Shown one piece after another: positions 1 through 64,000 of a stretch of 64,000 nt of DNA; position 1 is the stretch's first letter, and every line of letters starts with the position of its first letter. Position numbers and translations under genes: made by a program. Source of the stretch: Gemmatimonadota bacterium (GTDB lineage Bacteria; Gemmatimonadota; Gemmatimonadetes; Longimicrobiales; Gaopeijiaceae); the NCBI GenBank assembly GCA_022560615.1, contig JADFSR010000019.1:1-64000 (forward strand), given 5' to 3'. The notes under the pieces were generated by a model, which was not told the DNA's origin, did not search any database, and saw nothing but the letters and a program-made list of their open reading frames with translations.

Positions 1-649
1 CGAAGCGTAGGAACTCGGCGTTCTCCGTGACGCGACCTCCGGCCGCTCGCTCATCCTTGGTGATGACGGCCTTCATCTGGTCGAACAGCAGTTCATGAGG
101 CACGCCACCAAAGAAGCTGAACGCCGCTTCGAGGCCCTCAAAGACATGTTGCATCGTCTGTCGAGTGAAGAACTGCAGCCACAGGATGCGCGAATACCCC
201 AGCACAACCAGAAACGCGTAGCGCTTGCCCCAGGGCAGCCGAAAGTCTGCGAAGTCGACTTGACCCTGATGGCCGGGCGGCGTCTCGAAGCGGACCACGG
301 GCTCCTCGGGCGCTCGAGGCCGGACCTTGCGGACGTACTGCTTCACCTGCGTGTAGCAGCCGGCGTATCCGCTCGCCTTGATCTCGTCAAAGAGCCGCAT
401 CGCTGTCAGCTCCGGGTACTCGGCCAGTCGGCTCAGGATGATCCCCTTGTAGGGATCCACCTTGGTCGGCACCAAAGGCCGCGGCCCGTACTGCACCGCC
501 ACCTCGCTCACGTCCCGGTCCAGCTGATCCGTTTCAATCCAGTAATGAACCGTCCGACGACTCACGCCGAGTTGCTTCGCCACGGCCGTCTTCGTCATGC
601 CCTGGTCGAGATAATGTCTCAGCAACACTCGCTTCTCCCATCCGATCAT
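1..649 (-). CDS. istA: IS21-family transposase IstA, N-terminal part (gene runs off the window)
   Basis: About 216 residues are visible from an ATG at 649, preceded by GGAGG four bases upstream. The N-terminus is a helix-turn-helix (GMTKTAVAKQLGVSRRTVHY, about residues 18-37) that would bind the terminal repeats. The DDE/RNase H-like integrase core follows, with the first catalytic Asp in GHQGQVDFADF and FLVVLGYSRILW after it. IstA works with the AAA+ helper IstB, expected immediately downstream outside the window. The visible part has no stop or frameshift, so the element may be intact. Confidence 0.9.
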   Translation of the reverse strand, partial: MIGWEKRVLLRHYLDQGMTKTAVAKQLGVSRRTVHYWIETDQLDRDVSEVAVQYGPRPLVPTKVDPYKGIILSRLAEYPELTAMRLFDEIKASGYAGCYTQVKQYVRKVRPRAPEEPVVRFETPPGHQGQVDFADFRLPWGKRYAFLVVLGYSRILWLQFFTRQTMQHVFEGLEAAFSFFGGVPHELLFDQMKAVITKDERAAGGRVTENAEFLRF

Positions 650-755
650 CGCGCCTCCACCGCTGTAGGGAAGACGCCAACGTGTACGATCGGCTACGAA
701 GTCGCTCAGGTATCTCGCTTCACACCCGGTACCTCGAAGCCACGAAGTCGTCGAG

Positions 756-805
756 TGTGCAATTTTCGGCCGCCACATCTGTGCAATCTTGGGCCGCCGC
801 TAACA
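756..805. repeat. IS21 terminal repeats (two copies)
   Basis: Two directly repeated motifs, TGTGCAATTTTCGGCCGCCA (from 756) and TGTGCAATCTTGGGCCGCCG (from 780), lie 24 bp apart. Multiple terminal repeats of this kind are the IstA binding sites of IS21 elements. The second ends in CTAACA, whose complement TGTTAG is the outer tip, so the element boundary is placed at 805. Confidence 0.8.
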
Positions 806-1130
806 TCGAGAAGCTGAATCGGAGAGAGCAGGAGCTCAGTGCGGCCGTCGGGTGCCGGCTCGGACAGCCGGTAGACGAGCTTGGCGACCCACCTCCGGTG
901 GGTGCCCCGAGCCGAGGGAAACGATACCGCCGGGGGCGTAGAGCCGTTCCAGAGCGAAGGGCGGTCGAGCACAGTAACGGAGCAGCCGTTCGACGCCGGC
1001 TCGGTCCTCACCCTCGATGCGGACGGATGCGTCGATGCTGAACCCACCGGAGCCCTGCCAGGAAAGCATGCCGTAGGCGTCAGCTTCGTCGAGTAGGTCG
1101 TGGCGATGGAAGTAGCGGAGGCGCGACGTG
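806..1130 (-). pseudogene. IS91-type (Y2) transposase fragment, frameshifted and truncated by IS21
   Basis: In one minus frame (about 1100 to 910) the translation has the IS91-family C-terminal pattern: RLRYFHRHDLLDEADAYGML, then GSGGFSIDASVRIEGEDR and VERLLRYCARPPFALERL. In a second frame (about 885 to 806) it resumes with KLVYRLSEPAPDGRTELL and LSPIQLLD, again the family pattern. The frame break coincides with a short hairpin at 883-908. The reading frame is then cut at 806 by the IS21 end. No catalytic tyrosines are visible here, so this is a dead relic. I see no convincing gene in 1131-1327. Confidence 0.7.
883..908. repeat. Short hairpin unit inside the IS91 relic
   Basis: ACCCACC (887-893), loop TCC and GGTGGGT (897-903) form a 7-bp stem. 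It is extended by GGC/GCC with one bulged G. The arms, GACCC on one side and GGGTGCCC on the other, match hairpins repeated inside the elements at 23451-23660, 47275-47657 and 59543-59966. It sits exactly where the transposase reading frame breaks. Confidence 0.5.
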
Positions 1131-1327
1131 ACCGCCTCGTTCCTCGATCGCGTCGTGGGTCACCACATTACCGAGCTCGTCGCACAGGGTGCGCTCACGC
1201 CGTCGGAGTCGGCATCGCTCAGCCCGCGCTACATGATCGCAGAGTCCGTGCCGAGCGAGCTGAACATCGGGGGGAAATAGCAGCGAGCGGAAGTGGCGCG
1301 CCACCGGTCCAGCGTACCTGACCCGCG

Positions 1328-2386
1328 TCAGGGGAAAGGCGGAATCACGGGTTCCACACCCGCCAACGCGACCCCACCCCGGTCGCTCGGCTCGACGGAG
1401 CCGAGTCGTTCGGCGAACCAGGGGGGCAGAGGACGACCATCCTCCGGACACAGCCAGAGTCGGAGCAGGTGTCTTCGTCGGTCGGGTTCCGGCCAGTCAC
1501 GGAACGCCGTGCGGTCATGGAGCATCTGGTGGTTGTGGATGAACTGGATGTCGCCGCGCTCGAGCTGCATCTCGAGGTGGACCGCGGGATCGTCGGCCAC
1601 TGCGTCGAACGCGTCGAGTGCCTCGACCTGTCGGCCGGTCAGTCGCGGCACGGCTTCGAACCGTTGCGCGGACTCGATGTATCGCCGTTGGTACAGGACG
1701 GAGAGTTCGTCCTCATGCCAGCTCAGGATGGGCGCCGTGAAATACGGATTCGTATCGGCCGGGTGCTCGCCCCGGTGATCAGTGCCGAAGGGCTGGAACA
1801 GCTCCGCGAGGAGATCGGGGGAGCGCTCGAAGAGCACGTTGTGGATCGTCGGGCAGCTGACCAACGAACTTCGGCCCCCTTCCATCGAAGGCTCGAGACA
1901 CAAGAGCCCGACGATGTCCGCCGAGTCGGTGTGGTAACCCTGACGCTCACTGGTCTGGTAGATGCGAGCGCTCGCGTCGCGCGAGTCGCGGCCGAGGTCT
2001 TTGACGTGGCCCAGCAGGTGGCCCTGGGCATTCTGTGGCACGGCGCGGCCGAGATGCGCGCCGATACCCCAGAAGATCGTGGCGATCTCATCGCGCGAAT
2101 ATTTGCTGGCGTCCAGCCCCCGCATGAGAACGAAGCCTCGGCCACGTAAAAGATCGGCACGCAGGCGGTCGAGCCGGTCCCCGAGCCGCGGCAGCGGGAA
2201 GTCATCTCGCCCGATCTTGCCCAGAGGTCGTTGCAGCGCCTGCACGGCGACCAACGCGTCCTCCAGCTCGGCGAGCTCCTCTGGGGTCCAGGCGTGGATC
2301 CACTCGTCGGAGTCTACGAGCTCGTCTCCGCGCCACACTGCGGGACCACTCAGGAGGGTGCCGGGCTTTGCGAAAGATTCTGGCAT
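1328..2386 (-). CDS. TauD/TfdA-family Fe(II)/2-oxoglutarate-dependent dioxygenase
   Basis: A 352-aa cytoplasmic protein of the taurine/alpha-ketoglutarate dioxygenase fold. The facial triad is visible: HxD in GYHTDSADIVGL (His152, Asp154) and the distal His in the C-terminal HNHQMLHDR. The Arg of RRHLLRLWL would bind 2-oxoglutarate. The family hydroxylates small organic substrates using Fe(II), O2 and 2-oxoglutarate. No pathway genes adjoin it, so the substrate cannot be guessed. It is slightly longer than classical TauD (about 280 aa) because of an N-terminal extension of some 60 residues. It reads towards the IS relic at 806-1130 and away from the phage-like genes at 2680-3748. Confidence 0.85.
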   Translation of the reverse strand: MPESFAKPGTLLSGPAVWRGDELVDSDEWIHAWTPEELAELEDALVAVQALQRPLGKIGRDDFPLPRLGDRLDRLRADLLRGRGFVLMRGLDASKYSRDEIATIFWGIGAHLGRAVPQNAQGHLLGHVKDLGRDSRDASARIYQTSERQGYHTDSADIVGLLCLEPSMEGGRSSLVSCPTIHNVLFERSPDLLAELFQPFGTDHRGEHPADTNPYFTAPILSWHEDELSVLYQRRYIESAQRFEAVPRLTGRQVEALDAFDAVADDPAVHLEMQLERGDIQFIHNHQMLHDRTAFRDWPEPDRRRHLLRLWLCPEDGRPLPPWFAERLGSVEPSDRGGVALAGVEPVIPPFP

Positions 2387-2679
2387 TTCACGCTACTCGT
2401 CGTGAGACGTCGGTCGCCATCACTGCGGCCTGTTGGAAGAAGGAAACCTCGTGTTGAGTGGGTAGGTAATCCAACCGCCCCATCGAGGGGGGAGGCATTG
2501 TAGGTCGTATTGTGGCATGGGACACGCGGTGAGAGTCGGCCAGGTCGCGCTGGTGGCGGTCTCCGAGCGAGGCGTGGGTGGCGCTCGGATGATGGAAAGG
2601 GACGCGGGGATGTTCAGACGGGCGGATGGAGCTGGCCGAATGGCTCAGCCTGTCCTGGAGGACAGCGGGGGGCAGACCC

Positions 2680-2817
2680 TCAGGAGTCGAACTCGTCGGG
2701 CAGCGACTGATCGAACACGAATTCTGGGATGGGCTCGGCCTCGGTGGGATCGAAGGCCGGAGTTTGATCCAGCAGGTCACCTTGCCGAACGGGGGTCCGC
2801 GTCGCCGCTTCACTCAT
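2680..2817 (-). CDS. Small acidic protein, phage-like cluster, unknown function
   Basis: A 45-aa ORF starts with ATG at 2817 (or 2823) and overlaps the end of the upstream terminase-like gene by 8 bases, a coupling typical of phage and accessory operons. The product is strongly acidic at its C-terminus (PEFVFDQSLPDEFDS) with no membrane segment or known motif. Its support is the tight overlap and the acidic, non-random composition. The 293 bp between its stop and the dioxygenase start (2387-2679) shows no credible gene. Confidence 0.4.
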   Translation of the reverse strand: MSEAATRTPVRQGDLLDQTPAFDPTEAEPIPEFVFDQSLPDEFDS

Positions 2818-3405
2818 CGACATCCATGATCACGATCGTGATCTTCGAGTCCCGCTCAGAACGAGCCCCCCAATGCTCAGGGTCCTGGGCGCCTAGCATC
2901 GCTCGCAGGAAGCTCGGGTCCTGCTTGATCTTCCGGCCAGCCAAGTTGCCATGCTTGTCGTAGATCCGCTCTTCAAAGCCGTGCAAGGCTCGATACTCAG
3001 CAACCGCGTTCCAGCGCTCTACAACCTCCTCGTGGATATCGGCCAGGATCGCAGCAAACTGCGCGTCTCTGCGCTTCCACTTCCGGGGTGTCGACGGGTC
3101 GATCCCTACAGCTGCGCACGCGACAATACTATTCCCGGTCGCGATCAACTCCCGGTCGCGATCAACGCTCTGAGGTAGACCGGGGCCATGGGTGATACCG
3201 TGACCGAGTCAAGCAACTCCTCCTCCTCCTGCGTTATTACTCTCGGCGTCGGTTCCCAACCCGCCAAGGTTCTGGCTATCTGAGGACCCGCCTTGTCCCC
3301 ACTCGTCGCGACGGCCGTCGATTCTCCCTCAGTCACTGCGGCTTCGTCCTTCTTCCCCACGCCGCCTCCTGCTTGGTCGCGCTGTTCGCTAGTCAATCGC
3401 CTCAC
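2810..3405 (-). pseudogene. Phage terminase small subunit-like protein, frameshifted by a 17-bp duplication
   Basis: The gene starts at GTG 3405 (or TTG 3396, with GGGAGG upstream). It encodes a polar N-terminus (LTSEQRDQAG) and runs to SPMAPVYLRALIATGS-stop. The rest (GNSIVACAAVGIDPSTPRKW onwards, about 110 aa) lies in another frame. It has the helix-turn-helix plus 'RDAQFAAIL…EEVVERW' layout of phage small-terminase DNA-recognition proteins. A near-perfect 17-bp tandem duplication at 3134-3167 lies exactly at the break. Removing one copy restores a single frame of about 195 codons. A restart at TTG 3148 could still give the C-terminal piece. The terminase assignment rests on pattern only. 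Confidence 0.55.
3134..3167. repeat. 17-bp tandem duplication (frame-breaking)
   Basis: CCCGGTCGCGATCAACT at 3134-3150 is followed directly by CCCGGTCGCGATCAACG at 3151-3167, 16 of 17 identical. Seventeen is not a multiple of three, so the copy shifts the frame of the overlapping minus-strand gene. It is probably a recent slippage event. Confidence 0.85.
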
Positions 3406-3748
3406 CTCCCACCGCGCCCAGTAGCATGCCGAGTACGTGCATGAACGTCTCTGCGGATAAGACCACGATCTGGTCAGCGCGGCCCGGGTGGCCCTCCTCT
3501 CGGACGAAGGTGACATCGAGGGTATCAGGAGGCTTGGCGACGTTTTCAGCGGGTATTCTCACGGTGTGATCCAACTCGGCGAACAGGGCGGGTCCGACCT
3601 CCTGCACTGCGAATGCGATTGGGACCACTACCTTTTGGGGCCCTTCTGATCCGAGCTCTTTTCCGAGGGCGTCCCACTCTCCCCTGCTCTCTTCGATCCA
3701 AGTGTAGAGATCCTGCTTCCATTCGGTACTCCAAGTCATGTCATCCAT
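3389..3748 (-). CDS. Hypothetical protein of phage-like cluster
   Basis: A 119-aa protein starting MDDMTWSTEWKQDLYTW, with an alternative ATG three codons later. It is soluble and acidic, ending in VLGMLLGAVGGEAID. I recognise no family. Its 3' end overlaps the start of the terminase-like gene (GTG 3405), so the two were probably translated together. The 193 bp upstream, before gatB ends, contains no gene and presumably holds the promoter. The three genes 3748-2680 look like a fragment of prophage or another mobile element. Confidence 0.5.
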   Translation of the reverse strand: MDDMTWSTEWKQDLYTWIEESRGEWDALGKELGSEGPQKVVVPIAFAVQEVGPALFAELDHTVRIPAENVAKPPDTLDVTFVREEGHPGRADQIVVLSAETFMHVLGMLLGAVGGEAID

Positions 3749-3941
3749 AGGTGTGCGAGGTAGTGTGTGAGGTCAGATACACGAAACCCGTGACCGGCCA
3801 CTTGGACCGATCACGAGAATCGTGTAGACTCGCGGACTTTCTGCCGGAAGCCGTGAGTACTGGGCCCCCTGCTCCCGCCTTTGCAGCCGGAGTGAGCGCA
3901 CGCCGATCTCAGTCCCTCGAGGACTAGCAGCTAACTAGCAC

Positions 3942-5369
3942 TCAGCTAAGTCGTTCGACTAGGAGCTCGTTCACGCGTCGCGGGTCGGCCTGGCCCTTGG
4001 ACCGACGCATAACCTGGCCGACCAGGAATCCCAGCACCTTGGTCTCGCCGTTCCGGTATCGTGTGACCTCGTCGGGACTGTCCGCCACCACCGACTCCAC
4101 CCATTCGGCGAGTCGACCGGAGTCACGCACCTGCAGCAGCCCCTTGGCCTCGACGATCTGGATCGCTTCGCCACCTTCCTCGGCCATGAAGCCCAGCACC
4201 TTCTTCGCGGCAGAATCGGAGACCGTGCCGTCCTTCACCAGTCCGATGAGCTGGGCGAGCGACGCGGGTCGAACAGGCACCGTACGGCTGTCATCGCCAC
4301 GCTCGTTCATGATCGCCTGAAGCGCGCCCATGACCCAGTTCGATGCGCTCTTCGCATCGGCACCGGCCCCGACGACCTCCTCGAAGTAGTCGGCAGTCGC
4401 GGCGGACTGCGTCAGGACGTCGGCGTCGTAGGCAGGCAGCGAGTATTCGGCCTCCAACCGGTCTCTCCGGGCACGTGGCAGCTCGGGTAACGCGTCCTTG
4501 GCTGCTTCGATCTCCGCGGCGGAGACGCGCAGCGGCGGCAAGTCCGGCTCGGGGAAGTACCGATAGTCGTGACTCTCTTCCTTGGAGCGCATGGACCGCA
4601 CTTCGCTTCGGTGGTCATCCCAAAGCAAGCTCTCCTGGTGGATGGCGCCACCCTGCTCCAGCACCTCGATCTGGCGAGCGATTTCGATCGTGAGCGCGCG
4701 TTCGATGCCCGAGAACGAGTTGACGTTCTTGATCTCGGTCTTGGTCCCGAGTGTTTCGCTTCCCCGCCGGCGCACCGAGACGTTGGCATCTACGCGCAGA
4801 CTGCCCTCTTCCATGTTGCAGTCGCTCACCTCGATGTACTCGAGCACGCGCTTCAGAGTCCCGAGGAAGGCGCGCACGTCGGCTGGGGTACGCAGGTCGG
4901 GCTCGGTAACGACTTCCACGAGCGGTGTCCCCGCGCGGTTGAGGTCGACCGCGGTCGCCCCCGGCACACGGTCGTGCAACGACTTGCCCGCATCCTCCTC
5001 CATGTGGATGCGGCGGATCCTCACGGAGCCCTTCCCCTCCGGTCCGTCGAAGTCGACGACGCCGTCCGTTGCCAGTGGTCGGTCGAACTGGGTGATCTGG
5101 TACCCCTTGGGAAGATCGGGATAGAAGTAGTTCTTCCGCGACCAGACACTGCTCTCGTGCACCGTGCAGCCGAGCGCGACCGCGGTGCGAACGGCGAGCG
5201 CGACCGCCTCCGGATTCGTGGTCGGCAGCGCACCGGGAAGACCAAGACAGACCGGACACACGTGCGTATTAGGCTCGTCGCCGAAGACTACGGCGTTCCC
5301 GCAAAAGAGCTTCCGCGCCGTGCGAAGCTGGACGTGGATTTCGATCCCAATGACCGGCTCCCAGCTCAT
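3942..5369 (-). CDS. gatB: Aspartyl/glutamyl-tRNA(Asn/Gln) amidotransferase subunit B
   Basis: 475 aa, full length. GatB binds mischarged Glu-tRNA(Gln) or Asp-tRNA(Asn), activates the side chain with ATP and transfers ammonia from GatA. Visible family marks are the N-terminal EPVIGIEIHVQLRTARKLFC, CPVCLGLPGALP, YFYPDLPKGYQITQFDRP and the GatB/YqeY tRNA-binding tail (residues about 320-475). The ATG overlaps the gatA stop in ATGA, so it is translationally coupled. It is the last gene of a gatC-gatA-gatB series downstream of the helicase gene. The presence of GatCAB suggests this organism makes Gln-tRNA and/or Asn-tRNA indirectly. Confidence 0.96.
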   Translation of the reverse strand: MSWEPVIGIEIHVQLRTARKLFCGNAVVFGDEPNTHVCPVCLGLPGALPTTNPEAVALAVRTAVALGCTVHESSVWSRKNYFYPDLPKGYQITQFDRPLATDGVVDFDGPEGKGSVRIRRIHMEEDAGKSLHDRVPGATAVDLNRAGTPLVEVVTEPDLRTPADVRAFLGTLKRVLEYIEVSDCNMEEGSLRVDANVSVRRRGSETLGTKTEIKNVNSFSGIERALTIEIARQIEVLEQGGAIHQESLLWDDHRSEVRSMRSKEESHDYRYFPEPDLPPLRVSAAEIEAAKDALPELPRARRDRLEAEYSLPAYDADVLTQSAATADYFEEVVGAGADAKSASNWVMGALQAIMNERGDDSRTVPVRPASLAQLIGLVKDGTVSDSAAKKVLGFMAEEGGEAIQIVEAKGLLQVRDSGRLAEWVESVVADSPDEVTRYRNGETKVLGFLVGQVMRRSKGQADPRRVNELLVERLS

Positions 5370-6715
5370 TCGACAGTGCTAGCCAGTGCCGCCTCGAGCG
5401 CGCCGGCGGCGGCGAGCATCGCCGACTCATCCCACCACGGTGCGAGCAGTTGCCCGCCCACCGGCAGTCCGTCCACCTCACCTATTGGCACCGACATCCC
5501 CGGAATGCCCGCGAGGTTTGCGGTGACGGTGAAGACGTCGGACAAATACATGGCGAGCGGGTCGTCGGTGTGCTCTCCGAGCGCAAACGCCGGCGTCGGC
5601 GCTGTCGGCGTGAAGAGTACGTCCACGTGCTCGAAGACGCCGACGAAGTCCCGGGCGACGAGCGACCGCGCCTGCTGTGCGGTGCCGTAGTACTCGTCGT
5701 AGTAGCCGGACGAGAGCGCATACGTCCCCAACATGATGCGTCGCTTCACCTCGTCGCCGAAGCCGCGGCGGGTCCTTTCGTACATCGATCCGATGTCCGG
5801 CCCGCTCTGGCGCACACCAAAGCGCACGCCATCGAATCGGGCGAGGTTGCTGGAGGCTTCTGCGGGAGCGAGCACGTAGTAGGACGGAATCGCGTACAAC
5901 GTGCTGGGCAGCGAGACATTTCGCAGTCGCGCCCCGGCGTCCACGAGGCAGCCCAACGCATTATCGAGCAAGTCGCGGATCGCGGGGTCGAGCGAGTCCG
6001 GGAAGTACTCGGCCGGGACACCGAGGACCATTCCCTCGACTCCCCTACCCGCGTCGCTGGCGAAGTCCGGCACCGGAGTGTCGGCGGTCGTCGCGTCGCG
6101 GGGGTCGTGGCCGGCGATCACACCGAGGAGTGTGGCGGCGTCAGAGACGGTTCGCCCGAAGGTGCCGACCTGATCGAGCGATGACGCGAACGCCACGAGA
6201 CCGTAGCGGCTCACGCGTCCATACGTCGGTTTGATGCCGACGACCCCACAGAACGACGCGGGCTGCCGGACCGATCCGCCGGTGTCGGAACCGAGCGCCA
6301 TCGGAGTGTACCCGGCGGCGACAGCCGCGGCCGAGCCCCCCGAGCTGCCCCCTGGGACGCGGGACCGATCGAGCGGGTTGAGCGTCGGCCCGTACGCCGA
6401 GTTCTCCGTGGAGGAACCCATTCCGAACTCGTCCAGGTTGGTCTTCCCGATCACGACAGCGCCCGCGTCGCGAAGCCTCCGCACGACTGTGGCCTCATAA
6501 GGAGCCTGGTAGCCTTCCAGCAGTCGCGATCCACAGGTGGTGGGCAGCTCGGCCGTCGACAGGTTGTCCTTGACCGCGACCGGAACGCCGGTCAGCCGCC
6601 CCTCGGCGCGCGCTTCGAGATGGTCCGGGTCTGCGAGGGCCAGGAAAGCGTTGAGGCCCTCCGCGCCCTCCTCCATCCGGGTGATCCGAGCGAGAGCGGC
6701 TCTGGCGTCGCTCAT
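5366..6715 (-). CDS. gatA: Aspartyl/glutamyl-tRNA amidotransferase subunit A (glutaminase)
   Basis: 449 aa from the ATG at 6715, which overlaps the gatC stop by ATGA; longer upstream readings are spurious. GatA hydrolyses glutamine and channels ammonia to GatB. The amidase-signature catalytic triad is present: Lys in VPVAVKDNL, the cis-Ser in GGSSGGSAAAVAAG and the nucleophilic Ser in GSDTGGSVRQPASFCG. It is somewhat shorter than the usual 480-490 aa, mainly at the N-terminus. Confidence 0.96.
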   Translation of the reverse strand: MSDARAALARITRMEEGAEGLNAFLALADPDHLEARAEGRLTGVPVAVKDNLSTAELPTTCGSRLLEGYQAPYEATVVRRLRDAGAVVIGKTNLDEFGMGSSTENSAYGPTLNPLDRSRVPGGSSGGSAAAVAAGYTPMALGSDTGGSVRQPASFCGVVGIKPTYGRVSRYGLVAFASSLDQVGTFGRTVSDAATLLGVIAGHDPRDATTADTPVPDFASDAGRGVEGMVLGVPAEYFPDSLDPAIRDLLDNALGCLVDAGARLRNVSLPSTLYAIPSYYVLAPAEASSNLARFDGVRFGVRQSGPDIGSMYERTRRGFGDEVKRRIMLGTYALSSGYYDEYYGTAQQARSLVARDFVGVFEHVDVLFTPTAPTPAFALGEHTDDPLAMYLSDVFTVTANLAGIPGMSVPIGEVDGLPVGGQLLAPWWDESAMLAAAGALEAALASTVE

Positions 6716-7026
6716 TCCGATCCCTCCCGGTGCATACCGGGCAGCGGCGGCACGACGAAGAAGTTCTCTCGCCAGTCGGGTGCGAACGACGCCGGCTGCC
6801 TGATGAGGGCATCGGGGTCCTCGACGGCCTCCGGTCGGGTCGCCGGCAGTGGGGACCGGATCTGCGGAGTGAGATCCGACGTCTCGACGAGATCGAGCGA
6901 AGTCAGCTGATCGACGTGCGCGAGAATTCCGTTGAGCTCGGTCGTGAGCCGCTCCAGCTCCTCCTCTCCGAGTTCTAGCCGGGCCAAGGCGGCGATCTTC
7001 ACCACCTCCGCGCGGGTGACGCTCAT
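6712..7026 (-). CDS. gatC: Aspartyl/glutamyl-tRNA amidotransferase subunit C
   Basis: 104 aa. The small scaffold protein wraps around the GatA-GatB interface and stabilises the complex. It has the family layout: helical N-terminus VVKIAALARLELGEEELERL, then LNGILAHVDQL and a C-terminal ALIRQPASFAP segment. The start overlaps the helicase stop by 4 bases (ATGA) and the stop overlaps gatA, so pcrA-gatC-gatA-gatB are coupled. Confidence 0.93.
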   Translation of the reverse strand: MSVTRAEVVKIAALARLELGEEELERLTTELNGILAHVDQLTSLDLVETSDLTPQIRSPLPATRPEAVEDPDALIRQPASFAPDWRENFFVVPPLPGMHREGSE

Positions 7027-9293
7027 GGCCAGTCCTTCTCGAGCGAAGCGTACCGTAAGAGCAGCTTCTTCTGCCCGATGTCGTCGAAATCGATCGTGAC
7101 CTTGAGATCTCGCCCGAACCCGGTGATCTCCACCACTGCACCGGACCCGAACGTCTGATGCAGCACACGCTCGCCCTTCACGAAGCGCGGCAGGTCCTGG
7201 TTCATGCCCGCGTCCAGATCGGGCTCGAACGTGGCATCGAAGGGCTCCCGGCTCCCAGACCGGGGCCGGCCCCTGTGGGGTGTGGAGTGCTGAAGTCGGG
7301 TCAATCGCTCACTCCTCCGGCTGTCCAGGAGATCATCCGGCACCGCATCTACGAAGGACGAGAGGGTACCGTAGGTGAAATCGCCGGCGCGTCTGCGCTG
7401 CCGCGCCCACGATAGCGACAGCTTATCCTCCGCGCGGGTGATGCCCACGTAGAAGAGGCGTCGCTCCTCCTCGAGCGCGTCGGCCTCGTCATAGGCTCGG
7501 CTGAGCGGGAAGAGTCCCTCCTCCAGCCCCGCGATGAACACCACGGGAAACTCCAGACCCTTCGCGTTGTGCAGCGTCATCAGCGTCGCAGTCGCCGCGT
7601 CGGGGTCGAGGCGGTCCACGTCCGCTACCAGTGCTACTTGCTGCAGGAACAGGTCGAGTTCGGTGAAGGCGTCGAGCTCCTCGTCGTCCATACCCTTCAT
7701 GAACGTGGCGTCGAAGTCGAGCGCTCCGGCAATGAGCTCCGAGACGTTGCGCGCTCGATCCTCTCCGTCGGGTCCCTCGTCATACAGATGGCGTACGAGG
7801 TCGAGGTCTTCGACGAGCTCCTCGAGCAGCTCCCCGATCGTCGCCTGCGTCGCGCGTAGGCTGAAGCGCTGGATGAGGTCCGCGAAGCGCATGAGCCCAC
7901 TGGCACCTGCGGCCCTTACGTCGGGGATCTCGTCCGCCCGCGCCGCCGCCGCCAGGAGCGTCAGCCTCTGCTCAGCGGCCCAGCGTACCAAGTGCTCCTC
8001 CGTCGTCAGCCCGACACCCCGCCGCGGATAGTTCACGATCCGACCGAAGGCCGTAGCGTCTTTCGGGTTGGAGATCAGTCGCAGATAGGCGAGTACGTCC
8101 TGGATCTCCCGGCGCTCGTAGAAGCGCACACCGCCCACGACTTGGTAGGGCACCCCTTCTCTCCGGAAGGCGTCTTCGAGCGCTCTCGCTTGAGCGTTGG
8201 TGCGGTACAGCACGGCGCAGCCGCTGTAAGAGAGCCCCGGCGTTTCGCGGATACGCGTCTCGATCTCCCCTACGATCCAGCGGGCTTCGTCGTTCTCGTC
8301 GAACGTCTCGATGAGAGTGATCTTCTCCCCACCGGTGCGATCCGTCCGGAGCGTCTTCTCCGGACGGTTCACGTTCTCGACGATGACCGCGTTAGCGGCG
8401 TCGAGGATGAGCTCGCTCGAGCGGTAGTTCACCTCGAGCGCGACCACGACCGCACGGGGAAACGCGATCTCGAAGTCCAGGATGTTCCTGATGTCCGCGC
8501 CACGCCACGCGTAGATCGATTGGTCAGGGTCGCCGACGACCATGAGGTTCTCGTGACCTTGGGCGAGCAATTCCACGAAACGGAACTGTGCACGGTTCGT
8601 GTCCTGATACTCGTCCACGAGGATGAACGAGAAACGCTCTCGGTACCGGTCCAGCAACTCCGGATAGTCCTCGAAGAGCTCAACCGGCTTCATGAGCAGG
8701 TCGTCGAAGTCGAACGCGTTCTGGTCCTTGAGAGCCTTCTGGTATTCGGTGAAGACGTGTCCCACGTTGCGAACGAACAGATCGAAGGAACCCTCCGTGT
8801 CCTTCGCGAAGGTGTCGCCGTCGATGAGCTGGTTCTTGGCGTTGCTGATCTCGGCGCGAATCGCCTTGGGGCTCCACCGCTTCGGGTCGAGCCCGACCGA
8901 CTCTTGAACGTTCTTCACGAGCCGAAGCGACTGCTCTGAATCGAAGATGCTGAAGGCACGATCCCAGCCCAGGCGATCCGCGTGGCGGCGTAGCAGGCGC
9001 GCGCCGACCGAGTGGAAGGTGCCCACCCACATGCCCGACGGCTCCGTGCCGAGCAGCCGGGTGATCCTCTCCCGCATCTCGCCGGCGGCCTTGTTCGTGA
9101 ACGTGACCGCCAAGATCCGGTCCGGCGGAACGCCGTGCTCGCTAATCAGGTGGCTTACGCGTGCCGTCAGAACCCGCGTCTTCCCCGAGCCCGCACCGGC
9201 GAGCACGAGTAGCGGGCCCTCGAAGTGCGACGTCGCCGCTAGCTGCTCTGAGTTGAGTCCGTCGAGATGTGCTGGAACCTGCGGATCAGGCAT
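7023..9293 (-). CDS. pcrA: ATP-dependent DNA helicase UvrD/PcrA (superfamily 1A)
   Basis: 756 aa from ATG 9293; longer readings run into the preceding kinase gene. A 3'-to-5' helicase of DNA repair and replication-conflict resolution. Motifs in order: Q motif GLNSEQLAAT, Walker A LAGAGSGKTRVL, FTNKAAGEMRERI, VDEYQDTNRAQF, GDPDQSIYAWRGADI, NYRS, and TLHNAKGLEFPVVF with GITRAEDKL. The C-terminus carries the PcrA-type Tudor-like tail VLHQTFGSGAVVEITGFGRD. The start overlaps the end of the sensor kinase gene by 8 bases. Confidence 0.93.
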   Translation of the reverse strand: MPDPQVPAHLDGLNSEQLAATSHFEGPLLVLAGAGSGKTRVLTARVSHLISEHGVPPDRILAVTFTNKAAGEMRERITRLLGTEPSGMWVGTFHSVGARLLRRHADRLGWDRAFSIFDSEQSLRLVKNVQESVGLDPKRWSPKAIRAEISNAKNQLIDGDTFAKDTEGSFDLFVRNVGHVFTEYQKALKDQNAFDFDDLLMKPVELFEDYPELLDRYRERFSFILVDEYQDTNRAQFRFVELLAQGHENLMVVGDPDQSIYAWRGADIRNILDFEIAFPRAVVVALEVNYRSSELILDAANAVIVENVNRPEKTLRTDRTGGEKITLIETFDENDEARWIVGEIETRIRETPGLSYSGCAVLYRTNAQARALEDAFRREGVPYQVVGGVRFYERREIQDVLAYLRLISNPKDATAFGRIVNYPRRGVGLTTEEHLVRWAAEQRLTLLAAAARADEIPDVRAAGASGLMRFADLIQRFSLRATQATIGELLEELVEDLDLVRHLYDEGPDGEDRARNVSELIAGALDFDATFMKGMDDEELDAFTELDLFLQQVALVADVDRLDPDAATATLMTLHNAKGLEFPVVFIAGLEEGLFPLSRAYDEADALEEERRLFYVGITRAEDKLSLSWARQRRRAGDFTYGTLSSFVDAVPDDLLDSRRSERLTRLQHSTPHRGRPRSGSREPFDATFEPDLDAGMNQDLPRFVKGERVLHQTFGSGAVVEITGFGRDLKVTIDFDDIGQKKLLLRYASLEKDWP

Positions 9294-10467
9294 CGGCGGC
9301 CGGCAGTCGGATCTGGAACGTGGTGCCCTCGAGTCCTTCGAGGAGTTCGATGTGTCCCCGGTGCACGCCCTCGACGATGCGACGGGAGAGCGCGAGCCCG
9401 ACCCCCCATCCACCTGACTTCGTCGTCACGCCCGGCTCGAAGAGCTTGTCCCGAATCTCGGGATCGACGCCCGGACCGGTGTCCCGGATGCGAAGCGAGA
9501 TCCACTTGCCACCGATTTCGCGGGCATAGATGGTGATCTTTCCACCCCGACCGGCGAGCGCGTCGAGGGCGTTCTTCACCACGTTCTCCAGTGCCCAGAT
9601 CAGCAATACTTCGTTGCCCTGCACTCTCGGCAGACCCGGGGGGATGTCGACGACCAGCTCTACACCCTTGCGGCTCAGCCTTGGGATCCGGACCGCGAGG
9701 TACTGCTCCAGGTCGCTCACTACCTGACGGACCGAGAGAGATTCCAGTTCGGGCTCTCGCCCGATGAGCTCGAAGCGGTGGCTGATCCGCTCGAGCCGCT
9801 CCAGATCTTCGCCGATCGAGCCGGCGATCTCGCCGTCGCGTAGTCCGCCGGGGCGCTCGCCGACCGGAAGGCTGAGTACTTCGAGCCACCCCGCCAACGA
9901 AGAGAGCGGCGTGCCCAACTGGTGTGCGAGCTCGCGGGCCATCGATGTCCAAGCTTTCTCGCTCTCGGCTCGACGTTGGTAGCGGATTGCGACGAACCCG
10001 ATGAACACGGTGAACAGCAAGAGCCCGGCCTGCAGCCACGGGATCCATCGCAACCGCTCGACTTCGGGTGTGTTGCCGAAGTGGACGCGCTGGAGATTGG
10101 GATCACCGACCGGCGGATGCTGATCGTCCAGAGTGGGAATGTGGGCCCGGACGGCCGCCTGTCCTTCGGGAGTATCGATATCCGCTTCGAAATCCAGGTT
10201 CTCGGCCATGAGGACCGTGTCCCCCGGTCCTGTGACCACGAGCGGCACACCCGACCCCAGGATGATGCCCTGAAGGTTGTAGAGCGCCTCTTCGGACGCC
10301 GACGGAGCCATCGTCGTGATGCCCGTCTGCACCTCGTGGTAGATCTCGCTCAGGCGCTCGGTGTTTTCCTCCAGCGCGCTCATGATCTGCCCGGTGTACA
10401 GCAGGAACCAACCGAGCTGCACGAGGAACATCGTGGCCAGCGCGATGGGCCACTTGATCTTCATCAC
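9286..10467 (-). CDS. Membrane sensor histidine kinase
   Basis: 393 aa. One N-terminal transmembrane helix (about residues 6-24), an extracytoplasmic domain of about 120 residues, a second helix (145-163), a HisKA domain with phospho-acceptor His182 in ELAHQLGTPLSSLAGW, and a HATPase domain with N-box ENVVKNALDAL, G1 DTGPGVDPEI and G2 GGWGVGLALS. It autophosphorylates and would pass phosphate to a receiver protein. None is adjacent; the single-domain receiver at 12573 is an unlinked candidate. The periplasmic domain is unrecognised. Confidence 0.87.
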   Translation of the reverse strand: MMKIKWPIALATMFLVQLGWFLLYTGQIMSALEENTERLSEIYHEVQTGITTMAPSASEEALYNLQGIILGSGVPLVVTGPGDTVLMAENLDFEADIDTPEGQAAVRAHIPTLDDQHPPVGDPNLQRVHFGNTPEVERLRWIPWLQAGLLLFTVFIGFVAIRYQRRAESEKAWTSMARELAHQLGTPLSSLAGWLEVLSLPVGERPGGLRDGEIAGSIGEDLERLERISHRFELIGREPELESLSVRQVVSDLEQYLAVRIPRLSRKGVELVVDIPPGLPRVQGNEVLLIWALENVVKNALDALAGRGGKITIYAREIGGKWISLRIRDTGPGVDPEIRDKLFEPGVTTKSGGWGVGLALSRRIVEGVHRGHIELLEGLEGTTFQIRLPAADA

Positions 10468-10492
10468 GGGACGAAGAACCCCATGCCAGACG

Positions 10493-11773
10493 CTAGGTCG
10501 ACCGTGTGAGCCGGTCCAAGCCCACGTAAGGGTGCAATACCTCCGGTAGCGTCACGCTCCCATCCGCCTGCTGGTACGTCTCGAGCAGCGCAGCCATCAC
10601 GCGAGGAAGCGCGAGCGCTGAGCCGTTCAGCGTGTGCACGAACTCCGGCTTCTCTGTCTGTGTACGCCGGAAGCGGATGTTCGCCCGGCGCGCCTGATAG
10701 TCCGTGAACGTCGTGCAGCTCGAAACCTCGAGCCACTTGTCCACCCCCGGAGCCCACACCTCGAGGTCGTACGTGAGCGCGCCGCTCTGCCCCAACTCAC
10801 CCGTGGCGAGTAAGAGGCGCCGGTAGTGCAGCCCGAGTCGCTCGAGTAAAACCTCGGCTTCCCGCGTCAGCTCCTCCAGCGCGTCGCGACTCCGCTCGGG
10901 CAGCTCGTAGCGGACGAGCTCGACTTTGTCGAATTGGTGCACTCGGAGCAGGCCGCGCGTGTCTTTGCCCGCAGCCCCCGCTTCGCGCCTGAAGCACGGT
11001 GAGTACGCCGTGTATCGGAGTGGCAGATCATCGGCGGTGAGCAGCTCGTCCCGATGCAGGTTTGTGACCGGCACTTCAGCGGTCGGGATGAGCCAGAGCT
11101 CGTCCCGCTCGGTCTGATACGACTCCTCCGCGAACTTGGGGAGCTGGCCGGTGCCGATCATCGTGTCGCTTGTCACCAGATACGGTATCCGTACCTCGGT
11201 ATACGCGTGCTCATCGGTATGCACGTCGAGGAAGAAGTTGATCAGCCCACGCTGCAACCGCGCACCACCTGCCACCAGGACGGGGAAGCCGGAACCGCTA
11301 ACCTTCGCGCCGCGCGCGAGATCGAGTATCCCCAGCGCCTCGCCCAACTCCCAATGCGGGCGTGGCTCGAAGTCGAACGTCGCCGGTGAACCATGACAGG
11401 CCTGGACGACGTTGTGGTCCTCATCGCCTTCGGGGACTTCGTCGAACGGGGTATTGGGGATGCCCAAGAGCAGCGCCTCGATTTCCTCGTCGGCCGACGC
11501 AATGGTCGCGTCCAACTCGCTGATCCGATCCCCTACCTCGCGCATCTCGAGGATGAGCGCCTCGGCGTCTCCTGCCTCTCGCTTGAGCTCGCCGACACGC
11601 TTCGACGCCTCGTTCCGCCGCGCCTTCAAGTCGTTGACGACGCCGAGCGCTTCACGGCGCGTCACGTCGAACTCCAGAACGCGGTCCACCATGTCCGGGA
11701 GGCTCGCGTCTCTCTTCGCCAGGGCGTCTTTCACGGCCTCCGTCTCGTGGCGGAGGCGGCGGATGTCGAGCAT
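10493..11773 (-). CDS. serS: Seryl-tRNA synthetase
   Basis: 426 aa, normal length. It charges tRNA(Ser) with serine. The N-terminal antiparallel coiled-coil arm spans about residues 25-105 (VVNDLKARRNEASKRV, EMREVGDRISELDATI). The class II catalytic core follows: motif 2 SPCFRREAGAAGKDTRGL with RVHQFDKVEL, and motif 3 LNGSALALPRVMAALLE. The ATG at 11773 overlaps the stop of the upstream lipoprotein gene. A 25-base gap separates serS from the kinase downstream. Confidence 0.96.
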   Translation of the reverse strand: MLDIRRLRHETEAVKDALAKRDASLPDMVDRVLEFDVTRREALGVVNDLKARRNEASKRVGELKREAGDAEALILEMREVGDRISELDATIASADEEIEALLLGIPNTPFDEVPEGDEDHNVVQACHGSPATFDFEPRPHWELGEALGILDLARGAKVSGSGFPVLVAGGARLQRGLINFFLDVHTDEHAYTEVRIPYLVTSDTMIGTGQLPKFAEESYQTERDELWLIPTAEVPVTNLHRDELLTADDLPLRYTAYSPCFRREAGAAGKDTRGLLRVHQFDKVELVRYELPERSRDALEELTREAEVLLERLGLHYRRLLLATGELGQSGALTYDLEVWAPGVDKWLEVSSCTTFTDYQARRANIRFRRTQTEKPEFVHTLNGSALALPRVMAALLETYQQADGSVTLPEVLHPYVGLDRLTRST

Positions 11774-12369
11774 CAGTCCGGCGGAATGAGCCGGAGGCTG
11801 TTACAGACCGGGCTCGCGTCGAATACGAACGTCAGCGTACCACCCTCGACGTCGATCACGAGCGGCTCGAGCTTCGCGTAGTACGAGCAGAGCCTGCCAA
11901 AGATGCCGGGGCTCTGTGAGGTCTTCACGACGTACAGGGTCCCCATCTCCACCGGGACCGGGGCGAACCTCGAGTAGGCGGCGGTATCCTCCGGCGCGTC
12001 CTGCAGGTCGGCGAAAGAGAGTCCCGGCAACGCCGCCACGCTGGCCTTGGAGCTGATGCCGAGCGCCCCGGGTGGCAGGAAGACGAGCTGACCGCCTCGC
12101 GTATCGACTGCGACGTCCCAAGTGCCCGTGGCCGTTGCCGCCTCCACCCTCACTCTTCGGCGATCGTTGAAGCTGTACGCCGCTTCGAGGTTCAGCTCGG
12201 GACGCGCCAAGGAGTAGAGCAAGACGGTGTCCGGATTAAGCTCCCACGGGAAAATGAACGGGTCGCCCCCGCACGCGGCGAGTCCCGCGGAGAGCGTGAC
12301 GAGCGCAGCAAGAGACGCGGGCCCGAGCCCATGGAGATTCACACTTCTTACGAGTCGCTGCGGTGTCAC
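11773..12369 (-). CDS. Predicted lipoprotein of unknown function
   Basis: 198 aa. The N-terminus has a hydrophobic stretch ending in the lipobox LAAC (TLSAGLAACGGDPF), so the mature protein should be lipid-anchored. A beta-rich domain follows (PELNLEAAYSFNDRRRVRV, DTRGGQLVFLPPGALGI) with two C-terminal cysteines that could form a disulphide (GRLCSYY and SPVCNSL). No family recognised. Its stop overlaps the serS ATG (TGATG), so they are co-transcribed. It diverges from the receiver gene at 12573 across about 200 bp. Confidence 0.65.
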   Translation of the reverse strand: MTPQRLVRSVNLHGLGPASLAALVTLSAGLAACGGDPFIFPWELNPDTVLLYSLARPELNLEAAYSFNDRRRVRVEAATATGTWDVAVDTRGGQLVFLPPGALGISSKASVAALPGLSFADLQDAPEDTAAYSRFAPVPVEMGTLYVVKTSQSPGIFGRLCSYYAKLEPLVIDVEGGTLTFVFDASPVCNSLRLIPPD

Positions 12370-12468
12370 GAGGTCAGTCCTTGTTCACACGGCCTCCGAG
12401 GCCGAAAAGAGTGCGAAAAGTGCCGGAACCAAGAAGGGAGTGTCAACCCCGAAAAGCCCTGCAATTCC

Positions 12469-12497
12469 TTGACTTTACCCCATACGCCGGGTAGGTT
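12469..12497 (+). promoter_or_regulatory. Predicted sigma-70-type promoter for the receiver-manC cluster
   Basis: TTGACT (12469-12474) and TAGGTT (12492-12497) are separated by 17 bases, about 75 bp upstream of the receiver gene start. A very GC-rich palindromic stretch (GGCCGGCCGGCCGGCGGCC, near 12535-12553) lies between promoter and gene. The pairing was picked by eye. Confidence 0.5.
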
Positions 12498-12572
12498 CCC
12501 CGGCCGTCGCCCCCGGCCCCCCGGCCCTTTCTGCGGCCGGCCGGCCGGCGGCCTTGCGATCGAGGAGCAACC

Positions 12573-12971
12573 GTGCCCGACCAGCAAGCCCATCGCAGAG
12601 GTGGGCGCATCCTCGTGGTCGACGATGAGCCTCACATTCGACGGGTCCTCAACACGATCCTCACCAACGACGGATTCGACGTGGTCGAAGCTATGGACGG
12701 CTCAGCGGGCATGGAGGCGGTCAAGTCGGACGCCGAGTTCGACTTTATCCTACTCGACTTCATGATGCCCGGCGCGACTGGGCTCGAGGTGCTCGCCAGG
12801 ATCAGGGCCAGTGACCATCGAGCAGAAACCCCGGTGATCATCTTAACGGCAAAGGGCCAGGACACGGATAGAACGGCGGCGCTCGCTGGCGGCGCCAACG
12901 ACTTCCTCACCAAACCTTTTAGCCCCAAGAAGCTCGTTGCCCGAATCCACGAGATCCTCGACGCGAACTGA
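12573..12971 (+). CDS. Single-domain response regulator (CheY-like receiver)
   Basis: 132 aa from a GTG start with GAGGAGC upstream. It is essentially only a REC domain: acidic pocket in ILVVDDEP, phospho-acceptor Asp62 in ILLDFMMPG, the Thr of VIILTAKG and Lys of FLTKPFSPKKL. With no output domain it must act by protein contact or as a phosphorelay intermediate. It overlaps the start of the manC-like gene, an unusual pairing. Confidence 0.88.
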   Translation: MPDQQAHRRGGRILVVDDEPHIRRVLNTILTNDGFDVVEAMDGSAGMEAVKSDAEFDFILLDFMMPGATGLEVLARIRASDHRAETPVIILTAKGQDTDRTAALAGGANDFLTKPFSPKKLVARIHEILDAN

Positions 12972-14007
12972 CGACAGGCTCTGGGTCGTCGTTCTGGCCG
13001 GTGGAATCGGGTCGCGCTTCTGGCCAGTGAGCACCCGCGAGAGACCCAAACAGCTGCTCCCGCTGGCCAGCGAGCGGCCGCTCATCGTAGACACTGTCGA
13101 GCGAGCCAGGGTGCTCGTGCCCGACGATCGTCTACGCATTCTGGCCGGACGGCACCTCGTTGAACCGTTCCGCACGGTGCTCAACGACCTGTCCGACGCG
13201 GCCTACTGGATCGAACCGGAGGCGCGAGGCACCTGTCCCGTGCTCGCCTGGGCTTCCTGGGAGATTCACAGGCGCGATCCCGAGGCTGTCATGGTCAGCC
13301 TTCACGCGGACCACCGCGTCGACTCCCTGCCTGCGTTTCAGAGGACCATCCACGCAGCCGCGGAGATCGCCCGAAGAGAAAACGTTCTGGTCTGCGTCGG
13401 GGCCGTTCCGGATCGGGTCGAGACGGGATTCGGACACTTGGAGCGGGGGGAAGCGCTCGAAACGAGTGGCGAGATCGCTGCACACCGGGTGAAGACCTTT
13501 CACGAGAAGCCGGACGCCGACACGGCGCGGCGGTACGTGAGGGATGGTCATCTGTGGAATACCGGCATCTTCGTCTGGAAAGTGTCGACCTTCCTTTCCG
13601 AGTTGGCCGAGCACGCCCCGGAAGTCTCCAAGTGCCTGGCTCTTCTGGACGAGGGCGTCGACGCGTTCTTCGAGGCGGTGCCCGTGTGCGTCGTCGATAC
13701 GGCAGTCATGGAGCGCTCGGGGCGCGTGGCGACGGTCGAAGCGCTCTTCTCATGGGACGATGTCGGGAGTTGGGAAGCGCTTTCACGCTCACGGCCTGCG
13801 GACTCCGACGGAAACGTGCTGATCGGCGACGCAGTCACGGTGGATGGGAACGGGAACATCGCTTTCGCGGATCACGGCAAGGTCGTGCTCTTCGGCGTCG
13901 ATGACCTCGTCGTCGTTCGTACTGATGATGCCACGCTGGTGATGCCGAGGGAGCGCGCGGCGCACCTCAAGACGCTACTGACGGCGCTGGAGGGAAGCGA
14001 GGAATGA
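12937..14007 (+). CDS. manC: Mannose-1-phosphate guanylyltransferase (GDP-mannose pyrophosphorylase)
   Basis: About 356 aa. It makes GDP-mannose from mannose-1-phosphate and GTP for cell-surface glycans. The nucleotidyltransferase signature is clear (VVLAGGIGSRFWPVSTRERP, then KQLLPL), followed by LHADHRV, GFGHLERGE, VKTFHEKPD and WNTGIFVWK. It lacks the C-terminal isomerase domain of bifunctional ManC/AlgA. The frame is only opened by TTG 12937, inside the preceding receiver gene, and no ATG/GTG fits before the conserved core, so the exact start is uncertain. The stop overlaps the next gene by ATGA. Confidence 0.87.
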   Translation: MPESTRSSTRTDDRLWVVVLAGGIGSRFWPVSTRERPKQLLPLASERPLIVDTVERARVLVPDDRLRILAGRHLVEPFRTVLNDLSDAAYWIEPEARGTCPVLAWASWEIHRRDPEAVMVSLHADHRVDSLPAFQRTIHAAAEIARRENVLVCVGAVPDRVETGFGHLERGEALETSGEIAAHRVKTFHEKPDADTARRYVRDGHLWNTGIFVWKVSTFLSELAEHAPEVSKCLALLDEGVDAFFEAVPVCVVDTAVMERSGRVATVEALFSWDDVGSWEALSRSRPADSDGNVLIGDAVTVDGNGNIAFADHGKVVLFGVDDLVVVRTDDATLVMPRERAAHLKTLLTALEGSEE

Positions 14008-15221
14008 GCGAGGCGAGGCTCTACCTCTTCGACGACAGCCGCGCACGGCGCTGGGCGCCGTTCTCGTTGACGCGCCCAGTGGGCGAGCTGCTCTTCGGTT
14101 GTAGCACCCTGAGGGCTCGTGTGGAGCGCGTGCTCGGAATCGAGTGCCACGGTCACGTCTCCAGGAGAGCGTTAGTCGGCTTCGACGAAGCAGGTGCGGC
14201 GCCATGCGTGTCCCTGAACCAAGTAGCCCGTGATCGCCCGGTCGTCTTGCTCTCCAGCCGAGCGGTACCTGACTTCCAGGACGTCGAAGTGCCGAGTGAA
14301 CGGGCGCGCATCACGGTCGGCGGCGCGCCCGCCGGATGGGTCGTGCCACCCGGGTCCGAGCTCCCGTCCGAGCTCTGGATCCGCAATCCAGGCCATGACC
14401 GGGGAGACGCTCCCGAATTGCAGCTCGACGGCATCGTGCTCGAACGTCCCTGGGATCTCGTTGCACGGAACGGAGCGCGCGTCCACGCCGACGCAGCGAC
14501 GATGCCAAGCCACGGCGTCGTTCCGGCCGACGTGGTCGTCGTAGGCGACGGCACCGTGTCGCTCGCCGAGGGCGCGGAGATCGAGCCCGGAGTTACGCTC
14601 GACACGCGACCGGGACCCATCCGCCTAGATCGCGGCGTGCGTGTCGAAGGACCGGCCCGCCTTGTGGGTCCACTGTATGTAGGCCCAGAAACCATGGTTG
14701 CGGGGGGGACGATCTCGGCATCTTCGATCGGGCCCAACTGCCGAGTTCGCGGTGAGGTCTCGGACTCCGTCCTGGTCGGGTACGTGAACAAGGCCCACGA
14801 GGGGTACCTCGGCCACGCGCTCGTAGGGCGATGGGTCAACCTCGGGGCGCTCACCACGAACTCGGACCTCAAGAACAGCTACGGAACCGTTACCGTGTGG
14901 ACCCCCGACGGGGGGGTCGATACCGACCAGATCAAGATCGGCTGCTTCCTGGGCGATCACGTGAAGACCGGAATCGGAACCCTTTTGAACACCGGGACGG
15001 TCGTGGGCGCCGGGAGCAACATCTTCGGAGGCGCGATGCCGCCAGTGGCGGTGCCTCCCTTCAGCTGGGGTTCGGGTTCGAATCTGACCGAGTATCGCCT
15101 GGACAAGTTCCTCGAGACGGCGGAGCGAGTGATGGCCCGCCGCAACGTTGCGCTCACGCTCGGTGTGAGGGGCGTGCTCGAAGCCGCCTGGAGCGCGACC
15201 GCGGGTCGCCGCTCGCAGTGA
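14004..15221 (+). CDS. GlmU-like putative sugar nucleotidyltransferase with left-handed beta-helix
   Basis: 405 aa. The N-terminus (LYLFDDSRARRWAPFSLTRP) matches a divergent sugar-nucleotidyltransferase family rather than the classical GlmU signature. The C-terminal half is a hexapeptide-repeat helix (GPLYVGPETMVAGGTI, NLGALTTNSDLKNSYG, GIGTLLNTGTVVGAGSNIFG) like acyltransferases and GlmU. It likely processes a sugar phosphate or nucleotide sugar in the same surface-polysaccharide route as its overlapping neighbour manC. The precise substrate is not deducible. Confidence 0.7.
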   Translation: MSEARLYLFDDSRARRWAPFSLTRPVGELLFGCSTLRARVERVLGIECHGHVSRRALVGFDEAGAAPCVSLNQVARDRPVVLLSSRAVPDFQDVEVPSERARITVGGAPAGWVVPPGSELPSELWIRNPGHDRGDAPELQLDGIVLERPWDLVARNGARVHADAATMPSHGVVPADVVVVGDGTVSLAEGAEIEPGVTLDTRPGPIRLDRGVRVEGPARLVGPLYVGPETMVAGGTISASSIGPNCRVRGEVSDSVLVGYVNKAHEGYLGHALVGRWVNLGALTTNSDLKNSYGTVTVWTPDGGVDTDQIKIGCFLGDHVKTGIGTLLNTGTVVGAGSNIFGGAMPPVAVPPFSWGSGSNLTEYRLDKFLETAERVMARRNVALTLGVRGVLEAAWSATAGRRSQ

Positions 15222-15260
15222 CGAGGGCGAGGAGCCCGTGGTAGCCAGGAGGGGCCGGTC

Positions 15261-16082
15261 ATGAGGGTCGCGGTCTTGGGCAGCGGGAGTGCCGGCAACG
15301 CGACCTTCGTCTGGGCCGGCAACACCCGCGTGCTCGTCGACGCAGGCTTCAGCGGGAAGGACCTCACGCGCCGGCTCGAAACTCTCAGCCACGGTCCCGA
15401 CAAGATCGACGCCATCATCGTGACGCACGACCATGGCGACCACACTCGTGGCATGGGGGTCTTTGCTCGCCGGCATGGCACACCGCTGTATATGACCGAA
15501 CGCACGCGGGCGGCGTGCGCGAAGCTGCTGCGGGGCGAAGAGACGATCGTCGAGTACCGGCCCGGACGGGCGTTCAACATCGGAGATGTTCGCGTGGAGC
15601 CGTTCCTGACGGTGCACGACGCGGCCGACCCGGTGGGCGTCGCGCTCGTCGACGAGTGCACGGGCCTTCGTCTCGGGGTCGCCACCGACCTGGGACGGCC
15701 CACCGCTCAGGTCCGGCATGCGCTGTCCTTGTGTGACCTCCTGATTCTGGAGGCGAACCACGACGAGGTTCTCCTGCATACCAGCGGCTACCCGGCCTCG
15801 GTACGCCGCCGTATCGCATCGAGCCACGGACACCTCTCCAATCAGGCAGCGGCACGCTTCGTGATTGACCTGCTCCATCCGCGGCTAGCCTGCGTCGTCC
15901 TAGCCCACTTGTCCAAGGAGTGCAACCGGCCGGCCCTCGCGCACAGCGTCGTCGGAGAGGCGCTCGAAAAGGCTGGCTGGTCAGGGCATCTGGAGATCGC
16001 GCTTCAAGATCGGCCGACGGCCCTACTCGACGTGGAAGAGCTTCGCTACAGAGCCGGTCCGAGCCAGCTCAGCTTCCTGTAG
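15261..16082 (+). CDS. Metallo-beta-lactamase-fold hydrolase, YycJ/WalJ-like
   Basis: 273 aa. Opens with MRVAVLGSGSAGNATFVWAG and carries the metal motif THDHGDHTRG, later HDAADPVG, EANHDEV and a C-terminal VLAHLSKECN, the arrangement of the YycJ subgroup. In Firmicutes this subgroup is linked to the WalKR system and DNA repair; a nuclease activity has been proposed. It follows the GlmU-like gene by 39 bases and faces the end of rseP, with only 8 bases between the convergent stops. Confidence 0.82.
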   Translation: MRVAVLGSGSAGNATFVWAGNTRVLVDAGFSGKDLTRRLETLSHGPDKIDAIIVTHDHGDHTRGMGVFARRHGTPLYMTERTRAACAKLLRGEETIVEYRPGRAFNIGDVRVEPFLTVHDAADPVGVALVDECTGLRLGVATDLGRPTAQVRHALSLCDLLILEANHDEVLLHTSGYPASVRRRIASSHGHLSNQAAARFVIDLLHPRLACVVLAHLSKECNRPALAHSVVGEALEKAGWSGHLEIALQDRPTALLDVEELRYRAGPSQLSFL

Positions 16083-16090
16083 CTGTAGCT

Positions 16091-17446
16091 CTAGATACCC
16101 AGAAGGCGCAAGAAGTCGTTCGACAGCGCCCAAAGCATGATGGCGACGATGACTAGAAAGCCGACGTTGCTCCATCGCAGCTTCTGTTTGAGCGAAAGCC
16201 CTCGTCCGCCGCGGACCGCTTCGATTCCCAGGAAGACCAGATGGCCACCGTCCAGCACGGGGATCGGGAGTAGGTTCAGCACTGCCAGATTAATGCTGAA
16301 CAGCGCCATGAAGCTCAGGAACGTGCTCATGCCTGCGGCCGCGGCCTGGCCGGACGCCTGACCGATCATGACGATGCTGCCCAAGGAACGGGGCGAGACG
16401 CCACCGGTGACGAGATCTCTGAGGAAACCGAGAATCATTCGCGTGACCCCGACGGTCCGCCCGTAGCCGAACACGAAGGCGTCTCCGAGGGAGACGGAAT
16501 GGTAGACCACGTCACCCTCTGGCGGGTAAATTCCCGCCTTCCCCAAAAGGGCTACGGAGCCGTCCACGCCCCGCCCTTCCTCAGAATCGAGCGTGACCGG
16601 ACGCATGATCTCCTGGCCGTCGCGCACGATCCCGAGCTCGACACGCTCTCCGGGTCGAGCCTCGATCAAGCGCACAAACTCGTACCAGTGCTCGACCGGG
16701 ATGCCCGACACCGAGACGATCCGGTCCCCAGCCTCGAGTCCCGCCTGGTCCGCGGGTGAGCCCGGCTTCACGGCTCCTACACCGGCCTCGGCCCAAGGCA
16801 ACACGGAACTGAAGAGATCGCGCCGGTCGGACTCTTCGCCAGGGATGCGGATCTCGATGACCATGCGAGGCTCGGCCAACTCGATCTCGATCGGACCAGG
16901 GTCGGACCCGTAGAAGCCACGCCGCACGTCGCCCCAGTCGTGGACCTCGGAATCCCCGAAGCGTACGAAGCGGCTTCCGGCCGGGATTTCCGCGAGATCC
17001 CCCGTCCCCGCCGGCAGGGCGGCAGCAACGACGTGGCCTACGCGGGTCGTGCTCCACTCGCCCATGCCCCACTTCGCGGCGACGAAGGTGAACACGCCGA
17101 ACGCGAACAGCATGTTCATGATCACGCCCGCAGAGATCACGAACGTTCTCGCCCAGATCGGCTGCGCGTCGAAGTCACGCGCACTCGGCTCACGGGGCGC
17201 CTCGCCTCCACCCTCGAGCCGCTCCATCACCTCGTCGTCCATGCCGCCCATCTTCACGTATCCGCCTAGCGGGATCGCGCTCAGTACGTACTCGGTCTCA
17301 CCACGCTTCACCCCGAAGATCTTGGGGCCCAGCCCGATCGAAAACCGCTGTACCTGCACACCCACCGCCTTCGCTGCGGCGAAGTGACCCAGCTCGTGCA
17401 CGAAGATCAGCACACCGAGCACGATGATTGTTGCCAAAAGAGTCAT
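16091..17446 (-). CDS. rseP: RIP site-2 metalloprotease RseP
   Basis: 451 aa inner-membrane protease. The zinc motif HELGH (residues 17-21) lies in the first transmembrane helix, a central PDZ domain covers about residues 205-285 (VKPGSPADQAGLEAGDRIVS), and the C-terminal membrane part has NLAVLNLLPIPVLDGGHLVF with the third ligand Asp. It cleaves anti-sigma factors and remnant signal peptides within the membrane. One PDZ rather than two is evident. It is the last gene of the rplM-to-rseP cluster and its start overlaps the dxr stop by 4 bases. Confidence 0.94.
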   Translation of the reverse strand: MTLLATIIVLGVLIFVHELGHFAAAKAVGVQVQRFSIGLGPKIFGVKRGETEYVLSAIPLGGYVKMGGMDDEVMERLEGGGEAPREPSARDFDAQPIWARTFVISAGVIMNMLFAFGVFTFVAAKWGMGEWSTTRVGHVVAAALPAGTGDLAEIPAGSRFVRFGDSEVHDWGDVRRGFYGSDPGPIEIELAEPRMVIEIRIPGEESDRRDLFSSVLPWAEAGVGAVKPGSPADQAGLEAGDRIVSVSGIPVEHWYEFVRLIEARPGERVELGIVRDGQEIMRPVTLDSEEGRGVDGSVALLGKAGIYPPEGDVVYHSVSLGDAFVFGYGRTVGVTRMILGFLRDLVTGGVSPRSLGSIVMIGQASGQAAAAGMSTFLSFMALFSINLAVLNLLPIPVLDGGHLVFLGIEAVRGGRGLSLKQKLRWSNVGFLVIVAIMLWALSNDFLRLLGI

Positions 17447-18615
17447 GAAGTCGTTCCCATTCTCGCCTCACCGAGCCGATGAGCCGCCTCGGTGGCCACC
17501 GCCCGTGCCGTCCCGTCGACGGCCAGCACATCCTCTACACTCGTTAGTTGCCCCACCCCGACTCCTTCGATGGCTTCGCTAACCACATCCGCCATCTCCG
17601 GGAACCGAATCCTTCCTTCCAGGAACGCCTGAACCGCGATCTCGTTCCCGGCGTTGTACGCGGCTGGCGCCGCCCCACCCTTCACCCCTGCCTCGATGCC
17701 GAGGCCAAAGAGTGGAAACGCCGCCCGGTCTATCTCCTCGAACGTCAGCGGCGACGACCGCACCGGGTCGTACGTTCGTAACGCCTCATCTTCCACCCTC
17801 TCAGGATAACTCAGTGCATACAGTATCGGCAGTTCCATGGTGGGGAACCCGAGCTGCGAGAGCACTGAGCCGTCAACGAACTCCACGAAGGAGTGGATGA
17901 TCGACTGAGGGTGCACAACCGCATCGATCCGGTCGTAAGCGAGACCGTAGAGGTAGTGAGCCTCGATGACCTCGAGCGCTTTGTTTGCGAGCGTGGCCGA
18001 ATCGATCGTGATCTTCGCCCCCATCTTCCAAGTAGGGTGCCGCAACGCATCTTCAGGCCGGACGTGCCAGAGCTCCTCTCGGTTCCGCCCTCGTAGCGGA
18101 CCACCGGACGCCGTGAGCACAAGACGCCGGACCGACTCGGGTCTACTGCCTTCGAGGCACTGCAGGATGGCGCTGTGCTCCGAGTCGATCGGCACGATCC
18201 GAGACCCTGCCATCTCTGCCGCCCGCAAGACGAGCGCGCCGCCCGCGACCAACGATTCCTTGTTCGCGAGGGCAAGGCGGTGTCCTGCCTCCAGCGCCAT
18301 CAGCGTGGGCTCTAGTCCGGCGGCGCCCACCAGTGCGTTCAGGACCACGTCGACTTCCGGGTCGGCGGCCGCGGCGAGCAGCGCCTGACGGCCCGACTGC
18401 CACCGAGTCAGGCTAGAGCTCGCCGGGAGCGGGACCGATTCGTCCGCTAGCACGGCCAGCCGGGGAGAGAACTTCTCCACCTGGGCCCACAGTGCCTCCA
18501 CCTGGCGCTGCGCCGCCAGCGTGACGACCTGGAACCGGTCGGGATGCCGCGCGATGACCTGCAAAGCGCTCTTCCCGATCGATCCGGTGGATCCCAGGAT
18601 CGCGACCCGAATCAC
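17443..18615 (-). CDS. dxr: 1-deoxy-D-xylulose 5-phosphate reductoisomerase
   Basis: 390 aa. Second enzyme of the MEP isoprenoid pathway, reducing DXP to 2-C-methyl-D-erythritol 4-phosphate with NADPH. The N-terminus has the nucleotide-binding loop VAILGSTGSIGKSALQVI. Substrate and metal residues lie in ALANKESLVAGG, PIDSEHSAILQC and TASGGPLR, and the tail has NAGNEIAVQAFLEG. Both ends overlap neighbours by 4 bases. It supplies the precursors used by uppS in the same cluster. Confidence 0.96.
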   Translation of the reverse strand: MIRVAILGSTGSIGKSALQVIARHPDRFQVVTLAAQRQVEALWAQVEKFSPRLAVLADESVPLPASSSLTRWQSGRQALLAAAADPEVDVVLNALVGAAGLEPTLMALEAGHRLALANKESLVAGGALVLRAAEMAGSRIVPIDSEHSAILQCLEGSRPESVRRLVLTASGGPLRGRNREELWHVRPEDALRHPTWKMGAKITIDSATLANKALEVIEAHYLYGLAYDRIDAVVHPQSIIHSFVEFVDGSVLSQLGFPTMELPILYALSYPERVEDEALRTYDPVRSSPLTFEEIDRAAFPLFGLGIEAGVKGGAAPAAYNAGNEIAVQAFLEGRIRFPEMADVVSEAIEGVGVGQLTSVEDVLAVDGTARAVATEAAHRLGEARMGTTS

Positions 18616-19499
18616 CGTGTGCTTCCTAACAGAACTAGTAGTGCGTACGCCATCGGAAGCGTGACGATGAGGGCGTCGAGCCGGTCGAGTACGCCCCCGT
18701 GCCCCTGGAAGATCGTGCCCGAATCCTTTACTCCGGCCTCCCGTTTGAACAGCGACTCCGCAAAGTCTCCGACCTGGGCGCCCACTCCTAGTACGGCGCC
18801 CACAACAGCCGCGACTGCCACCCTTCTGATCGGCATCCCTGGCAAATACGGTTCAGCCACGAGATGCCATAGCGCTGCTCCGACCGCCGCGCCGAGCAGG
18901 CCCACCACCGACCCGAGCCAACTCTTCTTGGGGCTGACCGAGGGCAGAATCCTGGTTCGACCCCAGGCGGTGCCAGCGAAGAACGCGACTGAGTCCCCGA
19001 TCCAGGTGCTCGTCAGGGGTAGTGCTACCACGAGTAAACCGATCCCCGCCTTCGGAATCACCTCTCCCCATGCATCGATCGACGGCAGCTCGTGCAGCAT
19101 GGGTACGAACGCCAAGGAGAAACCGACATAGAGCGTGCCGAAGAGCGTGGCCGCCACGGACGCGAGGGGGTGGCGGTCCGCTCCGCGCGCGATCGCCGCG
19201 AGCACGGCGAAGAACGCGACCGCTACGACAACGGTCAGGGCCCAAGGGGCAAAGGCTGTGAAGCTGGGGTACGCCGCGGCGAGGAGTACGAGCCCAGCCG
19301 CGGCGGCGGCGCCGAGCCAGCGGAACGGGCGCGTGCCTTTTTGCTCGGCGAGGCGGTACGTCTCCATCGTTCCGAGTCCGGCGAGTATCGCGACGGGCAC
19401 AGCCAATACCCAACCGCCCGCATAGAGCAGCCCAAGAACAACCGGGACTCCGACGATCGCAACGGCCCACCGCCGCCCGAGCTCGTTCCCCGGGCTCAC
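18612..19499 (-). CDS. cdsA: Phosphatidate cytidylyltransferase
   Basis: 295 aa polytopic membrane enzyme making CDP-diacylglycerol from CTP and phosphatidate. Six to eight hydrophobic helices are visible. The family signature is at the C-terminus: ESLFKREAGVKDSG with FQGHGGVLDRLDAL. Sits between uppS and dxr with 4-base overlaps on both sides. Confidence 0.93.
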   Translation of the reverse strand: MSPGNELGRRWAVAIVGVPVVLGLLYAGGWVLAVPVAILAGLGTMETYRLAEQKGTRPFRWLGAAAAAGLVLLAAAYPSFTAFAPWALTVVVAVAFFAVLAAIARGADRHPLASVAATLFGTLYVGFSLAFVPMLHELPSIDAWGEVIPKAGIGLLVVALPLTSTWIGDSVAFFAGTAWGRTRILPSVSPKKSWLGSVVGLLGAAVGAALWHLVAEPYLPGMPIRRVAVAAVVGAVLGVGAQVGDFAESLFKREAGVKDSGTIFQGHGGVLDRLDALIVTLPMAYALLVLLGSTR

Positions 19500-20239
19500 G
19501 TCGCTCCTACGCGACCGAATCGGCGTTCACGCCGCTGGTAGTCCAGAACCGCCTCGAAGAGGCTCTCGCGATCGAAGTCGGGCCAGAGGACCTGGGAAAC
19601 GTAGAGCTCCGTATACGCCAGCTGCCAGAGCATGAAGTTGCTGAGTCGGTACTCTCCCGACGTGCGGATGAGCAAGTCGGGGTCCGGCAGTCCAGCCGTG
19701 AAGAGCGTGGAGCTCAACGCCTCGTCGTCGATCTCTTCCGGCAACAGCTCACCCCGGGCGACGCGTTCGGTCAGAATGCGTGCCGAGCGGATGATCTCCT
19801 CCCTGCCCCCGTAGGAGATCATCAGGTTGAGGCGGAGCTCGGTCCCCCCAAGAGTGCCTTCGACGATCGTGTCCACTGCGCGCCGGCTTTGATCGTCGAT
19901 GCGATCCAGATCCCCCAACACGTGCACCTCGACGCCCTGCCTCTTGAGCTCGTCCCGCTCCCTGCGGGCGTACAGCTGCAGCAGCGACATCAGTGCTGAG
20001 ACTTCCTGCTGCGGCCGGTTCCAATTCTCGGTCGAAAACGCAAAAAGCGTGAGGACCTCGATGCCTGTCTCGAGGGCACCTTCGATCGTTTCGCGCACCG
20101 ACTTCATGCCTTCCCGATGCCCGAGGTGCCGCGGCAAGGACCGCTGGCGAGCCCAGCGCCCGTTCCCGTCCATGATGACGGCGACGTGCCGAGGCACGTC
20201 GCCGTTCAAACGAATGCGATCGAGGCGCTGCGAGGACAT
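19496..20239 (-). CDS. uppS: Isoprenyl transferase (undecaprenyl diphosphate synthase)
   Basis: 247 aa cis-prenyltransferase that elongates farnesyl diphosphate with IPP to the C55 carrier lipid for peptidoglycan and O-antigen. Signatures: HVAVIMDGNGRWARQRSLPR (catalytic Asp and P-loop), FAFSTENWNRP, and the C-terminal RTSGEYRLSNFMLWQLAYTE with LWPDF. Start at the ATG 27 bases beyond the frr stop. Confidence 0.95.
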   Translation of the reverse strand: MSSQRLDRIRLNGDVPRHVAVIMDGNGRWARQRSLPRHLGHREGMKSVRETIEGALETGIEVLTLFAFSTENWNRPQQEVSALMSLLQLYARRERDELKRQGVEVHVLGDLDRIDDQSRRAVDTIVEGTLGGTELRLNLMISYGGREEIIRSARILTERVARGELLPEEIDDEALSSTLFTAGLPDPDLLIRTSGEYRLSNFMLWQLAYTELYVSQVLWPDFDRESLFEAVLDYQRRERRFGRVGAT

Positions 20240-20266
20240 CCAGATGGCCGACTGGTAGATGGCCGA

Positions 20267-20818
20267 CTAGATGGCCATCACCTCTTCTTCTTTGTGCTTC
20301 ATCAGTTCGTCGATCTTGTCGCCGTACTCGTGCGTCAGCTTTTCGAGCGCGTCCTCGCGTCGACGTCCCTCGTCCTCACCGAGCTCGTGTTCCTTCACGA
20401 GCCCGTGGATCTCCTCCCGCACGATGCGACGTGCGTGCCGCAACGAGACACGCCCCTCCTCCGCCATCTTGTGCAGGAGCTTCACGTATTCCTTCCGACG
20501 CTCTTCGTTGAGCGGTGGAACCGGGATTCGGATGATGTTGCCGTCGTTGGCCGGATTGAGCCCCAGATCCGCCACCATGATCGCCCGCTCGATGTCCGCG
20601 AGCAGGGTCTTGTCGAAGGGCTGCACCACGAGCAGGCTCGGCTCCGGAGTGTTCACGGTGGCGACTTGATTGATGGGCATCTTCGAGCCGTAGGCGTCGA
20701 CCCGTACGGTATCGAGAAGGGCCGGTGTGGCCTTTCCCGTGCGTACGGTTGCGAACTCACGCCGGAGGGCGTCGAGCGCCGCCTCCATGCGCTTCCTTGC
20801 ATCCTCCACGGTCGGCAT
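20267..20818 (-). CDS. frr: Ribosome recycling factor
   Basis: 183 aa from ATG 20818, with GGAGG five bases upstream. With EF-G it splits post-termination ribosomes. Sequence follows the family: RKRMEAALDALRREFATVRT, GKATPALLDTV, RIPVPPLNEERRKEYVKLLH and a helical C-terminus rich in E/K. It sits 36 bases downstream of pyrH. Confidence 0.95.
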   Translation of the reverse strand: MPTVEDARKRMEAALDALRREFATVRTGKATPALLDTVRVDAYGSKMPINQVATVNTPEPSLLVVQPFDKTLLADIERAIMVADLGLNPANDGNIIRIPVPPLNEERRKEYVKLLHKMAEEGRVSLRHARRIVREEIHGLVKEHELGEDEGRRREDALEKLTHEYGDKIDELMKHKEEEVMAI

Positions 20819-20854
20819 CACAACCTCCGGAAACTGTGAACGAGCGTCGATCTG

Positions 20855-21580
20855 CTACGATACAAGGGTTCCCACGTGCTCACCACGGATCGCACTCGCG
20901 ACTGCGCCGCGGTTCTCGAGGTTGAGCACGATGATCGGGAGGCCGTTCTCCTTGCAAAGCGACACCGCCGCCGCATCCATCACGGCGAGTTCGCGGCTCA
21001 CGATCTCCTGGAACGTGATGTTCGGGATGAACTCGGCGTCGGGGTCCTTCGCCGGGTCAGCAGTATACACGCCCTGTACTTTCGTGGCCTTGATGACGAC
21101 GTCGGACCCCATCTCGATCGCCCGCAGCGCCGCGGCGGTATCGGTGGAGAAGTACGGGTTCCCTGTGCCTCCCGCGAACAGTACGACGCGGTCCTTCTCC
21201 ATGTGGCGCAACGCCCGCCGCCGGATATACGGCTCTGCGATCTCCTCCATCCGGATCGCGGTCATGACCCGAGTCTCCACGCCTTTGTGCTCCAGGAGGT
21301 CCTGAACCGCAAGCGCGTTGATGACGGTGGAAAGCATACCCATGTAGTCCGCCTGAACACGGTCCATCCCTTCCTTGGACGCCATCGCTCCGCGCACGAT
21401 GTTGCCGCCACCGATCACGACGCCCAGCGTCACGCCCATCTCCACGATGGATCGGATCTCGTCGGTGAGCTGGTCGACGACGGAGGGATCGATCCCGAAG
21501 CCACGATCCCCGGCGAGCGCCTCACCGGACAGCTTGAGAAGCACTCGCTTGTATCGAAGATCTGGAGCCACGTTGCTCAT
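20855..21580 (-). CDS. pyrH: Uridylate kinase (UMP kinase)
   Basis: 241 aa from ATG 21580; an upstream ATG in frame would overlap tsf and lacks family similarity. It phosphorylates UMP to UDP. Family motifs: RVLLKLSGEALAGD, GVVIGGGNIVRG, and AGGTGNPYFSTDTAAALRA, then KATKVQGVYTADP. Hexameric amino-acid-kinase fold. Separated from tsf by 16 bases. Confidence 0.96.
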   Translation of the reverse strand: MSNVAPDLRYKRVLLKLSGEALAGDRGFGIDPSVVDQLTDEIRSIVEMGVTLGVVIGGGNIVRGAMASKEGMDRVQADYMGMLSTVINALAVQDLLEHKGVETRVMTAIRMEEIAEPYIRRRALRHMEKDRVVLFAGGTGNPYFSTDTAAALRAIEMGSDVVIKATKVQGVYTADPAKDPDAEFIPNITFQEIVSRELAVMDAAAVSLCKENGLPIIVLNLENRGAVASAIRGEHVGTLVS

Positions 21581-21596
21581 CGCTTCCGCCCCCTCG

Positions 21597-22208
21597 CTAT
21601 TGCGTCTCACCAACCTTCATGCGGCAGAAGCGCGTCACTTCGATCTTCTCTCCCGTGCGGGCGGAAACCTCGGTGATCAGCTCCTCGATCGTCTTGTCGG
21701 AGTCCTTCACGAAGGGCTGCGCCATGAGCGTGCTCTGCTTGAAGAACTTGTTCAACTTACCCTCGACGATCCTGTCGGCGATGCTATCGGGTTTGCCCTC
21801 CTGCTTCACCTGCTCGACGTACACCGCGCGCTCGCGCTCGATGACCTCAGCCGGGATGTCGTCAGAAGAAACCGCCAACGGCGCCATCGACGCAACATGC
21901 AGCGCGAGATCCTTCGCGAGGGCCTTGAAGTCGTCCGTGTTGGCGACGAAGTCGGTCTCACAGTTGAGCTCGACGATGACCGCGGTCCGGCTGTCGAAGT
22001 GAACGTAGCTGCCGATGGTCCCCTCATTGGCCGACTTCTCGGATCGCTTCGCCGCCTTGGCGGCCCCACTGGCGCGCAGCCGATCAACCGCCTTCTCCAG
22101 GTCGCCCTCCGTCTCCGCTAGCGCCCTCTTGCAGTCCATCATCCCCGCGCCGGTCATGTCGCGGAGCTCCTTCACATCCTTCGCGCTGATCATCGTTGTA
22201 TCGCTCAT
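21597..22208 (-). CDS. tsf: Translation elongation factor Ts
   Basis: 203 aa, the short EF-Ts form seen in Thermus and cyanobacteria rather than the about 280-aa enterobacterial form. UBA-like N-terminus with KDVKELRDMTGAGMMDCKRA and core motif VELNCETDFVANTDDF that contacts EF-Tu. It exchanges GDP on EF-Tu. A factor-independent terminator-like hairpin (22235-22281) precedes the gene. Confidence 0.96.
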   Translation of the reverse strand: MSDTTMISAKDVKELRDMTGAGMMDCKRALAETEGDLEKAVDRLRASGAAKAAKRSEKSANEGTIGSYVHFDSRTAVIVELNCETDFVANTDDFKALAKDLALHVASMAPLAVSSDDIPAEVIERERAVYVEQVKQEGKPDSIADRIVEGKLNKFFKQSTLMAQPFVKDSDKTIEELITEVSARTGEKIEVTRFCRMKVGETQ

Positions 22209-22234
22209 CGTGCCATTTTCATCATTCAGGGCTG

Positions 22235-22281
22235 AAAAAGAGGCGGAGCGGACCGGGACGTCCGGTGCCTCTGCCGCCTCT
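22235..22281 (-). terminator. Terminator/attenuator-like hairpin between rpsB and tsf
   Basis: In the transcript AGAGGCGG (22281-22274) pairs with CCGCCTCT (22246-22239), followed by a run of U. A smaller ACCGG/CCGGT hairpin lies in the loop. This has the form of an intrinsic terminator within the operon, 27 bases before the tsf start, so it may lower tsf-to-rseP expression relative to rpsB. Confidence 0.6.
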
Positions 22282-22339
22282 CACCGGTCCTGCTTATGCC
22301 AGAACTCAGCCGGGAATGCCACCCGGCCCCGAGGGTGGA

Positions 22340-23374
22340 CTATCCCTCGGACTCCGCAGACTCCTCAGTCTGCTCGTCGGCCACCGTCTTCCGATCGGCG
22401 TCGGACTCCTCGGCAGGCGTTTCCGTCGCGCCGTCCTCTGACGCGGCTTCCTCTGCTGCGGCTTCCGGAGCCTCGCCTACGTCCGTTGCGGACGCCGACT
22501 CCCCCTGCGAGCTATCGGCCGCTCCGGCGCGCCCCTCGCCGTCCATCAGCTGTGCGATCGCCTCGGGACGCGGACGCCGCTTGCGACGCGGACGTCTGCG
22601 CTGCGGGGCCTGACCTTCAGTCGTCTCTCCCGTTTCGGTCGAGTACACCGTCGCCGCCAAATCATCGACCCGGCGGCGTTCCTCGTCCGGAACCTCCTTG
22701 CGGGCAACCTCGATCGTATCCGCGATCGCCTTGGCAATCAGGCTGACCGAGCGGATGGCGTCGTCGTTGCCCGGGATCGGGAAGTCGACGAGGTCGGGAT
22801 CGGCGTTCGTATCAGTGATCGCAATGATTGGAATACTGAGCTTGGCAGCCTCACGAACCGCGATCATCTCCCGCTTGGCGTCGACGATGAAGATCGCGCC
22901 GGGCAAGCGGCTCATGTCCTTCACGCCCACAAGGTACTTGTCGAGTTTGAGGCGCTCTCGATCTAGGACGAGCCGCTCTTTCTTCGTGTAGAACTCGAAA
23001 GCGTTCTCTTCCTGGCCGCGCTCGAGCTCCTTGAGCCGGCGAATCTGTTTCCGGATCGTCTGGAAGTTGGTGAGCATGCCGCCCAGCCAGCGTTCGGTCA
23101 CATAGAACGCCCCGCAGCGCTCGCCTTCCTGCTCGACGATGGTCCGAAGCTGCTTCTTCGTGCACACGAAGAGGACTCGGTCCCCGCGCAGTACGACCTC
23201 GCGAATGGCCTGCTGCGCGATCTTGAGCCGATCGAGCGTCTTGCGCAGGTCGATGATATGGATGCCGTTGCGCTCGGTGAAGATGAAGGGCTTCATCTTC
23301 GGGTTCCAACGGCGCGTCTGGTGACCGAAGTGTACTCCGGCCTCCAGGAGTTGGTTGAGGCCTATCTGAGACAT
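22340..23374 (-). CDS. rpsB: 30S ribosomal protein S2 with long acidic C-terminal extension
   Basis: 344 aa, against about 230-260 in most bacteria. Residues 1-235 are canonical S2: NQLLEAGVHFGHQTRRWNPK, ERWLGGMLTNFQTIRK, IFIVDAKREMIAVREAAKL and DTNADPDLVDFPIPGNDDAI. After about residue 245 there is an arginine-rich patch (QRRRPRRKRRPRPEAIAQ), then about 70 residues rich in Ala, Glu, Ser and Asp, clearly of low complexity. The extension is probably disordered on the ribosome surface. tsf follows 131 bases downstream. Confidence 0.95.
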   Translation of the reverse strand: MSQIGLNQLLEAGVHFGHQTRRWNPKMKPFIFTERNGIHIIDLRKTLDRLKIAQQAIREVVLRGDRVLFVCTKKQLRTIVEQEGERCGAFYVTERWLGGMLTNFQTIRKQIRRLKELERGQEENAFEFYTKKERLVLDRERLKLDKYLVGVKDMSRLPGAIFIVDAKREMIAVREAAKLSIPIIAITDTNADPDLVDFPIPGNDDAIRSVSLIAKAIADTIEVARKEVPDEERRRVDDLAATVYSTETGETTEGQAPQRRRPRRKRRPRPEAIAQLMDGEGRAGAADSSQGESASATDVGEAPEAAAEEAASEDGATETPAEESDADRKTVADEQTEESAESEG

Positions 23375-23424
23375 TTTGCCATCTCTTCTTGTGGGGCCGA
23401 TTGATTACGCCCCGATCAGGATGT

Positions 23425-23444
23425 CAGGGCGTTGGCACGCCCTG
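23425..23444 (-). other. Hairpin in the rpsB leader
   Basis: CAGGGCGT and ACGCCCTG form an 8-bp stem with a 4-base loop, about 50 bases upstream of the rpsB start and just downstream of the MITE in the transcript. No U-run follows. It could be a leader structure or a weak terminator. Confidence 0.4.
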
Positions 23445-23450
23445 AGTACT

Positions 23451-23660
23451 CTAGTGTCCTGTCCCAGAAGTGCGCCGGCATTCGGGCACCGATGCATCCA
23501 CCCTGGCTGCGTTGCTCCTCGACCCACGCCTACGGCGCGGGTATCCCATAGCCCTGCTATTCGTCGTCGTCGCGCCTTGGGGCACCGCTCGCCGACAGGC
23601 GAGTGGTCGCGGCGCCTCGGCGCCCTCGGTGCTCGCCGAACTTCTGGGAAAGGACACTAG
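23451..23660. mobile_element. 210-bp MITE with 21-bp terminal inverted repeats
   Basis: The left end CTAGTGTCCTGTCCCAGAAGT and the complement of the right end CTAGTGTCCTTTCCCAGAAGT differ at one of 21 positions. TA is present at both ends in the form expected of a TA target duplication. The interior has no ORF but has hairpins, including GACCCACGCC/GGCGCGGGT and CACCGCTCGCC/GGCGAGTGG. The ends resemble those of the IS630 element at 61157-62303 (14 of 18 positions), so an IS630-type transposase may have moved it. The left boundary faces rpsB and the right forms the rpsI stop. Confidence 0.8.
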
Positions 23661-24058
23661 CGCTTCGAGAACTGGAAGCGCTTTCGGGCTTTCGGTTGGC
23701 CGGGCTTCTTGCGCTCCACTTGACGCGCGTCCCGGGTGAGCATGCCCCTCTCGCGGAGGAGGGGGCGCAGCTCCTCGTCGTGTTGCAGGATGGCACGCGC
23801 CAGCCCCATGCGCACCGCGTCGGACTGCCCCGTGAGGCCGCCCCCGTGGACGCGGATCGTAACGTCGAACTGCCCCTCGAGATCCGTGACCTTGAACGGC
23901 TCTTGCACGCGGATCTGGTGCGTTGGACGGGGGAAGTAGTCGGCCATCTCACGACCGTTGACCTTCCATTCGCCGGCACCCGGGCGCAGAATCACCCGCG
24001 CGACAGACCTCTTGCGGCGTCCCACCGTCTGAATCTGGTTCTTGACTTCGCCTGCCAT
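23657..24058 (-). CDS. rpsI: 30S ribosomal protein S9
   Basis: 133 aa, full length, ending in the invariant FQFSKR tail that reaches tRNA in the P site. Other marks are VGRRKRSVARVILRPG and VHGGGLTGQSDAVRMGLARA. The stop codon TAG is made from the TA target and the first base of the MITE end, so the insertion replaced everything after the last codon without changing the protein. Confidence 0.96.
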   Translation of the reverse strand: MAGEVKNQIQTVGRRKRSVARVILRPGAGEWKVNGREMADYFPRPTHQIRVQEPFKVTDLEGQFDVTIRVHGGGLTGQSDAVRMGLARAILQHDEELRPLLRERGMLTRDARQVERKKPGQPKARKRFQFSKR

Positions 24059-24075
24059 ATCGCTCGGATCCCTCT

Positions 24076-24504
24076 TCAGATGTCCAGGGGCTCGGGCCGC
24101 TGGCCCTGATGGGGATGATCCGCGCCCGCGTATACCTTCAGTTTCTTTCTTATCGTCCGACCGAGAGCGTTCTTCGGCAGCATGCCCTTGACAGCGAGCT
24201 CGATCACCCGCTCCGGGTGCGTCTCGATCATGCGGCGGAAGGGGATGTGCTTTTCCCCACCCATATAACCGGAGTGGCGGAAGTACGTCTTCTGATCGGC
24301 CTTCTTCCCGGTGAGCACCACCTTCTCGGCGTTGACGACGACCACGTTGTCGCCCACGTCCAGGTGAGGGGTGTACATCGGCTTATGTTTGCCCCGAAGA
24401 ATCACGGCGATCTGCGTGGCGAGTCGTCCGAGCGGCCTGTCGGTCGCGTCGACGACCCACCAGTGGTGCGTGATTTCTCCAGCTTTTGGCGTATACGTTC
24501 TCAT
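24076..24504 (-). CDS. rplM: 50S ribosomal protein L13
   Basis: 142 aa from the ATG at 24504 (MRTYTPKAG); a start five codons upstream is open but atypical. Family motifs: [49 protein letters not shown] and [12 protein letters not shown]. First gene of the cluster, 17 bases ahead of rpsI. Confidence 0.96.
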
Positions 24505-24546
24505 GCCCACTATCGACAAAACGGCGATTCTAAAACAGAGCTGTAA

Positions 24547-24575
24547 ATGATATCTGGGACCCAGATGGGTGTCAA
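24547..24575 (-). promoter_or_regulatory. Strong predicted sigma-70 promoter of the rplM-rpsI-rpsB cluster
   Basis: TTGACA (24575-24570) and TATCAT (24552-24547) are spaced by exactly 17 bases, 42 bases upstream of the rplM ATG. The -35 hexamer is perfect and the -10 differs from consensus at two positions. It lies directly downstream of the sigma factor gene. Confidence 0.75.
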
Positions 24576-24635
24576 CGGGCGATTGGCCTTATAGGACGGG
24601 GCTTTCCGAGGGGTCGCAGGGTGACCAGCCCGCAC

Positions 24636-25487
24636 CTACATGAAGGTTTCGAGGAACCTTGCCCGCGAGGCATGGCGCAGCCGAACCAACGCCTTTTCCT
24701 TGATCTGCCGCACCCGCTCCCGGGTGATGCCGAGGATGGCTCCGATTTGCTCGAGTGTCATCGGCTCTTGATCGTCCAGCCCGAAGTACAGCCGCAAGAT
24801 CTTCGCTTCGCGTTCCTTGAGCGTACCCAACGCTTCCTCGACGGTATTCTTGAGCGCGTGGGAGTACGCTTCGTCCTCGGGGCCCGGCGAGTATTGGTCG
24901 GGGAGATAGTCGAGCAGACGATTGTCTTCCCCAGGGGTCATCGGGGCGTCCAGCGACAGGTGTGACTGCGAGATCGCGAGCGTCCGCTCGACTTCTTCCT
25001 GCGTGATGTCTAGGCCATCGGCGATTTCCTCGACGGTGGGTTCCCTGCCCAACTCCTGTAGCAGCGTCGAGCTTCGGCGGCCGATACGGTGGAGGGCTCC
25101 GGCACGATTGAGGGGCACGCGTACGATCCGGCTCTGCTCGGCCAGTGCCTGGAGGATCGCCTGCCTAATCCACCAGACGGCGTAGCTGATGAACTTGATG
25201 CCCTTGGTCTCGTCAAACTTATGGCCGGCCCTGATCAGCCCCAGGTTCCCCTCGTTGATCAGGTCAGAGAGGGGGACCCCTTGGTTCTGGTACTTCTTCG
25301 AGACGGACACGACGAAGCGAAGATTGGAACGCACGAGCTTGTTGAGGGCTTCCTCCTCACCGACCCGGATCAGCTTGGCGAGTCGTGCTTCCTCTGCCCT
25401 GTCGATCAACGGATACCGGCTGATCTCTTTCAGGTACTGATCCAGCGAGCCTTCCTTGAAGGCACCGCGTCGGGCAGAGAAGGTCAT
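24636..25487 (-). CDS. rpoD: RNA polymerase sigma factor, RpoD/SigA type
   Basis: 283 aa from ATG 25487; longer readings are spurious. It lacks region 1.1 and has regions 1.2 (SLDQYLKEISRYPLIDRAEE), 2 (NLRFVVSVSKKYQNQGVPLS, DLINEGNLGLIRA, FISYAVWWIRQAI), 3 and 4 (EREAKILRLYFGLDD, TLEQIGAILGITRERVRQIK). The compact form resembles the primary sigma factor of Bacteroidetes-type lineages; it could instead be a group 2 sigma. It recognises TTGACA/TATAAT-like promoters. Confidence 0.9.
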   Translation of the reverse strand: MTFSARRGAFKEGSLDQYLKEISRYPLIDRAEEARLAKLIRVGEEEALNKLVRSNLRFVVSVSKKYQNQGVPLSDLINEGNLGLIRAGHKFDETKGIKFISYAVWWIRQAILQALAEQSRIVRVPLNRAGALHRIGRRSSTLLQELGREPTVEEIADGLDITQEEVERTLAISQSHLSLDAPMTPGEDNRLLDYLPDQYSPGPEDEAYSHALKNTVEEALGTLKEREAKILRLYFGLDDQEPMTLEQIGAILGITRERVRQIKEKALVRLRHASRARFLETFM

Positions 25488-25617
25488 TGCTGGGCGGCGA
25501 GCGGTCTCTGAAGGAGCGAGCAGCCTCGACGGGCCGAGCAAGCCGGCCGACGAGGGGGCGTCGGGGGGGTAGAATCGGACGCGGTCGAGTCTCGCGCAAC
25601 CTAGCCCCGGCAGCCTT

Positions 25618-26388
25618 CTAGCGTACGGCAGTTCCGATGCGTCTCCAACGGATCTCCCGCAGCCAGGGCGCACGCTCACTCCCCCGCGGGTCGAAAGAGT
25701 AGTAGACGAACCAGGGCCTGCCCCGGATCGCGTCCCTGTGGACGAAGCCCCAGTACCGCGAGTCCTCACTGTTGTCTCGGTTGTCGCCGAGCACGAAGTA
25801 GCGTTCCCGTGGCACGACGATCGGACCCCAGTTGTCCCGGGTAGGCTGATACTCCCGCATCGGTGCGGCGACCAGATGGTTGGATTGCCACCGCATATCC
25901 GGGTGCCCCGCGTCGCCGGGCCGATCCACATGCTGGACGTACGGCTCGTACAGCGGGGCGCCGTTCAGGTAGAGACGCTTGTCCCGCATCTCCAGCGTAT
26001 CCATCGGGAGCCCTACGAGCCGCTTCACATAGTTCCGATCGGGCTCGTGCGGCGGGTTGAAGACGACCACGTCCCCGCGGCGGGGCTGGGAGATAGCGGG
26101 CAGTCGGAGGTCAGTGCCGGGAACCCGTGTCCCGTAGACAGCCTTGTTCACCAGCAAGAAATCACCAACGAGCAACGTGTTTTCCATCGAGGAGGTAGGG
26201 ATCTTGAAAGCCTCGACGCCGAAGGACCGGATGACGACGAAAAGCACGAACGCCACCAAGAGAGACCTGGCCCAGTCCCGGATGCCGGCCATGACGCCCG
26301 TCTCGGCGCGCTGCTGTTGGAGGAGAATCTCCTCGACGACGCCCCGGTCTCCCCCCGATCCTCGCACACCGTCCTCGCTTCTTGCCAA
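25618..26388 (-). CDS. lepB: Signal peptidase I
   Basis: Up to 256 aa. One N-terminal transmembrane helix (about residues 42-56), then the extracytoplasmic catalytic domain. The Ser-Lys dyad is Ser67 in IPTSSMENTLLVGDF and Lys122 in NYVKRLVGLPMD, with the box GDNRDNSEDSRYWGFV. It removes signal peptides from exported proteins. The annotated start is TTG; internal starts at GTG 26367 or the ATG of MAGIRDWARS are also possible. It lies about 130 bp upstream of the sigma factor gene. Confidence 0.93.
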   Translation of the reverse strand: MARSEDGVRGSGGDRGVVEEILLQQQRAETGVMAGIRDWARSLLVAFVLFVVIRSFGVEAFKIPTSSMENTLLVGDFLLVNKAVYGTRVPGTDLRLPAISQPRRGDVVVFNPPHEPDRNYVKRLVGLPMDTLEMRDKRLYLNGAPLYEPYVQHVDRPGDAGHPDMRWQSNHLVAAPMREYQPTRDNWGPIVVPRERYFVLGDNRDNSEDSRYWGFVHRDAIRGRPWFVYYSFDPRGSERAPWLREIRWRRIGTAVR

Positions 26389-26566
26389 GACGTTCGAAAG
26401 GCGCGCCGGCGCCGAATAACCTGTCCGCCCTTGGAGCTCACCGTACTCCTCGAGCGCCGGCGGGTGTCAGGGCATACACAGCCTGCTCGACGTCGTTCCG
26501 CAGAGACACTGCGCAGATCAGGAGATCGGATATAGTCTTTAGGGAGGCACAACCCGGAGACCATAT

Positions 26567-27376
26567 ATGCCCCTGTTAGCTCTGCTGCGGTCGGGCCGGG
26601 GTCCGAGCCCCCTCTCGCTCCTCGCGATCCTGCTCGTGCTCTCCGGACTCTTCGCAATGATGCGTGATCGCATTTCGACGACCCAGGACCTCGACGAGAC
26701 TTCCCAACCGTGTGATGAAGCTCATGACCCCTTGTGTGATTCCGAGCTGGACGGTGGGGCGGCGCGAAGAGGACTCGCCGCGCGGTCTGAGGGTACGGCG
26801 GGGCCAGTGCTGTCCGCCGAGAGTGCGTGCTTGAACGTCGGATACTTGTGTGCGGAGCTTGAGTCCAAGGGCATGGTGCAGATCCGTCGGTGGAAGGACT
26901 TTCAGGGCACGATCGTCGTGCACATTCCGCGACCTGACTTCTTGCCATCCGGCGACGCCCGCCGGCTCCAAGTCGGGGCCGCCGCGGGGGTGCGGCAGTG
27001 GAGTGGTCAGCCCTTCCCGATCTCTGTGGACGAGCGGGGGAACCGCGAGGCACACTTCGCGGTGCAGTGGCGCCGTTCACTCGGCGGCCGTCAGATCGGA
27101 GTGGCGCGCACCCAGTGGTCCGCGAGGGGGGGCTTGGAGGTCCTCATGCTCGAGCTCGCCACCCAGAGCCCCTTCGGTGGGAGCCGCACGCTGGACCCCC
27201 GTCAGGTGCGACTTAGCGCGGCGCACGAGATGGGCCACGCCCTGGGCATCATGCACAGTGACAACGCGCGCGACGTGATGTACCCGACGAATACCGCGAC
27301 CTCGCTGAGCGCACGCGACTACCGCACCATGGTGGCGTTGTACGCGCTGGCGGACGGCACCACGATCATCCACTGA
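26567..27376 (+). CDS. Matrixin-like zinc metalloprotease (metzincin)
   Basis: 269 aa. A hydrophobic N-terminal segment (about residues 12-28) would anchor or export it. The C-terminal catalytic domain has the extended zinc motif AHEMGHALGIMHSDN (about residue 221) followed by DVMYPTN, which supplies the metzincin Met-turn. It should be an extracytoplasmic endopeptidase. A possible cysteine switch or disulphide is suggested by Cys in QPCDEAHDPLCDSE and SACLNVGYLCAEL. No neighbour suggests a substrate. CGGAGACC precedes the ATG. Confidence 0.8.
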   Translation: MPLLALLRSGRGPSPLSLLAILLVLSGLFAMMRDRISTTQDLDETSQPCDEAHDPLCDSELDGGAARRGLAARSEGTAGPVLSAESACLNVGYLCAELESKGMVQIRRWKDFQGTIVVHIPRPDFLPSGDARRLQVGAAAGVRQWSGQPFPISVDERGNREAHFAVQWRRSLGGRQIGVARTQWSARGGLEVLMLELATQSPFGGSRTLDPRQVRLSAAHEMGHALGIMHSDNARDVMYPTNTATSLSARDYRTMVALYALADGTTIIH

Positions 27377-27389
27377 GCTGAGCTAGCTG

Positions 27390-27408
27390 CTAGCAGCCGG
27401 GCTGCTAG
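27390..27408. terminator. Hairpin between convergent genes
   Basis: CTAGCAGC and GCTGCTAG form an 8-bp stem with loop CGG in the 51 bp between the convergent stops of the matrixin and btuB-like genes. There is no T-tract, so termination in both directions is likely but unproven. Confidence 0.4.
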
Positions 27409-27427
27409 AGCCAGACGATTGGGGGCA

Positions 27428-29395
27428 TCAGCGCTCGCCGCCGAAAGTCAGGACGCCTTTCACGTACAGCGCTCGGCCGGGCGCCCGGAAGCCGAAGACC
27501 TCCTCGAAGTCCTGGTCGAGCACGTTCTCCGCACGAAGCTCCAACACGAACCCGGGCCCGCCGGCCTCGGCAGCGACGACCTCGATAGATCCGCCCAAAG
27601 CGAGGTTGATGTAGCGAGCCAGTTGTACGGGCGAGGCCGGAAACTGTGTGAAGTCCCGGTCGGCCCGCGATCCGACGACGGAGACGTCGGCAAACAGTTG
27701 TGCGCGGCCGCCCGCGTCGGCGGCCACACGCGCGTTGAAGGTGTGCTTGGGCCGCCTCAACAGTGATTCCCCCACGACGAAGGTCGCGCCCGGCCCCTCG
27801 TCGAATCCGGAGTCGGTGACCTCGGTGTCGAGTCGGGTCCACGAAGCGGAGCCACGGAACGAACCGAGTACGCCGTCGACCTCGACCTCCAGGCCGCTGC
27901 TGTTGGCAGCCGCCACATTGAAGAAGTTCGGATCAGTCGGAGCTGCCGTTGCGAAGGTGTACTGGATCAAGTCTTCGAACGACTGGTCGAACCAGGTGGC
28001 GCGAAAGTGTGCTTCGCCGCCAAAGAGGACCTGATCGATCCCGAGCTCCCACGAGCGAGAGCGCTCCGGCTCGAGATTCTCGTTCCCTCTCGCGAAGCCA
28101 GTCGCGAAGTTCTCGAAGAATGTGGGCTCCTTGAGTGCGGTGCCGGCGGAGGCGCGGAGGCGAGTACCGATTCGCTCCGAGGCCAGCCACGAAGCACCTA
28201 TCTGCCATGTGCCGAACGTGCCGAACCTCTCATTGTCCTCGAGCCGCTGGCCGAGGTTCACCGCGATGCGGCTCCGCTCACCGGTCACATGCACGTAGTA
28301 CGCCTTGTTCAGGCGCGCGTACTCGCTCCGGCCGGAAGACGCACCGAACTGGCTCAGGGACTCGGTGAACGAACGCTGGCGCTCCTCCTCGAACTCCCAT
28401 CCGCCGGTGGCCACGAAATCCCCCAGGAGCACGTTTGCGCGCAGGTCGACAGTCCCGCGTCGCACGTGGTCGAGACTCGTGAAACCGAAGAACCCCAGCG
28501 AGTCGGCGGCGTCGTCGGGCGCGTCGTCCGCACCGCTGTCCGTATCTACGACGCCGATGCGCGCCTGTACATCGATGCGCGACGAGAGCGCACGCCGGAT
28601 GGAGACGCTCAAGAGGGTCTCGTCTCCATACGTGAACGCGTTCCGGTCCACCACGTTGCCGGAGCCGTCCGTGGGAAAGTGGTACTCGCGGTCGCCGATG
28701 CGAAAGGAAACGTCGGCGCGCGTCCGATCGTCCGGCAAGAAGCTCGCCCGACCGCTCATCACCGTATTGTCGTGCCGGTTGTTGAACGCCAGGATCCCGT
28801 CGGTCCTGGAGCGCGACAGCGAGATACTGTATCCGGCCCGCTCCGTCCCACCGGCTGCTTGCGCGGACCAGTCACGCCGCCCAAAGGAGCCGAGACGCAT
28901 CGACAGGGTTCCTGTCATGGGTCCGCGCCCTGTCGAAGTGATGATGTGGATGACCCCGGCCACCGCGTCCGATCCATGTAGCGCGCTGGAAGGACCGCGC
29001 ACGATCTCGATCCTCTCCACGTTCCAGAGCGTGAGCGCCGCAAAGTCGAACGCACCTCCCGGCTGGTTTACCTGGACACCGTCCAGCAACACCAGGACGT
29101 AGTCACTCTCCCCTCCCCGTAGGAAGACCGAGGTCGCCGCGCCGAACGAGCCACTTTGCACGACGGCCAGCCCGGACACGGTTCGGAGCGCGTCCTCAAC
29201 GGTGGCGAGGCCTGCGGTCCGCAGCTCTGCTCCCTCGAGCACGGTGACGTTGGAAGAGATCGCGTTGGCGGCTCGGGCTGTGGGGCTCGTCGTGACGACC
29301 AAGCCTTCGAGCGAGAATGCGCGGTCCTGCGCGACAAGCGAGGACGGGCTCAAAAGAGCAGCGAATGCCAGGACGGACAGAATTCTGCGGGCCAT
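27428..29395 (-). CDS. btuB: TonB-dependent receptor, BtuB-like (cobalamin uptake)
   Basis: 655 aa from ATG 29395, with a Sec signal peptide ending near LVAQ. The plug domain has VEDALRTVSGLAVVQSGSFG, VFLRGGESDYVLVLLDGVQV and VERIEIVRGPSSALHGSDAV. A 22-strand barrel follows, with EPTFFENFATGF and the C-terminal aromatic-rich strand GRALYVKGVLTF. It is an outer-membrane transporter energised by TonB/ExbBD. Cobalamin as substrate is inferred from the riboswitch directly upstream (29424-29581), not from the protein alone. No periplasmic binding protein or ABC importer adjoins it. Confidence 0.9.
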   Translation of the reverse strand: MARRILSVLAFAALLSPSSLVAQDRAFSLEGLVVTTSPTARAANAISSNVTVLEGAELRTAGLATVEDALRTVSGLAVVQSGSFGAATSVFLRGGESDYVLVLLDGVQVNQPGGAFDFAALTLWNVERIEIVRGPSSALHGSDAVAGVIHIITSTGRGPMTGTLSMRLGSFGRRDWSAQAAGGTERAGYSISLSRSRTDGILAFNNRHDNTVMSGRASFLPDDRTRADVSFRIGDREYHFPTDGSGNVVDRNAFTYGDETLLSVSIRRALSSRIDVQARIGVVDTDSGADDAPDDAADSLGFFGFTSLDHVRRGTVDLRANVLLGDFVATGGWEFEEERQRSFTESLSQFGASSGRSEYARLNKAYYVHVTGERSRIAVNLGQRLEDNERFGTFGTWQIGASWLASERIGTRLRASAGTALKEPTFFENFATGFARGNENLEPERSRSWELGIDQVLFGGEAHFRATWFDQSFEDLIQYTFATAAPTDPNFFNVAAANSSGLEVEVDGVLGSFRGSASWTRLDTEVTDSGFDEGPGATFVVGESLLRRPKHTFNARVAADAGGRAQLFADVSVVGSRADRDFTQFPASPVQLARYINLALGGSIEVVAAEAGGPGFVLELRAENVLDQDFEEVFGFRAPGRALYVKGVLTFGGER

Positions 29396-29423
29396 ACCCC
29401 CCCCCACGGAGATGTTCGGCTGG

Positions 29424-29581
29424 GACGGGTGGTCCAGGTCTCCTGGCTCGAGGCCGACTGCTCGCCTTCCCAGGGGTCAACCCCAGTGGCTCTGGTGAAC
29501 AGCCGTTCCGACTACGTCGGACCTCTCACAGTGGCGGGGCCGCGCCGGAATCTCACCGGCTTCCGATATGGCCCACCCGTA
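29424..29581 (-). ncRNA. Cobalamin riboswitch
   Basis: Upstream of btuB the transcript contains GGAAGCCGGTGAGATTCCGG, then CGGCCCCGCCACTGTGA and finally the B12 box AGCCAGGAGACCTG (29448-29435). These are the conserved core elements of the cobalamin riboswitch in the right order. An outer helix pairs ACGGGTGG (29580-29573) with CCACCCGT (29432-29425). B12 binding is expected to repress the receptor. Confidence 0.9.
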
Positions 29582-29657
29582 TGATCAATCGTGGGAGAAC
29601 ATATATCGATCGAGGCCTTGCGGCAAAGGGCGGCCCTGACCCCGCGCAGCCTAGACG

Positions 29658-31019
29658 TTAGCCGTCCCGCACGAGGCCGTAGCGCTCGATCTTCTTGTAG
29701 AGATTCGAGCGTGGCATCTCGATCCGGCGCGCGGTCTCGGCAACATTCCATTCGTTCTCACGCAGCTTCTGAACGATGTACGCGCGCTCGGCGCTCTCCT
29801 TGAACTCTACGAAAGTCTCGAGTCCGAGGATCTCCCCGGCCAAGCGCTGAGAGCCGCCCCTCCCAGAAGCGAGCAGATCGACGTCTTCCGGTCCCACCTC
29901 GTCGGATCCCGAGAGAATGAGCAGGCGTTCGACCGTATTGCGAAGCTCCCGTACGTTCCCGGGCCACGGAAGGGCCTGTAGCCGTTCGATGGCGGACGCC
30001 GAAAAGCGCTTCGGGACTACGCCTTGCCCGTTCGCGATCCGCTCGCAGAAGTGGTCTATCAGCATCGGGACGTCGTCGCGTCGCTCGCGCAGAGCAGGTA
30101 TCTGAATCGGGACTACGTTCAACCGGTAGAAGAGATCCTCGCGGAAAGCACCGATTTCGATCTCGCGCTCGAGATCCTTGTTCGTGGCCGAGATCACCCG
30201 AACATTCACCTCGATCGACTTGGAGCCACCTACGCGGGTGAGGACTCCTTGCTCGAGCACCCGGAGAACTTTCGCCTGAGCCTCGAGCGACATGTCTCCG
30301 ATCTCGTCCAGAAAGAGTGTCCCGCCATGCGCCTGTTCGAACTTCCCCTCCCGGTCGGCGACAGCCCCCGTGAACGATCCCTTTATGTGCCCGAAGAGGG
30401 CCGACTCGATCAGTTCTGATGGGATCGCCGCACAGTTGACCTCCACGAACGACTTGTCGGATCGTGACGAGAGCCGGTGAATTGCTCGAGCGACCAACTC
30501 CTTGCCGGTTCCATTCTCCCCAGTGACCAGAACACGAGCTTCGGTCGGGGCGACCTTTTCCACACGGTCGAGCACCTGCCGGACCTGGTAGGACGTGCCG
30601 ACGATCTCATATCGGCTCTCGACCTGACTCTTGAGGTCCGCGACGCTGTCGGTGAGCCCCTTGAGCTCGAGCGCCCGGCCCAGGGTGACCAGGAGGAGAT
30701 CGGTGTCGAGCGGCTTCTCGAGGAAGTCGTATGCGCCTTTCCGGGTTGCGTCGATAGCCGTCTCGATCGTCCCGTGACCCGAAATCATCACGACCAACGC
30801 CCCGGGACATTCGGTCCGGAGGCGTGCCAGCACGTCCATGCCGTCCATGCCGGGCATCTTTACGTCCAGAAAGATCACGTCCGGGTGAAAGGACTCGGCC
30901 GTGAGAAGCGCATCGGGCCCATCCTCGGCGGCACGAACGTCGTGGCCCTCGTACTCGAAGAGCTGAACGAGCGCCTCCCGGATCCCCTTCTCGTCATCGA
31001 CTACCAACAGCCTTGCCAT
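29658..31019 (-). CDS. Sigma-54-dependent response regulator, NtrX/NtrC type
   Basis: 453 aa. Receiver domain (1-120) with DDE, phospho-acceptor Asp52 in IFLDVKMPGMDG and Lys in DFLEKPLDTD. AAA+ domain with Walker A VTGENGTGKELVARAI, the sigma-54 loop as GSFTGA rather than GAFTGA, and GGTLFLDEIGDM. Fis-like HTH at the end (VAETARRIEMPRSNLYKKIE). It opens promoters held by RpoN. The Ser in the loop is a known conservative variant. The NtrY-like kinase at 48482 is a possible but unlinked partner. Confidence 0.92.
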   Translation of the reverse strand: MARLLVVDDEKGIREALVQLFEYEGHDVRAAEDGPDALLTAESFHPDVIFLDVKMPGMDGMDVLARLRTECPGALVVMISGHGTIETAIDATRKGAYDFLEKPLDTDLLLVTLGRALELKGLTDSVADLKSQVESRYEIVGTSYQVRQVLDRVEKVAPTEARVLVTGENGTGKELVARAIHRLSSRSDKSFVEVNCAAIPSELIESALFGHIKGSFTGAVADREGKFEQAHGGTLFLDEIGDMSLEAQAKVLRVLEQGVLTRVGGSKSIEVNVRVISATNKDLEREIEIGAFREDLFYRLNVVPIQIPALRERRDDVPMLIDHFCERIANGQGVVPKRFSASAIERLQALPWPGNVRELRNTVERLLILSGSDEVGPEDVDLLASGRGGSQRLAGEILGLETFVEFKESAERAYIVQKLRENEWNVAETARRIEMPRSNLYKKIERYGLVRDG

Positions 31020-31694
31020 CTACCGCGTCCCCTCACGCACGTCATCGGGCGCAGGACGCAGGTCGGCGAGCATCACCAAGCTGTCTCTCTGTACGAACAC
31101 CGACCGCAGGCCATCGGGCAGCGGGACCTCGATCGCGTCGTCCGGCAGGCTCGCGGGGCGCGACTGTCCGAATGCCTTGAGCACCTCGGCGACCAGCCGC
31201 GCCGGAACGGGAATCCTCGCGACCTGTAGCCGATCGACGAGCAGCGCCAAACGACGCTGGTCCAGGGGCACGAGCGAGCCGCGGACCTCTATCAGGATCG
31301 TGTCTGGAAGCAAGCCGATGATCTGATCGAGCCGGGGCAACTCCGGGAAGGCCTCGGCGGCGACCCTGGCCGACAGGTGCACACGTCCCCTGTGCAACTC
31401 GATCGTAAGTGCGGTGATCCCGCGAGGGACGATTCCGGGTAGCGAATACCGCAACACGGCGGACAATTCGTTGCCCCCGAGCATGAGCCGGTCACCGGCT
31501 TCTCCGGCTCGGAACTGCTCGAAGAGGTCCAACGTCTGCTCGGCGAGTTCGGGCGTTGGCTGTGCTTTCGGAACCGCTGGGACCGTGGGATCGATGCCCA
31601 ACGCCCGCTCGATACCCGGAAAGACCGCCGGGCCCCACCGAAAACCGGCGTACGCGACGAGGATCAGGACGACGGCGACGAGGATCTTCTTCAT
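31020..31694 (-). CDS. Hypothetical membrane-anchored protein next to the sigma-54 regulator
   Basis: 224 aa. A single N-terminal hydrophobic helix (KKILVAVVLILVAYAGFRWG) places the rest outside the cytoplasm. The remaining domain (VHLSARVAAEAFPELPRLDQ, ILIEVRGSLVPLDQRRLALL) repeats beta-strand/helix units suggestive of a lipid- or sterol-binding fold, but I recognise no family. It stops one base before the regulator ATG and overlaps thpR by 4 bases, so the three form one operon. Confidence 0.6.
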   Translation of the reverse strand: MKKILVAVVLILVAYAGFRWGPAVFPGIERALGIDPTVPAVPKAQPTPELAEQTLDLFEQFRAGEAGDRLMLGGNELSAVLRYSLPGIVPRGITALTIELHRGRVHLSARVAAEAFPELPRLDQIIGLLPDTILIEVRGSLVPLDQRRLALLVDRLQVARIPVPARLVAEVLKAFGQSRPASLPDDAIEVPLPDGLRSVFVQRDSLVMLADLRPAPDDVREGTR

Positions 31695-32290
31695 GCGCGA
31701 GTCCCGAACCCCTTAGGTGGCGAATTGCGCGCTGGGGCGAGTTTCGCACTGGACACTACGCTATAGCGCGCACCGTGCTTCGAGAGGTGGCTGCGAATGA
31801 GATCGATCGATCGCACCTTCACCTCAGCCGAGAACTCCATATCGGCGACGAGCTGGTCGAGGCCCCTGAACGCGCCGGCCCCGCCGCGGGCGTCCGCCCT
31901 CCCCAACGTGATATGGGGGTGGAATGACCGCGTTTCCGCCTCGAAGCCGCAGTCGCCCATCGCCCACTCGATGTCCTGCTTGAGACACCGCAGTGCGGCG
32001 GTCGCGCCTACGCCCAGCCAGAGCATGCGAGGCTGCCGAATGGTCGGAAACGCCCCAAATCCGCCGAATTCGGTCGAAAAACTCGCCGTCGCGCTCGCGA
32101 CCTTCACCATCGCCGCCTCGATCGACGGAACGGCCTCGGGCCGGACTTCTCCGAGAAATTTGAGTGTGACGTGATAGTTCTCGAGATTCACCCACCGAAC
32201 CGGCAGCTCTTCTTCCCGCAGGACGCGGGCAGCACGATGGATTCGCTCGCGCTGCTTTTTCGGGAACGTGAGACCAATAAAGAGCCGCAT
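31691..32290 (-). CDS. thpR: RNA 2',3'-cyclic phosphodiesterase (2H superfamily, ThpR/LigT)
   Basis: 199 aa from ATG 32290 (MRLFIGLTFPKKQRERI), the typical N-terminus of the family; the longer open frame is spurious. The two catalytic HxT motifs are YHVTLKFLG and FHPHITLGRA. It hydrolyses 2',3'-cyclic phosphates at RNA ends and shows 2'-5' ligase activity in vitro in relatives. Confidence 0.92.
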   Translation of the reverse strand: MRLFIGLTFPKKQRERIHRAARVLREEELPVRWVNLENYHVTLKFLGEVRPEAVPSIEAAMVKVASATASFSTEFGGFGAFPTIRQPRMLWLGVGATAALRCLKQDIEWAMGDCGFEAETRSFHPHITLGRADARGGAGAFRGLDQLVADMEFSAEVKVRSIDLIRSHLSKHGARYSVVSSAKLAPARNSPPKGFGTRA

Positions 32291-32346
32291 TCTGTCTCGA
32301 TTCCTAGAGTGAACTATGAAGTCCTGAGTTACACATGACACCCCAC

Positions 32347-33339
32347 TCACGGTCCAGTCGATCCGCTCTGCGCCCTCGATCGCGTAGCGAGGTGTGACCC
32401 ACCAAGCCGTTGCTCCTCCGTCGAGCGCGTCCCCGCTTCCGTCGTGATCAACACGACCGCACCGAGGATGATGGCCGCGGCCCCGAGCGAACGGAAGGTC
32501 AGCGGTTCGTCCGCGAGAGCCCACCCCAAGAACATCGCGACCAACGGATTCACGTACGCGTACGTGGTGGCCTTCACCGGGGAGACAACGGTCAAGAGCC
32601 AGATATAGGCCGTGTAGGCGACCATCGCCCCGAACGTGATGAGATAGACCAGGGCAAGCGCTGACTTCAACGACACCGCGCTGACGTCGAACGAGAATGG
32701 CTCACCGGCCGCGAGAGACATCAGGAGGAGGATGCCTCCCCCGGCCAACATCTGCATGCTCACCAACGGACCAGGGCGTGGGAGACCCGTTGCATACTTG
32801 GAGTAGATGGAGCCCACAGCCCATGAGAGCGCACCACCGAGCACGAGCGCCGCGCCGAACGCCTCCCGTGCTCCGCCGGCACCGACGCCCGGAGAACCGG
32901 CCAGTAGTGCGATTCCCGCAAAGCCGACGATGACCCCGACAGCAGACCGCGTCGCGGGGCGCACGCGGGCTCCAGCGAGCCAATCGACCAGAACGATCCA
33001 GAGGGGCACCGAAGCGACCAGCAATGCGGCGAGACCGGAGGGCACCCATTGCACGGCGACGACGACAGCCCCGTTGCCTCCTGCGAGCAGGAGGCCGCCT
33101 GAGATGGCGGCGGCCGTCCACTGCTTCGTGCTGGGCCGTTCCATGCCCCGAGCGCGGTACCATCCGTAGAGCACGGCGCCCGCCGTGAGAAAGCGTACCG
33201 CGGCCATGAGCAACGGCGGCATCGTCTCGACCGACCATCGGATCGCGAGGTAGGTCGAGCCCCAGATCACGTACACAGCCACGAACGCGAGTACGATCGC
33301 GATCAGGGCGGGCGGGCGGTGGGGACCGGACGCAGACAT
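32347..33339 (-). CDS. EamA-family (DMT superfamily) transporter
   Basis: 330 aa from ATG 33339. Ten transmembrane helices in two EamA repeats (VYVIWGSTYLAIRWSVETMP near the start; the second begins around FGAALVLGGALSWAVGSIYS). It is probably an exporter of amino acids or other metabolites; the substrate cannot be inferred. Its upstream region is the comM 3' fragment, so the gene was originally just downstream of comM. An in-frame TTG at 33375 would extend it by 12 residues into the duplicated comM segment. Confidence 0.85.
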   Translation of the reverse strand: MSASGPHRPPALIAIVLAFVAVYVIWGSTYLAIRWSVETMPPLLMAAVRFLTAGAVLYGWYRARGMERPSTKQWTAAAISGGLLLAGGNGAVVVAVQWVPSGLAALLVASVPLWIVLVDWLAGARVRPATRSAVGVIVGFAGIALLAGSPGVGAGGAREAFGAALVLGGALSWAVGSIYSKYATGLPRPGPLVSMQMLAGGGILLLMSLAAGEPFSFDVSAVSLKSALALVYLITFGAMVAYTAYIWLLTVVSPVKATTYAYVNPLVAMFLGWALADEPLTFRSLGAAAIILGAVVLITTEAGTRSTEEQRLGGSHLATRSRAQSGSTGP

Positions 33340-33387
33340 GGCGAGAAAGCTCACCGAACCGCGCAGGGCTTTCAACGCGCCGCTAGA

Positions 33388-33870
33388 TCAGCCCCGCATG
33401 CGATCCAGGTATCGGTACTGGAGAGCCTCGGCTGCGTCGCGGCAGCGAATCTCCTCGACGCCGTCCAGGTCGGCAATCGTGCGGGCCACTTTCAAGATCC
33501 GGTGGTAGGAGCGCGCCGACAGACCCATGCGATCGACCGCGCGTTGAAGGAGGCGTGACACGGCTCGACTCGGCCGGCACCAGCGACGCAACTCCATGGG
33601 ACGCATCTGGCCGTTGGCGTGCACCGCCTCGACCCCCTCGAAGCGGGCCTCCTGGAGCCGTCGAGCCTTTGAGACGCGTTCCTTGATCTGGGCGCTGCTC
33701 GACCCCTCGCCGTCTCCCGACAGATGCTCGAACGGCACCGGCGGGATATGTAGGTGCAGGTCGATTCGGTCGATGAGCGGTCCCGAGACCCGCCCCATGT
33801 AGCGGTGAACCACCGTGGGATCGCAGAGACACCGATCGGTGCCGTCCCCCCAGAAGCCGCACGGGCACCC
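33388..33870 (-). pseudogene. comM 3'-terminal fragment (duplicate)
   Basis: 141 residues from MVHRYMGRVSGPLIDRIDLH to YLDRMRG are nearly identical to the end of intact comM at 41287-42819; only HLSG against QLAG differs in the 5' part. Similarity begins around CPCGFWGDGT at about 33865, where foreign sequence starts, and continues about 25 bases past the stop. It has no N-terminal AAA+ part and cannot function as ComM. Confidence 0.9.
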
Positions 33871-33971
33871 CTGCGTTGCCTTTTTGCCATGTCATCCTGA
33901 CAGGACAAAGACCCACGCCGCCCGGGTATCCGTCGAAGGAGCTATCCACTTCGCTCTCCTGACCCCAAGAT

Positions 33972-34535
33972 ATGGTGGTGTCAGAGAAATCGGATCACCC
34001 GGTCGGGGGCGAGGATTACCTGCGGACGCTTGTGGAAGTTGACGAGCGGTTCGCGTCGGAGGCCGCGTGCGAGGATTTTCTGCGTCGTCTTCGGTGGCCT
34101 GAAGGCTTCTACTGTCCCGGGTGCGGTGCCGCCGGGGCGTGGGAGACGAGCCGGGGGTTGTTTCGATGCTCGAGCTGTGCCCGTCAGACCTCCGTCACGG
34201 CAGGGACTCTCTTTGAGGGGCACGCGAGAACCCCTACGCCTGTGGTTCCAAGCGATGTGGTATTTCACGAACCAGAAACACGGGGTGAGTGCCCTGGGGC
34301 TGCAACGCATCCTGGGTCTGGGAAGCTACCAGACGGCCTGGGCATGGGCTCCACCGCTTAGACGACGCCTCAGCAGCCAGCCTCATCCCCTTCATCAAGA
34401 GTACGGTGAGCGAGGGGGCACTTGTCCGTACGGACGGGTGGGCCGGCTACCTTCCCCTTTCGCGTCACGGCTATCGGCATCGCCCCACGAGTCTACGCGC
34501 TACGCGCCTGCCTGCTCACGTGGTGATGCCGGGGA
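33972..34535 (+). pseudogene. IS1595-family transposase, frameshifted and internally deleted
   Basis: The zinc-ribbon N-terminus is intact in the first frame (FYCPGCGAAGAWETSRGLFR, CSSCARQTSVTAGTLFEG). The match continues in a second frame (PLRLWFQAMWYFTNQKHGVS, LGLQRILGLGSYQTAWAW). A third frame has LIPFIKSTVSEGALVRTDGW and YLPLSRHGYRHR, after loss of the central catalytic region. At least two frameshifts and a deletion make it inactive. The flanks (33871-33971) contain no gene. Confidence 0.8.
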
Positions 34536-34587
34536 TGGAGGATTCTGTCCTCAGCTCTGAGCCATGCACCAACGCTGCGTAGACCTC

Positions 34588-35112
34588 TCAGGAACTCTCA
34601 CGCTCCGTCATCACCAGAACGTTACCTGTCCATTTCTCATTAAACGCCTCGGGCGTGTATTCCAATCGTCCCACGAAGGGGTCCCGGACGTGGATACGCG
34701 CCAAATGGATCGAGTCCACCAGAACGAAGTGATCCTGCAGGTGGGCCACAAGAGGAAGTCTAGCGCCTCGAAGCCCGACGATGTTGGCCCGGAAGCCACG
34801 GATCTCCAAGCCATGGGAAGACGCGTGCTCCCGCATATCCGCGAAGGACCAGAACTCCTCAGGATTCGGATGAAGAGCCAGAATCACTTCGTAAGGGACA
34901 TGGATGCCCACCTCCGCAAGAAGCATGTGAAGGACGGCCGGTCCACAGTCGGCGTCCTGCTCCTGTAGGGTCACCCCATCGGTGCCTAGAAACTCGCCGC
35001 CCTGAATGGCGGCGACCAGCTCCTGGCTGGGGGCTCCTGCGTCACCGCAGCCCCACGCCGGCGTCATGGCGACGGTAGCTAGACCGAAGATCATGGTCCT
35101 CCACCCTGTCAT
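34588..35112 (-). CDS. Stand-alone exported C39 (bacteriocin-type) peptidase
   Basis: 174 aa. Papain-like C39 family, which cuts leader peptides after Gly-Gly. Catalytic residues visible: Gln50 and Cys56 in LQEQDADCGPAVLHM, His128 in HLQDHFVLVDSI and Asp144 in IHVRDPFVG, then KWTGNVLVM as in C39 domains of peptide exporters. Unlike those, it is not fused to an ABC transporter and has an N-terminal export signal (MIFGLATVAMTPAWGC, perhaps a poor lipobox). Its own residues ELVAAIQGG resemble a double-glycine leader. The ATG overlaps the ABC ATPase stop (ATGA) with AGGAGG upstream, so it is the last gene of the operon. Confidence 0.85.
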   Translation of the reverse strand: MTGWRTMIFGLATVAMTPAWGCGDAGAPSQELVAAIQGGEFLGTDGVTLQEQDADCGPAVLHMLLAEVGIHVPYEVILALHPNPEEFWSFADMREHASSHGLEIRGFRANIVGLRGARLPLVAHLQDHFVLVDSIHLARIHVRDPFVGRLEYTPEAFNEKWTGNVLVMTERESS

Positions 35113-35891
35113 GCTTCCTCCTGCTCGTTCACGACACTTAGGTACAGCGCCTCTAGGGCTGATCCACGTCCAGCCTCCGCACCCCGCGATCGTATTGCGT
35201 CCATGCTACCGGTCAGTTGGGCACGACCACGGTAGATCAAGACGACCTCATGACATATGCTCTCAAGAACGGACAGGATGTGGGAGGTCACGAGGATGGC
35301 CCGGCCGGCGGAGGCCAACTCTCCGAGATGCTCGCGGAGGCGGACAACGCTCATCGGGTCCAGGGATTCGAATGGTTCGTCCAGGACAATGACCTGGGGA
35401 TCGTGGATCAGGGCCGCGCTGATCGCCAGTTTCTTGCGATTGCCACTGGAATAGGTAGCGACCACGCGATCCAGGTATTCGTCCAAATTGAGCATTTGGG
35501 TGAGTTCATCAGCCCGGCCCTCCCCAGCCGACCCGAGTTGGAAGGATTCCACCAGGAAATCGAGCATTTCACGGCCCGTGAGGTATTCGAACAGCGCACC
35601 GTCAGATATCAAGAACCCCACCTGCCTGCGGATCCACCGCGTGTCCGCCGGCGTGTCGTAGCCCCGGCCCAGTAGTCTCACTACGCCTTGGGTCGGGCGA
35701 ACGAGGTCGGCAAGGACATGAACCAACGTCGATTTGCCCGCTCCGTTCGGTCCGATGACGCCTACGATGTGCCCTGGGGAGCACGTCAGGTCCAGACCGC
35801 AGAGGGCCTTGACCACACCGAAGTGTACGTCGAGCCCACTCACGCGAATCGCCTCGCCCGAAGCTGGAGGCGCCGCTCCGACATCGCTCAT
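35109..35891 (-). CDS. ABC transporter ATP-binding protein of the peptide operon
   Basis: 260 aa from ATG 35891. Single nucleotide-binding domain: Walker A GPNGAGKST, signature YSSGNRKKLAISAAL (SSGN instead of SSGGQ), Walker B VIVLDEPFESLDP, switch His in TSHIL. It is of the ABC-2/CcmA-like exporter type. Overlaps the membrane protein gene upstream and the C39 gene downstream by 4 bases each. It pairs with the membrane protein at 35888 for export or self-immunity. Confidence 0.92.
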   Translation of the reverse strand: MSDVGAAPPASGEAIRVSGLDVHFGVVKALCGLDLTCSPGHIVGVIGPNGAGKSTLVHVLADLVRPTQGVVRLLGRGYDTPADTRWIRRQVGFLISDGALFEYLTGREMLDFLVESFQLGSAGEGRADELTQMLNLDEYLDRVVATYSSGNRKKLAISAALIHDPQVIVLDEPFESLDPMSVVRLREHLGELASAGRAILVTSHILSVLESICHEVVLIYRGRAQLTGSMDAIRSRGAEAGRGSALEALYLSVVNEQEEA

Positions 35892-37351
35892 TGACCTACG
35901 ATCCGATAGGAACGGCGCTCCTCTCTCCGCACCAGCGCGTGGAGTGAGAGGAGCAGCCCGGCGGTCGTAGCAAGCGACAGGCCGCGTGCCAGGGCCCCAC
36001 GTGCCACCACTGCGGCGAAGCCGGCGTACACGCCCACCCCCAGGGACACGATCCCCCCCAAGGTGACCAACGCAGCGAGGTAGCCCCACCAGGTCAGGAC
36101 TCCTCCGTGGACGAAGAACTGCCACACATGCAGTGCCTTGGGTCGCGCCAGGCTCGTGAACCGCCCGGCAACAGCGGTCATCGAAAACGCTGCGTGGCCC
36201 ATCAGCCACCACCCGACTACGTCACCAATGTTGCCGCCGCTGGTCACAACCGTCACCAGTGCCAACGGAAGGGTGAGCATGGCCATGACGCCGTGGATGA
36301 CCGCCTCACGAAGGTGAAGAGCCGCTACAGGACCGCCTGGCAGCAGGCGGTACCGCGAGACACCCCCGAGCGGATAGTCGAAGGCAAAGATATTGAAGGC
36401 CATCTGAAGCCAGAACAGGAAGACCATGACGAGGCCGAAGGGTATGCCAACCACCGCGACGAACACAGCCCAGGCCAAAGAAGCTGCCATGGCATTGCGC
36501 AGAAGCGTGGCTCTCCACATCAGGGCAACCTCCTTACGCACTCCGGCGCCGAAGCGATTCTGCACCTCTCGGAGGAGCCACGAGTGACGAGCTTGGGGCA
36601 GCTGCGGGAAAAAGCCGTCCTCGTCCCGATGGTGGATGGCCCAGACGAGTCCCGCTGCCCCGGCCGCCACTAGCAGTAGCGCCGCTAGGCGTCCAATAGC
36701 CGAAAGGAGCCTACCTCCTGGGTCCAAGGTAGAAGCCATGGTCGTGACGCCAGGAAACTCAAGGGCCGCTTCAGGCCGCAGGACCACGGACGCCGTCAGG
36801 ATCAACCCGAGCAAAGCCGTCCAGAAACCAATCGCGGGGAAGCGCCGAACCGCAACTGCGAGCAGTGAGATAGACGCTAAGAAAACCAGCCAGCCTCCCG
36901 CCACCATGGCGGTGGTTAGGAGCGCCCGATCCACGATCCAGAGGGGAACCAGTGTGGTATGGGCCACAGTGAATACCACGGTAGTCCAGAAACATGCCAG
37001 CAGCGCGAATGGGCTCCTCAAGCCCAGCCGTAACAGCCTGAGCGATGCGCCCGCCCAAGGAAGGAGGGCCAGACGGGGGCTAGCTGAGAGAGGTTCGCGT
37101 CCCAAGACCATCGTAGCACAGGGGATGATGAGCACTGAAAGCGCGATGGACGCGTGCAGGAGGGCCCGCGCGTCCGCCGGCGCACTAGAGGCCAGGGTCA
37201 GCACATGGCGGACCGCCCGAATCGGAACGATGAGCCACACCAACCCGAGAAGTGCGGGGAAGGGGCCAGACGGCCCCCTCCTCCGCACGGATCGCCACCA
37301 CAGCACTAGGAGCGCCCAACGGCCTCCCGTGGCTTGTCCGGCGCGATCCAC
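35888..37351 (-). CDS. Polytopic membrane protein, probable ABC-2-type permease of the peptide operon
   Basis: 487 aa from a GTG start. Ten or more hydrophobic helices in two halves separated by a polar loop (HHRDEDGFFPQLPQARHSWL, VQNRFGAGVRKEVALMWR). The RKEVALMWR segment before the second half resembles ABC-2 exporter permeases. No confident family. It starts six bases after the precursor gene stop and overlaps the ATPase gene, so it is the transporter's membrane part. Confidence 0.75.
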   Translation of the reverse strand: MDRAGQATGGRWALLVLWWRSVRRRGPSGPFPALLGLVWLIVPIRAVRHVLTLASSAPADARALLHASIALSVLIIPCATMVLGREPLSASPRLALLPWAGASLRLLRLGLRSPFALLACFWTTVVFTVAHTTLVPLWIVDRALLTTAMVAGGWLVFLASISLLAVAVRRFPAIGFWTALLGLILTASVVLRPEAALEFPGVTTMASTLDPGGRLLSAIGRLAALLLVAAGAAGLVWAIHHRDEDGFFPQLPQARHSWLLREVQNRFGAGVRKEVALMWRATLLRNAMAASLAWAVFVAVVGIPFGLVMVFLFWLQMAFNIFAFDYPLGGVSRYRLLPGGPVAALHLREAVIHGVMAMLTLPLALVTVVTSGGNIGDVVGWWLMGHAAFSMTAVAGRFTSLARPKALHVWQFFVHGGVLTWWGYLAALVTLGGIVSLGVGVYAGFAAVVARGALARGLSLATTAGLLLSLHALVRREERRSYRIVGQ

Positions 37352-37356
37352 GGGAC

Positions 37357-37629
37357 TCAGCCCAGGGGCTCAGGGTCGAGGACTTCGATGCAGCCTACGC
37401 CCACGACGAACCCGACAACCGGGTTGCCGAAAAACAATCCTGCCCCGATACCAACGGCTCCACAGAAGAGCCGGCAGCCGAAGCAGTATCCACCTTCGAT
37501 ATCAGCCATCTCCGTCTCACTGAGCGGCTCGAACAAGGGCGCCTCCGAGGTCAAACCCTCGGTGGGGTCCAGGGCGCCGGAATCCACAGCGTAGGCCAAC
37601 GCGGGTGGCGCGAGGAACATGAGGCTCAA
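37357..37629 (-). CDS. Double-glycine-leader peptide precursor, bacteriocin-like
   Basis: 90 aa in the open frame (TTG 37629; ATG three codons in). Features in order: hydrophobic LMFLAPPALAYA that looks like the end of a Sec signal peptide; an acidic spacer; the leader motif LSETEMADIEGG (Gly46-Gly47), a close match to ELxxIxGG; a 43-residue core YCFGCRLFCGAVGIGAGLFF and on, with four Cys (49, 52, 56, 80) and several GxxxG-like repeats, hydrophobic and Gly-rich as in pore-forming bacteriocins. The strong AGGAGG at 37678-37673 is not near this start. The upstream bases in another frame encode RKYLSKATA, suggesting a damaged 5' end. Function inferred from motif and neighbours only. Confidence 0.65.
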   Translation of the reverse strand: MSLMFLAPPALAYAVDSGALDPTEGLTSEAPLFEPLSETEMADIEGGYCFGCRLFCGAVGIGAGLFFGNPVVGFVVGVGCIEVLDPEPLG

Positions 37630-37672
37630 TAGCGCTAGGGCGCTGTGGCCTTGGAAAGGTACTTCCTAGCAA

Positions 37673-37740
37673 CCTCCTAGGTGTGTTGGAGAGGCCGGAG
37701 GGGACGATTTGACGATATGAGGTGTCTGGGACATTTGCAA
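37673..37740 (-). promoter_or_regulatory. Candidate promoter and Shine-Dalgarno of the peptide operon
   Basis: TTGCAA (37740-37735) and TATCGT (37717-37712) are 17 bases apart, each matching consensus at four positions. AGGAGG at 37678-37673 is a perfect Shine-Dalgarno, five bases before an AGG codon that would be the expected start position. Confidence 0.35.
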
Positions 37741-38544
37741 TCGCTCGGCCTCGTTGTCCCGCTTGTTGGCTGGACTGACCCTCGCTTGCGAGGTCGCAGT
37801 GGCGAGTTCGTGTGAGCCGGGGCCCGGGAGGCCGGTCGTGACCCGCCGAACCGTGCGAACCGTCAAGCGATCGAGGCAACATTGTGACGTCGGCCTTTGG
37901 AGACGACCGTCGGGGAACCAGTAGAGCGTGAGACTTGCGAGGTCGGCCCATGCAAAGGGAGAGGCCTCCGTCGCTATGCGATAAGGTCATGACGATCAGG
38001 CTGCCGAGACGTGATCTCCTCGAGGGCGGTGCCCTGCTCCACGTGGCGACTGAACAGCTGCCTTCGGTATGGCGGTGAGTGCGTAGGCCAGGATTCGATC
38101 GGGTAGCGCAGCTGGGGCGGCGGTTGACGGTCACGTATCGGTTCGCGGAGCTCCCGCAGGTCCCAGATCGGCAGGCCCATACCTCATCCCCCTTGCTAAA
38201 GAAGCGGCCGATTCAACGATGGGGCCGGCCGATCTCCGTGGGAATAGCAGAATGGGACGCTCGACGCCTCCGCGACGAAGTCGGTGACCCCGAAGGAATG
38301 ACCGGGACCGCACGATCTGAAGGCAGCCTCTTGTTGAGCCCCTCCCCGCTTAGGGCCGCCGCAAAAACAAATCGAGAGTATGGAGTGCAACTCTAACGGG
38401 ATTGGCGTCCCTGGTCGCACGACGGTGAGCGCGTAAGAGCGCTCTCGGCAAGGGGTTTGCGCCGGCTTGTGAAGCGCCTTGTGTAGGGGCCTGGAGTGGT
38501 TAGGATTACGCATCAATAGGCATAACCCTAACAGGACTGACCCC
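37741..38544. other. Non-coding or decayed stretch of the island
   Basis: About 800 bp between the peptide operon and the ISAzo13 gene. Open frames here are either antisense or short. The best, 37974-38180 on the minus strand (68 aa, GLPIWDLRELREPIRDRQPP), shows no recognised motif. Just before the transposase ATG an inverted repeat GGTTAGGATTA/TAACCCTAAC (about 38499-38532) may be part of the element's end or an operator. Confidence 0.4.
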
Positions 38545-39294
38545 ATGGACCCGGCACCTCTGCGCCAGCTGCTTGTCGAGCGCAAGATCGCGACGATGGC
38601 GGAACTCAAGTCCGTGCTCGGAACCGAGGTCGACATGACCGTCTTCCGCAGGCTCCGCGAGCTCGACTACCATTCGAGCTACTCCCACCGCGGCAAGTAC
38701 TACACGCTGCACGAGGTCGCCGAGTTCGACGATCTCGGTTTGTGGTGCTTTCGCTCCGTGTGCTTCTCCAGGCACGGGACGCTCCTCAAGACATGCGAAG
38801 TGCTGGTGGACGGGGCCGAGGCGGGCTACGCGAGCGATGAACTCGAGCACGTGCTCCACGTCCAGGTGAAGGACCCGCTACGGAAGCTCGCCCTAGAAGG
38901 ACGGATCTCGCGCGAGAAGATCGACGGGCGCTTCGTACATTTCGCCATCGACGCATCGGAGCGAAGCAAGCAGCTTCGCGCGCGCCACGTCTGGGAGGCC
39001 GAGCCTCAGGACCTCCCCTTCGGTGCAGGCCCGCGCGTTGTGCCTGACGAGCTGAAGGCGGCCATCGTATTGTTCTTCTCGCTGCTGGATGAACGCCAGC
39101 GACGGTTGTATGCGGGCCTCGAATCGATGAAGCTCGGCCACGGCGGGGACCGACGCATCGCCGAGCTCCTGGGCCTCGACCCGGGCACCGTGGCCAGGGG
39201 ACGAACACAACTTCTCACCCAGGACGTCGATCGCGAGCGGGTACGCCGGGAGGGTGGAGGACGGCCTCCTGCGGAAAAACAACGCCGGAAGTGA
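38545..39294 (+). CDS. ISAzo13-type transposase, first reading frame (DNA-binding part)
   Basis: 249 aa from ATG 38545. The first 165 residues are a winged-helix region (LLVERKIATMAELKSVLGTE, FRRLRELDYHSSYSHRGKYY). The rest is the usual N-terminus of the ISAzo13/Rhodopirellula-type transposase (FFSLLDERQRRLYAGLESMK, GHGGDRRIAELLGLDPGTVA, REGGGRPPAEK). It ends at TGA 39292-39294, four bases into the second frame. GAA-AAA-C at 39274-39280 would allow a -1 slip joining the two. Confidence 0.75.
   Translation: MDPAPLRQLLVERKIATMAELKSVLGTEVDMTVFRRLRELDYHSSYSHRGKYYTLHEVAEFDDLGLWCFRSVCFSRHGTLLKTCEVLVDGAEAGYASDELEHVLHVQVKDPLRKLALEGRISREKIDGRFVHFAIDASERSKQLRARHVWEAEPQDLPFGAGPRVVPDELKAAIVLFFSLLDERQRRLYAGLESMKLGHGGDRRIAELLGLDPGTVARGRTQLLTQDVDRERVRREGGGRPPAEKQRRK
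39274..39280 (+). promoter_or_regulatory. Candidate -1 ribosomal frameshift site in the transposase
   Basis: In the first frame the codons are GCG GAA AAA CAA. A -1 slip on the A-run gives AAA ACA ACG CCG GAA GTG ATC, which leads straight into the second frame (KTTPEVIAAI). The stop of frame one is 12 bases further on. Confidence 0.5.
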
Positions 39295-40283
39295 TCGCCG
39301 CCATCGAGGGGTTGATGAAGCATGACGTCGCGGGCGATCCCGTCACCGGAGTGCGCTGGACCCGCCGCACGACCGAGAAGATCTCCGACGAGCTTGCGAG
39401 CCTCGGTATCTACGTTTGTACCAGGACCGTGGCCCGGATCCTCAAGGATCTCGACTACGCGCTCCGCGTCAACCACAAGCGGGTCTCTCGGGGTTCGGGC
39501 CCGGACCGCAACGAGCAGTTCGAATACATCGCCGAACAGCGCACGAGGTTTGCCGGACACGGCCTACCGATCGTGAGCATCGATGCGAAGAAGAGGGAGC
39601 TGGTCGGCAACTTCAAGAACAACGGCACGGCTTGGAGGCGCACTCCGGACCTGGTCCGCGACCATGACTTCCGCTCCGAGGCCAAAGGCATCGCCATCCC
39701 GTACGGCATCTACGACGTGTGCGCGAACCGCGGCACCGTCTTCGTGGGAACGTCTCACGACACGCCCGACTTCGCCGCCGACAACCTCGTCCGATGGTGG
39801 GAGTGGGAAGGCCGCGAACGCTACACCGGTGCTCCCAAGCTGCTCGTGCTCGCCGATGGCGGCTGTAGCAACAGTCCGCGTGTCCGCGCCTTCAAGGTCG
39901 CCCTCCAGACTCGCCTCGCCGACCCGCACCAGATCAGCGTTACCGTTTGTCACTATCCAGCGGGTGCCTCGAAGTGGAACCCCATCGACCATCGCCTCTT
40001 CAGCGAGATCAGTAAGAACTGGGCCGGACAGCTGCTCCGCAGCTACGCCGTGCATGCGGCTCTTGAGCCCGAAGCGATCGATCACGTCCGCTTCTGCACG
40101 CCCGAGGAGCTGTTTGCGCTCCTCGAAGAGTTGGAAGCAAAGAGCGCCGGTGGGGAGAAGACCGTGCGAGGCTGGCGCGTGAAGACTCGCTACCAGGCCC
40201 TCGACGAGGGCGAGAAGACCACGCGCACCCGGGCAATCGCCAAGGTGATCCTGGGAGCCATGAAGCGGCTCAAGGACGAGTGA
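39291..40283 (+). CDS. ISAzo13-type transposase, second reading frame (DDE catalytic part)
   Basis: 330 aa if started at GTG 39291, but similarity continues upstream in this frame (KTTPEVIAAIEGLM), as expected for a frameshifted fusion. Catalytic DDE landmarks: IVSIDAKKRELVGNFKN, LLVLADGGCSNSPRVRAFK and SKWNPIDHRLFSEISKNW. Length and motifs match the Rhodopirellula-type DDE domain. It may be active if the frameshift is programmed; otherwise a one-base deletion has killed it. Confidence 0.82.
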   Translation: MIAAIEGLMKHDVAGDPVTGVRWTRRTTEKISDELASLGIYVCTRTVARILKDLDYALRVNHKRVSRGSGPDRNEQFEYIAEQRTRFAGHGLPIVSIDAKKRELVGNFKNNGTAWRRTPDLVRDHDFRSEAKGIAIPYGIYDVCANRGTVFVGTSHDTPDFAADNLVRWWEWEGRERYTGAPKLLVLADGGCSNSPRVRAFKVALQTRLADPHQISVTVCHYPAGASKWNPIDHRLFSEISKNWAGQLLRSYAVHAALEPEAIDHVRFCTPEELFALLEELEAKSAGGEKTVRGWRVKTRYQALDEGEKTTRTRAIAKVILGAMKRLKDE

Positions 40284-40337
40284 CGTGACCGAACGCCGGT
40301 AGACTTCGGGGACTCGGGGGACGTCCAGACGAGACGT

Positions 40338-40365
40338 TTGACAGCCGCAGCAGCTGTGGTACGAT
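40338..40365 (+). promoter_or_regulatory. Predicted promoter of hicBA
   Basis: TTGACA (40338-40343) and TACGAT (40360-40365) with a 16-base spacer, about 115 bases upstream of hicB. HicB proteins usually repress their own promoter; no clear operator palindrome was picked out. Confidence 0.55.
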
Positions 40366-40481
40366 GGAGGGAAGGCATCCAGGCTGGAGTACAGGGCGCA
40401 ACAAACGCCCCGCGCCCCACCCGGACCTCCACGCTCATGGACGAGGTAAGAATTAGTCACAATCCGCTCGGAGGTCGTCGA

Positions 40482-40733
40482 ATGCGGTCCTACACCTTCC
40501 GAATTGAGATCGAGAAGGACTCCTTCCCTGGAGGGGAGCCCGGTTTCTTCGTGCGCGTGCCAGCCCTGGAGCACCTGGGAGCGGCAACCCAGGGGCGGAC
40601 GCGTGAAGAAGCCATGAGCCACATCCATGAGGTCCTCCAAATGATCGTGGAAGACCTCGTCGAAGAGGGTCAGCCCATCCCAGCCGAAGCGGCGACGGTT
40701 TCGGATGAGCCCCTCGTCACTGTCACTCTGTGA
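40482..40733 (+). CDS. hicB: HicB-family antitoxin
   Basis: 83 aa from ATG 40482, with CGGAGG seven bases upstream; the longer open frame is not supported. HicB partial RNase-H fold: SYTFRIEIEKDSFPGGEPGF, FVRVPALEHLGAATQG, TREEAMSHIHEVLQMIVEDL and a C-terminal VTVTL strand. It neutralises HicA. It lies upstream of hicA, the reverse of the commonest order, and overlaps it by GTGA. Confidence 0.85.
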   Translation: MRSYTFRIEIEKDSFPGGEPGFFVRVPALEHLGAATQGRTREEAMSHIHEVLQMIVEDLVEEGQPIPAEAATVSDEPLVTVTL

Positions 40734-40984
40734 ATCCGGTCGACTACTCCCTTCTCCGCTCCCTCACCGCCCGCCGACTCGAAAAAGCTTTGACCCGTGA
40801 AGGCTTTCCCATCGCCCGTCAGCGGGGCAGTCACCGCCGTTATAGTCACTCCGACGGCCGTCGCGTGACGGTACCCTTCTCGTCCGCGGGCGAGACGTTC
40901 CTTCCTAAGACCCCTCAGAGCATCATCGAGCGACAAGGTCACTGGACCGAAGCCGACCTCCAGCGGCTCGGCCTGCTCAAGTAG
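40730..40984 (+). CDS. hicA: HicA-family toxin (mRNA interferase)
   Basis: 84 aa from GTG 40730. Small dsRBD-like toxin: LEKALTREGFPIARQRGSHR with the catalytic His in GSHRRYSH, then DGRRVTVPFSSAGETFLPKT. It is longer than many HicA (about 60 aa) through its tail IIERQGHWTEADLQRLGLLK. A strong terminator follows directly. Probably an island-stabilising toxin-antitoxin pair with hicB. Confidence 0.85.
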   Translation: MNPVDYSLLRSLTARRLEKALTREGFPIARQRGSHRRYSHSDGRRVTVPFSSAGETFLPKTPQSIIERQGHWTEADLQRLGLLK

Positions 40985-40991
40985 GAGTCAG

Positions 40992-41021
40992 GCCCACGCA
41001 TCTGCGTGGGCTTCGTTTTTT
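40992..41021 (+). terminator. Intrinsic terminator of hicBA
   Basis: GCCCACGCA and TGCGTGGGC form a 9-bp perfect stem with a 2-base loop (40992-41011), followed shortly by a run of T (41016-41021), 8 bases after the hicA stop. Confidence 0.9.
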
Positions 41022-41240
41022 CTCTGCTTGACCGCGGGGCATCGCGCCCGAATCCTTCCGCAACGTGCAACCTGATCTCCCTCCAAGAAGCCATCGACAC
41101 CAGTTCCCCGGCCAGCCGGCTTTTCTCCACGATGACCGCCGCCATGGCCCAGTGGGAACGGGGGGAGATCGCCGACCGGTCGCCGCTTCGGTCGTCATGC
41201 GGGCCAAGCTGGGCAAGTCCCTGGGGGGCGCCGCACCCTT
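41022..41240 (+). pseudogene. Serine site-specific recombinase fragment
   Basis: One frame gives CNLISLQEAIDTSSPASRLF, then STMTAAMAQWERGEIADR, the diagnostic core of resolvase/invertase catalytic domains after the active-site Ser. The match shifts frame to AASVVMRAKLGKSLGGAAPF and then stops at the comM repeat. The active-site Ser region and the C-terminal DNA-binding part are missing. It is plausibly the relic of the integrase that brought the island. Confidence 0.75.
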
Positions 41241-41286
41241 CATAGCGCGGAGGGCTTTCAACGCGCCCGATCAACACGTCGCCCGA

Positions 41287-42819
41287 TCAGCCCCGCATGC
41301 GATCCAGGTATCGGTACTGGAGGGCCTCGGCTGCGTCGCGGCAGCGAATCTCCTCGACGCCGTCCAGGTCGGCAATCGTGCGGGCCACTTTCAAGATCCG
41401 GTGGTAGGAGCGCGCCGACAGACCCATGCGATCGACCGCGCGTTGAAGGAGGCGTGACACAGCTCGACTTGGCCGGCACCACCGACGCAACTCCATGGGA
41501 CGCATCTGGCCGTTGGCGTGCACCGCCTCGACCCCCTCGAAGCGGGCCTCCTGGAGCCGTCGAGCCTTTGAGACGCGTTCCTTGATCTGGGCGCTGCTCG
41601 ACCCCTCGCCGTCTCCCGCCAGCTGCTCGAACGGCACCGGCGGGATGTGTAGGTGCAGGTCGATTCGGTCGATGAGCGGTCCTGAAACCCGCCCCATGTA
41701 GCGGTGAACCACTGTGGGATCGCAGAGACACCGATCGGTGCCGTCCCCCCAGAAGCCACAGGGACAGGGGTTCATAGCCGCCACGAGCAGGATCCTGGCG
41801 GGGAAGCAGACGGCCGATCCGGCCCGCGACAGATGGATGACTCCGGCTTCCAACGGTTGGCGGAGTACGTCCAAGACGTTTCGGCGGAACTCGGCCAACT
41901 CGTCGAGGAAGAGGACGCCGTTGTGCGCCAGGCTGACCTCCCCAGGCCGGATCGGAGACCCACCGCCGACGAGCCCGGCGTCGCTGACCGTGTGATGGGG
42001 GGCCCGGAAAGGGCGCCGAGACACCAGCGGCGCCCCCCTCCCCAGCGTGCCCGCGACCGAGTGAACGCGAGTGCACTCGATTGCCTCGTCCAGAGTGAGC
42101 GGCGGTAGGATCCCCGCAAGCCTGCGCGCCAGCATCGTCTTGCCCGACCCGGGTGGCCCCAGGAAGAGCACATTGTGTGAGCCCGCGGCGGCGATTTCCA
42201 GCACTCGCTTCGCCACCGCTTGGCCTCGTACGTCACGCATGTCAAGGCCGTCCGAAACGCTCTCCTGCAACAGCCCGCGGAGATCGAGGGCGCCCTTCTC
42301 GAGCGACCGTCCCCCGCTGAAGTGCGTGATGACGTCACACAGGGTCGCCGCGCTGAGAACGGTCAGACCGGGGACGACACTCGCCTCTCCGGCGTTCGCA
42401 GACGGCACCACCAGGGTGCGGATGCCCGCCGCAGCACACTCCGCCGCGATCGGCAGTGCGCCGCGAATGGGTCGAAGCGAGCCGTCGAGCCCCAGCTCTC
42501 CCAGGAAGGCGCACTCGCCGAGGCGACCGTCATCCAGGTGCCCGCCGGCCGCGAGCAAGCCCACCGCGATCGGCAGGTCGAAGGCCGTTCCTTCCTTGCG
42601 CACGTCCCCGGGGGCGAGATTCACTGTGATGCGCCGGGGCGGCAGGGGGAAGCCCGAGTTCCGCAGTGCCGCCGCGACCCTATCGCGGCTTTCGCGCACC
42701 GCACCGTGCGGCAACCCGACGACGGTGAAGGCCGGAAGCCCAGAACTCAGGTTCACCTCGACCTGCACGAGAAACGACTCTACGCCTCGCAAGGCCGCGG
42801 TGTGAACATGAGCGAGCAT
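41287..42819 (-). CDS. comM: ComM/YifB family Mg-chelatase-like AAA+ ATPase
   Basis: 510 aa, complete. N-terminal Lon-protease-like fold (TVVGLPHGAVRESRDRVAAAL), Walker A FLGPPGSGKTMLARRLAGIL, Walker B VLFLDELAEF, zinc/Cys-containing loop AAMNPCPCGFWGD, and Mg-chelatase C-terminus (SARSYHRILKVARTIADL). In naturally competent bacteria ComM is a hexameric helicase assisting branch migration during transformation. Its 3' third is duplicated at 33388-33870. It diverges from the transhydrogenase genes. Confidence 0.94.
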   Translation of the reverse strand: MLAHVHTAALRGVESFLVQVEVNLSSGLPAFTVVGLPHGAVRESRDRVAAALRNSGFPLPPRRITVNLAPGDVRKEGTAFDLPIAVGLLAAGGHLDDGRLGECAFLGELGLDGSLRPIRGALPIAAECAAAGIRTLVVPSANAGEASVVPGLTVLSAATLCDVITHFSGGRSLEKGALDLRGLLQESVSDGLDMRDVRGQAVAKRVLEIAAAGSHNVLFLGPPGSGKTMLARRLAGILPPLTLDEAIECTRVHSVAGTLGRGAPLVSRRPFRAPHHTVSDAGLVGGGSPIRPGEVSLAHNGVLFLDELAEFRRNVLDVLRQPLEAGVIHLSRAGSAVCFPARILLVAAMNPCPCGFWGDGTDRCLCDPTVVHRYMGRVSGPLIDRIDLHLHIPPVPFEQLAGDGEGSSSAQIKERVSKARRLQEARFEGVEAVHANGQMRPMELRRWCRPSRAVSRLLQRAVDRMGLSARSYHRILKVARTIADLDGVEEIRCRDAAEALQYRYLDRMRG

Positions 42820-42891
42820 GCTTCACGCTCGTCGCAGACCCGGGACGAAAGCATGGCGGAATCAGCCCCCGTCACCTAGGCGATTCTCGGC

Positions 42892-42920
42892 TTGTGCAGT
42901 CCCACACGGCCCGGTACGAT
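42892..42920 (+). promoter_or_regulatory. Possible promoter of the transhydrogenase operon
   Basis: TTGTGC (42892-42897) and TACGAT (42915-42920) with a 17-base spacer, 50 bases upstream of the pntA start. The -35 is weak, so this is tentative. Confidence 0.4.
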
Positions 42921-42970
42921 GTGGGCGCTCCGACCCCTGAAAACTTCCAGAACTCACACGGAGAGTGTGC

Positions 42971-44107
42971 ATGAAGGTCGCCGTTCTGAAGGAAACACGT
43001 CCTGGAGAGCGCCGGGTCGCCCTGGTCCCTCAAGGTGTGAAAGCACTCCTCAAGGCGGGACTCGATGTGACCGTGCAGGCCGGTGCGGGATCGGCCTCGA
43101 GTATCTCTGACGATGAGTACGAAGAAGCTGGTGCCACCGTCGCCCCCTCCGCTGCGGAGGCTCTCCGGGACGCGGGCATTGTGCTCGCGGTGAACGCACC
43201 GTCCCTCGGGGACGTGGCGGCAATGTCCGAGGGCACCATCCTGGTCTCGTTCATGAGCCCACTCACTAACCCGGACCTCGTTCGCGCGCTCGCGGAATCG
43301 AAGATCACGGGGATCGCTATGGAAATGGTCCCGCGGATTACGCGAGCGCAGTCGATGGACGCTCTCTCCTCCCAGGCGACCGTGGCCGGGTACAAAGCGG
43401 TGCTCATCGCCGCCGACCACTTGCCGAAGTTCCTCCCCATGTTCACGACCGCGGCGGGCACGATTCGACCCGCGAAGGCGCTCATTCTCGGAGCGGGCGT
43501 CGCGGGGCTGCAGGCGATCGCGACCGCTCGACGCCTCGGCGCCGTGGTGCAAGCGTTCGACGTCCGGCCCGAGGTGAAGGAACAGGTGGAGAGCTTGGGC
43601 GCCAGCTTCTTGGAGGCCGACGAGGAGGTCGCGGCCGAGGGTGAGGGCGGCTACGCGAAGGAACTCTCGGAGGACCAGCATCAGAAGGAGCTGGACCTCA
43701 TCGCCGGCGCGATAGCAGACTGCGACATCGTGATCACCACGGCTCAGATCCCCGGCCGGGACGCACCGCTGTTGATCACGGAAGACATGGTCAGGTCGAT
43801 GCGTCCGGGGTCTGTGATCATCGATCTCGCTTCGGAGAGCGGCGGCAATTGCGCGCTGACCCAGAGCGGCGAAACCGTTGTCGTGCACGGTGTGCAGATC
43901 CTCGGGCCGGTCAACCTAGCAGCCGGCATCCCGGTGCACGCGAGCCAGATGTACTCGAAGAACATCGTGACGTTGGTCAGTGAGTTCGTCGCAGAGGAAG
44001 GCCGAATCGAACTCGACATGGAGAACGACGTGGTGGGCCCTTCTACCGTCACGCACGAAGGCCAGGTCACGAACGAGCTCGTGAAGAACGCGCTGTCGGT
44101 GTCGTGA
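42971..44107 (+). CDS. pntA: NAD(P) transhydrogenase alpha subunit, NAD-binding part (PntAa)
   Basis: 378 aa from ATG 42971, with GGAGAG upstream. It is domain I, binding NAD(H): VAVLKETRPGERRVALVPQG, IGAGVAGLQ-type loop seen as LGAGVAGLQAIATARRLGAV, then TAQIPGRDAPLLIT and IDLASESGGNCAL. Here alpha is split into two genes, as in many bacteria other than E. coli. The enzyme couples proton flow to hydride transfer from NADH to NADP+, supplying NADPH. Confidence 0.94.
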   Translation: MKVAVLKETRPGERRVALVPQGVKALLKAGLDVTVQAGAGSASSISDDEYEEAGATVAPSAAEALRDAGIVLAVNAPSLGDVAAMSEGTILVSFMSPLTNPDLVRALAESKITGIAMEMVPRITRAQSMDALSSQATVAGYKAVLIAADHLPKFLPMFTTAAGTIRPAKALILGAGVAGLQAIATARRLGAVVQAFDVRPEVKEQVESLGASFLEADEEVAAEGEGGYAKELSEDQHQKELDLIAGAIADCDIVITTAQIPGRDAPLLITEDMVRSMRPGSVIIDLASESGGNCALTQSGETVVVHGVQILGPVNLAAGIPVHASQMYSKNIVTLVSEFVAEEGRIELDMENDVVGPSTVTHEGQVTNELVKNALSVS

Positions 44108-44159
44108 CCGCCGCCAGTCGACCCAGACTCAGACTCACTGCAACCTCCCAGGAGAACCG

Positions 44160-44438
44160 ATGGGCGAGTTGATGATCGGACTGTACGTGTTCGTCCTTGC
44201 GGCGCTGGCCGGTCGCGAGGTCATCACCAAGGTGCCTCCCACACTACACACCCCGCTCATGTCCGGCGCCAATGCGATATCCGGTATTGCCATCGTCGGC
44301 GCGATCGTCGTCGCGGGTCGGGCCGAGGGCACCACGCAGATGGTGCTCGGCGTCGTGGCAATCACCATGGCCACGGTCAACGTGATCGGGGGATTCATGG
44401 TGACGGATCGCATGCTCAGCATGTTCAGGAAGAGGTAG
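44160..44438 (+). CDS. pntAb: NAD(P) transhydrogenase alpha subunit, membrane part (PntAb)
   Basis: 92 aa with three to four transmembrane helices. LYVFVLAALAGREVITKVPP and HTPLMSGANAISGIAIVGAI are the conserved segments of domain II. Sits 52 bases after pntA and 6 bases before pntB, so the three form one unit. Confidence 0.94.
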   Translation: MGELMIGLYVFVLAALAGREVITKVPPTLHTPLMSGANAISGIAIVGAIVVAGRAEGTTQMVLGVVAITMATVNVIGGFMVTDRMLSMFRKR

Positions 44439-44444
44439 GCCGAC

Positions 44445-45833
<1,389 letters not shown>

Positions 45834-45842
45834 GCGAGTTAC

Positions 45843-47273
45843 CTACACGGCTCTCTCATCGTCGGCGGCGTTCTGAAGGAGCGCCCAAGCCCGCCGCACG
45901 TGAGAGGACGTCGTCCTCAGATTCCCGATCGAGAGCCGCAGCGCGACGCGGCCGCCGAGCTCGGTGTGGGTCAGAAGGACCTCTCCCGAACGATTCACAC
46001 GTTCCAGGATACGAAGGTTGGCAGCGTCGGCGTCTTGCTCGTCACTACCGCCTGCCAGGAACCGAAAGGCGACCGTAGACAGTGGTGTCGGCGCCACGCG
46101 CTTCCACTGCTCCGCCTCATCGATCCAGGTCGTGAACTCCTTCGCCATCGCCACGTGTGCGCGAAGACGCTCGATGATGCCCTCACGTCCGAACGCGCGG
46201 AGGACGAACCAGAGCTTGAGAGAACGAAAGCGACGGCCGAGTGAGACCCCGTAGTCCATGAGGTTCCGCCCACCCTCCGCTTGGGGTGCGGTGAGATACT
46301 CGGGAACGATCGAGAACGCTCGGACCAGTCGCTCCGGACGCCGGCAATAGAGCACCGAACAATCGACCGGAGTGAACAACCACTTGTGCGGGTTGACCAC
46401 GATGGAGTCGGCGTGCTCCCAGCCGGCCAGCAATGGCCTCAGCTCGGGTACGATGGCCGCAGGGCCCGCGTACGCCGCATCGACGTGCAGCCAGAGGCCG
46501 AAGTCGCGGGCGACCTCGGCGATTTCGCTCACCGGATCGATCGAGCTGCTCGATGTCGTGCCGAGCGTCGCCACAACCGCGACGGGTCGAACACCAGCCG
46601 CCATGTCTTCTTCGATCGCAGCGCGGAGCGCGGCCGGCCGCATGCGAAACTCGGAATCGCTCGGTATCGCACGATATCCGTCCCGACCGAAGCCCAAAGT
46701 CAGGACCGCCTTCTCTATCGAAGAGTGGGTCTGATCGGACGCGTAGACCCGCCCGGCGGGCCGCCCGAACAGACCCCGCTCACGGGCATCGGGATACGCC
46801 ACGTCGCGCGCCGCGGCCAACGCATACAGTGAGGACGAGGAAGCCGTGTCGTTGATGACCCCGTCGAAGTCGGCCGGCAATCCCAGGAGTTGACGCAGCC
46901 AATCCGTAGTGGTCTCCTCGAGTTCGGTAGCCGCGGGCGAGCTGCGCCATACCATCGCGTTCACGTTGAGCGCCGCTGCGAGCATCTCACCGAGAATCCC
47001 CGGCGCGGAGCCCGTGATCGCGTAGTAGCCGAAGAAACCGGGGTGATTCCAGTGCGTGAGTCCAGGTACGATGATGTCACGAAAGTCGGCAAGCACCCGC
47101 TCGAGGGGCTCGGCGACCTCCGGTGGCGCGGCCGGCAAGGCAGCGCGCACGTCACCGGGTCGTACGTCCGGAAAGACGGGAAGATCTCCGACGCCCGCAA
47201 GGTAGTCGGCCATCCAATCGGCCACTTCGTGTGCCAGAGCTCGGAACTCTTCCGGCGGCAGATCTCGGCTCAT
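45843..47273 (-). CDS. Pyridoxal-dependent aromatic amino acid decarboxylase family (group II)
   Basis: 476 aa from ATG 47273. PLP lysine in SIVVNPHKWLFTPVDC; other family marks are FFGYYAITGSAPGILGEMLA, NDTASSSSLYALAAARD and WLHVDAAYAGPAAI. Members decarboxylate tyrosine, tryptophan, DOPA or similar. Substrate specificity is not readable here. The start codon abuts the inverted-repeat end of a 383-bp element (47275-47657), so the native promoter has been displaced and no Shine-Dalgarno is visible; an in-frame start inside the element is also open. Confidence 0.9.
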   Translation of the reverse strand: MSRDLPPEEFRALAHEVADWMADYLAGVGDLPVFPDVRPGDVRAALPAAPPEVAEPLERVLADFRDIIVPGLTHWNHPGFFGYYAITGSAPGILGEMLAAALNVNAMVWRSSPAATELEETTTDWLRQLLGLPADFDGVINDTASSSSLYALAAARDVAYPDARERGLFGRPAGRVYASDQTHSSIEKAVLTLGFGRDGYRAIPSDSEFRMRPAALRAAIEEDMAAGVRPVAVVATLGTTSSSSIDPVSEIAEVARDFGLWLHVDAAYAGPAAIVPELRPLLAGWEHADSIVVNPHKWLFTPVDCSVLYCRRPERLVRAFSIVPEYLTAPQAEGGRNLMDYGVSLGRRFRSLKLWFVLRAFGREGIIERLRAHVAMAKEFTTWIDEAEQWKRVAPTPLSTVAFRFLAGGSDEQDADAANLRILERVNRSGEVLLTHTELGGRVALRLSIGNLRTTSSHVRRAWALLQNAADDERAV

Positions 47274-47274
47274 G

Positions 47275-47657
47275 GAAGGGTGATCGGAAAGGGGAGCGGG
47301 CCGCCACCCGTGCTGTCGCACGGGTCCCCGAGTGCCACGGCCTCAGAGGGCACCCGCGCATTGCGCGGGTCGCGGGGCGACGACGCCATAGCCGTCGCTA
47401 CGGCTAGGAGCTCCAACGACGGAGATGGGGCCGTGCCACCGCAACCCACACACTCATGTGTCCTTTCATCCCGGTGCTGGGCACATGACGGTTGCGCGGT
47501 TGATCCATCGTCTCTCCTCGTCGGACCACCGCCTTCGGCGGCGGTGCCCGCTCGGCTACGACTCCTCGTCGTTCCTTGCCTGAACGCGCGCAAGCGCGGG
47601 GCACCCACGCCGCATGGCGTGGGTCGCGCGGCCCACCCCCCTTTCCGATCACCCTTC
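47275..47657. mobile_element. Hairpin-rich terminal-inverted-repeat element, copy 1
   Basis: Ends GAAGGGTGATCGGAAAGGGG and its complement frame 383 bp without a gene. It is the reverse-oriented relative of 59543-59966: the first 190 bp (from its right end) are nearly identical. It contains at least four short hairpins with arms of the form GACCC…GGGTGCCC or GGGCACC…GGTGGTCC. The right flank is TA; the left flank is TG, perhaps a mutated TA duplication. Confidence 0.75.
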
Positions 47658-48319
47658 TAATGCGCCTTCGTGCTCTCCCGCCCGGTCGTCACGAGCACGC
47701 TCACCGTCGATTCGAACTCGGCCCGAATCACGCCGAGCTGCTGCCGGACCTCTTCCGCCAAGGTCGCCGGCAGCACGGGGTCCCGGGGTTCACCCTTATC
47801 GAAGAGCTGGAAGAAGAGCGCGTCCGTGTGGCCAACGCTGCCGTGCGTGACCGCCCTATCGATGGCGCGGTTGAGATGAAGGATTTCTCGTAGAGAGAGC
47901 GGCACCTGACCCCCCATCGGGGGATCGCGATACAGCTCACGAATCACCAACTCGCGCAGCACCTGCAGCTCCTCGATGACTTCCCCGGCGGCCAGACCCC
48001 TTTGGGCTGCGGTCGCACCGAAGAGCTCCGCGCAACGATCCCAGATCGGCCTTACTTCCCTCCTCAGCGGCCCTAACAGCGATGGGAGAATCGCCACCAG
48101 CAATGACATGAACTCGTCCATGATCGGGTCCCAAGGCTCGCTGCGCCCCACGCCGTTCTCATGGATTCGCCTCGCCCACTGCTCGCGAATAGCTGGCAGC
48201 CTCTGCTGGAGCCACTCGGCGAGCTCGAGGGGCGCCACACGGCGGCGCCCCGGGCCAGCGATCCGCGTGGCGGAGCTGGGCCCCTTTGCTCTGTCTCGAT
48301 CTGTGGAGTAGTTCTGCAT
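47657..48319 (-). CDS. RsbRD N-terminal-like sensor domain protein
   Basis: 220 aa, all-helical and soluble. The pattern LPAIREQWARRIHENG, GLAAGEVIEELQVLRELVIR and ILHLNRAIDRAVTHGSVGHT resembles the RsbT co-antagonist RsbRD N-terminal domain that often precedes kinase or STAS modules, but no second domain is present. A ligand- or partner-sensing role is inferred. The stop TAG is built from the TA at the element boundary, so the last codons before it may have been native. Confidence 0.5.
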   Translation of the reverse strand: MQNYSTDRDRAKGPSSATRIAGPGRRRVAPLELAEWLQQRLPAIREQWARRIHENGVGRSEPWDPIMDEFMSLLVAILPSLLGPLRREVRPIWDRCAELFGATAAQRGLAAGEVIEELQVLRELVIRELYRDPPMGGQVPLSLREILHLNRAIDRAVTHGSVGHTDALFFQLFDKGEPRDPVLPATLAEEVRQQLGVIRAEFESTVSVLVTTGRESTKAH

Positions 48320-48481
48320 CCGGGTAGAGATGCTCCGGGCTTACCGCTGCAGGGCGCCTCCGGTGGCGACATCTCAGAGCCGGGAGGGTTCGGCTCCGAG
48401 GGCATTCAAGATGCCAGAATCTGACCGCTCTCACCAGTCTAGCAGACTGAGAAGAAGTCCAGTGGGCTGCCGACGACCCAG

Positions 48482-51400
48482 CTAGCCCACGGAATCTGAT
48501 CGCTGCAGCCGGACCGACACCGTCGTTCCCTCACCGGGCACGCTGGTGACGTCGACCGACCCTCCCCACGCGTTTACCAGTCTCTGCACGATCGGAAGAC
48601 CGAGCCCGGCGCCGGTGGAACGCGTGGAGAAACGCGGTTCGAAGATGCGGAGCAGCAACGCCTCATCGATGCCGGAGCCGTCATCTACGACCTCTACTAC
48701 CACGACACTGTCCCCTTCCGTGCGTCCGCAGATACGAACGACTCCTCGATCACCGATCGCGTCACGGGCGTTCTCCATCAGGTTGACGAGAACCTCCTTG
48801 AGCTCCGAGCCACGCGACACCACGGTAGGCAGATCGTCTGGTACGTCCTGCTCGAAACTCACGAGTGGAGAGGAGCCGCCCCCGTAGAGCGCCATCACAT
48901 CATCGACCACGGCGGGTATCGAGACCACGGACAGCGGCGTTTCCCCTTCTCCGCTTGGGGCGCCGAAGCGCGAGAAACTCTGCGCGATCGCGGCCAGTCG
49001 ATCGATTTCCGCAAGCATCGCATCAGCGTTCTTGACGAGGATTTCGTTGAAGTCCGTGGCTTTGTCGTCCCAAGCGCGACGGATGTGCTGGATACTCAAC
49101 TTGATCGGTGTCAGCGGGTTTTTGACCTCGTGGGCCACCTGCTGTGCCATCTCGCCCCACGCCAGTACTCGCTCCGCGCGTAGTTTATCCGTCACGTCGT
49201 CCAAAGCGAGTACAACGCCGCGGCGGCTACCCAAGCTTTCGAGCCGGCTGGCCCGCACATTCACACGACGGTTGTTCGCGTGCAACTCCGTGTCCGCCTG
49301 GTCGGCAGAACCCGCGAGGAAGTGAGCCAGCCAACCGGAGAGCGCTTCACCGAGCGGGCCCTCACCGGGCACGCTCCTCCCCACGAACACGTCCGAGCCC
49401 AACATCTCCTCGGCGCGACGATTCACCTGTATGACCCGTCCTGCCGGGTCGAGCGCGATCATGCCGACGGCGGCCTCGTCCATGATCGCCTGCGTGCGCC
49501 GTGACGTGCGTACGAGCTGTCGGCGAGCTCTGCGCACACGGCTGACCATCCGGTTGAAGGCACGGAATACCGCGCCGAACTCGTCCGCACGCGTGCTGGG
49601 AAGGCGGAGCTGAAGGTCCCCCGCACCGACCGCTTCGGAGGCGACCTGAAGCGCCCGGAGCGGGCTCGTCAGGGCGCGCCCGACCATCCACGCCAATACG
49701 AGGGACAACGCGCCTCCGACGAGAGTCGCGAAGCCCATCAGCTCGATGAGATCGGTGGCCTGGATCGCCGTGGCGCCGGCTTGAAGCGGAACCTGCACAC
49801 CGAGGATGTCACCGTCGGGGAGACGCCGGTACGCCGTGATGTACTGCCAGCGCCCCAGCGAAGTCTCTGTGTACTCCCGGATCCCTTCACTTCCGTCGAG
49901 CAGACGATGCTGCGCGAGCGGCATCCAGCCCTCGTACAGGCCGAGCTCGACGAGCTCCTCGACCGAGCCCTCCCGCAACTCGCCGTCCCGGTACTCGAGT
50001 AGCTCCGCGCCCACCTGCTGCGCGAGTCGCTCCATCCTGGTTCCCCCGGTCGCTCCGCCGAGCGAGAGGTACCAGTCCGCGGCGTCCTCGACGACTCGCT
50101 CGGCAATCGCTTGAGCCGAGCGCACCGATGCCTGCACCAGGGTCCGATACGCGATGGTTCCGAAGAGCGCGTTGGCGAGGACGAAAAAGCCGAAGAGCGC
50201 GAGGGTGACCCGGGCGCGGAACGAGATCACCCAGCCGGACACCCTCATCTCCTCAGGCATCACCTCCCTCAGCAACGCTCGCCCTCCGAGCCAGAACGAG
50301 AAGAAGACGAGGAGGTCGAGCGCCAACAGCAAAGAGCCGCGAGCCGACGCGAGCAGCGGACCCGGCAGCTCGACCAGATGGTGCGCGTGGTACGTCCTGT
50401 TCTCGAACTCGATCTCGAGGTCCCCCTGCCAGCCCGCACTGGTACGCGTCCAGGTGATGGACGCGGGTCCGTGCGGATCAGTAGCGAGCAGAGGGATGAG
50501 CGTGAGCGGCTCCGCCACCGACGCGGAACCGCCTCGCATGAGGGCCGCGAGCGCCGAGCGGGAGCTCCGGAGCGTGGAGATCGCGGGCCCGACCGCTGTG
50601 AGCACGTCCCCCCCCGAAAGGGGCACCCCAATCACGTAGCGGGCGTCGTCCCTCCGGAGATGAAACAGCTGCGACGTGCCCCGCACCCGTGTATCGCGAG
50701 CGATGTCGGCGATCCGCCCAGGTCGGTCCGTACCCACACCGATGCGAAGTTCCTCACCCGCTTCGCCCCCTTCCGGCCACATGGTGATCCGCAACGGCAC
50801 CGCCTCTTCGGCCAGACCACTTCCACGCCACGCGCCGTACATGACGTCGAGGTCTCGCTTGCCCGCCCGCTCGAGAGAGTCCGCGACCTCACCCAACCGT
50901 ATGAGCCCCCGACGCAGCGCCAAATCCTCGGGCGCCGCAACCGCCGTGAGACGCGCGGTCCCCTCCGCGACCTCCGCCGCGATCTGCTGCTGCCATGCCA
51001 CCGGAAGCGCGGCGGTCACCGCCAGGACCCCGGCCATGAGCCAACCGACGAGCGGTCGCTGCCAACCCGCCCAGCCCCCGATCGAGGCGGCGGCGAGCGA
51101 GGTGGGCACGAGCCAGAGCGCCGTCCACCAGATCGGCAGCGTTCGGGTCATCCCCACGTGCGTGGCGCCGGCCGCGGCAAGCGCGATCGCGGCAACCAGC
51201 GCGGCCGCGGCGAGTCCCCGATGCCCCTCTGGGCGAGCGCGGGTGAAGGCGAGGGCAGAACCCACGATGAGCGTGAGGACGGCCGCCAGCGCTCCCTGGT
51301 ACGCGATCCACTCGAGCCTTCCACCCGCGAGCGACTCGGGACGGAGGCCGGCTTGGATGAGCAAAATGGTCAGCGGAAAGAGCACGCTCGACATCAAACC

Positions 51401-52546
51401 TGCCGCCCAGAACGGTATCTCCAGCCTCGGTCGCGGAAGTACGGCGACCATGGTGAAGCCCGCCAACGCGAGGAGGACGAATCTCCCGAGCGAGATGGGA
51501 AGCGGGCCCGGAAGCTCGAACAGACCAGGGTCGAAGAGCCCTGCTAAACGATCGATCTGATCCAGCGGAAGGAACGCCGCGACGAGGAGAAGGCTACCCG
51601 CTGCTACGGTACCAGCGGCCAGCCTGGGCGGTCCACCGATCGCGAGCAGAAGCCACGCGAGCAACAGACTCGTCGATACGACCACCTGCCAGCGCCCCAT
51701 GACCCTCGCCACGCGCGCTGCTAGTTCCGGACGCTCTATGACGACGCTGAGCAGACGCTCGCCGCCTGGCACAGTGAGTTCCCACACTCCCTCCGAGACG
51801 GGAGGAGACTCGGCGCTGATACGGATCGACTCACCGGTCTCCCGCAAGAACTCGGAGCTGAAGTCGCCGACATCTGCCCCTAGGTCAGGGGACAGATCCG
51901 TGCGCAAGAGGTGGGCGGCCATGGCGACGCTTCCGTTGGACGCCACCGCGGTTACGTACAGATATCCGAATAGCGGGAGGTCACGGTACATGTACCGCTG
52001 CTCCCCCCTTTGTGCGGGCTCGGGTACTTTCCCGCGATGCACGCCGTCCCAGATGATCAGCTGTCCCCGTGGGTCGTAGAGTGCGATCGCTGAAACACCG
52101 TGCCGAGCCCTCAGACGCTCGACCGCGGTCACGTCCTGCGACGCGGCCAGCTCCCTCGCCATGCCCGCGAGCGAGTCGGCTGCGGCCTCACCAGCCGCGA
52201 GCATCTCTTGCAGCGCGGCATCCAGCCTAGTCTCGCCCACCTCCTGCTCGCGCTCCGCCCAATACTCGTCCCACCCGGACGTGAGCTCGCCTACCTGGCG
52301 TTGGGCCCCGAATGCCGCGAGGATGGCAAGCACCAGGATCGCCGAGCCGGCACCCCAGGCCATGCCTCTCCGTCGAGGGCCCCAGAGGAGGGCGGCCGTG
52401 GCGCCAGCTGACGCGAGGACAAGGACCGCGTGCCCGGGCGACGCCGCCCAAAGCGACAGCGAGGCCAAAGCGATCCACGGACCGAGCCACCCGACCGACC
52501 GCGCAGCTCTACGCCACTTCAGGGACATCCGCACACGTGACTTCAT
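48482..52546 (-). CDS. Giant NtrY-like sensor histidine kinase
   Basis: 1354 aa (start ATG 52546; ATG 52528 equally possible). The N-terminal about 900 residues hold many transmembrane helices and at least two extracytoplasmic domains. HAMP domain after MVGRALTSPLRALQVASEAV, then a PAS domain (AIMDEAAVGMIALDPAGRVI), HisKA with His in QQVAHEVKNPLTPIKLSIQH, and HATPase with LMENARDAIGD and GAGLGLPIVQRLVNAWGG. The HxxxNPLTPI motif is characteristic of NtrY. Typical NtrY is about 750 aa, so the sensor part is roughly doubled. It likely feeds an NtrX-type regulator such as 29658-31019, though the genes are unlinked. Confidence 0.88.
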   Translation of the reverse strand: MKSRVRMSLKWRRAARSVGWLGPWIALASLSLWAASPGHAVLVLASAGATAALLWGPRRRGMAWGAGSAILVLAILAAFGAQRQVGELTSGWDEYWAEREQEVGETRLDAALQEMLAAGEAAADSLAGMARELAASQDVTAVERLRARHGVSAIALYDPRGQLIIWDGVHRGKVPEPAQRGEQRYMYRDLPLFGYLYVTAVASNGSVAMAAHLLRTDLSPDLGADVGDFSSEFLRETGESIRISAESPPVSEGVWELTVPGGERLLSVVIERPELAARVARVMGRWQVVVSTSLLLAWLLLAIGGPPRLAAGTVAAGSLLLVAAFLPLDQIDRLAGLFDPGLFELPGPLPISLGRFVLLALAGFTMVAVLPRPRLEIPFWAAGLMSSVLFPLTILLIQAGLRPESLAGGRLEWIAYQGALAAVLTLIVGSALAFTRARPEGHRGLAAAALVAAIALAAAGATHVGMTRTLPIWWTALWLVPTSLAAASIGGWAGWQRPLVGWLMAGVLAVTAALPVAWQQQIAAEVAEGTARLTAVAAPEDLALRRGLIRLGEVADSLERAGKRDLDVMYGAWRGSGLAEEAVPLRITMWPEGGEAGEELRIGVGTDRPGRIADIARDTRVRGTSQLFHLRRDDARYVIGVPLSGGDVLTAVGPAISTLRSSRSALAALMRGGSASVAEPLTLIPLLATDPHGPASITWTRTSAGWQGDLEIEFENRTYHAHHLVELPGPLLASARGSLLLALDLLVFFSFWLGGRALLREVMPEEMRVSGWVISFRARVTLALFGFFVLANALFGTIAYRTLVQASVRSAQAIAERVVEDAADWYLSLGGATGGTRMERLAQQVGAELLEYRDGELREGSVEELVELGLYEGWMPLAQHRLLDGSEGIREYTETSLGRWQYITAYRRLPDGDILGVQVPLQAGATAIQATDLIELMGFATLVGGALSLVLAWMVGRALTSPLRALQVASEAVGAGDLQLRLPSTRADEFGAVFRAFNRMVSRVRRARRQLVRTSRRTQAIMDEAAVGMIALDPAGRVIQVNRRAEEMLGSDVFVGRSVPGEGPLGEALSGWLAHFLAGSADQADTELHANNRRVNVRASRLESLGSRRGVVLALDDVTDKLRAERVLAWGEMAQQVAHEVKNPLTPIKLSIQHIRRAWDDKATDFNEILVKNADAMLAEIDRLAAIAQSFSRFGAPSGEGETPLSVVSIPAVVDDVMALYGGGSSPLVSFEQDVPDDLPTVVSRGSELKEVLVNLMENARDAIGDRGVVRICGRTEGDSVVVVEVVDDGSGIDEALLLRIFEPRFSTRSTGAGLGLPIVQRLVNAWGGSVDVTSVPGEGTTVSVRLQRSDSVG

Positions 52547-53277
52547 TCGCACTCGACGCACTGAGCTGGCCGGAGATCAGCCGGGCGATCGCCAGAGACC
52601 CTCGATTGATTCTCGCGGTAGGCGCAATGGACCAACACGGCCCTCACCTCCCTTTGGGAGCAAACGTCCTCATCGCGGACCGCGTCGCCCGGGCCGTTTC
52701 GCAGCGACTAGGCATTCTACGCGCTCCGACCTTCTCCTACGGGGTTTTGATGGGCGGAGGTCCCTTTGCCGGTACCACGGGGCTTCGCCGCAAGACGCTC
52801 CACCGCGCGATCAACGAACTGCTCGCACAGTGGGAGGACGGCGGCGTTTCCGAGTTCGTGATCATCACGGCGCATCGGTACGAACCACACTTGGAGGCAC
52901 TATTGATGGCGCTGACGGACGCGTCAACCAACAGCGTGTATGACCTCTACCAGATCGACGTCCGCGATGTCCTCGAGTCGGATCCGGAGAGCGAACACGG
53001 TGGTGAGCTGGAAACCTCGCTTCTACTACACCTCGCACCCGAGCTTGTCCACATGGACGAAGTCGAGGACTTCGTACCGGATGCCAAGGCGCTGCGAAGG
53101 TACACGCGCGGCAGAGTGCCTGCACCCCCGCCCGAATCTCGGGGCGTCGTCGGCCGCCCGAAGCGAGGTACGCCCGAGAAGGGAGCAGCGCTTTTCGAGC
53201 GATACGTGCAGGAAATCGCCACTGCGCTAGAAGGGAGGCCGACGAACGATGCGAACGCATGGCGCGCGCGCGGGTAG
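52537..53277 (+). CDS. Creatininase-family protein with altered metal site
   Basis: 246 aa from GTG 52537 (TSFALDALSWPEISRAI). The fold is recognised from GAMDQHGPHLPLGANVLIAD and MGGGPFAGTTGLRRKT. Family metal ligands are usually EQHGPH, a following Asp and NGHGGN; here they read DQHGPH, Asn and TAHRYEPH, so activity on creatinine or related amides is doubtful. It diverges from the NtrY-like gene with essentially no intergenic space and its stop overlaps or adjoins the next gene. Confidence 0.75.
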   Translation: MTSFALDALSWPEISRAIARDPRLILAVGAMDQHGPHLPLGANVLIADRVARAVSQRLGILRAPTFSYGVLMGGGPFAGTTGLRRKTLHRAINELLAQWEDGGVSEFVIITAHRYEPHLEALLMALTDASTNSVYDLYQIDVRDVLESDPESEHGGELETSLLLHLAPELVHMDEVEDFVPDAKALRRYTRGRVPAPPPESRGVVGRPKRGTPEKGAALFERYVQEIATALEGRPTNDANAWRARG

Positions 53278-53284
53278 GACCGTC

Positions 53285-54016
53285 ATGCGACTCGGACTAT
53301 CCCCATGTGGCTCACTATGTGGCTCACTATGTGGCTCACTATGTGGCTCACTCTTGCTCGCGATCGGCACCGCGCTCGGGCTCGGCGCGCAGAGTGTGGT
53401 CGTGGACCAAGGCATTTTCTCCGTGAGTATTGGCGGCGAAGTCATCGGCAGCGAGGAGTTCTCCATTCGGCGGGCGGGCTTTGGACGGAGTGCGACGTAT
53501 ATCGCGAGCGCCACCGTGACTCTGTCGCGCGATGGCGGGTCTCAGGAGCTGCGTCCCTTGCTGAGCGCCCACGCCCCCGAGGGCGCGGCAGACGGCTATC
53601 AGCTGAAGGTCACTGGGATCGACGCCTCCGAAGTCGTGCTCAACCTGGTCGGCCCTCGTTTCGTTTCCAACTTCCGCTCCGCGGCCGGAGAGGAGGAGCG
53701 TGAGTTCAGCGCGAGCACCCACACCCGGATCGTCGAGCAGCTCGTGGCCCATCACTACTACTTCCTCGGCAACGTGAGCGAGGGGGCGCAGGTCCCGGTC
53801 ATCGAGCCCCGCTCCCGCCTGGTGATGGATCTCGTGGCGGGCGCCTGGGTGGACGTAGAGCTCCGCTTGGGCCCGAATCTAGTGGATGCTAGAAAGGTCG
53901 TGTTCCGGGATGGCGACCAGGAGCGGGTCGTGTGGTTCGACCGCCAGGGGCGCGTGCTGCGCGTCGAGATCCCCGCACTGCAATACGTGGCGGAACGCCA
54001 AGACCTGGTCGGCTGA
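53285..54016 (+). CDS. Secreted protein with repeat-expanded signal peptide, unknown function
   Basis: 243 aa from ATG 53285; an upstream ATG at 53249 is also open. The N-terminus SPCGSLCGSLCGSLCGSLLL is encoded by four perfect 12-bp repeats and then enters a hydrophobic LLAIGTALGLGAQ with a likely cleavage after GAQ. The mature part is beta-rich (GIFSVSIGGEVIGSEEFSIR, YYFLGNVSEGAQVPVIEPRS), resembling proteins that bind lipid or sit at the outer-membrane inner face, but no family is recognised. It lies ahead of the tolC-macA export genes. Confidence 0.6.
   Translation: MRLGLSPCGSLCGSLCGSLCGSLLLAIGTALGLGAQSVVVDQGIFSVSIGGEVIGSEEFSIRRAGFGRSATYIASATVTLSRDGGSQELRPLLSAHAPEGAADGYQLKVTGIDASEVVLNLVGPRFVSNFRSAAGEEEREFSASTHTRIVEQLVAHHYYFLGNVSEGAQVPVIEPRSRLVMDLVAGAWVDVELRLGPNLVDARKVVFRDGDQERVVWFDRQGRVLRVEIPALQYVAERQDLVG
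53305..53352. repeat. Four tandem 12-bp repeats in a signal peptide
   Basis: ATGTGGCTCACT is repeated four times without change. Each adds four residues (CGSL), so copy-number changes keep the frame and alter signal-peptide length. Confidence 0.9.
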
Positions 54017-54227
54017 AAGGGCCGCTTACCTTGGTCGCTGGCGCCCGCGCGTTAGCTTTCAACCCGATTGGAAGGCGGCGCGCCATGAAGATGTGCCCCG
54101 TCCGCCGCGTACAGGCTGTCATGAACAGCGTCCCGGCCGGTCTCACGACTCGAAACCGCCCGCTCCGACATGGCGTACGGGGCTCTGGATCAACTCTCCA
54201 CTGACGGATACGAGGGGGATTGTGAGG

Positions 54228-55724
54228 ATGAGGATCTGCGCGCGGGCGATCGTGCTCATCGCCGCGGTATCAGCGGCGCCGACGGCAGCCCAAGAAGCGG
54301 TTCCGAGCAGCCTCTCACTGGCAGACGCGCTCGAGATCGCACGAGGCAACAACCCGACTTTCCTTCAGGCCCGGAACGACGAGGCGCTCGCGGATTGGGA
54401 CGTGCGTCAAGCGTACGGGGCGCTGCTGCCGACGGCGTCCGCGTTCTCGGGCGTCTCATGGCAAGGGGCCGGCGAGACGCTTGGGTTCGGAAGCCTGACG
54501 CTCGCGGACCTGGGATTCGCCAACCAGCCGTCGTACTACTTCTCGAACTACAACGTCGGCCTGAACTTCTCGCTCGACTGGGCGAAGCTGAAAGCGCCGT
54601 CGCAGGCGCGGGCCCTACGCGGAGCCACGGTCGCACAGATCAGGGTTGCGGAGGCGAATCTCGCCTCGCAGGTGACCAACGCCTATGTCGACTTGCTTCG
54701 ACGGCAGGAAGGCCTGCGGCTCGCCGAGCAACAGCTCGAGAGCAGCCGATTCAATCTGCGGCTGGCCCAGGGCCAGCTGGAAGTCGGTCAGGTGACCCCG
54801 ATCGATGTCGGTCAGGCGGAGGTTCAGGTCGGGCGCTCGGAGGTCACCGAACTTCAGGCGCGCAACGCGCTCTCCACAGCCCGCATCCGGGTACTCCAGC
54901 AGCTCGGCCTGCCCGTGAGCCAGGACTTCGAGCTGTCGACGGTATTCGAGCTCTCCGAGCCGACGTGGACACTCGAGCAGCTCACTGACATGGCCCTGAG
55001 GCAGAACCCGACTCTCGAAGCCAGACGGCGCTCGAAGGAATCTGCCGACATCGGCGTCAGCTCAGCGCGCTCGGCGTACCTGCCCTCACTCTCCATCCAA
55101 ACAGGATGGAGCGGATTCACGCGCCAGGCGAGCTCGACGGACTTCCAGGTCGCTCAGGCCCAGGCTCAGGTGGCTGGATCCGTCGCTCAATGTGTCCAGA
55201 CGAACAACCTGTATGCGCGGCTCGCCGACCCGCTACCCGCGCTCGATTGTTCGCGCCTGGTATTCACGGACGCACAGCGGCAGGCGATCACCGACCAGAA
55301 CAGCGCTTTCCCGTTCAGCTTCCAGGGCTCTCCACCGCAAGTGTCCCTCGGCCTGAGCATCCCAATCTTCCAGGGCTTGAGCCGGCAGAGGAACCTCGAG
55401 GCGGCCCGCCTTCAGCGCGATGATCTAGGGTATCAGGTCCGCGAGCAGGAGTTGGCGCTCGACGCAGACATTTCCATAGGCCTTGCCAACGTGCGGACAG
55501 CGTATCAGAGCGCCTTGCTGGAAGAACGAAACCGGGTGCTCGCGGAGCAGCAGTTGGGTCTCGCGCGGGAACGGTACCGCTTGAGCGCGATCACCTTCAT
55601 CGAGCTCGTCGACGCGCAGACCGTATTCGCACAGGCGGACCAAGACCGCGTCATGGCGGTGTTCGCCTACCACGACACTGTGACAAGCCTGGAGGCGCTC
55701 GTGGGCTCCTCCCTCAGAAACTAG
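54228..55724 (+). CDS. tolC: TolC-family outer membrane efflux protein
   Basis: 498 aa from ATG 54228 (GTG 54222 also possible). Signal peptide ends near TAAQ. Two repeats of the TolC coiled-coil/barrel unit: LSLADALEIARGNNPTFLQA, NAYVDLLRRQEGLRLAEQQL, and in the second WTLEQLTDMALRQNPTLEAR with RYRLSAITFIELVDAQTVFA. It forms the trimeric outer-membrane duct. First gene of tolC-macA-two permeases; only 5 bases separate it from the next. Confidence 0.92.
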   Translation: MRICARAIVLIAAVSAAPTAAQEAVPSSLSLADALEIARGNNPTFLQARNDEALADWDVRQAYGALLPTASAFSGVSWQGAGETLGFGSLTLADLGFANQPSYYFSNYNVGLNFSLDWAKLKAPSQARALRGATVAQIRVAEANLASQVTNAYVDLLRRQEGLRLAEQQLESSRFNLRLAQGQLEVGQVTPIDVGQAEVQVGRSEVTELQARNALSTARIRVLQQLGLPVSQDFELSTVFELSEPTWTLEQLTDMALRQNPTLEARRRSKESADIGVSSARSAYLPSLSIQTGWSGFTRQASSTDFQVAQAQAQVAGSVAQCVQTNNLYARLADPLPALDCSRLVFTDAQRQAITDQNSAFPFSFQGSPPQVSLGLSIPIFQGLSRQRNLEAARLQRDDLGYQVREQELALDADISIGLANVRTAYQSALLEERNRVLAEQQLGLARERYRLSAITFIELVDAQTVFAQADQDRVMAVFAYHDTVTSLEALVGSSLRN

Positions 55725-55729
55725 AGGCC

Positions 55730-56974
55730 ATGAACTCGAAGACGAAAATCATCATCGGCGTCATCGCCGTCCTCGTCCTCGGCACCGCCGCCACGCTCCA
55801 GGCTACGCGCGGACGCGAGCGCGGCGTAGAAGTGCGGACCGAGGTAATCGAGCGCAGAGACCTCGTCGAGCTCGTGACCGCGAGTGGTAACATTCGCGCC
55901 CGTCGCACGGTCGACGTCAGCTCCGACGTCTCCGCGAAGGTCGCCGAGCTCCTGATCGACGAGGGCGAGGACGTCGTGCGGGGGCAGCTCCTGCTCCGGC
56001 TCGAGCCCGATCAGTACCAGGCTGCGCTCTCTCGTAACGAAGCTTCTCTGGCCCAGGCCGAGGCACAGCAGACGCAGCAGGAGGCCAGCCTCCTGCAGGC
56101 TCAGCGGGACCTCGATCGCTTGCTCAATCTCAGGGCTCGCGACTCGGTGCTCGTCAGTGGGCTGCAGATCGACGACGCACGCACGCGGGTCGACATCGCC
56201 CTGGCGACGCTCTCCTCCTCACAACACGGCGTCGCACAATGGCGCGCATCGGTCGACGAGGCCGAGGAGCAGCTCTCCAGGACGATCTTCCGTGCCGCAA
56301 TGGACGGGAAAGTCACGCGCCTGAACATCGAGGAGGGCGAGACCGTCATCATCGGGACGATGAACAACCCCGGGAGCCTCGTGCTCACGATCTCCGACCT
56401 CTCGGTCATCGAGGTGGTTGTGCAGGTCGATGAGACCGATATTCCGGCGATCTCCGTCGGAGACAGCGCCACGATCCGCATCGACGCCTTCGGCGACAAG
56501 GAGTTCACGGGGCGGGTCACCGAGATCGGGAATTCGGCAATCAACCCTCCATCTCGGCAGGCCGCGGGCCAGCAGGCGGCCATCGACTTCGAGGTCGTGC
56601 TCACGCTCGACGTGAATGAGGCGCTTCTGAGACCCGATCTTTCGGCGACCGCCGACATCGTCACGGAAACGCGCGGGGACGTGCTCGCTGTGCCGATCAT
56701 CGCGCTGACGGTGCGAGAGGAGGAGCGTGATTCGACCGCAGCCGATCCTTCCTCCGACGACGACGACCTCGAGGACATCGAAGGGGTCTTCGTGGTGAGC
56801 GACGGGACGGTGACGTTCACCCCCGTCGAGATCGGCATCGCGGGTCAGGAGTATTTCGAGATTCTCTCCGGCATCAGCGTTGGGGACACCGTCGTAGCAG
56901 GACCGTACCAGAGGATTCGACAACTCAGCAACGGGGACGCGGTGCGTAGCAGCGACGAACCGGTCATCAATTGA
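55730..56974 (+). CDS. macA: Periplasmic adaptor (MacA/HlyD family)
   Basis: 414 aa, anchored by an N-terminal helix (KIIIGVIAVLVLGTAATLQA). Barrel-sandwich/lipoyl halves (VSAKVAELLIDEGEDVVRGQ; FRAAMDGKVTRLNIEEGETV) enclose a coiled-coil hairpin (EASLAQAEAQQTQQEASLLQ). An Asp-rich insertion DPSSDDDDLEDIEG lies near the C-terminus. It bridges the inner-membrane transporter and TolC. Confidence 0.9.
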   Translation: MNSKTKIIIGVIAVLVLGTAATLQATRGRERGVEVRTEVIERRDLVELVTASGNIRARRTVDVSSDVSAKVAELLIDEGEDVVRGQLLLRLEPDQYQAALSRNEASLAQAEAQQTQQEASLLQAQRDLDRLLNLRARDSVLVSGLQIDDARTRVDIALATLSSSQHGVAQWRASVDEAEEQLSRTIFRAAMDGKVTRLNIEEGETVIIGTMNNPGSLVLTISDLSVIEVVVQVDETDIPAISVGDSATIRIDAFGDKEFTGRVTEIGNSAINPPSRQAAGQQAAIDFEVVLTLDVNEALLRPDLSATADIVTETRGDVLAVPIIALTVREEERDSTAADPSSDDDDLEDIEGVFVVSDGTVTFTPVEIGIAGQEYFEILSGISVGDTVVAGPYQRIRQLSNGDAVRSSDEPVIN

Positions 56975-57010
56975 CGGACAGAGACTAAAGCACCGGGAGA
57001 GAGACGGGCT

Positions 57011-58252
57011 GTGCAGATCTGGGAGGGTATCACGCTCGCGATGAACCAGCTCCGCAGCGAGAAGCTGAAGACGTTCTTCAGCCTGCTCGGGGTGATCATG
57101 GGCGTCATGTTCCTCATCGTCGTCGTGACGGTCGTGGAGGGCCTCGACCGGTACGTTCGCGAAGACGTCACGTCTCAGATCTTCGGCATCAACACCGTCA
57201 CGGTCCGGCGCTGGCCCGAGTCCGACGTAAACTCCGACGATGAGGTTTGGCGGGAGCGTCTGAGAAGCCCACGGCTCCGGTACGAGGATGCGGACGCGAT
57301 CCGGGCACGACTGACGATTCCGGCGCGCATCGCGGTGGAGAGCAGCACGGGTTCCGACGCCATCGGCGACAACGGACGCACGGCAACCGGGGTCCGAGTC
57401 ACCGGCGCCTCCCCTGAGATGTTTGCAATTCGCAATCTGAAGATCGCGCGCGGCCGGGCCTTCACCCAGCAGGAGGCCGACCGTGGGATCCCGGTCCTGG
57501 TGCTCGGCAAGGAGACCGCCGAGGTCATCTTCCAGGACCTGGACCCGATTGGGCGAACCGTACGACTGCGCGGCTTCCCCTATCGTGTCATCGGAGTGCT
57601 GGAAGAGCGAGGCTCGATTTTCGGCCAGTCGCTCGACAACTTCGCGGTGGCTCCAGCCCGATCCCCGATTCAGTCGGTCACGAACCCCCGGGGAGTCATC
57701 GACGAAGTCATCATCCAGGCGCTCAACCCTGACCAGGTCCGGGAGATCCAGCTCGAGGTCGAAGGCATCATGCGGTCGCGCCGGCAACTGAGGCCGCATC
57801 AGGCGAACAACTTCGGCGCCGAGACCGCCGAAGACGCGATCAGTTTCTGGGACAACATCTCGCGCGTCCTCTTCACCGCTCTGCCGGGCCTAGTGGCGAT
57901 CTCGCTCGTGGTGGGAGGAATCGTGATCATGAACATCATGCTCGTCTCGGTCATGGAGCGCACTCGGGAGATCGGCGTCCGCAAGGCACTGGGAGCTCGC
58001 CGGCGCGACATCATGAGCCAGGTGCTCATCGAGTCGATCACCCTCTCCACGGTCGGTGCCATGTTCGGCGTTGCCGCGGGACTCGGGATCGCGACCCTCA
58101 TCGCCGCTGTTTCCCCGCTCCCGGCCGCCGTGAGTCTCAAGTGGATCATCGTGGGTGTGGGCCTCGGCACGTCGGTGGGCATCACCGCGGGCGTCTACCC
58201 GGCCTCGCAGGCATCGAAGCTCAACCCCGTGGACGCGCTCCGCTATGAGTGA
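57011..58252 (+). CDS. MacB/FtsX-type ABC permease, first
   Basis: 413 aa. TM1 (LGVIMGVMFLIVVVTVVEGL), large periplasmic MacB-like domain, then three C-terminal helices with the FtsX signature MERTREIGVRKALGARRRDI. It has no ATPase domain. It should act as a mechanotransmission permease with its partner (58245) and an ATPase encoded elsewhere. Confidence 0.88.
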   Translation: MQIWEGITLAMNQLRSEKLKTFFSLLGVIMGVMFLIVVVTVVEGLDRYVREDVTSQIFGINTVTVRRWPESDVNSDDEVWRERLRSPRLRYEDADAIRARLTIPARIAVESSTGSDAIGDNGRTATGVRVTGASPEMFAIRNLKIARGRAFTQQEADRGIPVLVLGKETAEVIFQDLDPIGRTVRLRGFPYRVIGVLEERGSIFGQSLDNFAVAPARSPIQSVTNPRGVIDEVIIQALNPDQVREIQLEVEGIMRSRRQLRPHQANNFGAETAEDAISFWDNISRVLFTALPGLVAISLVVGGIVIMNIMLVSVMERTREIGVRKALGARRRDIMSQVLIESITLSTVGAMFGVAAGLGIATLIAAVSPLPAAVSLKWIIVGVGLGTSVGITAGVYPASQASKLNPVDALRYE

Positions 58253-59534
58253 GAAGCCAACGCCCACGGGCGCCTCCGCTCTGACTTCTCTGCACGAGGG
58301 CCTGCTCATCGCGTTCGACGCGATGCGCGCCAACGCCATCCGCTCGGGCCTCACGATCCTCGGGGTGGCCGTCGGCGTGTCCGTCGTGGTGGCGCTCGCG
58401 GCGCTCATCACGGGCATTCGCTCGAGCGTCATGGAAGCGTTCGAGGCGGGCGGGCCCAACAACTTCGTGGTGATGCGCTTCGACTTCACCGCCGTTCGCC
58501 TTTCGGACGCGGGCAACAACCGACCCCCGTGGTGGAACAAGCCCGAGCTGCTGCCGGAGGAGGCCAAAGTCCTCGACCGTTTACCGACCGTCGAGGCGGC
58601 GATGTTCACGTTCCCGTTCTCCATCGATATGGACTACGACGGGCACACGGTCCGCAATATCCAGACGAGTGGGTACTCGGCCGGTTGGCCGGCGTATACC
58701 CCCGGGGACTTCGTCGCCGGCCGTGACTTCACGCCGGCCGAGGTCGACCAGAACCGTGCCATCACGGTGATTTCGGAGGAGCTCGCGACCGAGCTCTTCG
58801 GTGAACGCGACCCGATTGGGCGACGGGTGCGCATGCTCAACCGCTGGCGCGGCACTCAGGAGCCCTTCAGGGTGGTCGGTGTGTTCGCGCAATCGGACAA
58901 CATCTTCTCGGGTTTGATCCAGCATTTTGCGATAGTCCCACATACGGCAGCAAGGCGGCGACTTCGTCAAAGCCCCGAAATGGCCCAGATCGTCATCGTG
59001 CCGAAGGAATCGGTCACGTTCGAGCGAGCCCAAGACGATGTCATCGCGGCGATGCGCGGCATGCGCGGACTGGGTCCGCGTGAGGAGAACGACTTCGCAG
59101 TTATCGCGTCGGCCCAGATTCTGGATCTCTTCGAGCAGCTGACCGCCGTTTTCTTTCTCGTGATGATGGCGCTCTCCTCGACCGGCCTGCTCGTGGGCGG
59201 CGTTGGAGTCATCGGCATCATGCTCATCAGCGTTACGGAACGCACTCGAGAGATCGGCATTCGGAAGGCCGTGGGCGCCACTCGGAGAGAGATCTTGTGG
59301 CAGTTCCTCGTGGAAGCTTCCGCGATGACCGCCGTCGGGGCACTCGTGGGCATGCTCATGGGATGGGGCTTGGCATCCGCCGTGGCCGCGTGGACTCCTC
59401 TGCCCGCCAGAATCCCCATCTGGGCCATCTTTACCGCGCTCGGGATGGCCTCCGTGACGGGTATGCTGTTCGGGCTGCTGCCCGCGCTGCGCGCAAGCCG
59501 CATGGACCCGGTGGAAGCTCTGAGGCACGAGTGA
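58245..59534 (+). CDS. MacB/FtsX-type ABC permease, second
   Basis: 429 aa from ATG 58245, overlapping the first permease gene by 8 bases. Same architecture: TM1 GLTILGVAVGVSVVVALAAL, periplasmic domain, FtsX motif ERTREIGIRKAVGATRREIL. The two permeases probably form a heterodimer. The operon ends here and a hairpin-rich element starts 8 bases later. Confidence 0.88.
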   Translation: MSEKPTPTGASALTSLHEGLLIAFDAMRANAIRSGLTILGVAVGVSVVVALAALITGIRSSVMEAFEAGGPNNFVVMRFDFTAVRLSDAGNNRPPWWNKPELLPEEAKVLDRLPTVEAAMFTFPFSIDMDYDGHTVRNIQTSGYSAGWPAYTPGDFVAGRDFTPAEVDQNRAITVISEELATELFGERDPIGRRVRMLNRWRGTQEPFRVVGVFAQSDNIFSGLIQHFAIVPHTAARRRLRQSPEMAQIVIVPKESVTFERAQDDVIAAMRGMRGLGPREENDFAVIASAQILDLFEQLTAVFFLVMMALSSTGLLVGGVGVIGIMLISVTERTREIGIRKAVGATRREILWQFLVEASAMTAVGALVGMLMGWGLASAVAAWTPLPARIPIWAIFTALGMASVTGMLFGLLPALRASRMDPVEALRHE

Positions 59535-59542
59535 GCCTTCTA

Positions 59543-59966
59543 GAAGGGTGATCGGAAAGGGGGGTGGGCCGCGCGACCCACGCCATGCGGCGTGGGTGCC
59601 CCGCGCTCGCGCGCGTTCAGGCAAGGAACGACGAGGAGTCGTAGCCGAGCGGGCACCGCCGCCGAAGGCGGTGGTCCGACGAGGAGAGACGATGGATCAA
59701 CCGCGCGGGCACCGACCAAAGGTTGGTCGCCCTGTGCCCAGCACCGGGTTGAAATGAACAGACGAGTGTGTGGGTTGCGGTGGCACGGCCCCGTCTCCGT
59801 CGTTGGAGCTTCTCGGACCACCGCCTTCGGCGGCGGTGCCCGCGACGGCTATGCCTTCGAAGCTCCGCGACCCACGCGATGCGCGGGTGCCCTCTGGGGC
59901 CGTGGCATCCCGGGGACCCGTGCGTTAGCACGGGTGGCGGCCCGCCCCCCTTTCCGATCACCCTTC
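59543..59966. mobile_element. Hairpin-rich terminal-inverted-repeat element, copy 2
   Basis: 424 bp, ends GAAGGGTGATCGGAAAGGGG and complement, with TA at both flanks. Relative to copy 1 (47275-47657, opposite orientation) it has two extra hairpin modules, GGGCACCGACC/GGTTGGTCGCCC and GGACCACCGCC/GGCGGCGGTGCCC, while the backbone between them is conserved. Open frames inside it are not shared in a coding-like way. Confidence 0.8.
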
Positions 59967-59968
59967 TA

Positions 59969-60694
59969 ATGGACAGGGGGCTTGACCTTCTGGTCATCAT
60001 GGCCCACCCCGACGATGCGGAACTCCTCTGCGGGGGCGCGCTCATCAAAAGCGCCGCCGCCGGAAAGCGAGTCGGCGTTCTCGACCTCACGGCCGGCGAG
60101 ATGGGCAGCTCCGGATCGATTGAGCAGCGCGCTGCGGAGGCCGCTCGAGCGGCGGATATCATGGGCCTCGCTGAACGATGGAACGCGGGACTTCCCGATG
60201 CGGCGCTCGAGAACGACAACGAGTCCCGCCACATCGTCGTGGAGCATCTCAGGGCACTCCGGCCGAGGGTCGTCGTCACGCACTGGAAGGTCGGCCTCCA
60301 CCGGGACCACCGGATCGCGAGCGAGCTCGTGCGAGATGCTTGCTTCTTGAGCGCGCTCAAGAAGCTCGACGTGACGGGTGAGCCGTTACGTCCCACGAAG
60401 CTCATCCACGCGACCGCGTTCCGCGAAGACGCCGTCCCCCCCGACTTCGTCGTTGACATCAGCGAACACATCGATGCGAAGCTCGAGGCGATCAACGCCT
60501 ACGAGTCTCAGTTCGAAGGTGTCAGCCAGGCCGGGGAAGCTTTCCCTGGCGGTGACCGACCGCTCATCGATCAGATCCGTGCCCAACTCGCGCACTACGG
60601 GTCGCTGATTCGGGTCCCGTACGGTGAGCCCTTCCGTGTCGACGAGGCGCTCGAGGTCGGCGACCTCGCCGAGCTAGGGGTGTCGACCTTCTGA
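59969..60694 (+). CDS. bshB1: Bacillithiol biosynthesis deacetylase BshB1 (LmbE/PIG-L family)
   Basis: 241 aa from ATG 59969. Zinc motif AHPDDAELLCGGALIK, catalytic region GLPDAALENDNESRHIVVEH, metal HRDH in VGLHRDHRIASELVRDACF, then FVVDISEHIDAKLEAINAYE. It deacetylates GlcNAc-malate in bacillithiol synthesis. bshA and bshC are not in the window. The start codon is two bases after the inverted-repeat end of the neighbouring element, so expression must come from within or through it. Confidence 0.85.
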   Translation: MDRGLDLLVIMAHPDDAELLCGGALIKSAAAGKRVGVLDLTAGEMGSSGSIEQRAAEAARAADIMGLAERWNAGLPDAALENDNESRHIVVEHLRALRPRVVVTHWKVGLHRDHRIASELVRDACFLSALKKLDVTGEPLRPTKLIHATAFREDAVPPDFVVDISEHIDAKLEAINAYESQFEGVSQAGEAFPGGDRPLIDQIRAQLAHYGSLIRVPYGEPFRVDEALEVGDLAELGVSTF

Positions 60695-60714
60695 CACCTG
60701 CTGCACTCTGCTGC

Positions 60715-61056
60715 TCAGGTCGTCCGACACACCACCTCGAGCAGGACACGCCGCCACGATGGCACCTCCGCGCCTCGCACGCGCAGGGCCCGTGCTTCCG
60801 CGACCCCACCCCGTAGCATCCACGGCCAGAGCCATTGAGCGATTTCGGGCGGCAGGTGTCCGATGGGATCACCCGAAGTGAGGTGTACCCAGACCTCGGG
60901 GTTGTCCTGTACAGGTGGGTCGGCGACCAGACGCAGCGTATCGCCGTCAGTCACGGTATCCAGGTGACGGTCTCGACCCGCGAATACCGTCCCGTGCACA
61001 GTCGACCGGAAACAGCTGGGCGGGTCGTCGGGAAGCGGCGCTGAAAATCGCGTCAT
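60715..61056 (-). CDS. HIRAN-like domain protein
   Basis: 113 aa. The run GTVFAGRDRHLDTVTDGDTL, RLVADPPVQDNPEVWVHL and GDPIGHLPPEIAQWLWPWML follows the pattern of HIRAN domains (beta-barrel binding DNA ends or small ligands), here without a helicase. It converges with bshB1. Function unknown; the assignment is by pattern only. Confidence 0.5.
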   Translation of the reverse strand: MTRFSAPLPDDPPSCFRSTVHGTVFAGRDRHLDTVTDGDTLRLVADPPVQDNPEVWVHLTSGDPIGHLPPEIAQWLWPWMLRGGVAEARALRVRGAEVPSWRRVLLEVVCRTT

Positions 61057-61101
61057 TCAGTCGGGAGTGGGCGCATGGTTCGGGGGAAAGTAGAACACCG
61101 T

Positions 61102-61131
61102 TAAGTTATGGTCTCCTAAGTTATGGTCTCC
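61102..61131. repeat. 15-bp perfect tandem repeat
   Basis: TAAGTTATGGTCTCC occurs twice in direct succession, just outside the left end of the IS630 element and upstream of the HIRAN-like gene. It is notably AT-rich for this genome. Confidence 0.85.
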
Positions 61132-61156
61132 GCAACGGGCAGCAACTAGCGCCTTC

Positions 61157-62303
61157 TAGTGTAGTGTTGCAGAAGTCTCTAGCCCATAGTGTCCTAGGCG
61201 CGTATATTGGTGTCCATGGCTACAACGACCAAGAAGTTGCGACTGCGACGGGGTGATCGAGGGATTCTCGAGTCTTGGGTACGGTCTCGGACGCTTCCAC
61301 GGCGGCAGGTGGAGCGAGCGAAGATTGTCTTGGCCGCCTCCAGGGGAGAATCGAGTCGCGGCATTGCTGCCTCGGTGGGCATCGCCCGGGACACGGCGCG
61401 CCTCTGGATGCGGCGCTACGAAGCGGAAGGGCTCGATGGGATCGAGAGTGACCGGCCCCGGCCCGGCCGACCCCGGAGGTTCACGCGTACGCTCGAGGAG
61501 GAGATCGTACAGAAGACCACGAGCGAAGACCCTCCGCCCGAGGAGTCGACGCACTGGACCAGTAGGCTGATGGGCAAGGCCCTGAAGATCGACCATGTGA
61601 GCATCTGGAGGGTCTGGCGCAAGTACGGACTCAAGCCGCACCAGATCCGGCGCTTCAAGCTTTCCCGCGACCCCCGCCTGGTCGAGAAGCTCCACGACGT
61701 GGTGGGCGTCTATATGAACCCTCCTGACAACGCCGTGGTCTTCTCCTTCGACGAAAAGAGCCAGATCCAGGCTCTGGACCGCACGCAGCCCGGGCTCCCG
61801 CTGAAGAAGGGCCGAGCCGGCACCATGACGCATGACTACAAGCGGCACGGCACCACCACCCTGTTCGCGGCCTTGAACGTCGCCACAGGCCACGTCATCC
61901 ATGAATGCATGCCCCGGCACCGGCATCAGGAGTTCTTGAAGTTCATCAAGACCGTCGAACGCAGCGTCGATCCCGATCTCGAGATCCATGTCATCCTCGA
62001 CAACTACGCCACGCACAAACACGAAAAAGTCCGTAACTGGCTGACCAAAAACCCCCGGGTCCACTTTCACTTCATCCCCACCGGAGCCCCGTGGGCCAAC
62101 ATCGTGGAACGCCTCTTCGCTGAACTCGACGCTCGGCAGCTGAAGCGGCTGGCCGTCAACAGTGTCTCCGAACTCATCGACGTCATCACCGCCTATTTGG
62201 ACCATCGAAACGAGGATCCGACTCCCTTCATTTGGACGAAGTCAGCGAAGGAGATCCTCGAAAAGATCGACCGTGGGCTAAACACTTTGGCAACACTACA
62301 CTA
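61157..62303 (+). mobile_element. IS630-family insertion sequence
   Basis: Terminal inverted repeats GTGTAGTGTTGC…GCAACACTACAC, with TA on both sides (61157-61158 and 62302-62303) as the target duplication. One transposase gene fills the interior. It inserted 24 bp upstream of the nifS start, separating nifS-mnmA from its former promoter. Confidence 0.9.
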
Positions 62304-62304
62304 G
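61216..62304 (+). CDS. IS630-family transposase
   Basis: 362 aa from ATG 61216. N-terminal HTH (GESSRGIAASVGIARDTARL), linker, then the DDE domain: first Asp in VVFSFDEKSQIQALDR, second in IHVILDNYATHKHEKV, Glu in NIVERLFAELDARQ. Uninterrupted, so probably active. Its stop TAG spans the TA target site and the flanking G. Confidence 0.93.
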   Translation: MATTTKKLRLRRGDRGILESWVRSRTLPRRQVERAKIVLAASRGESSRGIAASVGIARDTARLWMRRYEAEGLDGIESDRPRPGRPRRFTRTLEEEIVQKTTSEDPPPEESTHWTSRLMGKALKIDHVSIWRVWRKYGLKPHQIRRFKLSRDPRLVEKLHDVVGVYMNPPDNAVVFSFDEKSQIQALDRTQPGLPLKKGRAGTMTHDYKRHGTTTLFAALNVATGHVIHECMPRHRHQEFLKFIKTVERSVDPDLEIHVILDNYATHKHEKVRNWLTKNPRVHFHFIPTGAPWANIVERLFAELDARQLKRLAVNSVSELIDVITAYLDHRNEDPTPFIWTKSAKEILEKIDRGLNTLATLH

Positions 62305-62327
62305 ATCCTCCTCCGCAGCTGACACGG

Positions 62328-63488
62328 ATGCACCCCGTCTACCTCGACTACGCCGCGACGACGCCGATGCGCTCAGAGGTACGAGAGGCGATGGATCCTT
62401 ACCTCTCCGATACGTTCGGCAACCCCTCCAGCCTGCATCGATGGGGTCGGAAGGCCTCCGCGGCCCTGGAGGAAGCGCGAGCCGTCGCCGCAGAAGCCCT
62501 TGGCTCGCAACCGGGTGAGATCTTTTTCACACGGGGCGGCACCGAGTCCGACAACCTCGCGGTCCTCGGCCGCTGCCGGGCGATCTCCCTGGAGGGCGTC
62601 GTGCCCACGCTGGCGATCAGCGCCGTCGAACACCCCGCCGTGTACGACACCGCTCGCTGGGCAGAGTCGAGGGGGGAGCTCCGGCTGGTGATCCTCCCGG
62701 TCCACCCGGACGGAACCATTGATCTAGACCCCCTTCGCGTCGCGTTGAAGGACGGACCGACTGTGGTGTCCGTCATGTGGGTGAACAACGAGATCGGCTT
62801 GTTGCTCCCGATTCCGGAGATCGCCACGCTGGTAGAGGAGCTCGGGGGCACGCTACACACCGACGCGGTACAGGCGATCGGGAAGGTGCCGGTGTCGACG
62901 ACGTACCCCGGTATCCGCCTTCTCACCGCCACCGCACACAAGATCTATGGACCGAGGGGAACCGGGCTGCTCTACGTACGAGAGGGAACTGAGATCGCGC
63001 CTCTGCTCCATGGTGGCGGCCAGGAAGGGGCACTGCGTCCGGGGACCGAGGACGTAGCGGGCGCCATCGGGTTCGCGACTGCACTCCGCCTGGCCGTTGA
63101 AGAGCAGGCCGAGGAGGCGATGCGCCTCGGAGCACTGCGGGACGCGTTCGAGAGCCGCGTACTAGCTCAGATCGACGACGTGCGGATCAACGGGGGCGCA
63201 GCGCGGCGGAGCCCGAGCATCTCCAGCCTGGGGATCGACGGGGCTGACGGTGGCTTGTTGCTCAACGCGCTCGACCTCGAAGGCGTGGCCACCTCCGGCG
63301 GGTCGGCGTGTGCGAGCGGCAGTAGCGCAGCAAGCCACGTGATCAGCGCGCTATTCGGTCCAGACGATACGAAGGCGACAGTGCGATTCTCGATGGGTCG
63401 GAGTTCGAGCGAAGCAGACGTGTCGCGGGCGGTGGCAGTGCTCGCGGAAGTAGTCGGCCGGGTACGCGGGCTCGAAGAGGTGTCATGA
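62328..63488 (+). CDS. Cysteine desulfurase (NifS/IscS family)
   Basis: 386 aa from ATG 62328. PLP enzyme releasing sulfur from cysteine. N-terminal VYLDYAATTPMRSEVREAMD, FTRGGTESDNLAVLG, PLP Lys in TATAHKIYGPRGTGLLY and the sulfur-accepting Cys in SGGSACASGSSAASHV. Overlaps mnmA by ATGA, so its sulfur probably goes to tRNA 2-thiouridine formation. The IS630 element sits immediately upstream. Confidence 0.94.
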   Translation: MHPVYLDYAATTPMRSEVREAMDPYLSDTFGNPSSLHRWGRKASAALEEARAVAAEALGSQPGEIFFTRGGTESDNLAVLGRCRAISLEGVVPTLAISAVEHPAVYDTARWAESRGELRLVILPVHPDGTIDLDPLRVALKDGPTVVSVMWVNNEIGLLLPIPEIATLVEELGGTLHTDAVQAIGKVPVSTTYPGIRLLTATAHKIYGPRGTGLLYVREGTEIAPLLHGGGQEGALRPGTEDVAGAIGFATALRLAVEEQAEEAMRLGALRDAFESRVLAQIDDVRINGGAARRSPSISSLGIDGADGGLLLNALDLEGVATSGGSACASGSSAASHVISALFGPDDTKATVRFSMGRSSSEADVSRAVAVLAEVVGRVRGLEEVS

Positions 63489-64000
63489 GTCGCGTTCTGG
63501 TCGCGATGTCCGGTGGCGTCGATTCCTCCGTGGCCGCTGCACTCCTCGTGGACGCGGGGCACGAGGTCGTCGGCGTGACGATGAAGACGTTCTGCTACTC
63601 GGATGCACCCGCGCACTCCAAGACGTGTTGTGGGCTGGACGGGATCCTGGACGCGAAGCGCGTTGCGGACGCGCTCGGGATTCCCCACTACGTCTTCGAC
63701 GTGGAGGAGGACTTCACCCGCGACGTGATCGACGACTTCGTGTCTGAGTACGCCGAGGGCCGCACGCCGAACCCCTGCGTGAACTGCAACAGCAACACGA
63801 AGTTCAAGGGTCTCCTGGCCCGCGGGCAGGCGCTCGGTTGTGACCAGATCGCGTCGGGGCACTACGTGCGGATCGAACACGCGCCAGCGGGATCATCTCT
63901 GCTGCGAGGGCTCGATCCGGACAAGGACCAGTCCTACTTCCTTTGGGCGATGCCTCGGTCCTTGCTTCCCAAGTTGCTCTTTCCGGTTGGTGAGCTGACG
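63485..64000 (+). CDS. mnmA: tRNA-specific 2-thiouridylase MnmA, N-terminal part (runs off the window)
   Basis: 172 residues visible. PP-loop ATPase motif VAMSGGVDSSVAAALL, first catalytic Cys in TPNPCVNCNSNTKFK, and DKDQSYFLWAMPRSLL. It thiolates U34 of tRNA(Lys/Glu/Gln). Partner of the overlapping cysteine desulfurase. Confidence 0.95.
   Translation, partial: MSRVLVAMSGGVDSSVAAALLVDAGHEVVGVTMKTFCYSDAPAHSKTCCGLDGILDAKRVADALGIPHYVFDVEEDFTRDVIDDFVSEYAEGRTPNPCVNCNSNTKFKGLLARGQALGCDQIASGHYVRIEHAPAGSSLLRGLDPDKDQSYFLWAMPRSLLPKLLFPVGELT

Follow-up and report, generated by a model that had tools for sequence, protein, structure and literature searches.

Separate, predicted exported C39 peptidases encoded beside candidate double-glycine peptide precursors in Gemmatimonadota

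The window analyzed here is a 64,000-nt stretch, positions 1 to 64,000 of contig JADFSR010000019.1, from the Gemmatimonadota bacterium GCA_022560615.1, whose 4.5-Mb genome is 99% complete. Within it, a tight operon on the minus strand is transcribed in the order precursor peptide, 487-aa membrane protein, ABC ATPase, and C39 peptidase, and all four reading frames are open. The precursor and membrane protein genes are separated by a gap of 5 nt, and short overlaps join the membrane protein gene to the ABC ATPase gene (ATG at 35891, end at 35109) and the latter to the C39 gene. This layout agrees, in its coordinates, gap, and overlaps, with an earlier note that had claimed four overlapping or nearly touching genes for a double-glycine (GG) peptide, a membrane protein, an ABC ATPase, and a C39 peptidase. 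The features of the operon and its surroundings are as follows.

37357-37629, minus strand: precursor peptide of 90 aa with a TTG start and a 43-aa core (ORF; weak Bacteriocin_IIc, TIGR01847, and TIGR04149 matches; Sec-GG precursor profile)
37673-37678, minus strand: AGGAGG, ribosome-binding-like (sequence and translation)
35888-37351, minus strand: polytopic membrane protein of 487 aa with a GTG start, partner of the ABC ATPase (homologs adjoin an ABC ATPase in genomes G223 and G423)
35109-35891, minus strand: ABC ATPase, DrrA-like and also lantibiotic-protection-like, separate from C39 (PF00005, drrA, galliderm_ABC)
34588-35112, minus strand: stand-alone C39 peptidase of 174 aa with a signal-like N terminus and residues Q50, C56, H128, and D144 (PF03412, invariant residues, AF2 model)
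33868-41270, no strand: 7.4-kb insertion carrying the operon (flanks adjacent in the same-genus genome G117)
33372-33867, minus strand: left direct repeat, a duplicated comM 3' end, 96.6% identical to 41271-41766
41271-41766, minus strand: right direct repeat, the 3' end of intact comM (41287-42819)
33972-34582, plus strand: broken IS1595-type transposase beside the C39 gene (Zn_ribbon_IS1595)

Here and below, G numbers denote the phylum genomes compared, and L028 and L082 are contig labels. Among the four operon genes, no adaptor, TolC-like protein, or tailoring enzyme was found, and no MacAB-TolC genes adjoin them; a YknW-like protein is likewise absent from the operon, and no amyloid genes were seen among its genes, which are of other kinds. 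A RiPP with tailoring enzymes was considered and rejected, since no modification enzyme is encoded there.

Known C39 leader peptidases are mostly domains of ABC exporters, located in the cytoplasm. The window C39 is encoded by an ORF separate from that of the ABC ATPase and is not the N-terminal domain of an ABC exporter. It matches PF03412 with 81.8 bits (E = 5e-23; cutoff, 22), and its catalytic residues Q50, C56, H128, and D144 are intact and invariant across 24 sequences. The AF2 model (pLDDT 85.7) has a papain-like C39 fold, and its best Foldseek matches are leader-cutting domains, those of PCAT1 and the LahT C39-leader complex. The N terminus (MTGWRTMIFGLATVAMTPAWGC) is signal-like, with one charged residue in the n-region and a home-made signal score of 3.3, clear signals scoring about 4.5 to 5.6. 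The separate C39 protein with its own export signal proposed earlier is thus confirmed, with a weak signal score. A PF03412 search detected no second C39 in the window genome; the stand-alone protein is the only one, and therefore no cytoplasmic C39 exporter that would cut a GG leader was found in this genome.

The precursor carries a canonical GG leader ending in LSETEMADIEGG, with L at -12, M at -7, and I at -4, followed by a 43-residue Cys/Gly-rich core that starts with YCFGC (core codons, 37360 to 37488). Hydrophobic residues at -4, -7, and -12 are found in the canonical GG leader of AMS/PCAT systems (PMC10885120). Bacteriocin_IIc (E = 0.035, below the curated cutoff) and TIGR01847 (13.4 bits; cutoff, 15.7) match at the right place, TIGR04149 matches weakly and below its cutoff, and the Sec-GG precursor profile (A5), which was built partly from this same precursor, recovers it. 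The only in-frame starts are TTG at 37629 and ATG at 37620, and an in-frame stop (37666-37668) separates the AGGAGG from both. The N terminus, MSLMFLAPPALAYA, is hydrophobic over part of its length and offers a plausible cut site, but its n-region lacks positive charge, and it failed a simple home-made signal-peptide test. A clear signal behind the signal-peptide-like N terminus noted earlier for this precursor, with its TTG start, is thus not supported. Because of the TTG start and the weak signal without a charged n-region, the window copy of the operon may, judging from its sequence, be damaged at the precursor 5' end, or a poor start may be used. The precursor was sought in G388 to settle the start, with no match; the G388 contig ends before the precursor position.

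To survey the phylum, a profile of eight stand-alone C39s was run over 395 genomes. The outcome was bimodal: stand-alone C39s are present in 25 of the 395 genomes, cleanly apart from about 90 ABC-fused matches, and homologs of the C39 protein are therefore not always ABC fusions. The stand-alone ORFs are mostly 190 to 330 aa long (among them a fragment and one truncated at the end of its contig), the ABC-fused matches mostly exceed 600 aa, and a few weak matches with lengths in between were left unassigned. The stand-alone C39 was the only match at an E value of 1e-6 in 16 of the 25 genomes, with the best few candidates scored per genome. Two more stand-alone C39s, in G300 and G428, came from other searches. 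In the C39 tree, the stand-alone proteins form two supported clades, namely, clade I, with 21 rows, i.e., loci (support, 98/99), and clade II, which consists of the window, G388, G250, G223, and G428 (support, 99/95). About ten other stand-alone C39s fail a simple home-made rule for cleavable signals; several of the proteins that fail it begin with an Arg-rich segment and contain a long run of hydrophobic residues, a pattern compatible with a membrane anchor. A genome-wide scan with the single window C39 sequence found only the near-identical G388 contig. Plasmid searches returned weak C39 matches only; two of the three inspected are ABC fused, and the third is an isolated C39 ORF on a small Escherichia coli plasmid. 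A literature search found no report on exported C39s or such peptides in Gemmatimonadota.

In three genomes of clade II, to which the window belongs (G250, G428, and G223), the C39 genes adjoin precursors with both a Sec signal and a GG-type leader, as well as TolC genes. The order in G428 is exported C39, precursor, OEP outer membrane factor, HlyD/MacA-type protein, and two MacB_PCD/FtsX proteins; beside these pump genes, no MacB-type ATPase was seen. Its precursor has a clear signal, MIKKVTLSYMLAVTVAQGVLPVVPAFA, a leader ending in LSRDEMEKVEGG, and an amphipathic core. In G250, the C39 gene is followed by a GTG-started Sec precursor with LSVAQMSDVQGD, an OEP gene, and two genes whose translations were recognized by eye as a MacA-type protein and as a MacB-type ATPase; MacA/MacB-type genes are thus found in two of the three genomes (G250 and G428). 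In G223, two Sec-GG precursors precede the C39 gene, and a TolC-like gene, recognized by eye, begins after it, where the contig ends. The export signal of the C39 protein is clear in G250 and G223 by the home-made score and in G428 by eye. A profile built from the window and G223 precursors recovered those of G250 and G428 beside their C39 genes. All five clade II leaders are hydrophobic at -12, -7, and -4 and have Gly at -2; four end in GG and one in GD, so that homologs of the small ORF keep the motif. The same four-gene order was found only in the window; the prediction of the earlier note is therefore borne out for exported C39s accompanied by GG-type precursors and not for the operon as a unit.

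The clade I operons contain the C39 gene, up to six small ORFs, and genes for a thioredoxin-like protein, a YknW-like membrane protein, an ABC ATPase, and an ABC-2-like permease. A BLAST screen of 18 loci detected all four accessory genes at 13 or more of them. The membrane protein matches YknW weakly (20.1 bits; cutoff, 110), and the best NCBIfam match of the ABC ATPase is the PSM exporter PmtA, below cutoff. The precursors, up to six per operon, have a Sec signal, a V-x-G-x-G/Q site, and four cysteines. Enrichment of the site was assessed with all signal-bearing small ORFs between the C39 gene and the thioredoxin-like gene, chosen without reference to the motif; at loci where the thioredoxin-like gene was not found, ORFs within 3 kb were taken. 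A V/I/L-x-G-x-G/Q site located 32 to 64 residues before the C terminus occurs in 38 of 44 operon ORFs and in 2 of 45 signal-bearing ORFs from outside (Fisher P = 2e-16, with few controls, nonindependent related operons, and a home-made signal rule). Under the same signal rule and with equally few controls, a CxxC...C-x2-4-C core is found in 38/44 and 0/45, respectively. Five clade I precursors compared against Pfam and NCBIfam matched no peptide family, and the two G223 precursors had no Pfam match; thus, seven peptides were examined without a Pfam peptide family, five of them also without an NCBIfam match. Two more secreted, Cys-rich small ORFs, with the signal MKTKYAKKFSR... and lacking the G-x-G site, lie in the clade I operon of G070 (L028, 6533-7166, minus strand).

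The window ABC pair is a third type, differing from the transport genes of both its clade II relatives and clade I. The ATPase matches PF00005 with 93.2 bits and, in NCBIfam, drrA (161.8 bits) and galliderm_ABC (120.5 bits), both below cutoff. For the 487-aa membrane protein, no Pfam family was found, its AF2 model was discarded (pLDDT 42), and a search of the order's 154 genomes detected relatives beside an ABC ATPase in just two, G223 and G423; a match in G275 was dropped as a MacB-type locus. We consider immunity or extrusion a more probable function of the pair than cleavage of the leader. Export and immunity both fit, and the specific role in outer export or immunity assigned to it previously is not supported as stated.

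Localization, cleavage, export route, and antimicrobial role of the predicted peptide system we infer as follows. The small window operon probably specifies a bacteriocin-like peptide, the GG leader of which is removed outside the cytoplasm. Sec would take the precursor across the inner membrane, the exported C39 peptidase would cut after GG in the periplasm, and the mature Cys/Gly-rich peptide would then leave, the producer being protected, with the help of the dedicated ABC module. In the clade II relatives, the products of the TolC and MacA/MacB-type genes would carry the trimmed peptide out of the periplasm and across the outer membrane. MacB-type pumps are described as accepting their substrate in the periplasm and not moving it across the inner membrane, as for the Sec-exported STII (PMC5985334); this mode of loading, together with the exported C39s, Sec precursors, and TolC/MacA/MacB genes, points to Sec export, periplasmic trimming, and outer membrane pumping. 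The earlier prediction of Sec export followed by leader removal outside the cytoplasm stands in so far as exported C39s recur in the phylum beside precursors with Sec signals and GG-type sites and no ABC-fused C39 was found in the window genome; a clear signal on the window precursor is the part that is not supported.

Compared with known systems, the window operon shares with the PCAT1/ComA/LahT systems of class II bacteriocins and microcins the C39 family, the fold, and the GG leader. The PCAT C39, however, is a cytoplasmic exporter domain, whereas that of the window is a separate exported protein, and the precursors of the window's relatives have a Sec signal ahead of the leader. The Sec-exported small peptides predicted in G250 and G428 would, like STII, be taken from the periplasm by a MacB-type pump; unlike STII with MacAB-TolC as described, a C39 and a GG leader are present, and MacAB-TolC genes do not adjoin the window operon. 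Clade I resembles a third system, the Sec-exported disulfide peptide SDP of Bacillus, against which the Yip1-family protein YknW and an ABC transporter (YknWXYZ) protect (PMC4887032; PMC5985334), in its YknW-like and ABC genes, as far as the weak YknW match goes. Its operons differ from that system in encoding a C39 peptidase and a thioredoxin-like protein and in having several precursors each.

The one exported C39 found with experimental study is FapD of the Pseudomonas Fap amyloid system, a stand-alone C39 with a Sec signal that is active in the periplasm and whose cleavage site is not established and substrate unclear (PMC5557850). The window C39 resembles it in being stand-alone with a signal-like, if weakly scoring, N terminus, and both the FapD and FilB models match it weakly. 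It would accordingly be conceivable that other envelope proteins are the targets of the exported C39, in the manner of FapD, and that the adjoining GG peptide is not its substrate, but this is very improbable: GG-type precursors recur beside exported C39s in both clades, and no amyloid genes were seen in the window operon, the Fap operon being one that makes amyloid. Membership of the window C39 in FapD itself was rejected, with 30.3 bits against a cutoff of 330. Even harder to credit is that the stand-alone C39 is a papain-like toxin rather than a leader peptidase. C39-like toxin domains have been described (PMC3482391), and the papain-like toxin domains 8ssk and 9l5u are among the lower fold matches of the model, but the best matches are leader-cutting C39 domains and the protein is conserved in operons with GG-type precursors.

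Two further alternatives concern the window copy. The membrane protein/ATPase pair, rather than Sec, might export the leader-bearing precursor, the exported C39 trimming it on the far side and the hydrophobic N terminus of the precursor being part of the leader. The pair is encoded between the precursor and C39 genes, and the Sec signal of the window precursor is weak; given the clear Sec signals on precursors of the same C39 clade and the resemblance of the ATPase to DrrA and lantibiotic-protection ATPases, we regard this route as unlikely. We take more seriously, while still doubting it, that the window copy arrived by recent transfer and has since decayed to a remnant that yields no precursor, irrespective of how the intact systems of its relatives work. 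The lack of a good start codon after the ribosome-binding-like site would fit such decay, as would the position of the operon on a recent insertion where mobile genes, among them a broken transposase, also lie; against it, the four frames are open, and G388, of another genus, has the C39/ABC part at 99.4% identity with no frame break.

On the preferred reading of Sec export and extracytoplasmic trimming, the window bacterium and at least 26 of its relatives in the phylum appear, on sequence grounds, to make Sec-exported bacteriocin-like peptides whose leader is cut by a separate exported protease. We lean slightly toward a phylum-wide pathway in which the one-machine exporter of GG peptides is split into Sec, a free periplasmic C39, and a separate ABC module, of the MacAB-TolC type in clade II and, in clade I, combining a YknW-like protein and ABC genes with a thioredoxin-like partner; such a pathway would supply the GG-type substrates lacking for exported C39s like FapD. 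Since the exported C39s described here come with candidate substrates and GG-type sites beside them, the specificity and location of this class are directly testable. The findings also suggest that this little-studied phylum encodes dozens of secreted peptides, Cys rich or amphipathic, that lack annotation.

The insertion carrying the operon lies at the 3' end of comM, 496 bp of which are duplicated as direct repeats on its two sides. The 99.4% identity of the C39/ABC part between the window genome and G388, compared with only 66% for comM, indicates that this part of the operon was acquired recently by horizontal transfer. In G388, the IS1595-type transposase is intact (a 261-aa ORF; L082, 1287-2072), and the contig ends inside the ABC gene: the first approximately 120 bp (L082, 1-121) are unlike the window and are joined at the start of the Walker A region, possibly as an assembly chimera. 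No recognizable integrase was found in the region of the insertion and its repeats (33372-41766), which also holds an ISAzo13-type transposase and a HicBA pair. A 496-bp repeat is long for a site-specific element, and integration may have occurred by homologous recombination. Elsewhere in the window, an element of about 380 bp is present in two inverted copies that are 84.5% identical (47280-47660 and 59541-59971), its terminal inverted repeats being around AAGGGTGATCGGAAAGGGG; G117 lacks the first copy at the same place, and the element looks like a small nonautonomous mobile element. The only Rfam match within the window is a cobalamin riboswitch (29416-29616, minus strand; 75.4 bits).
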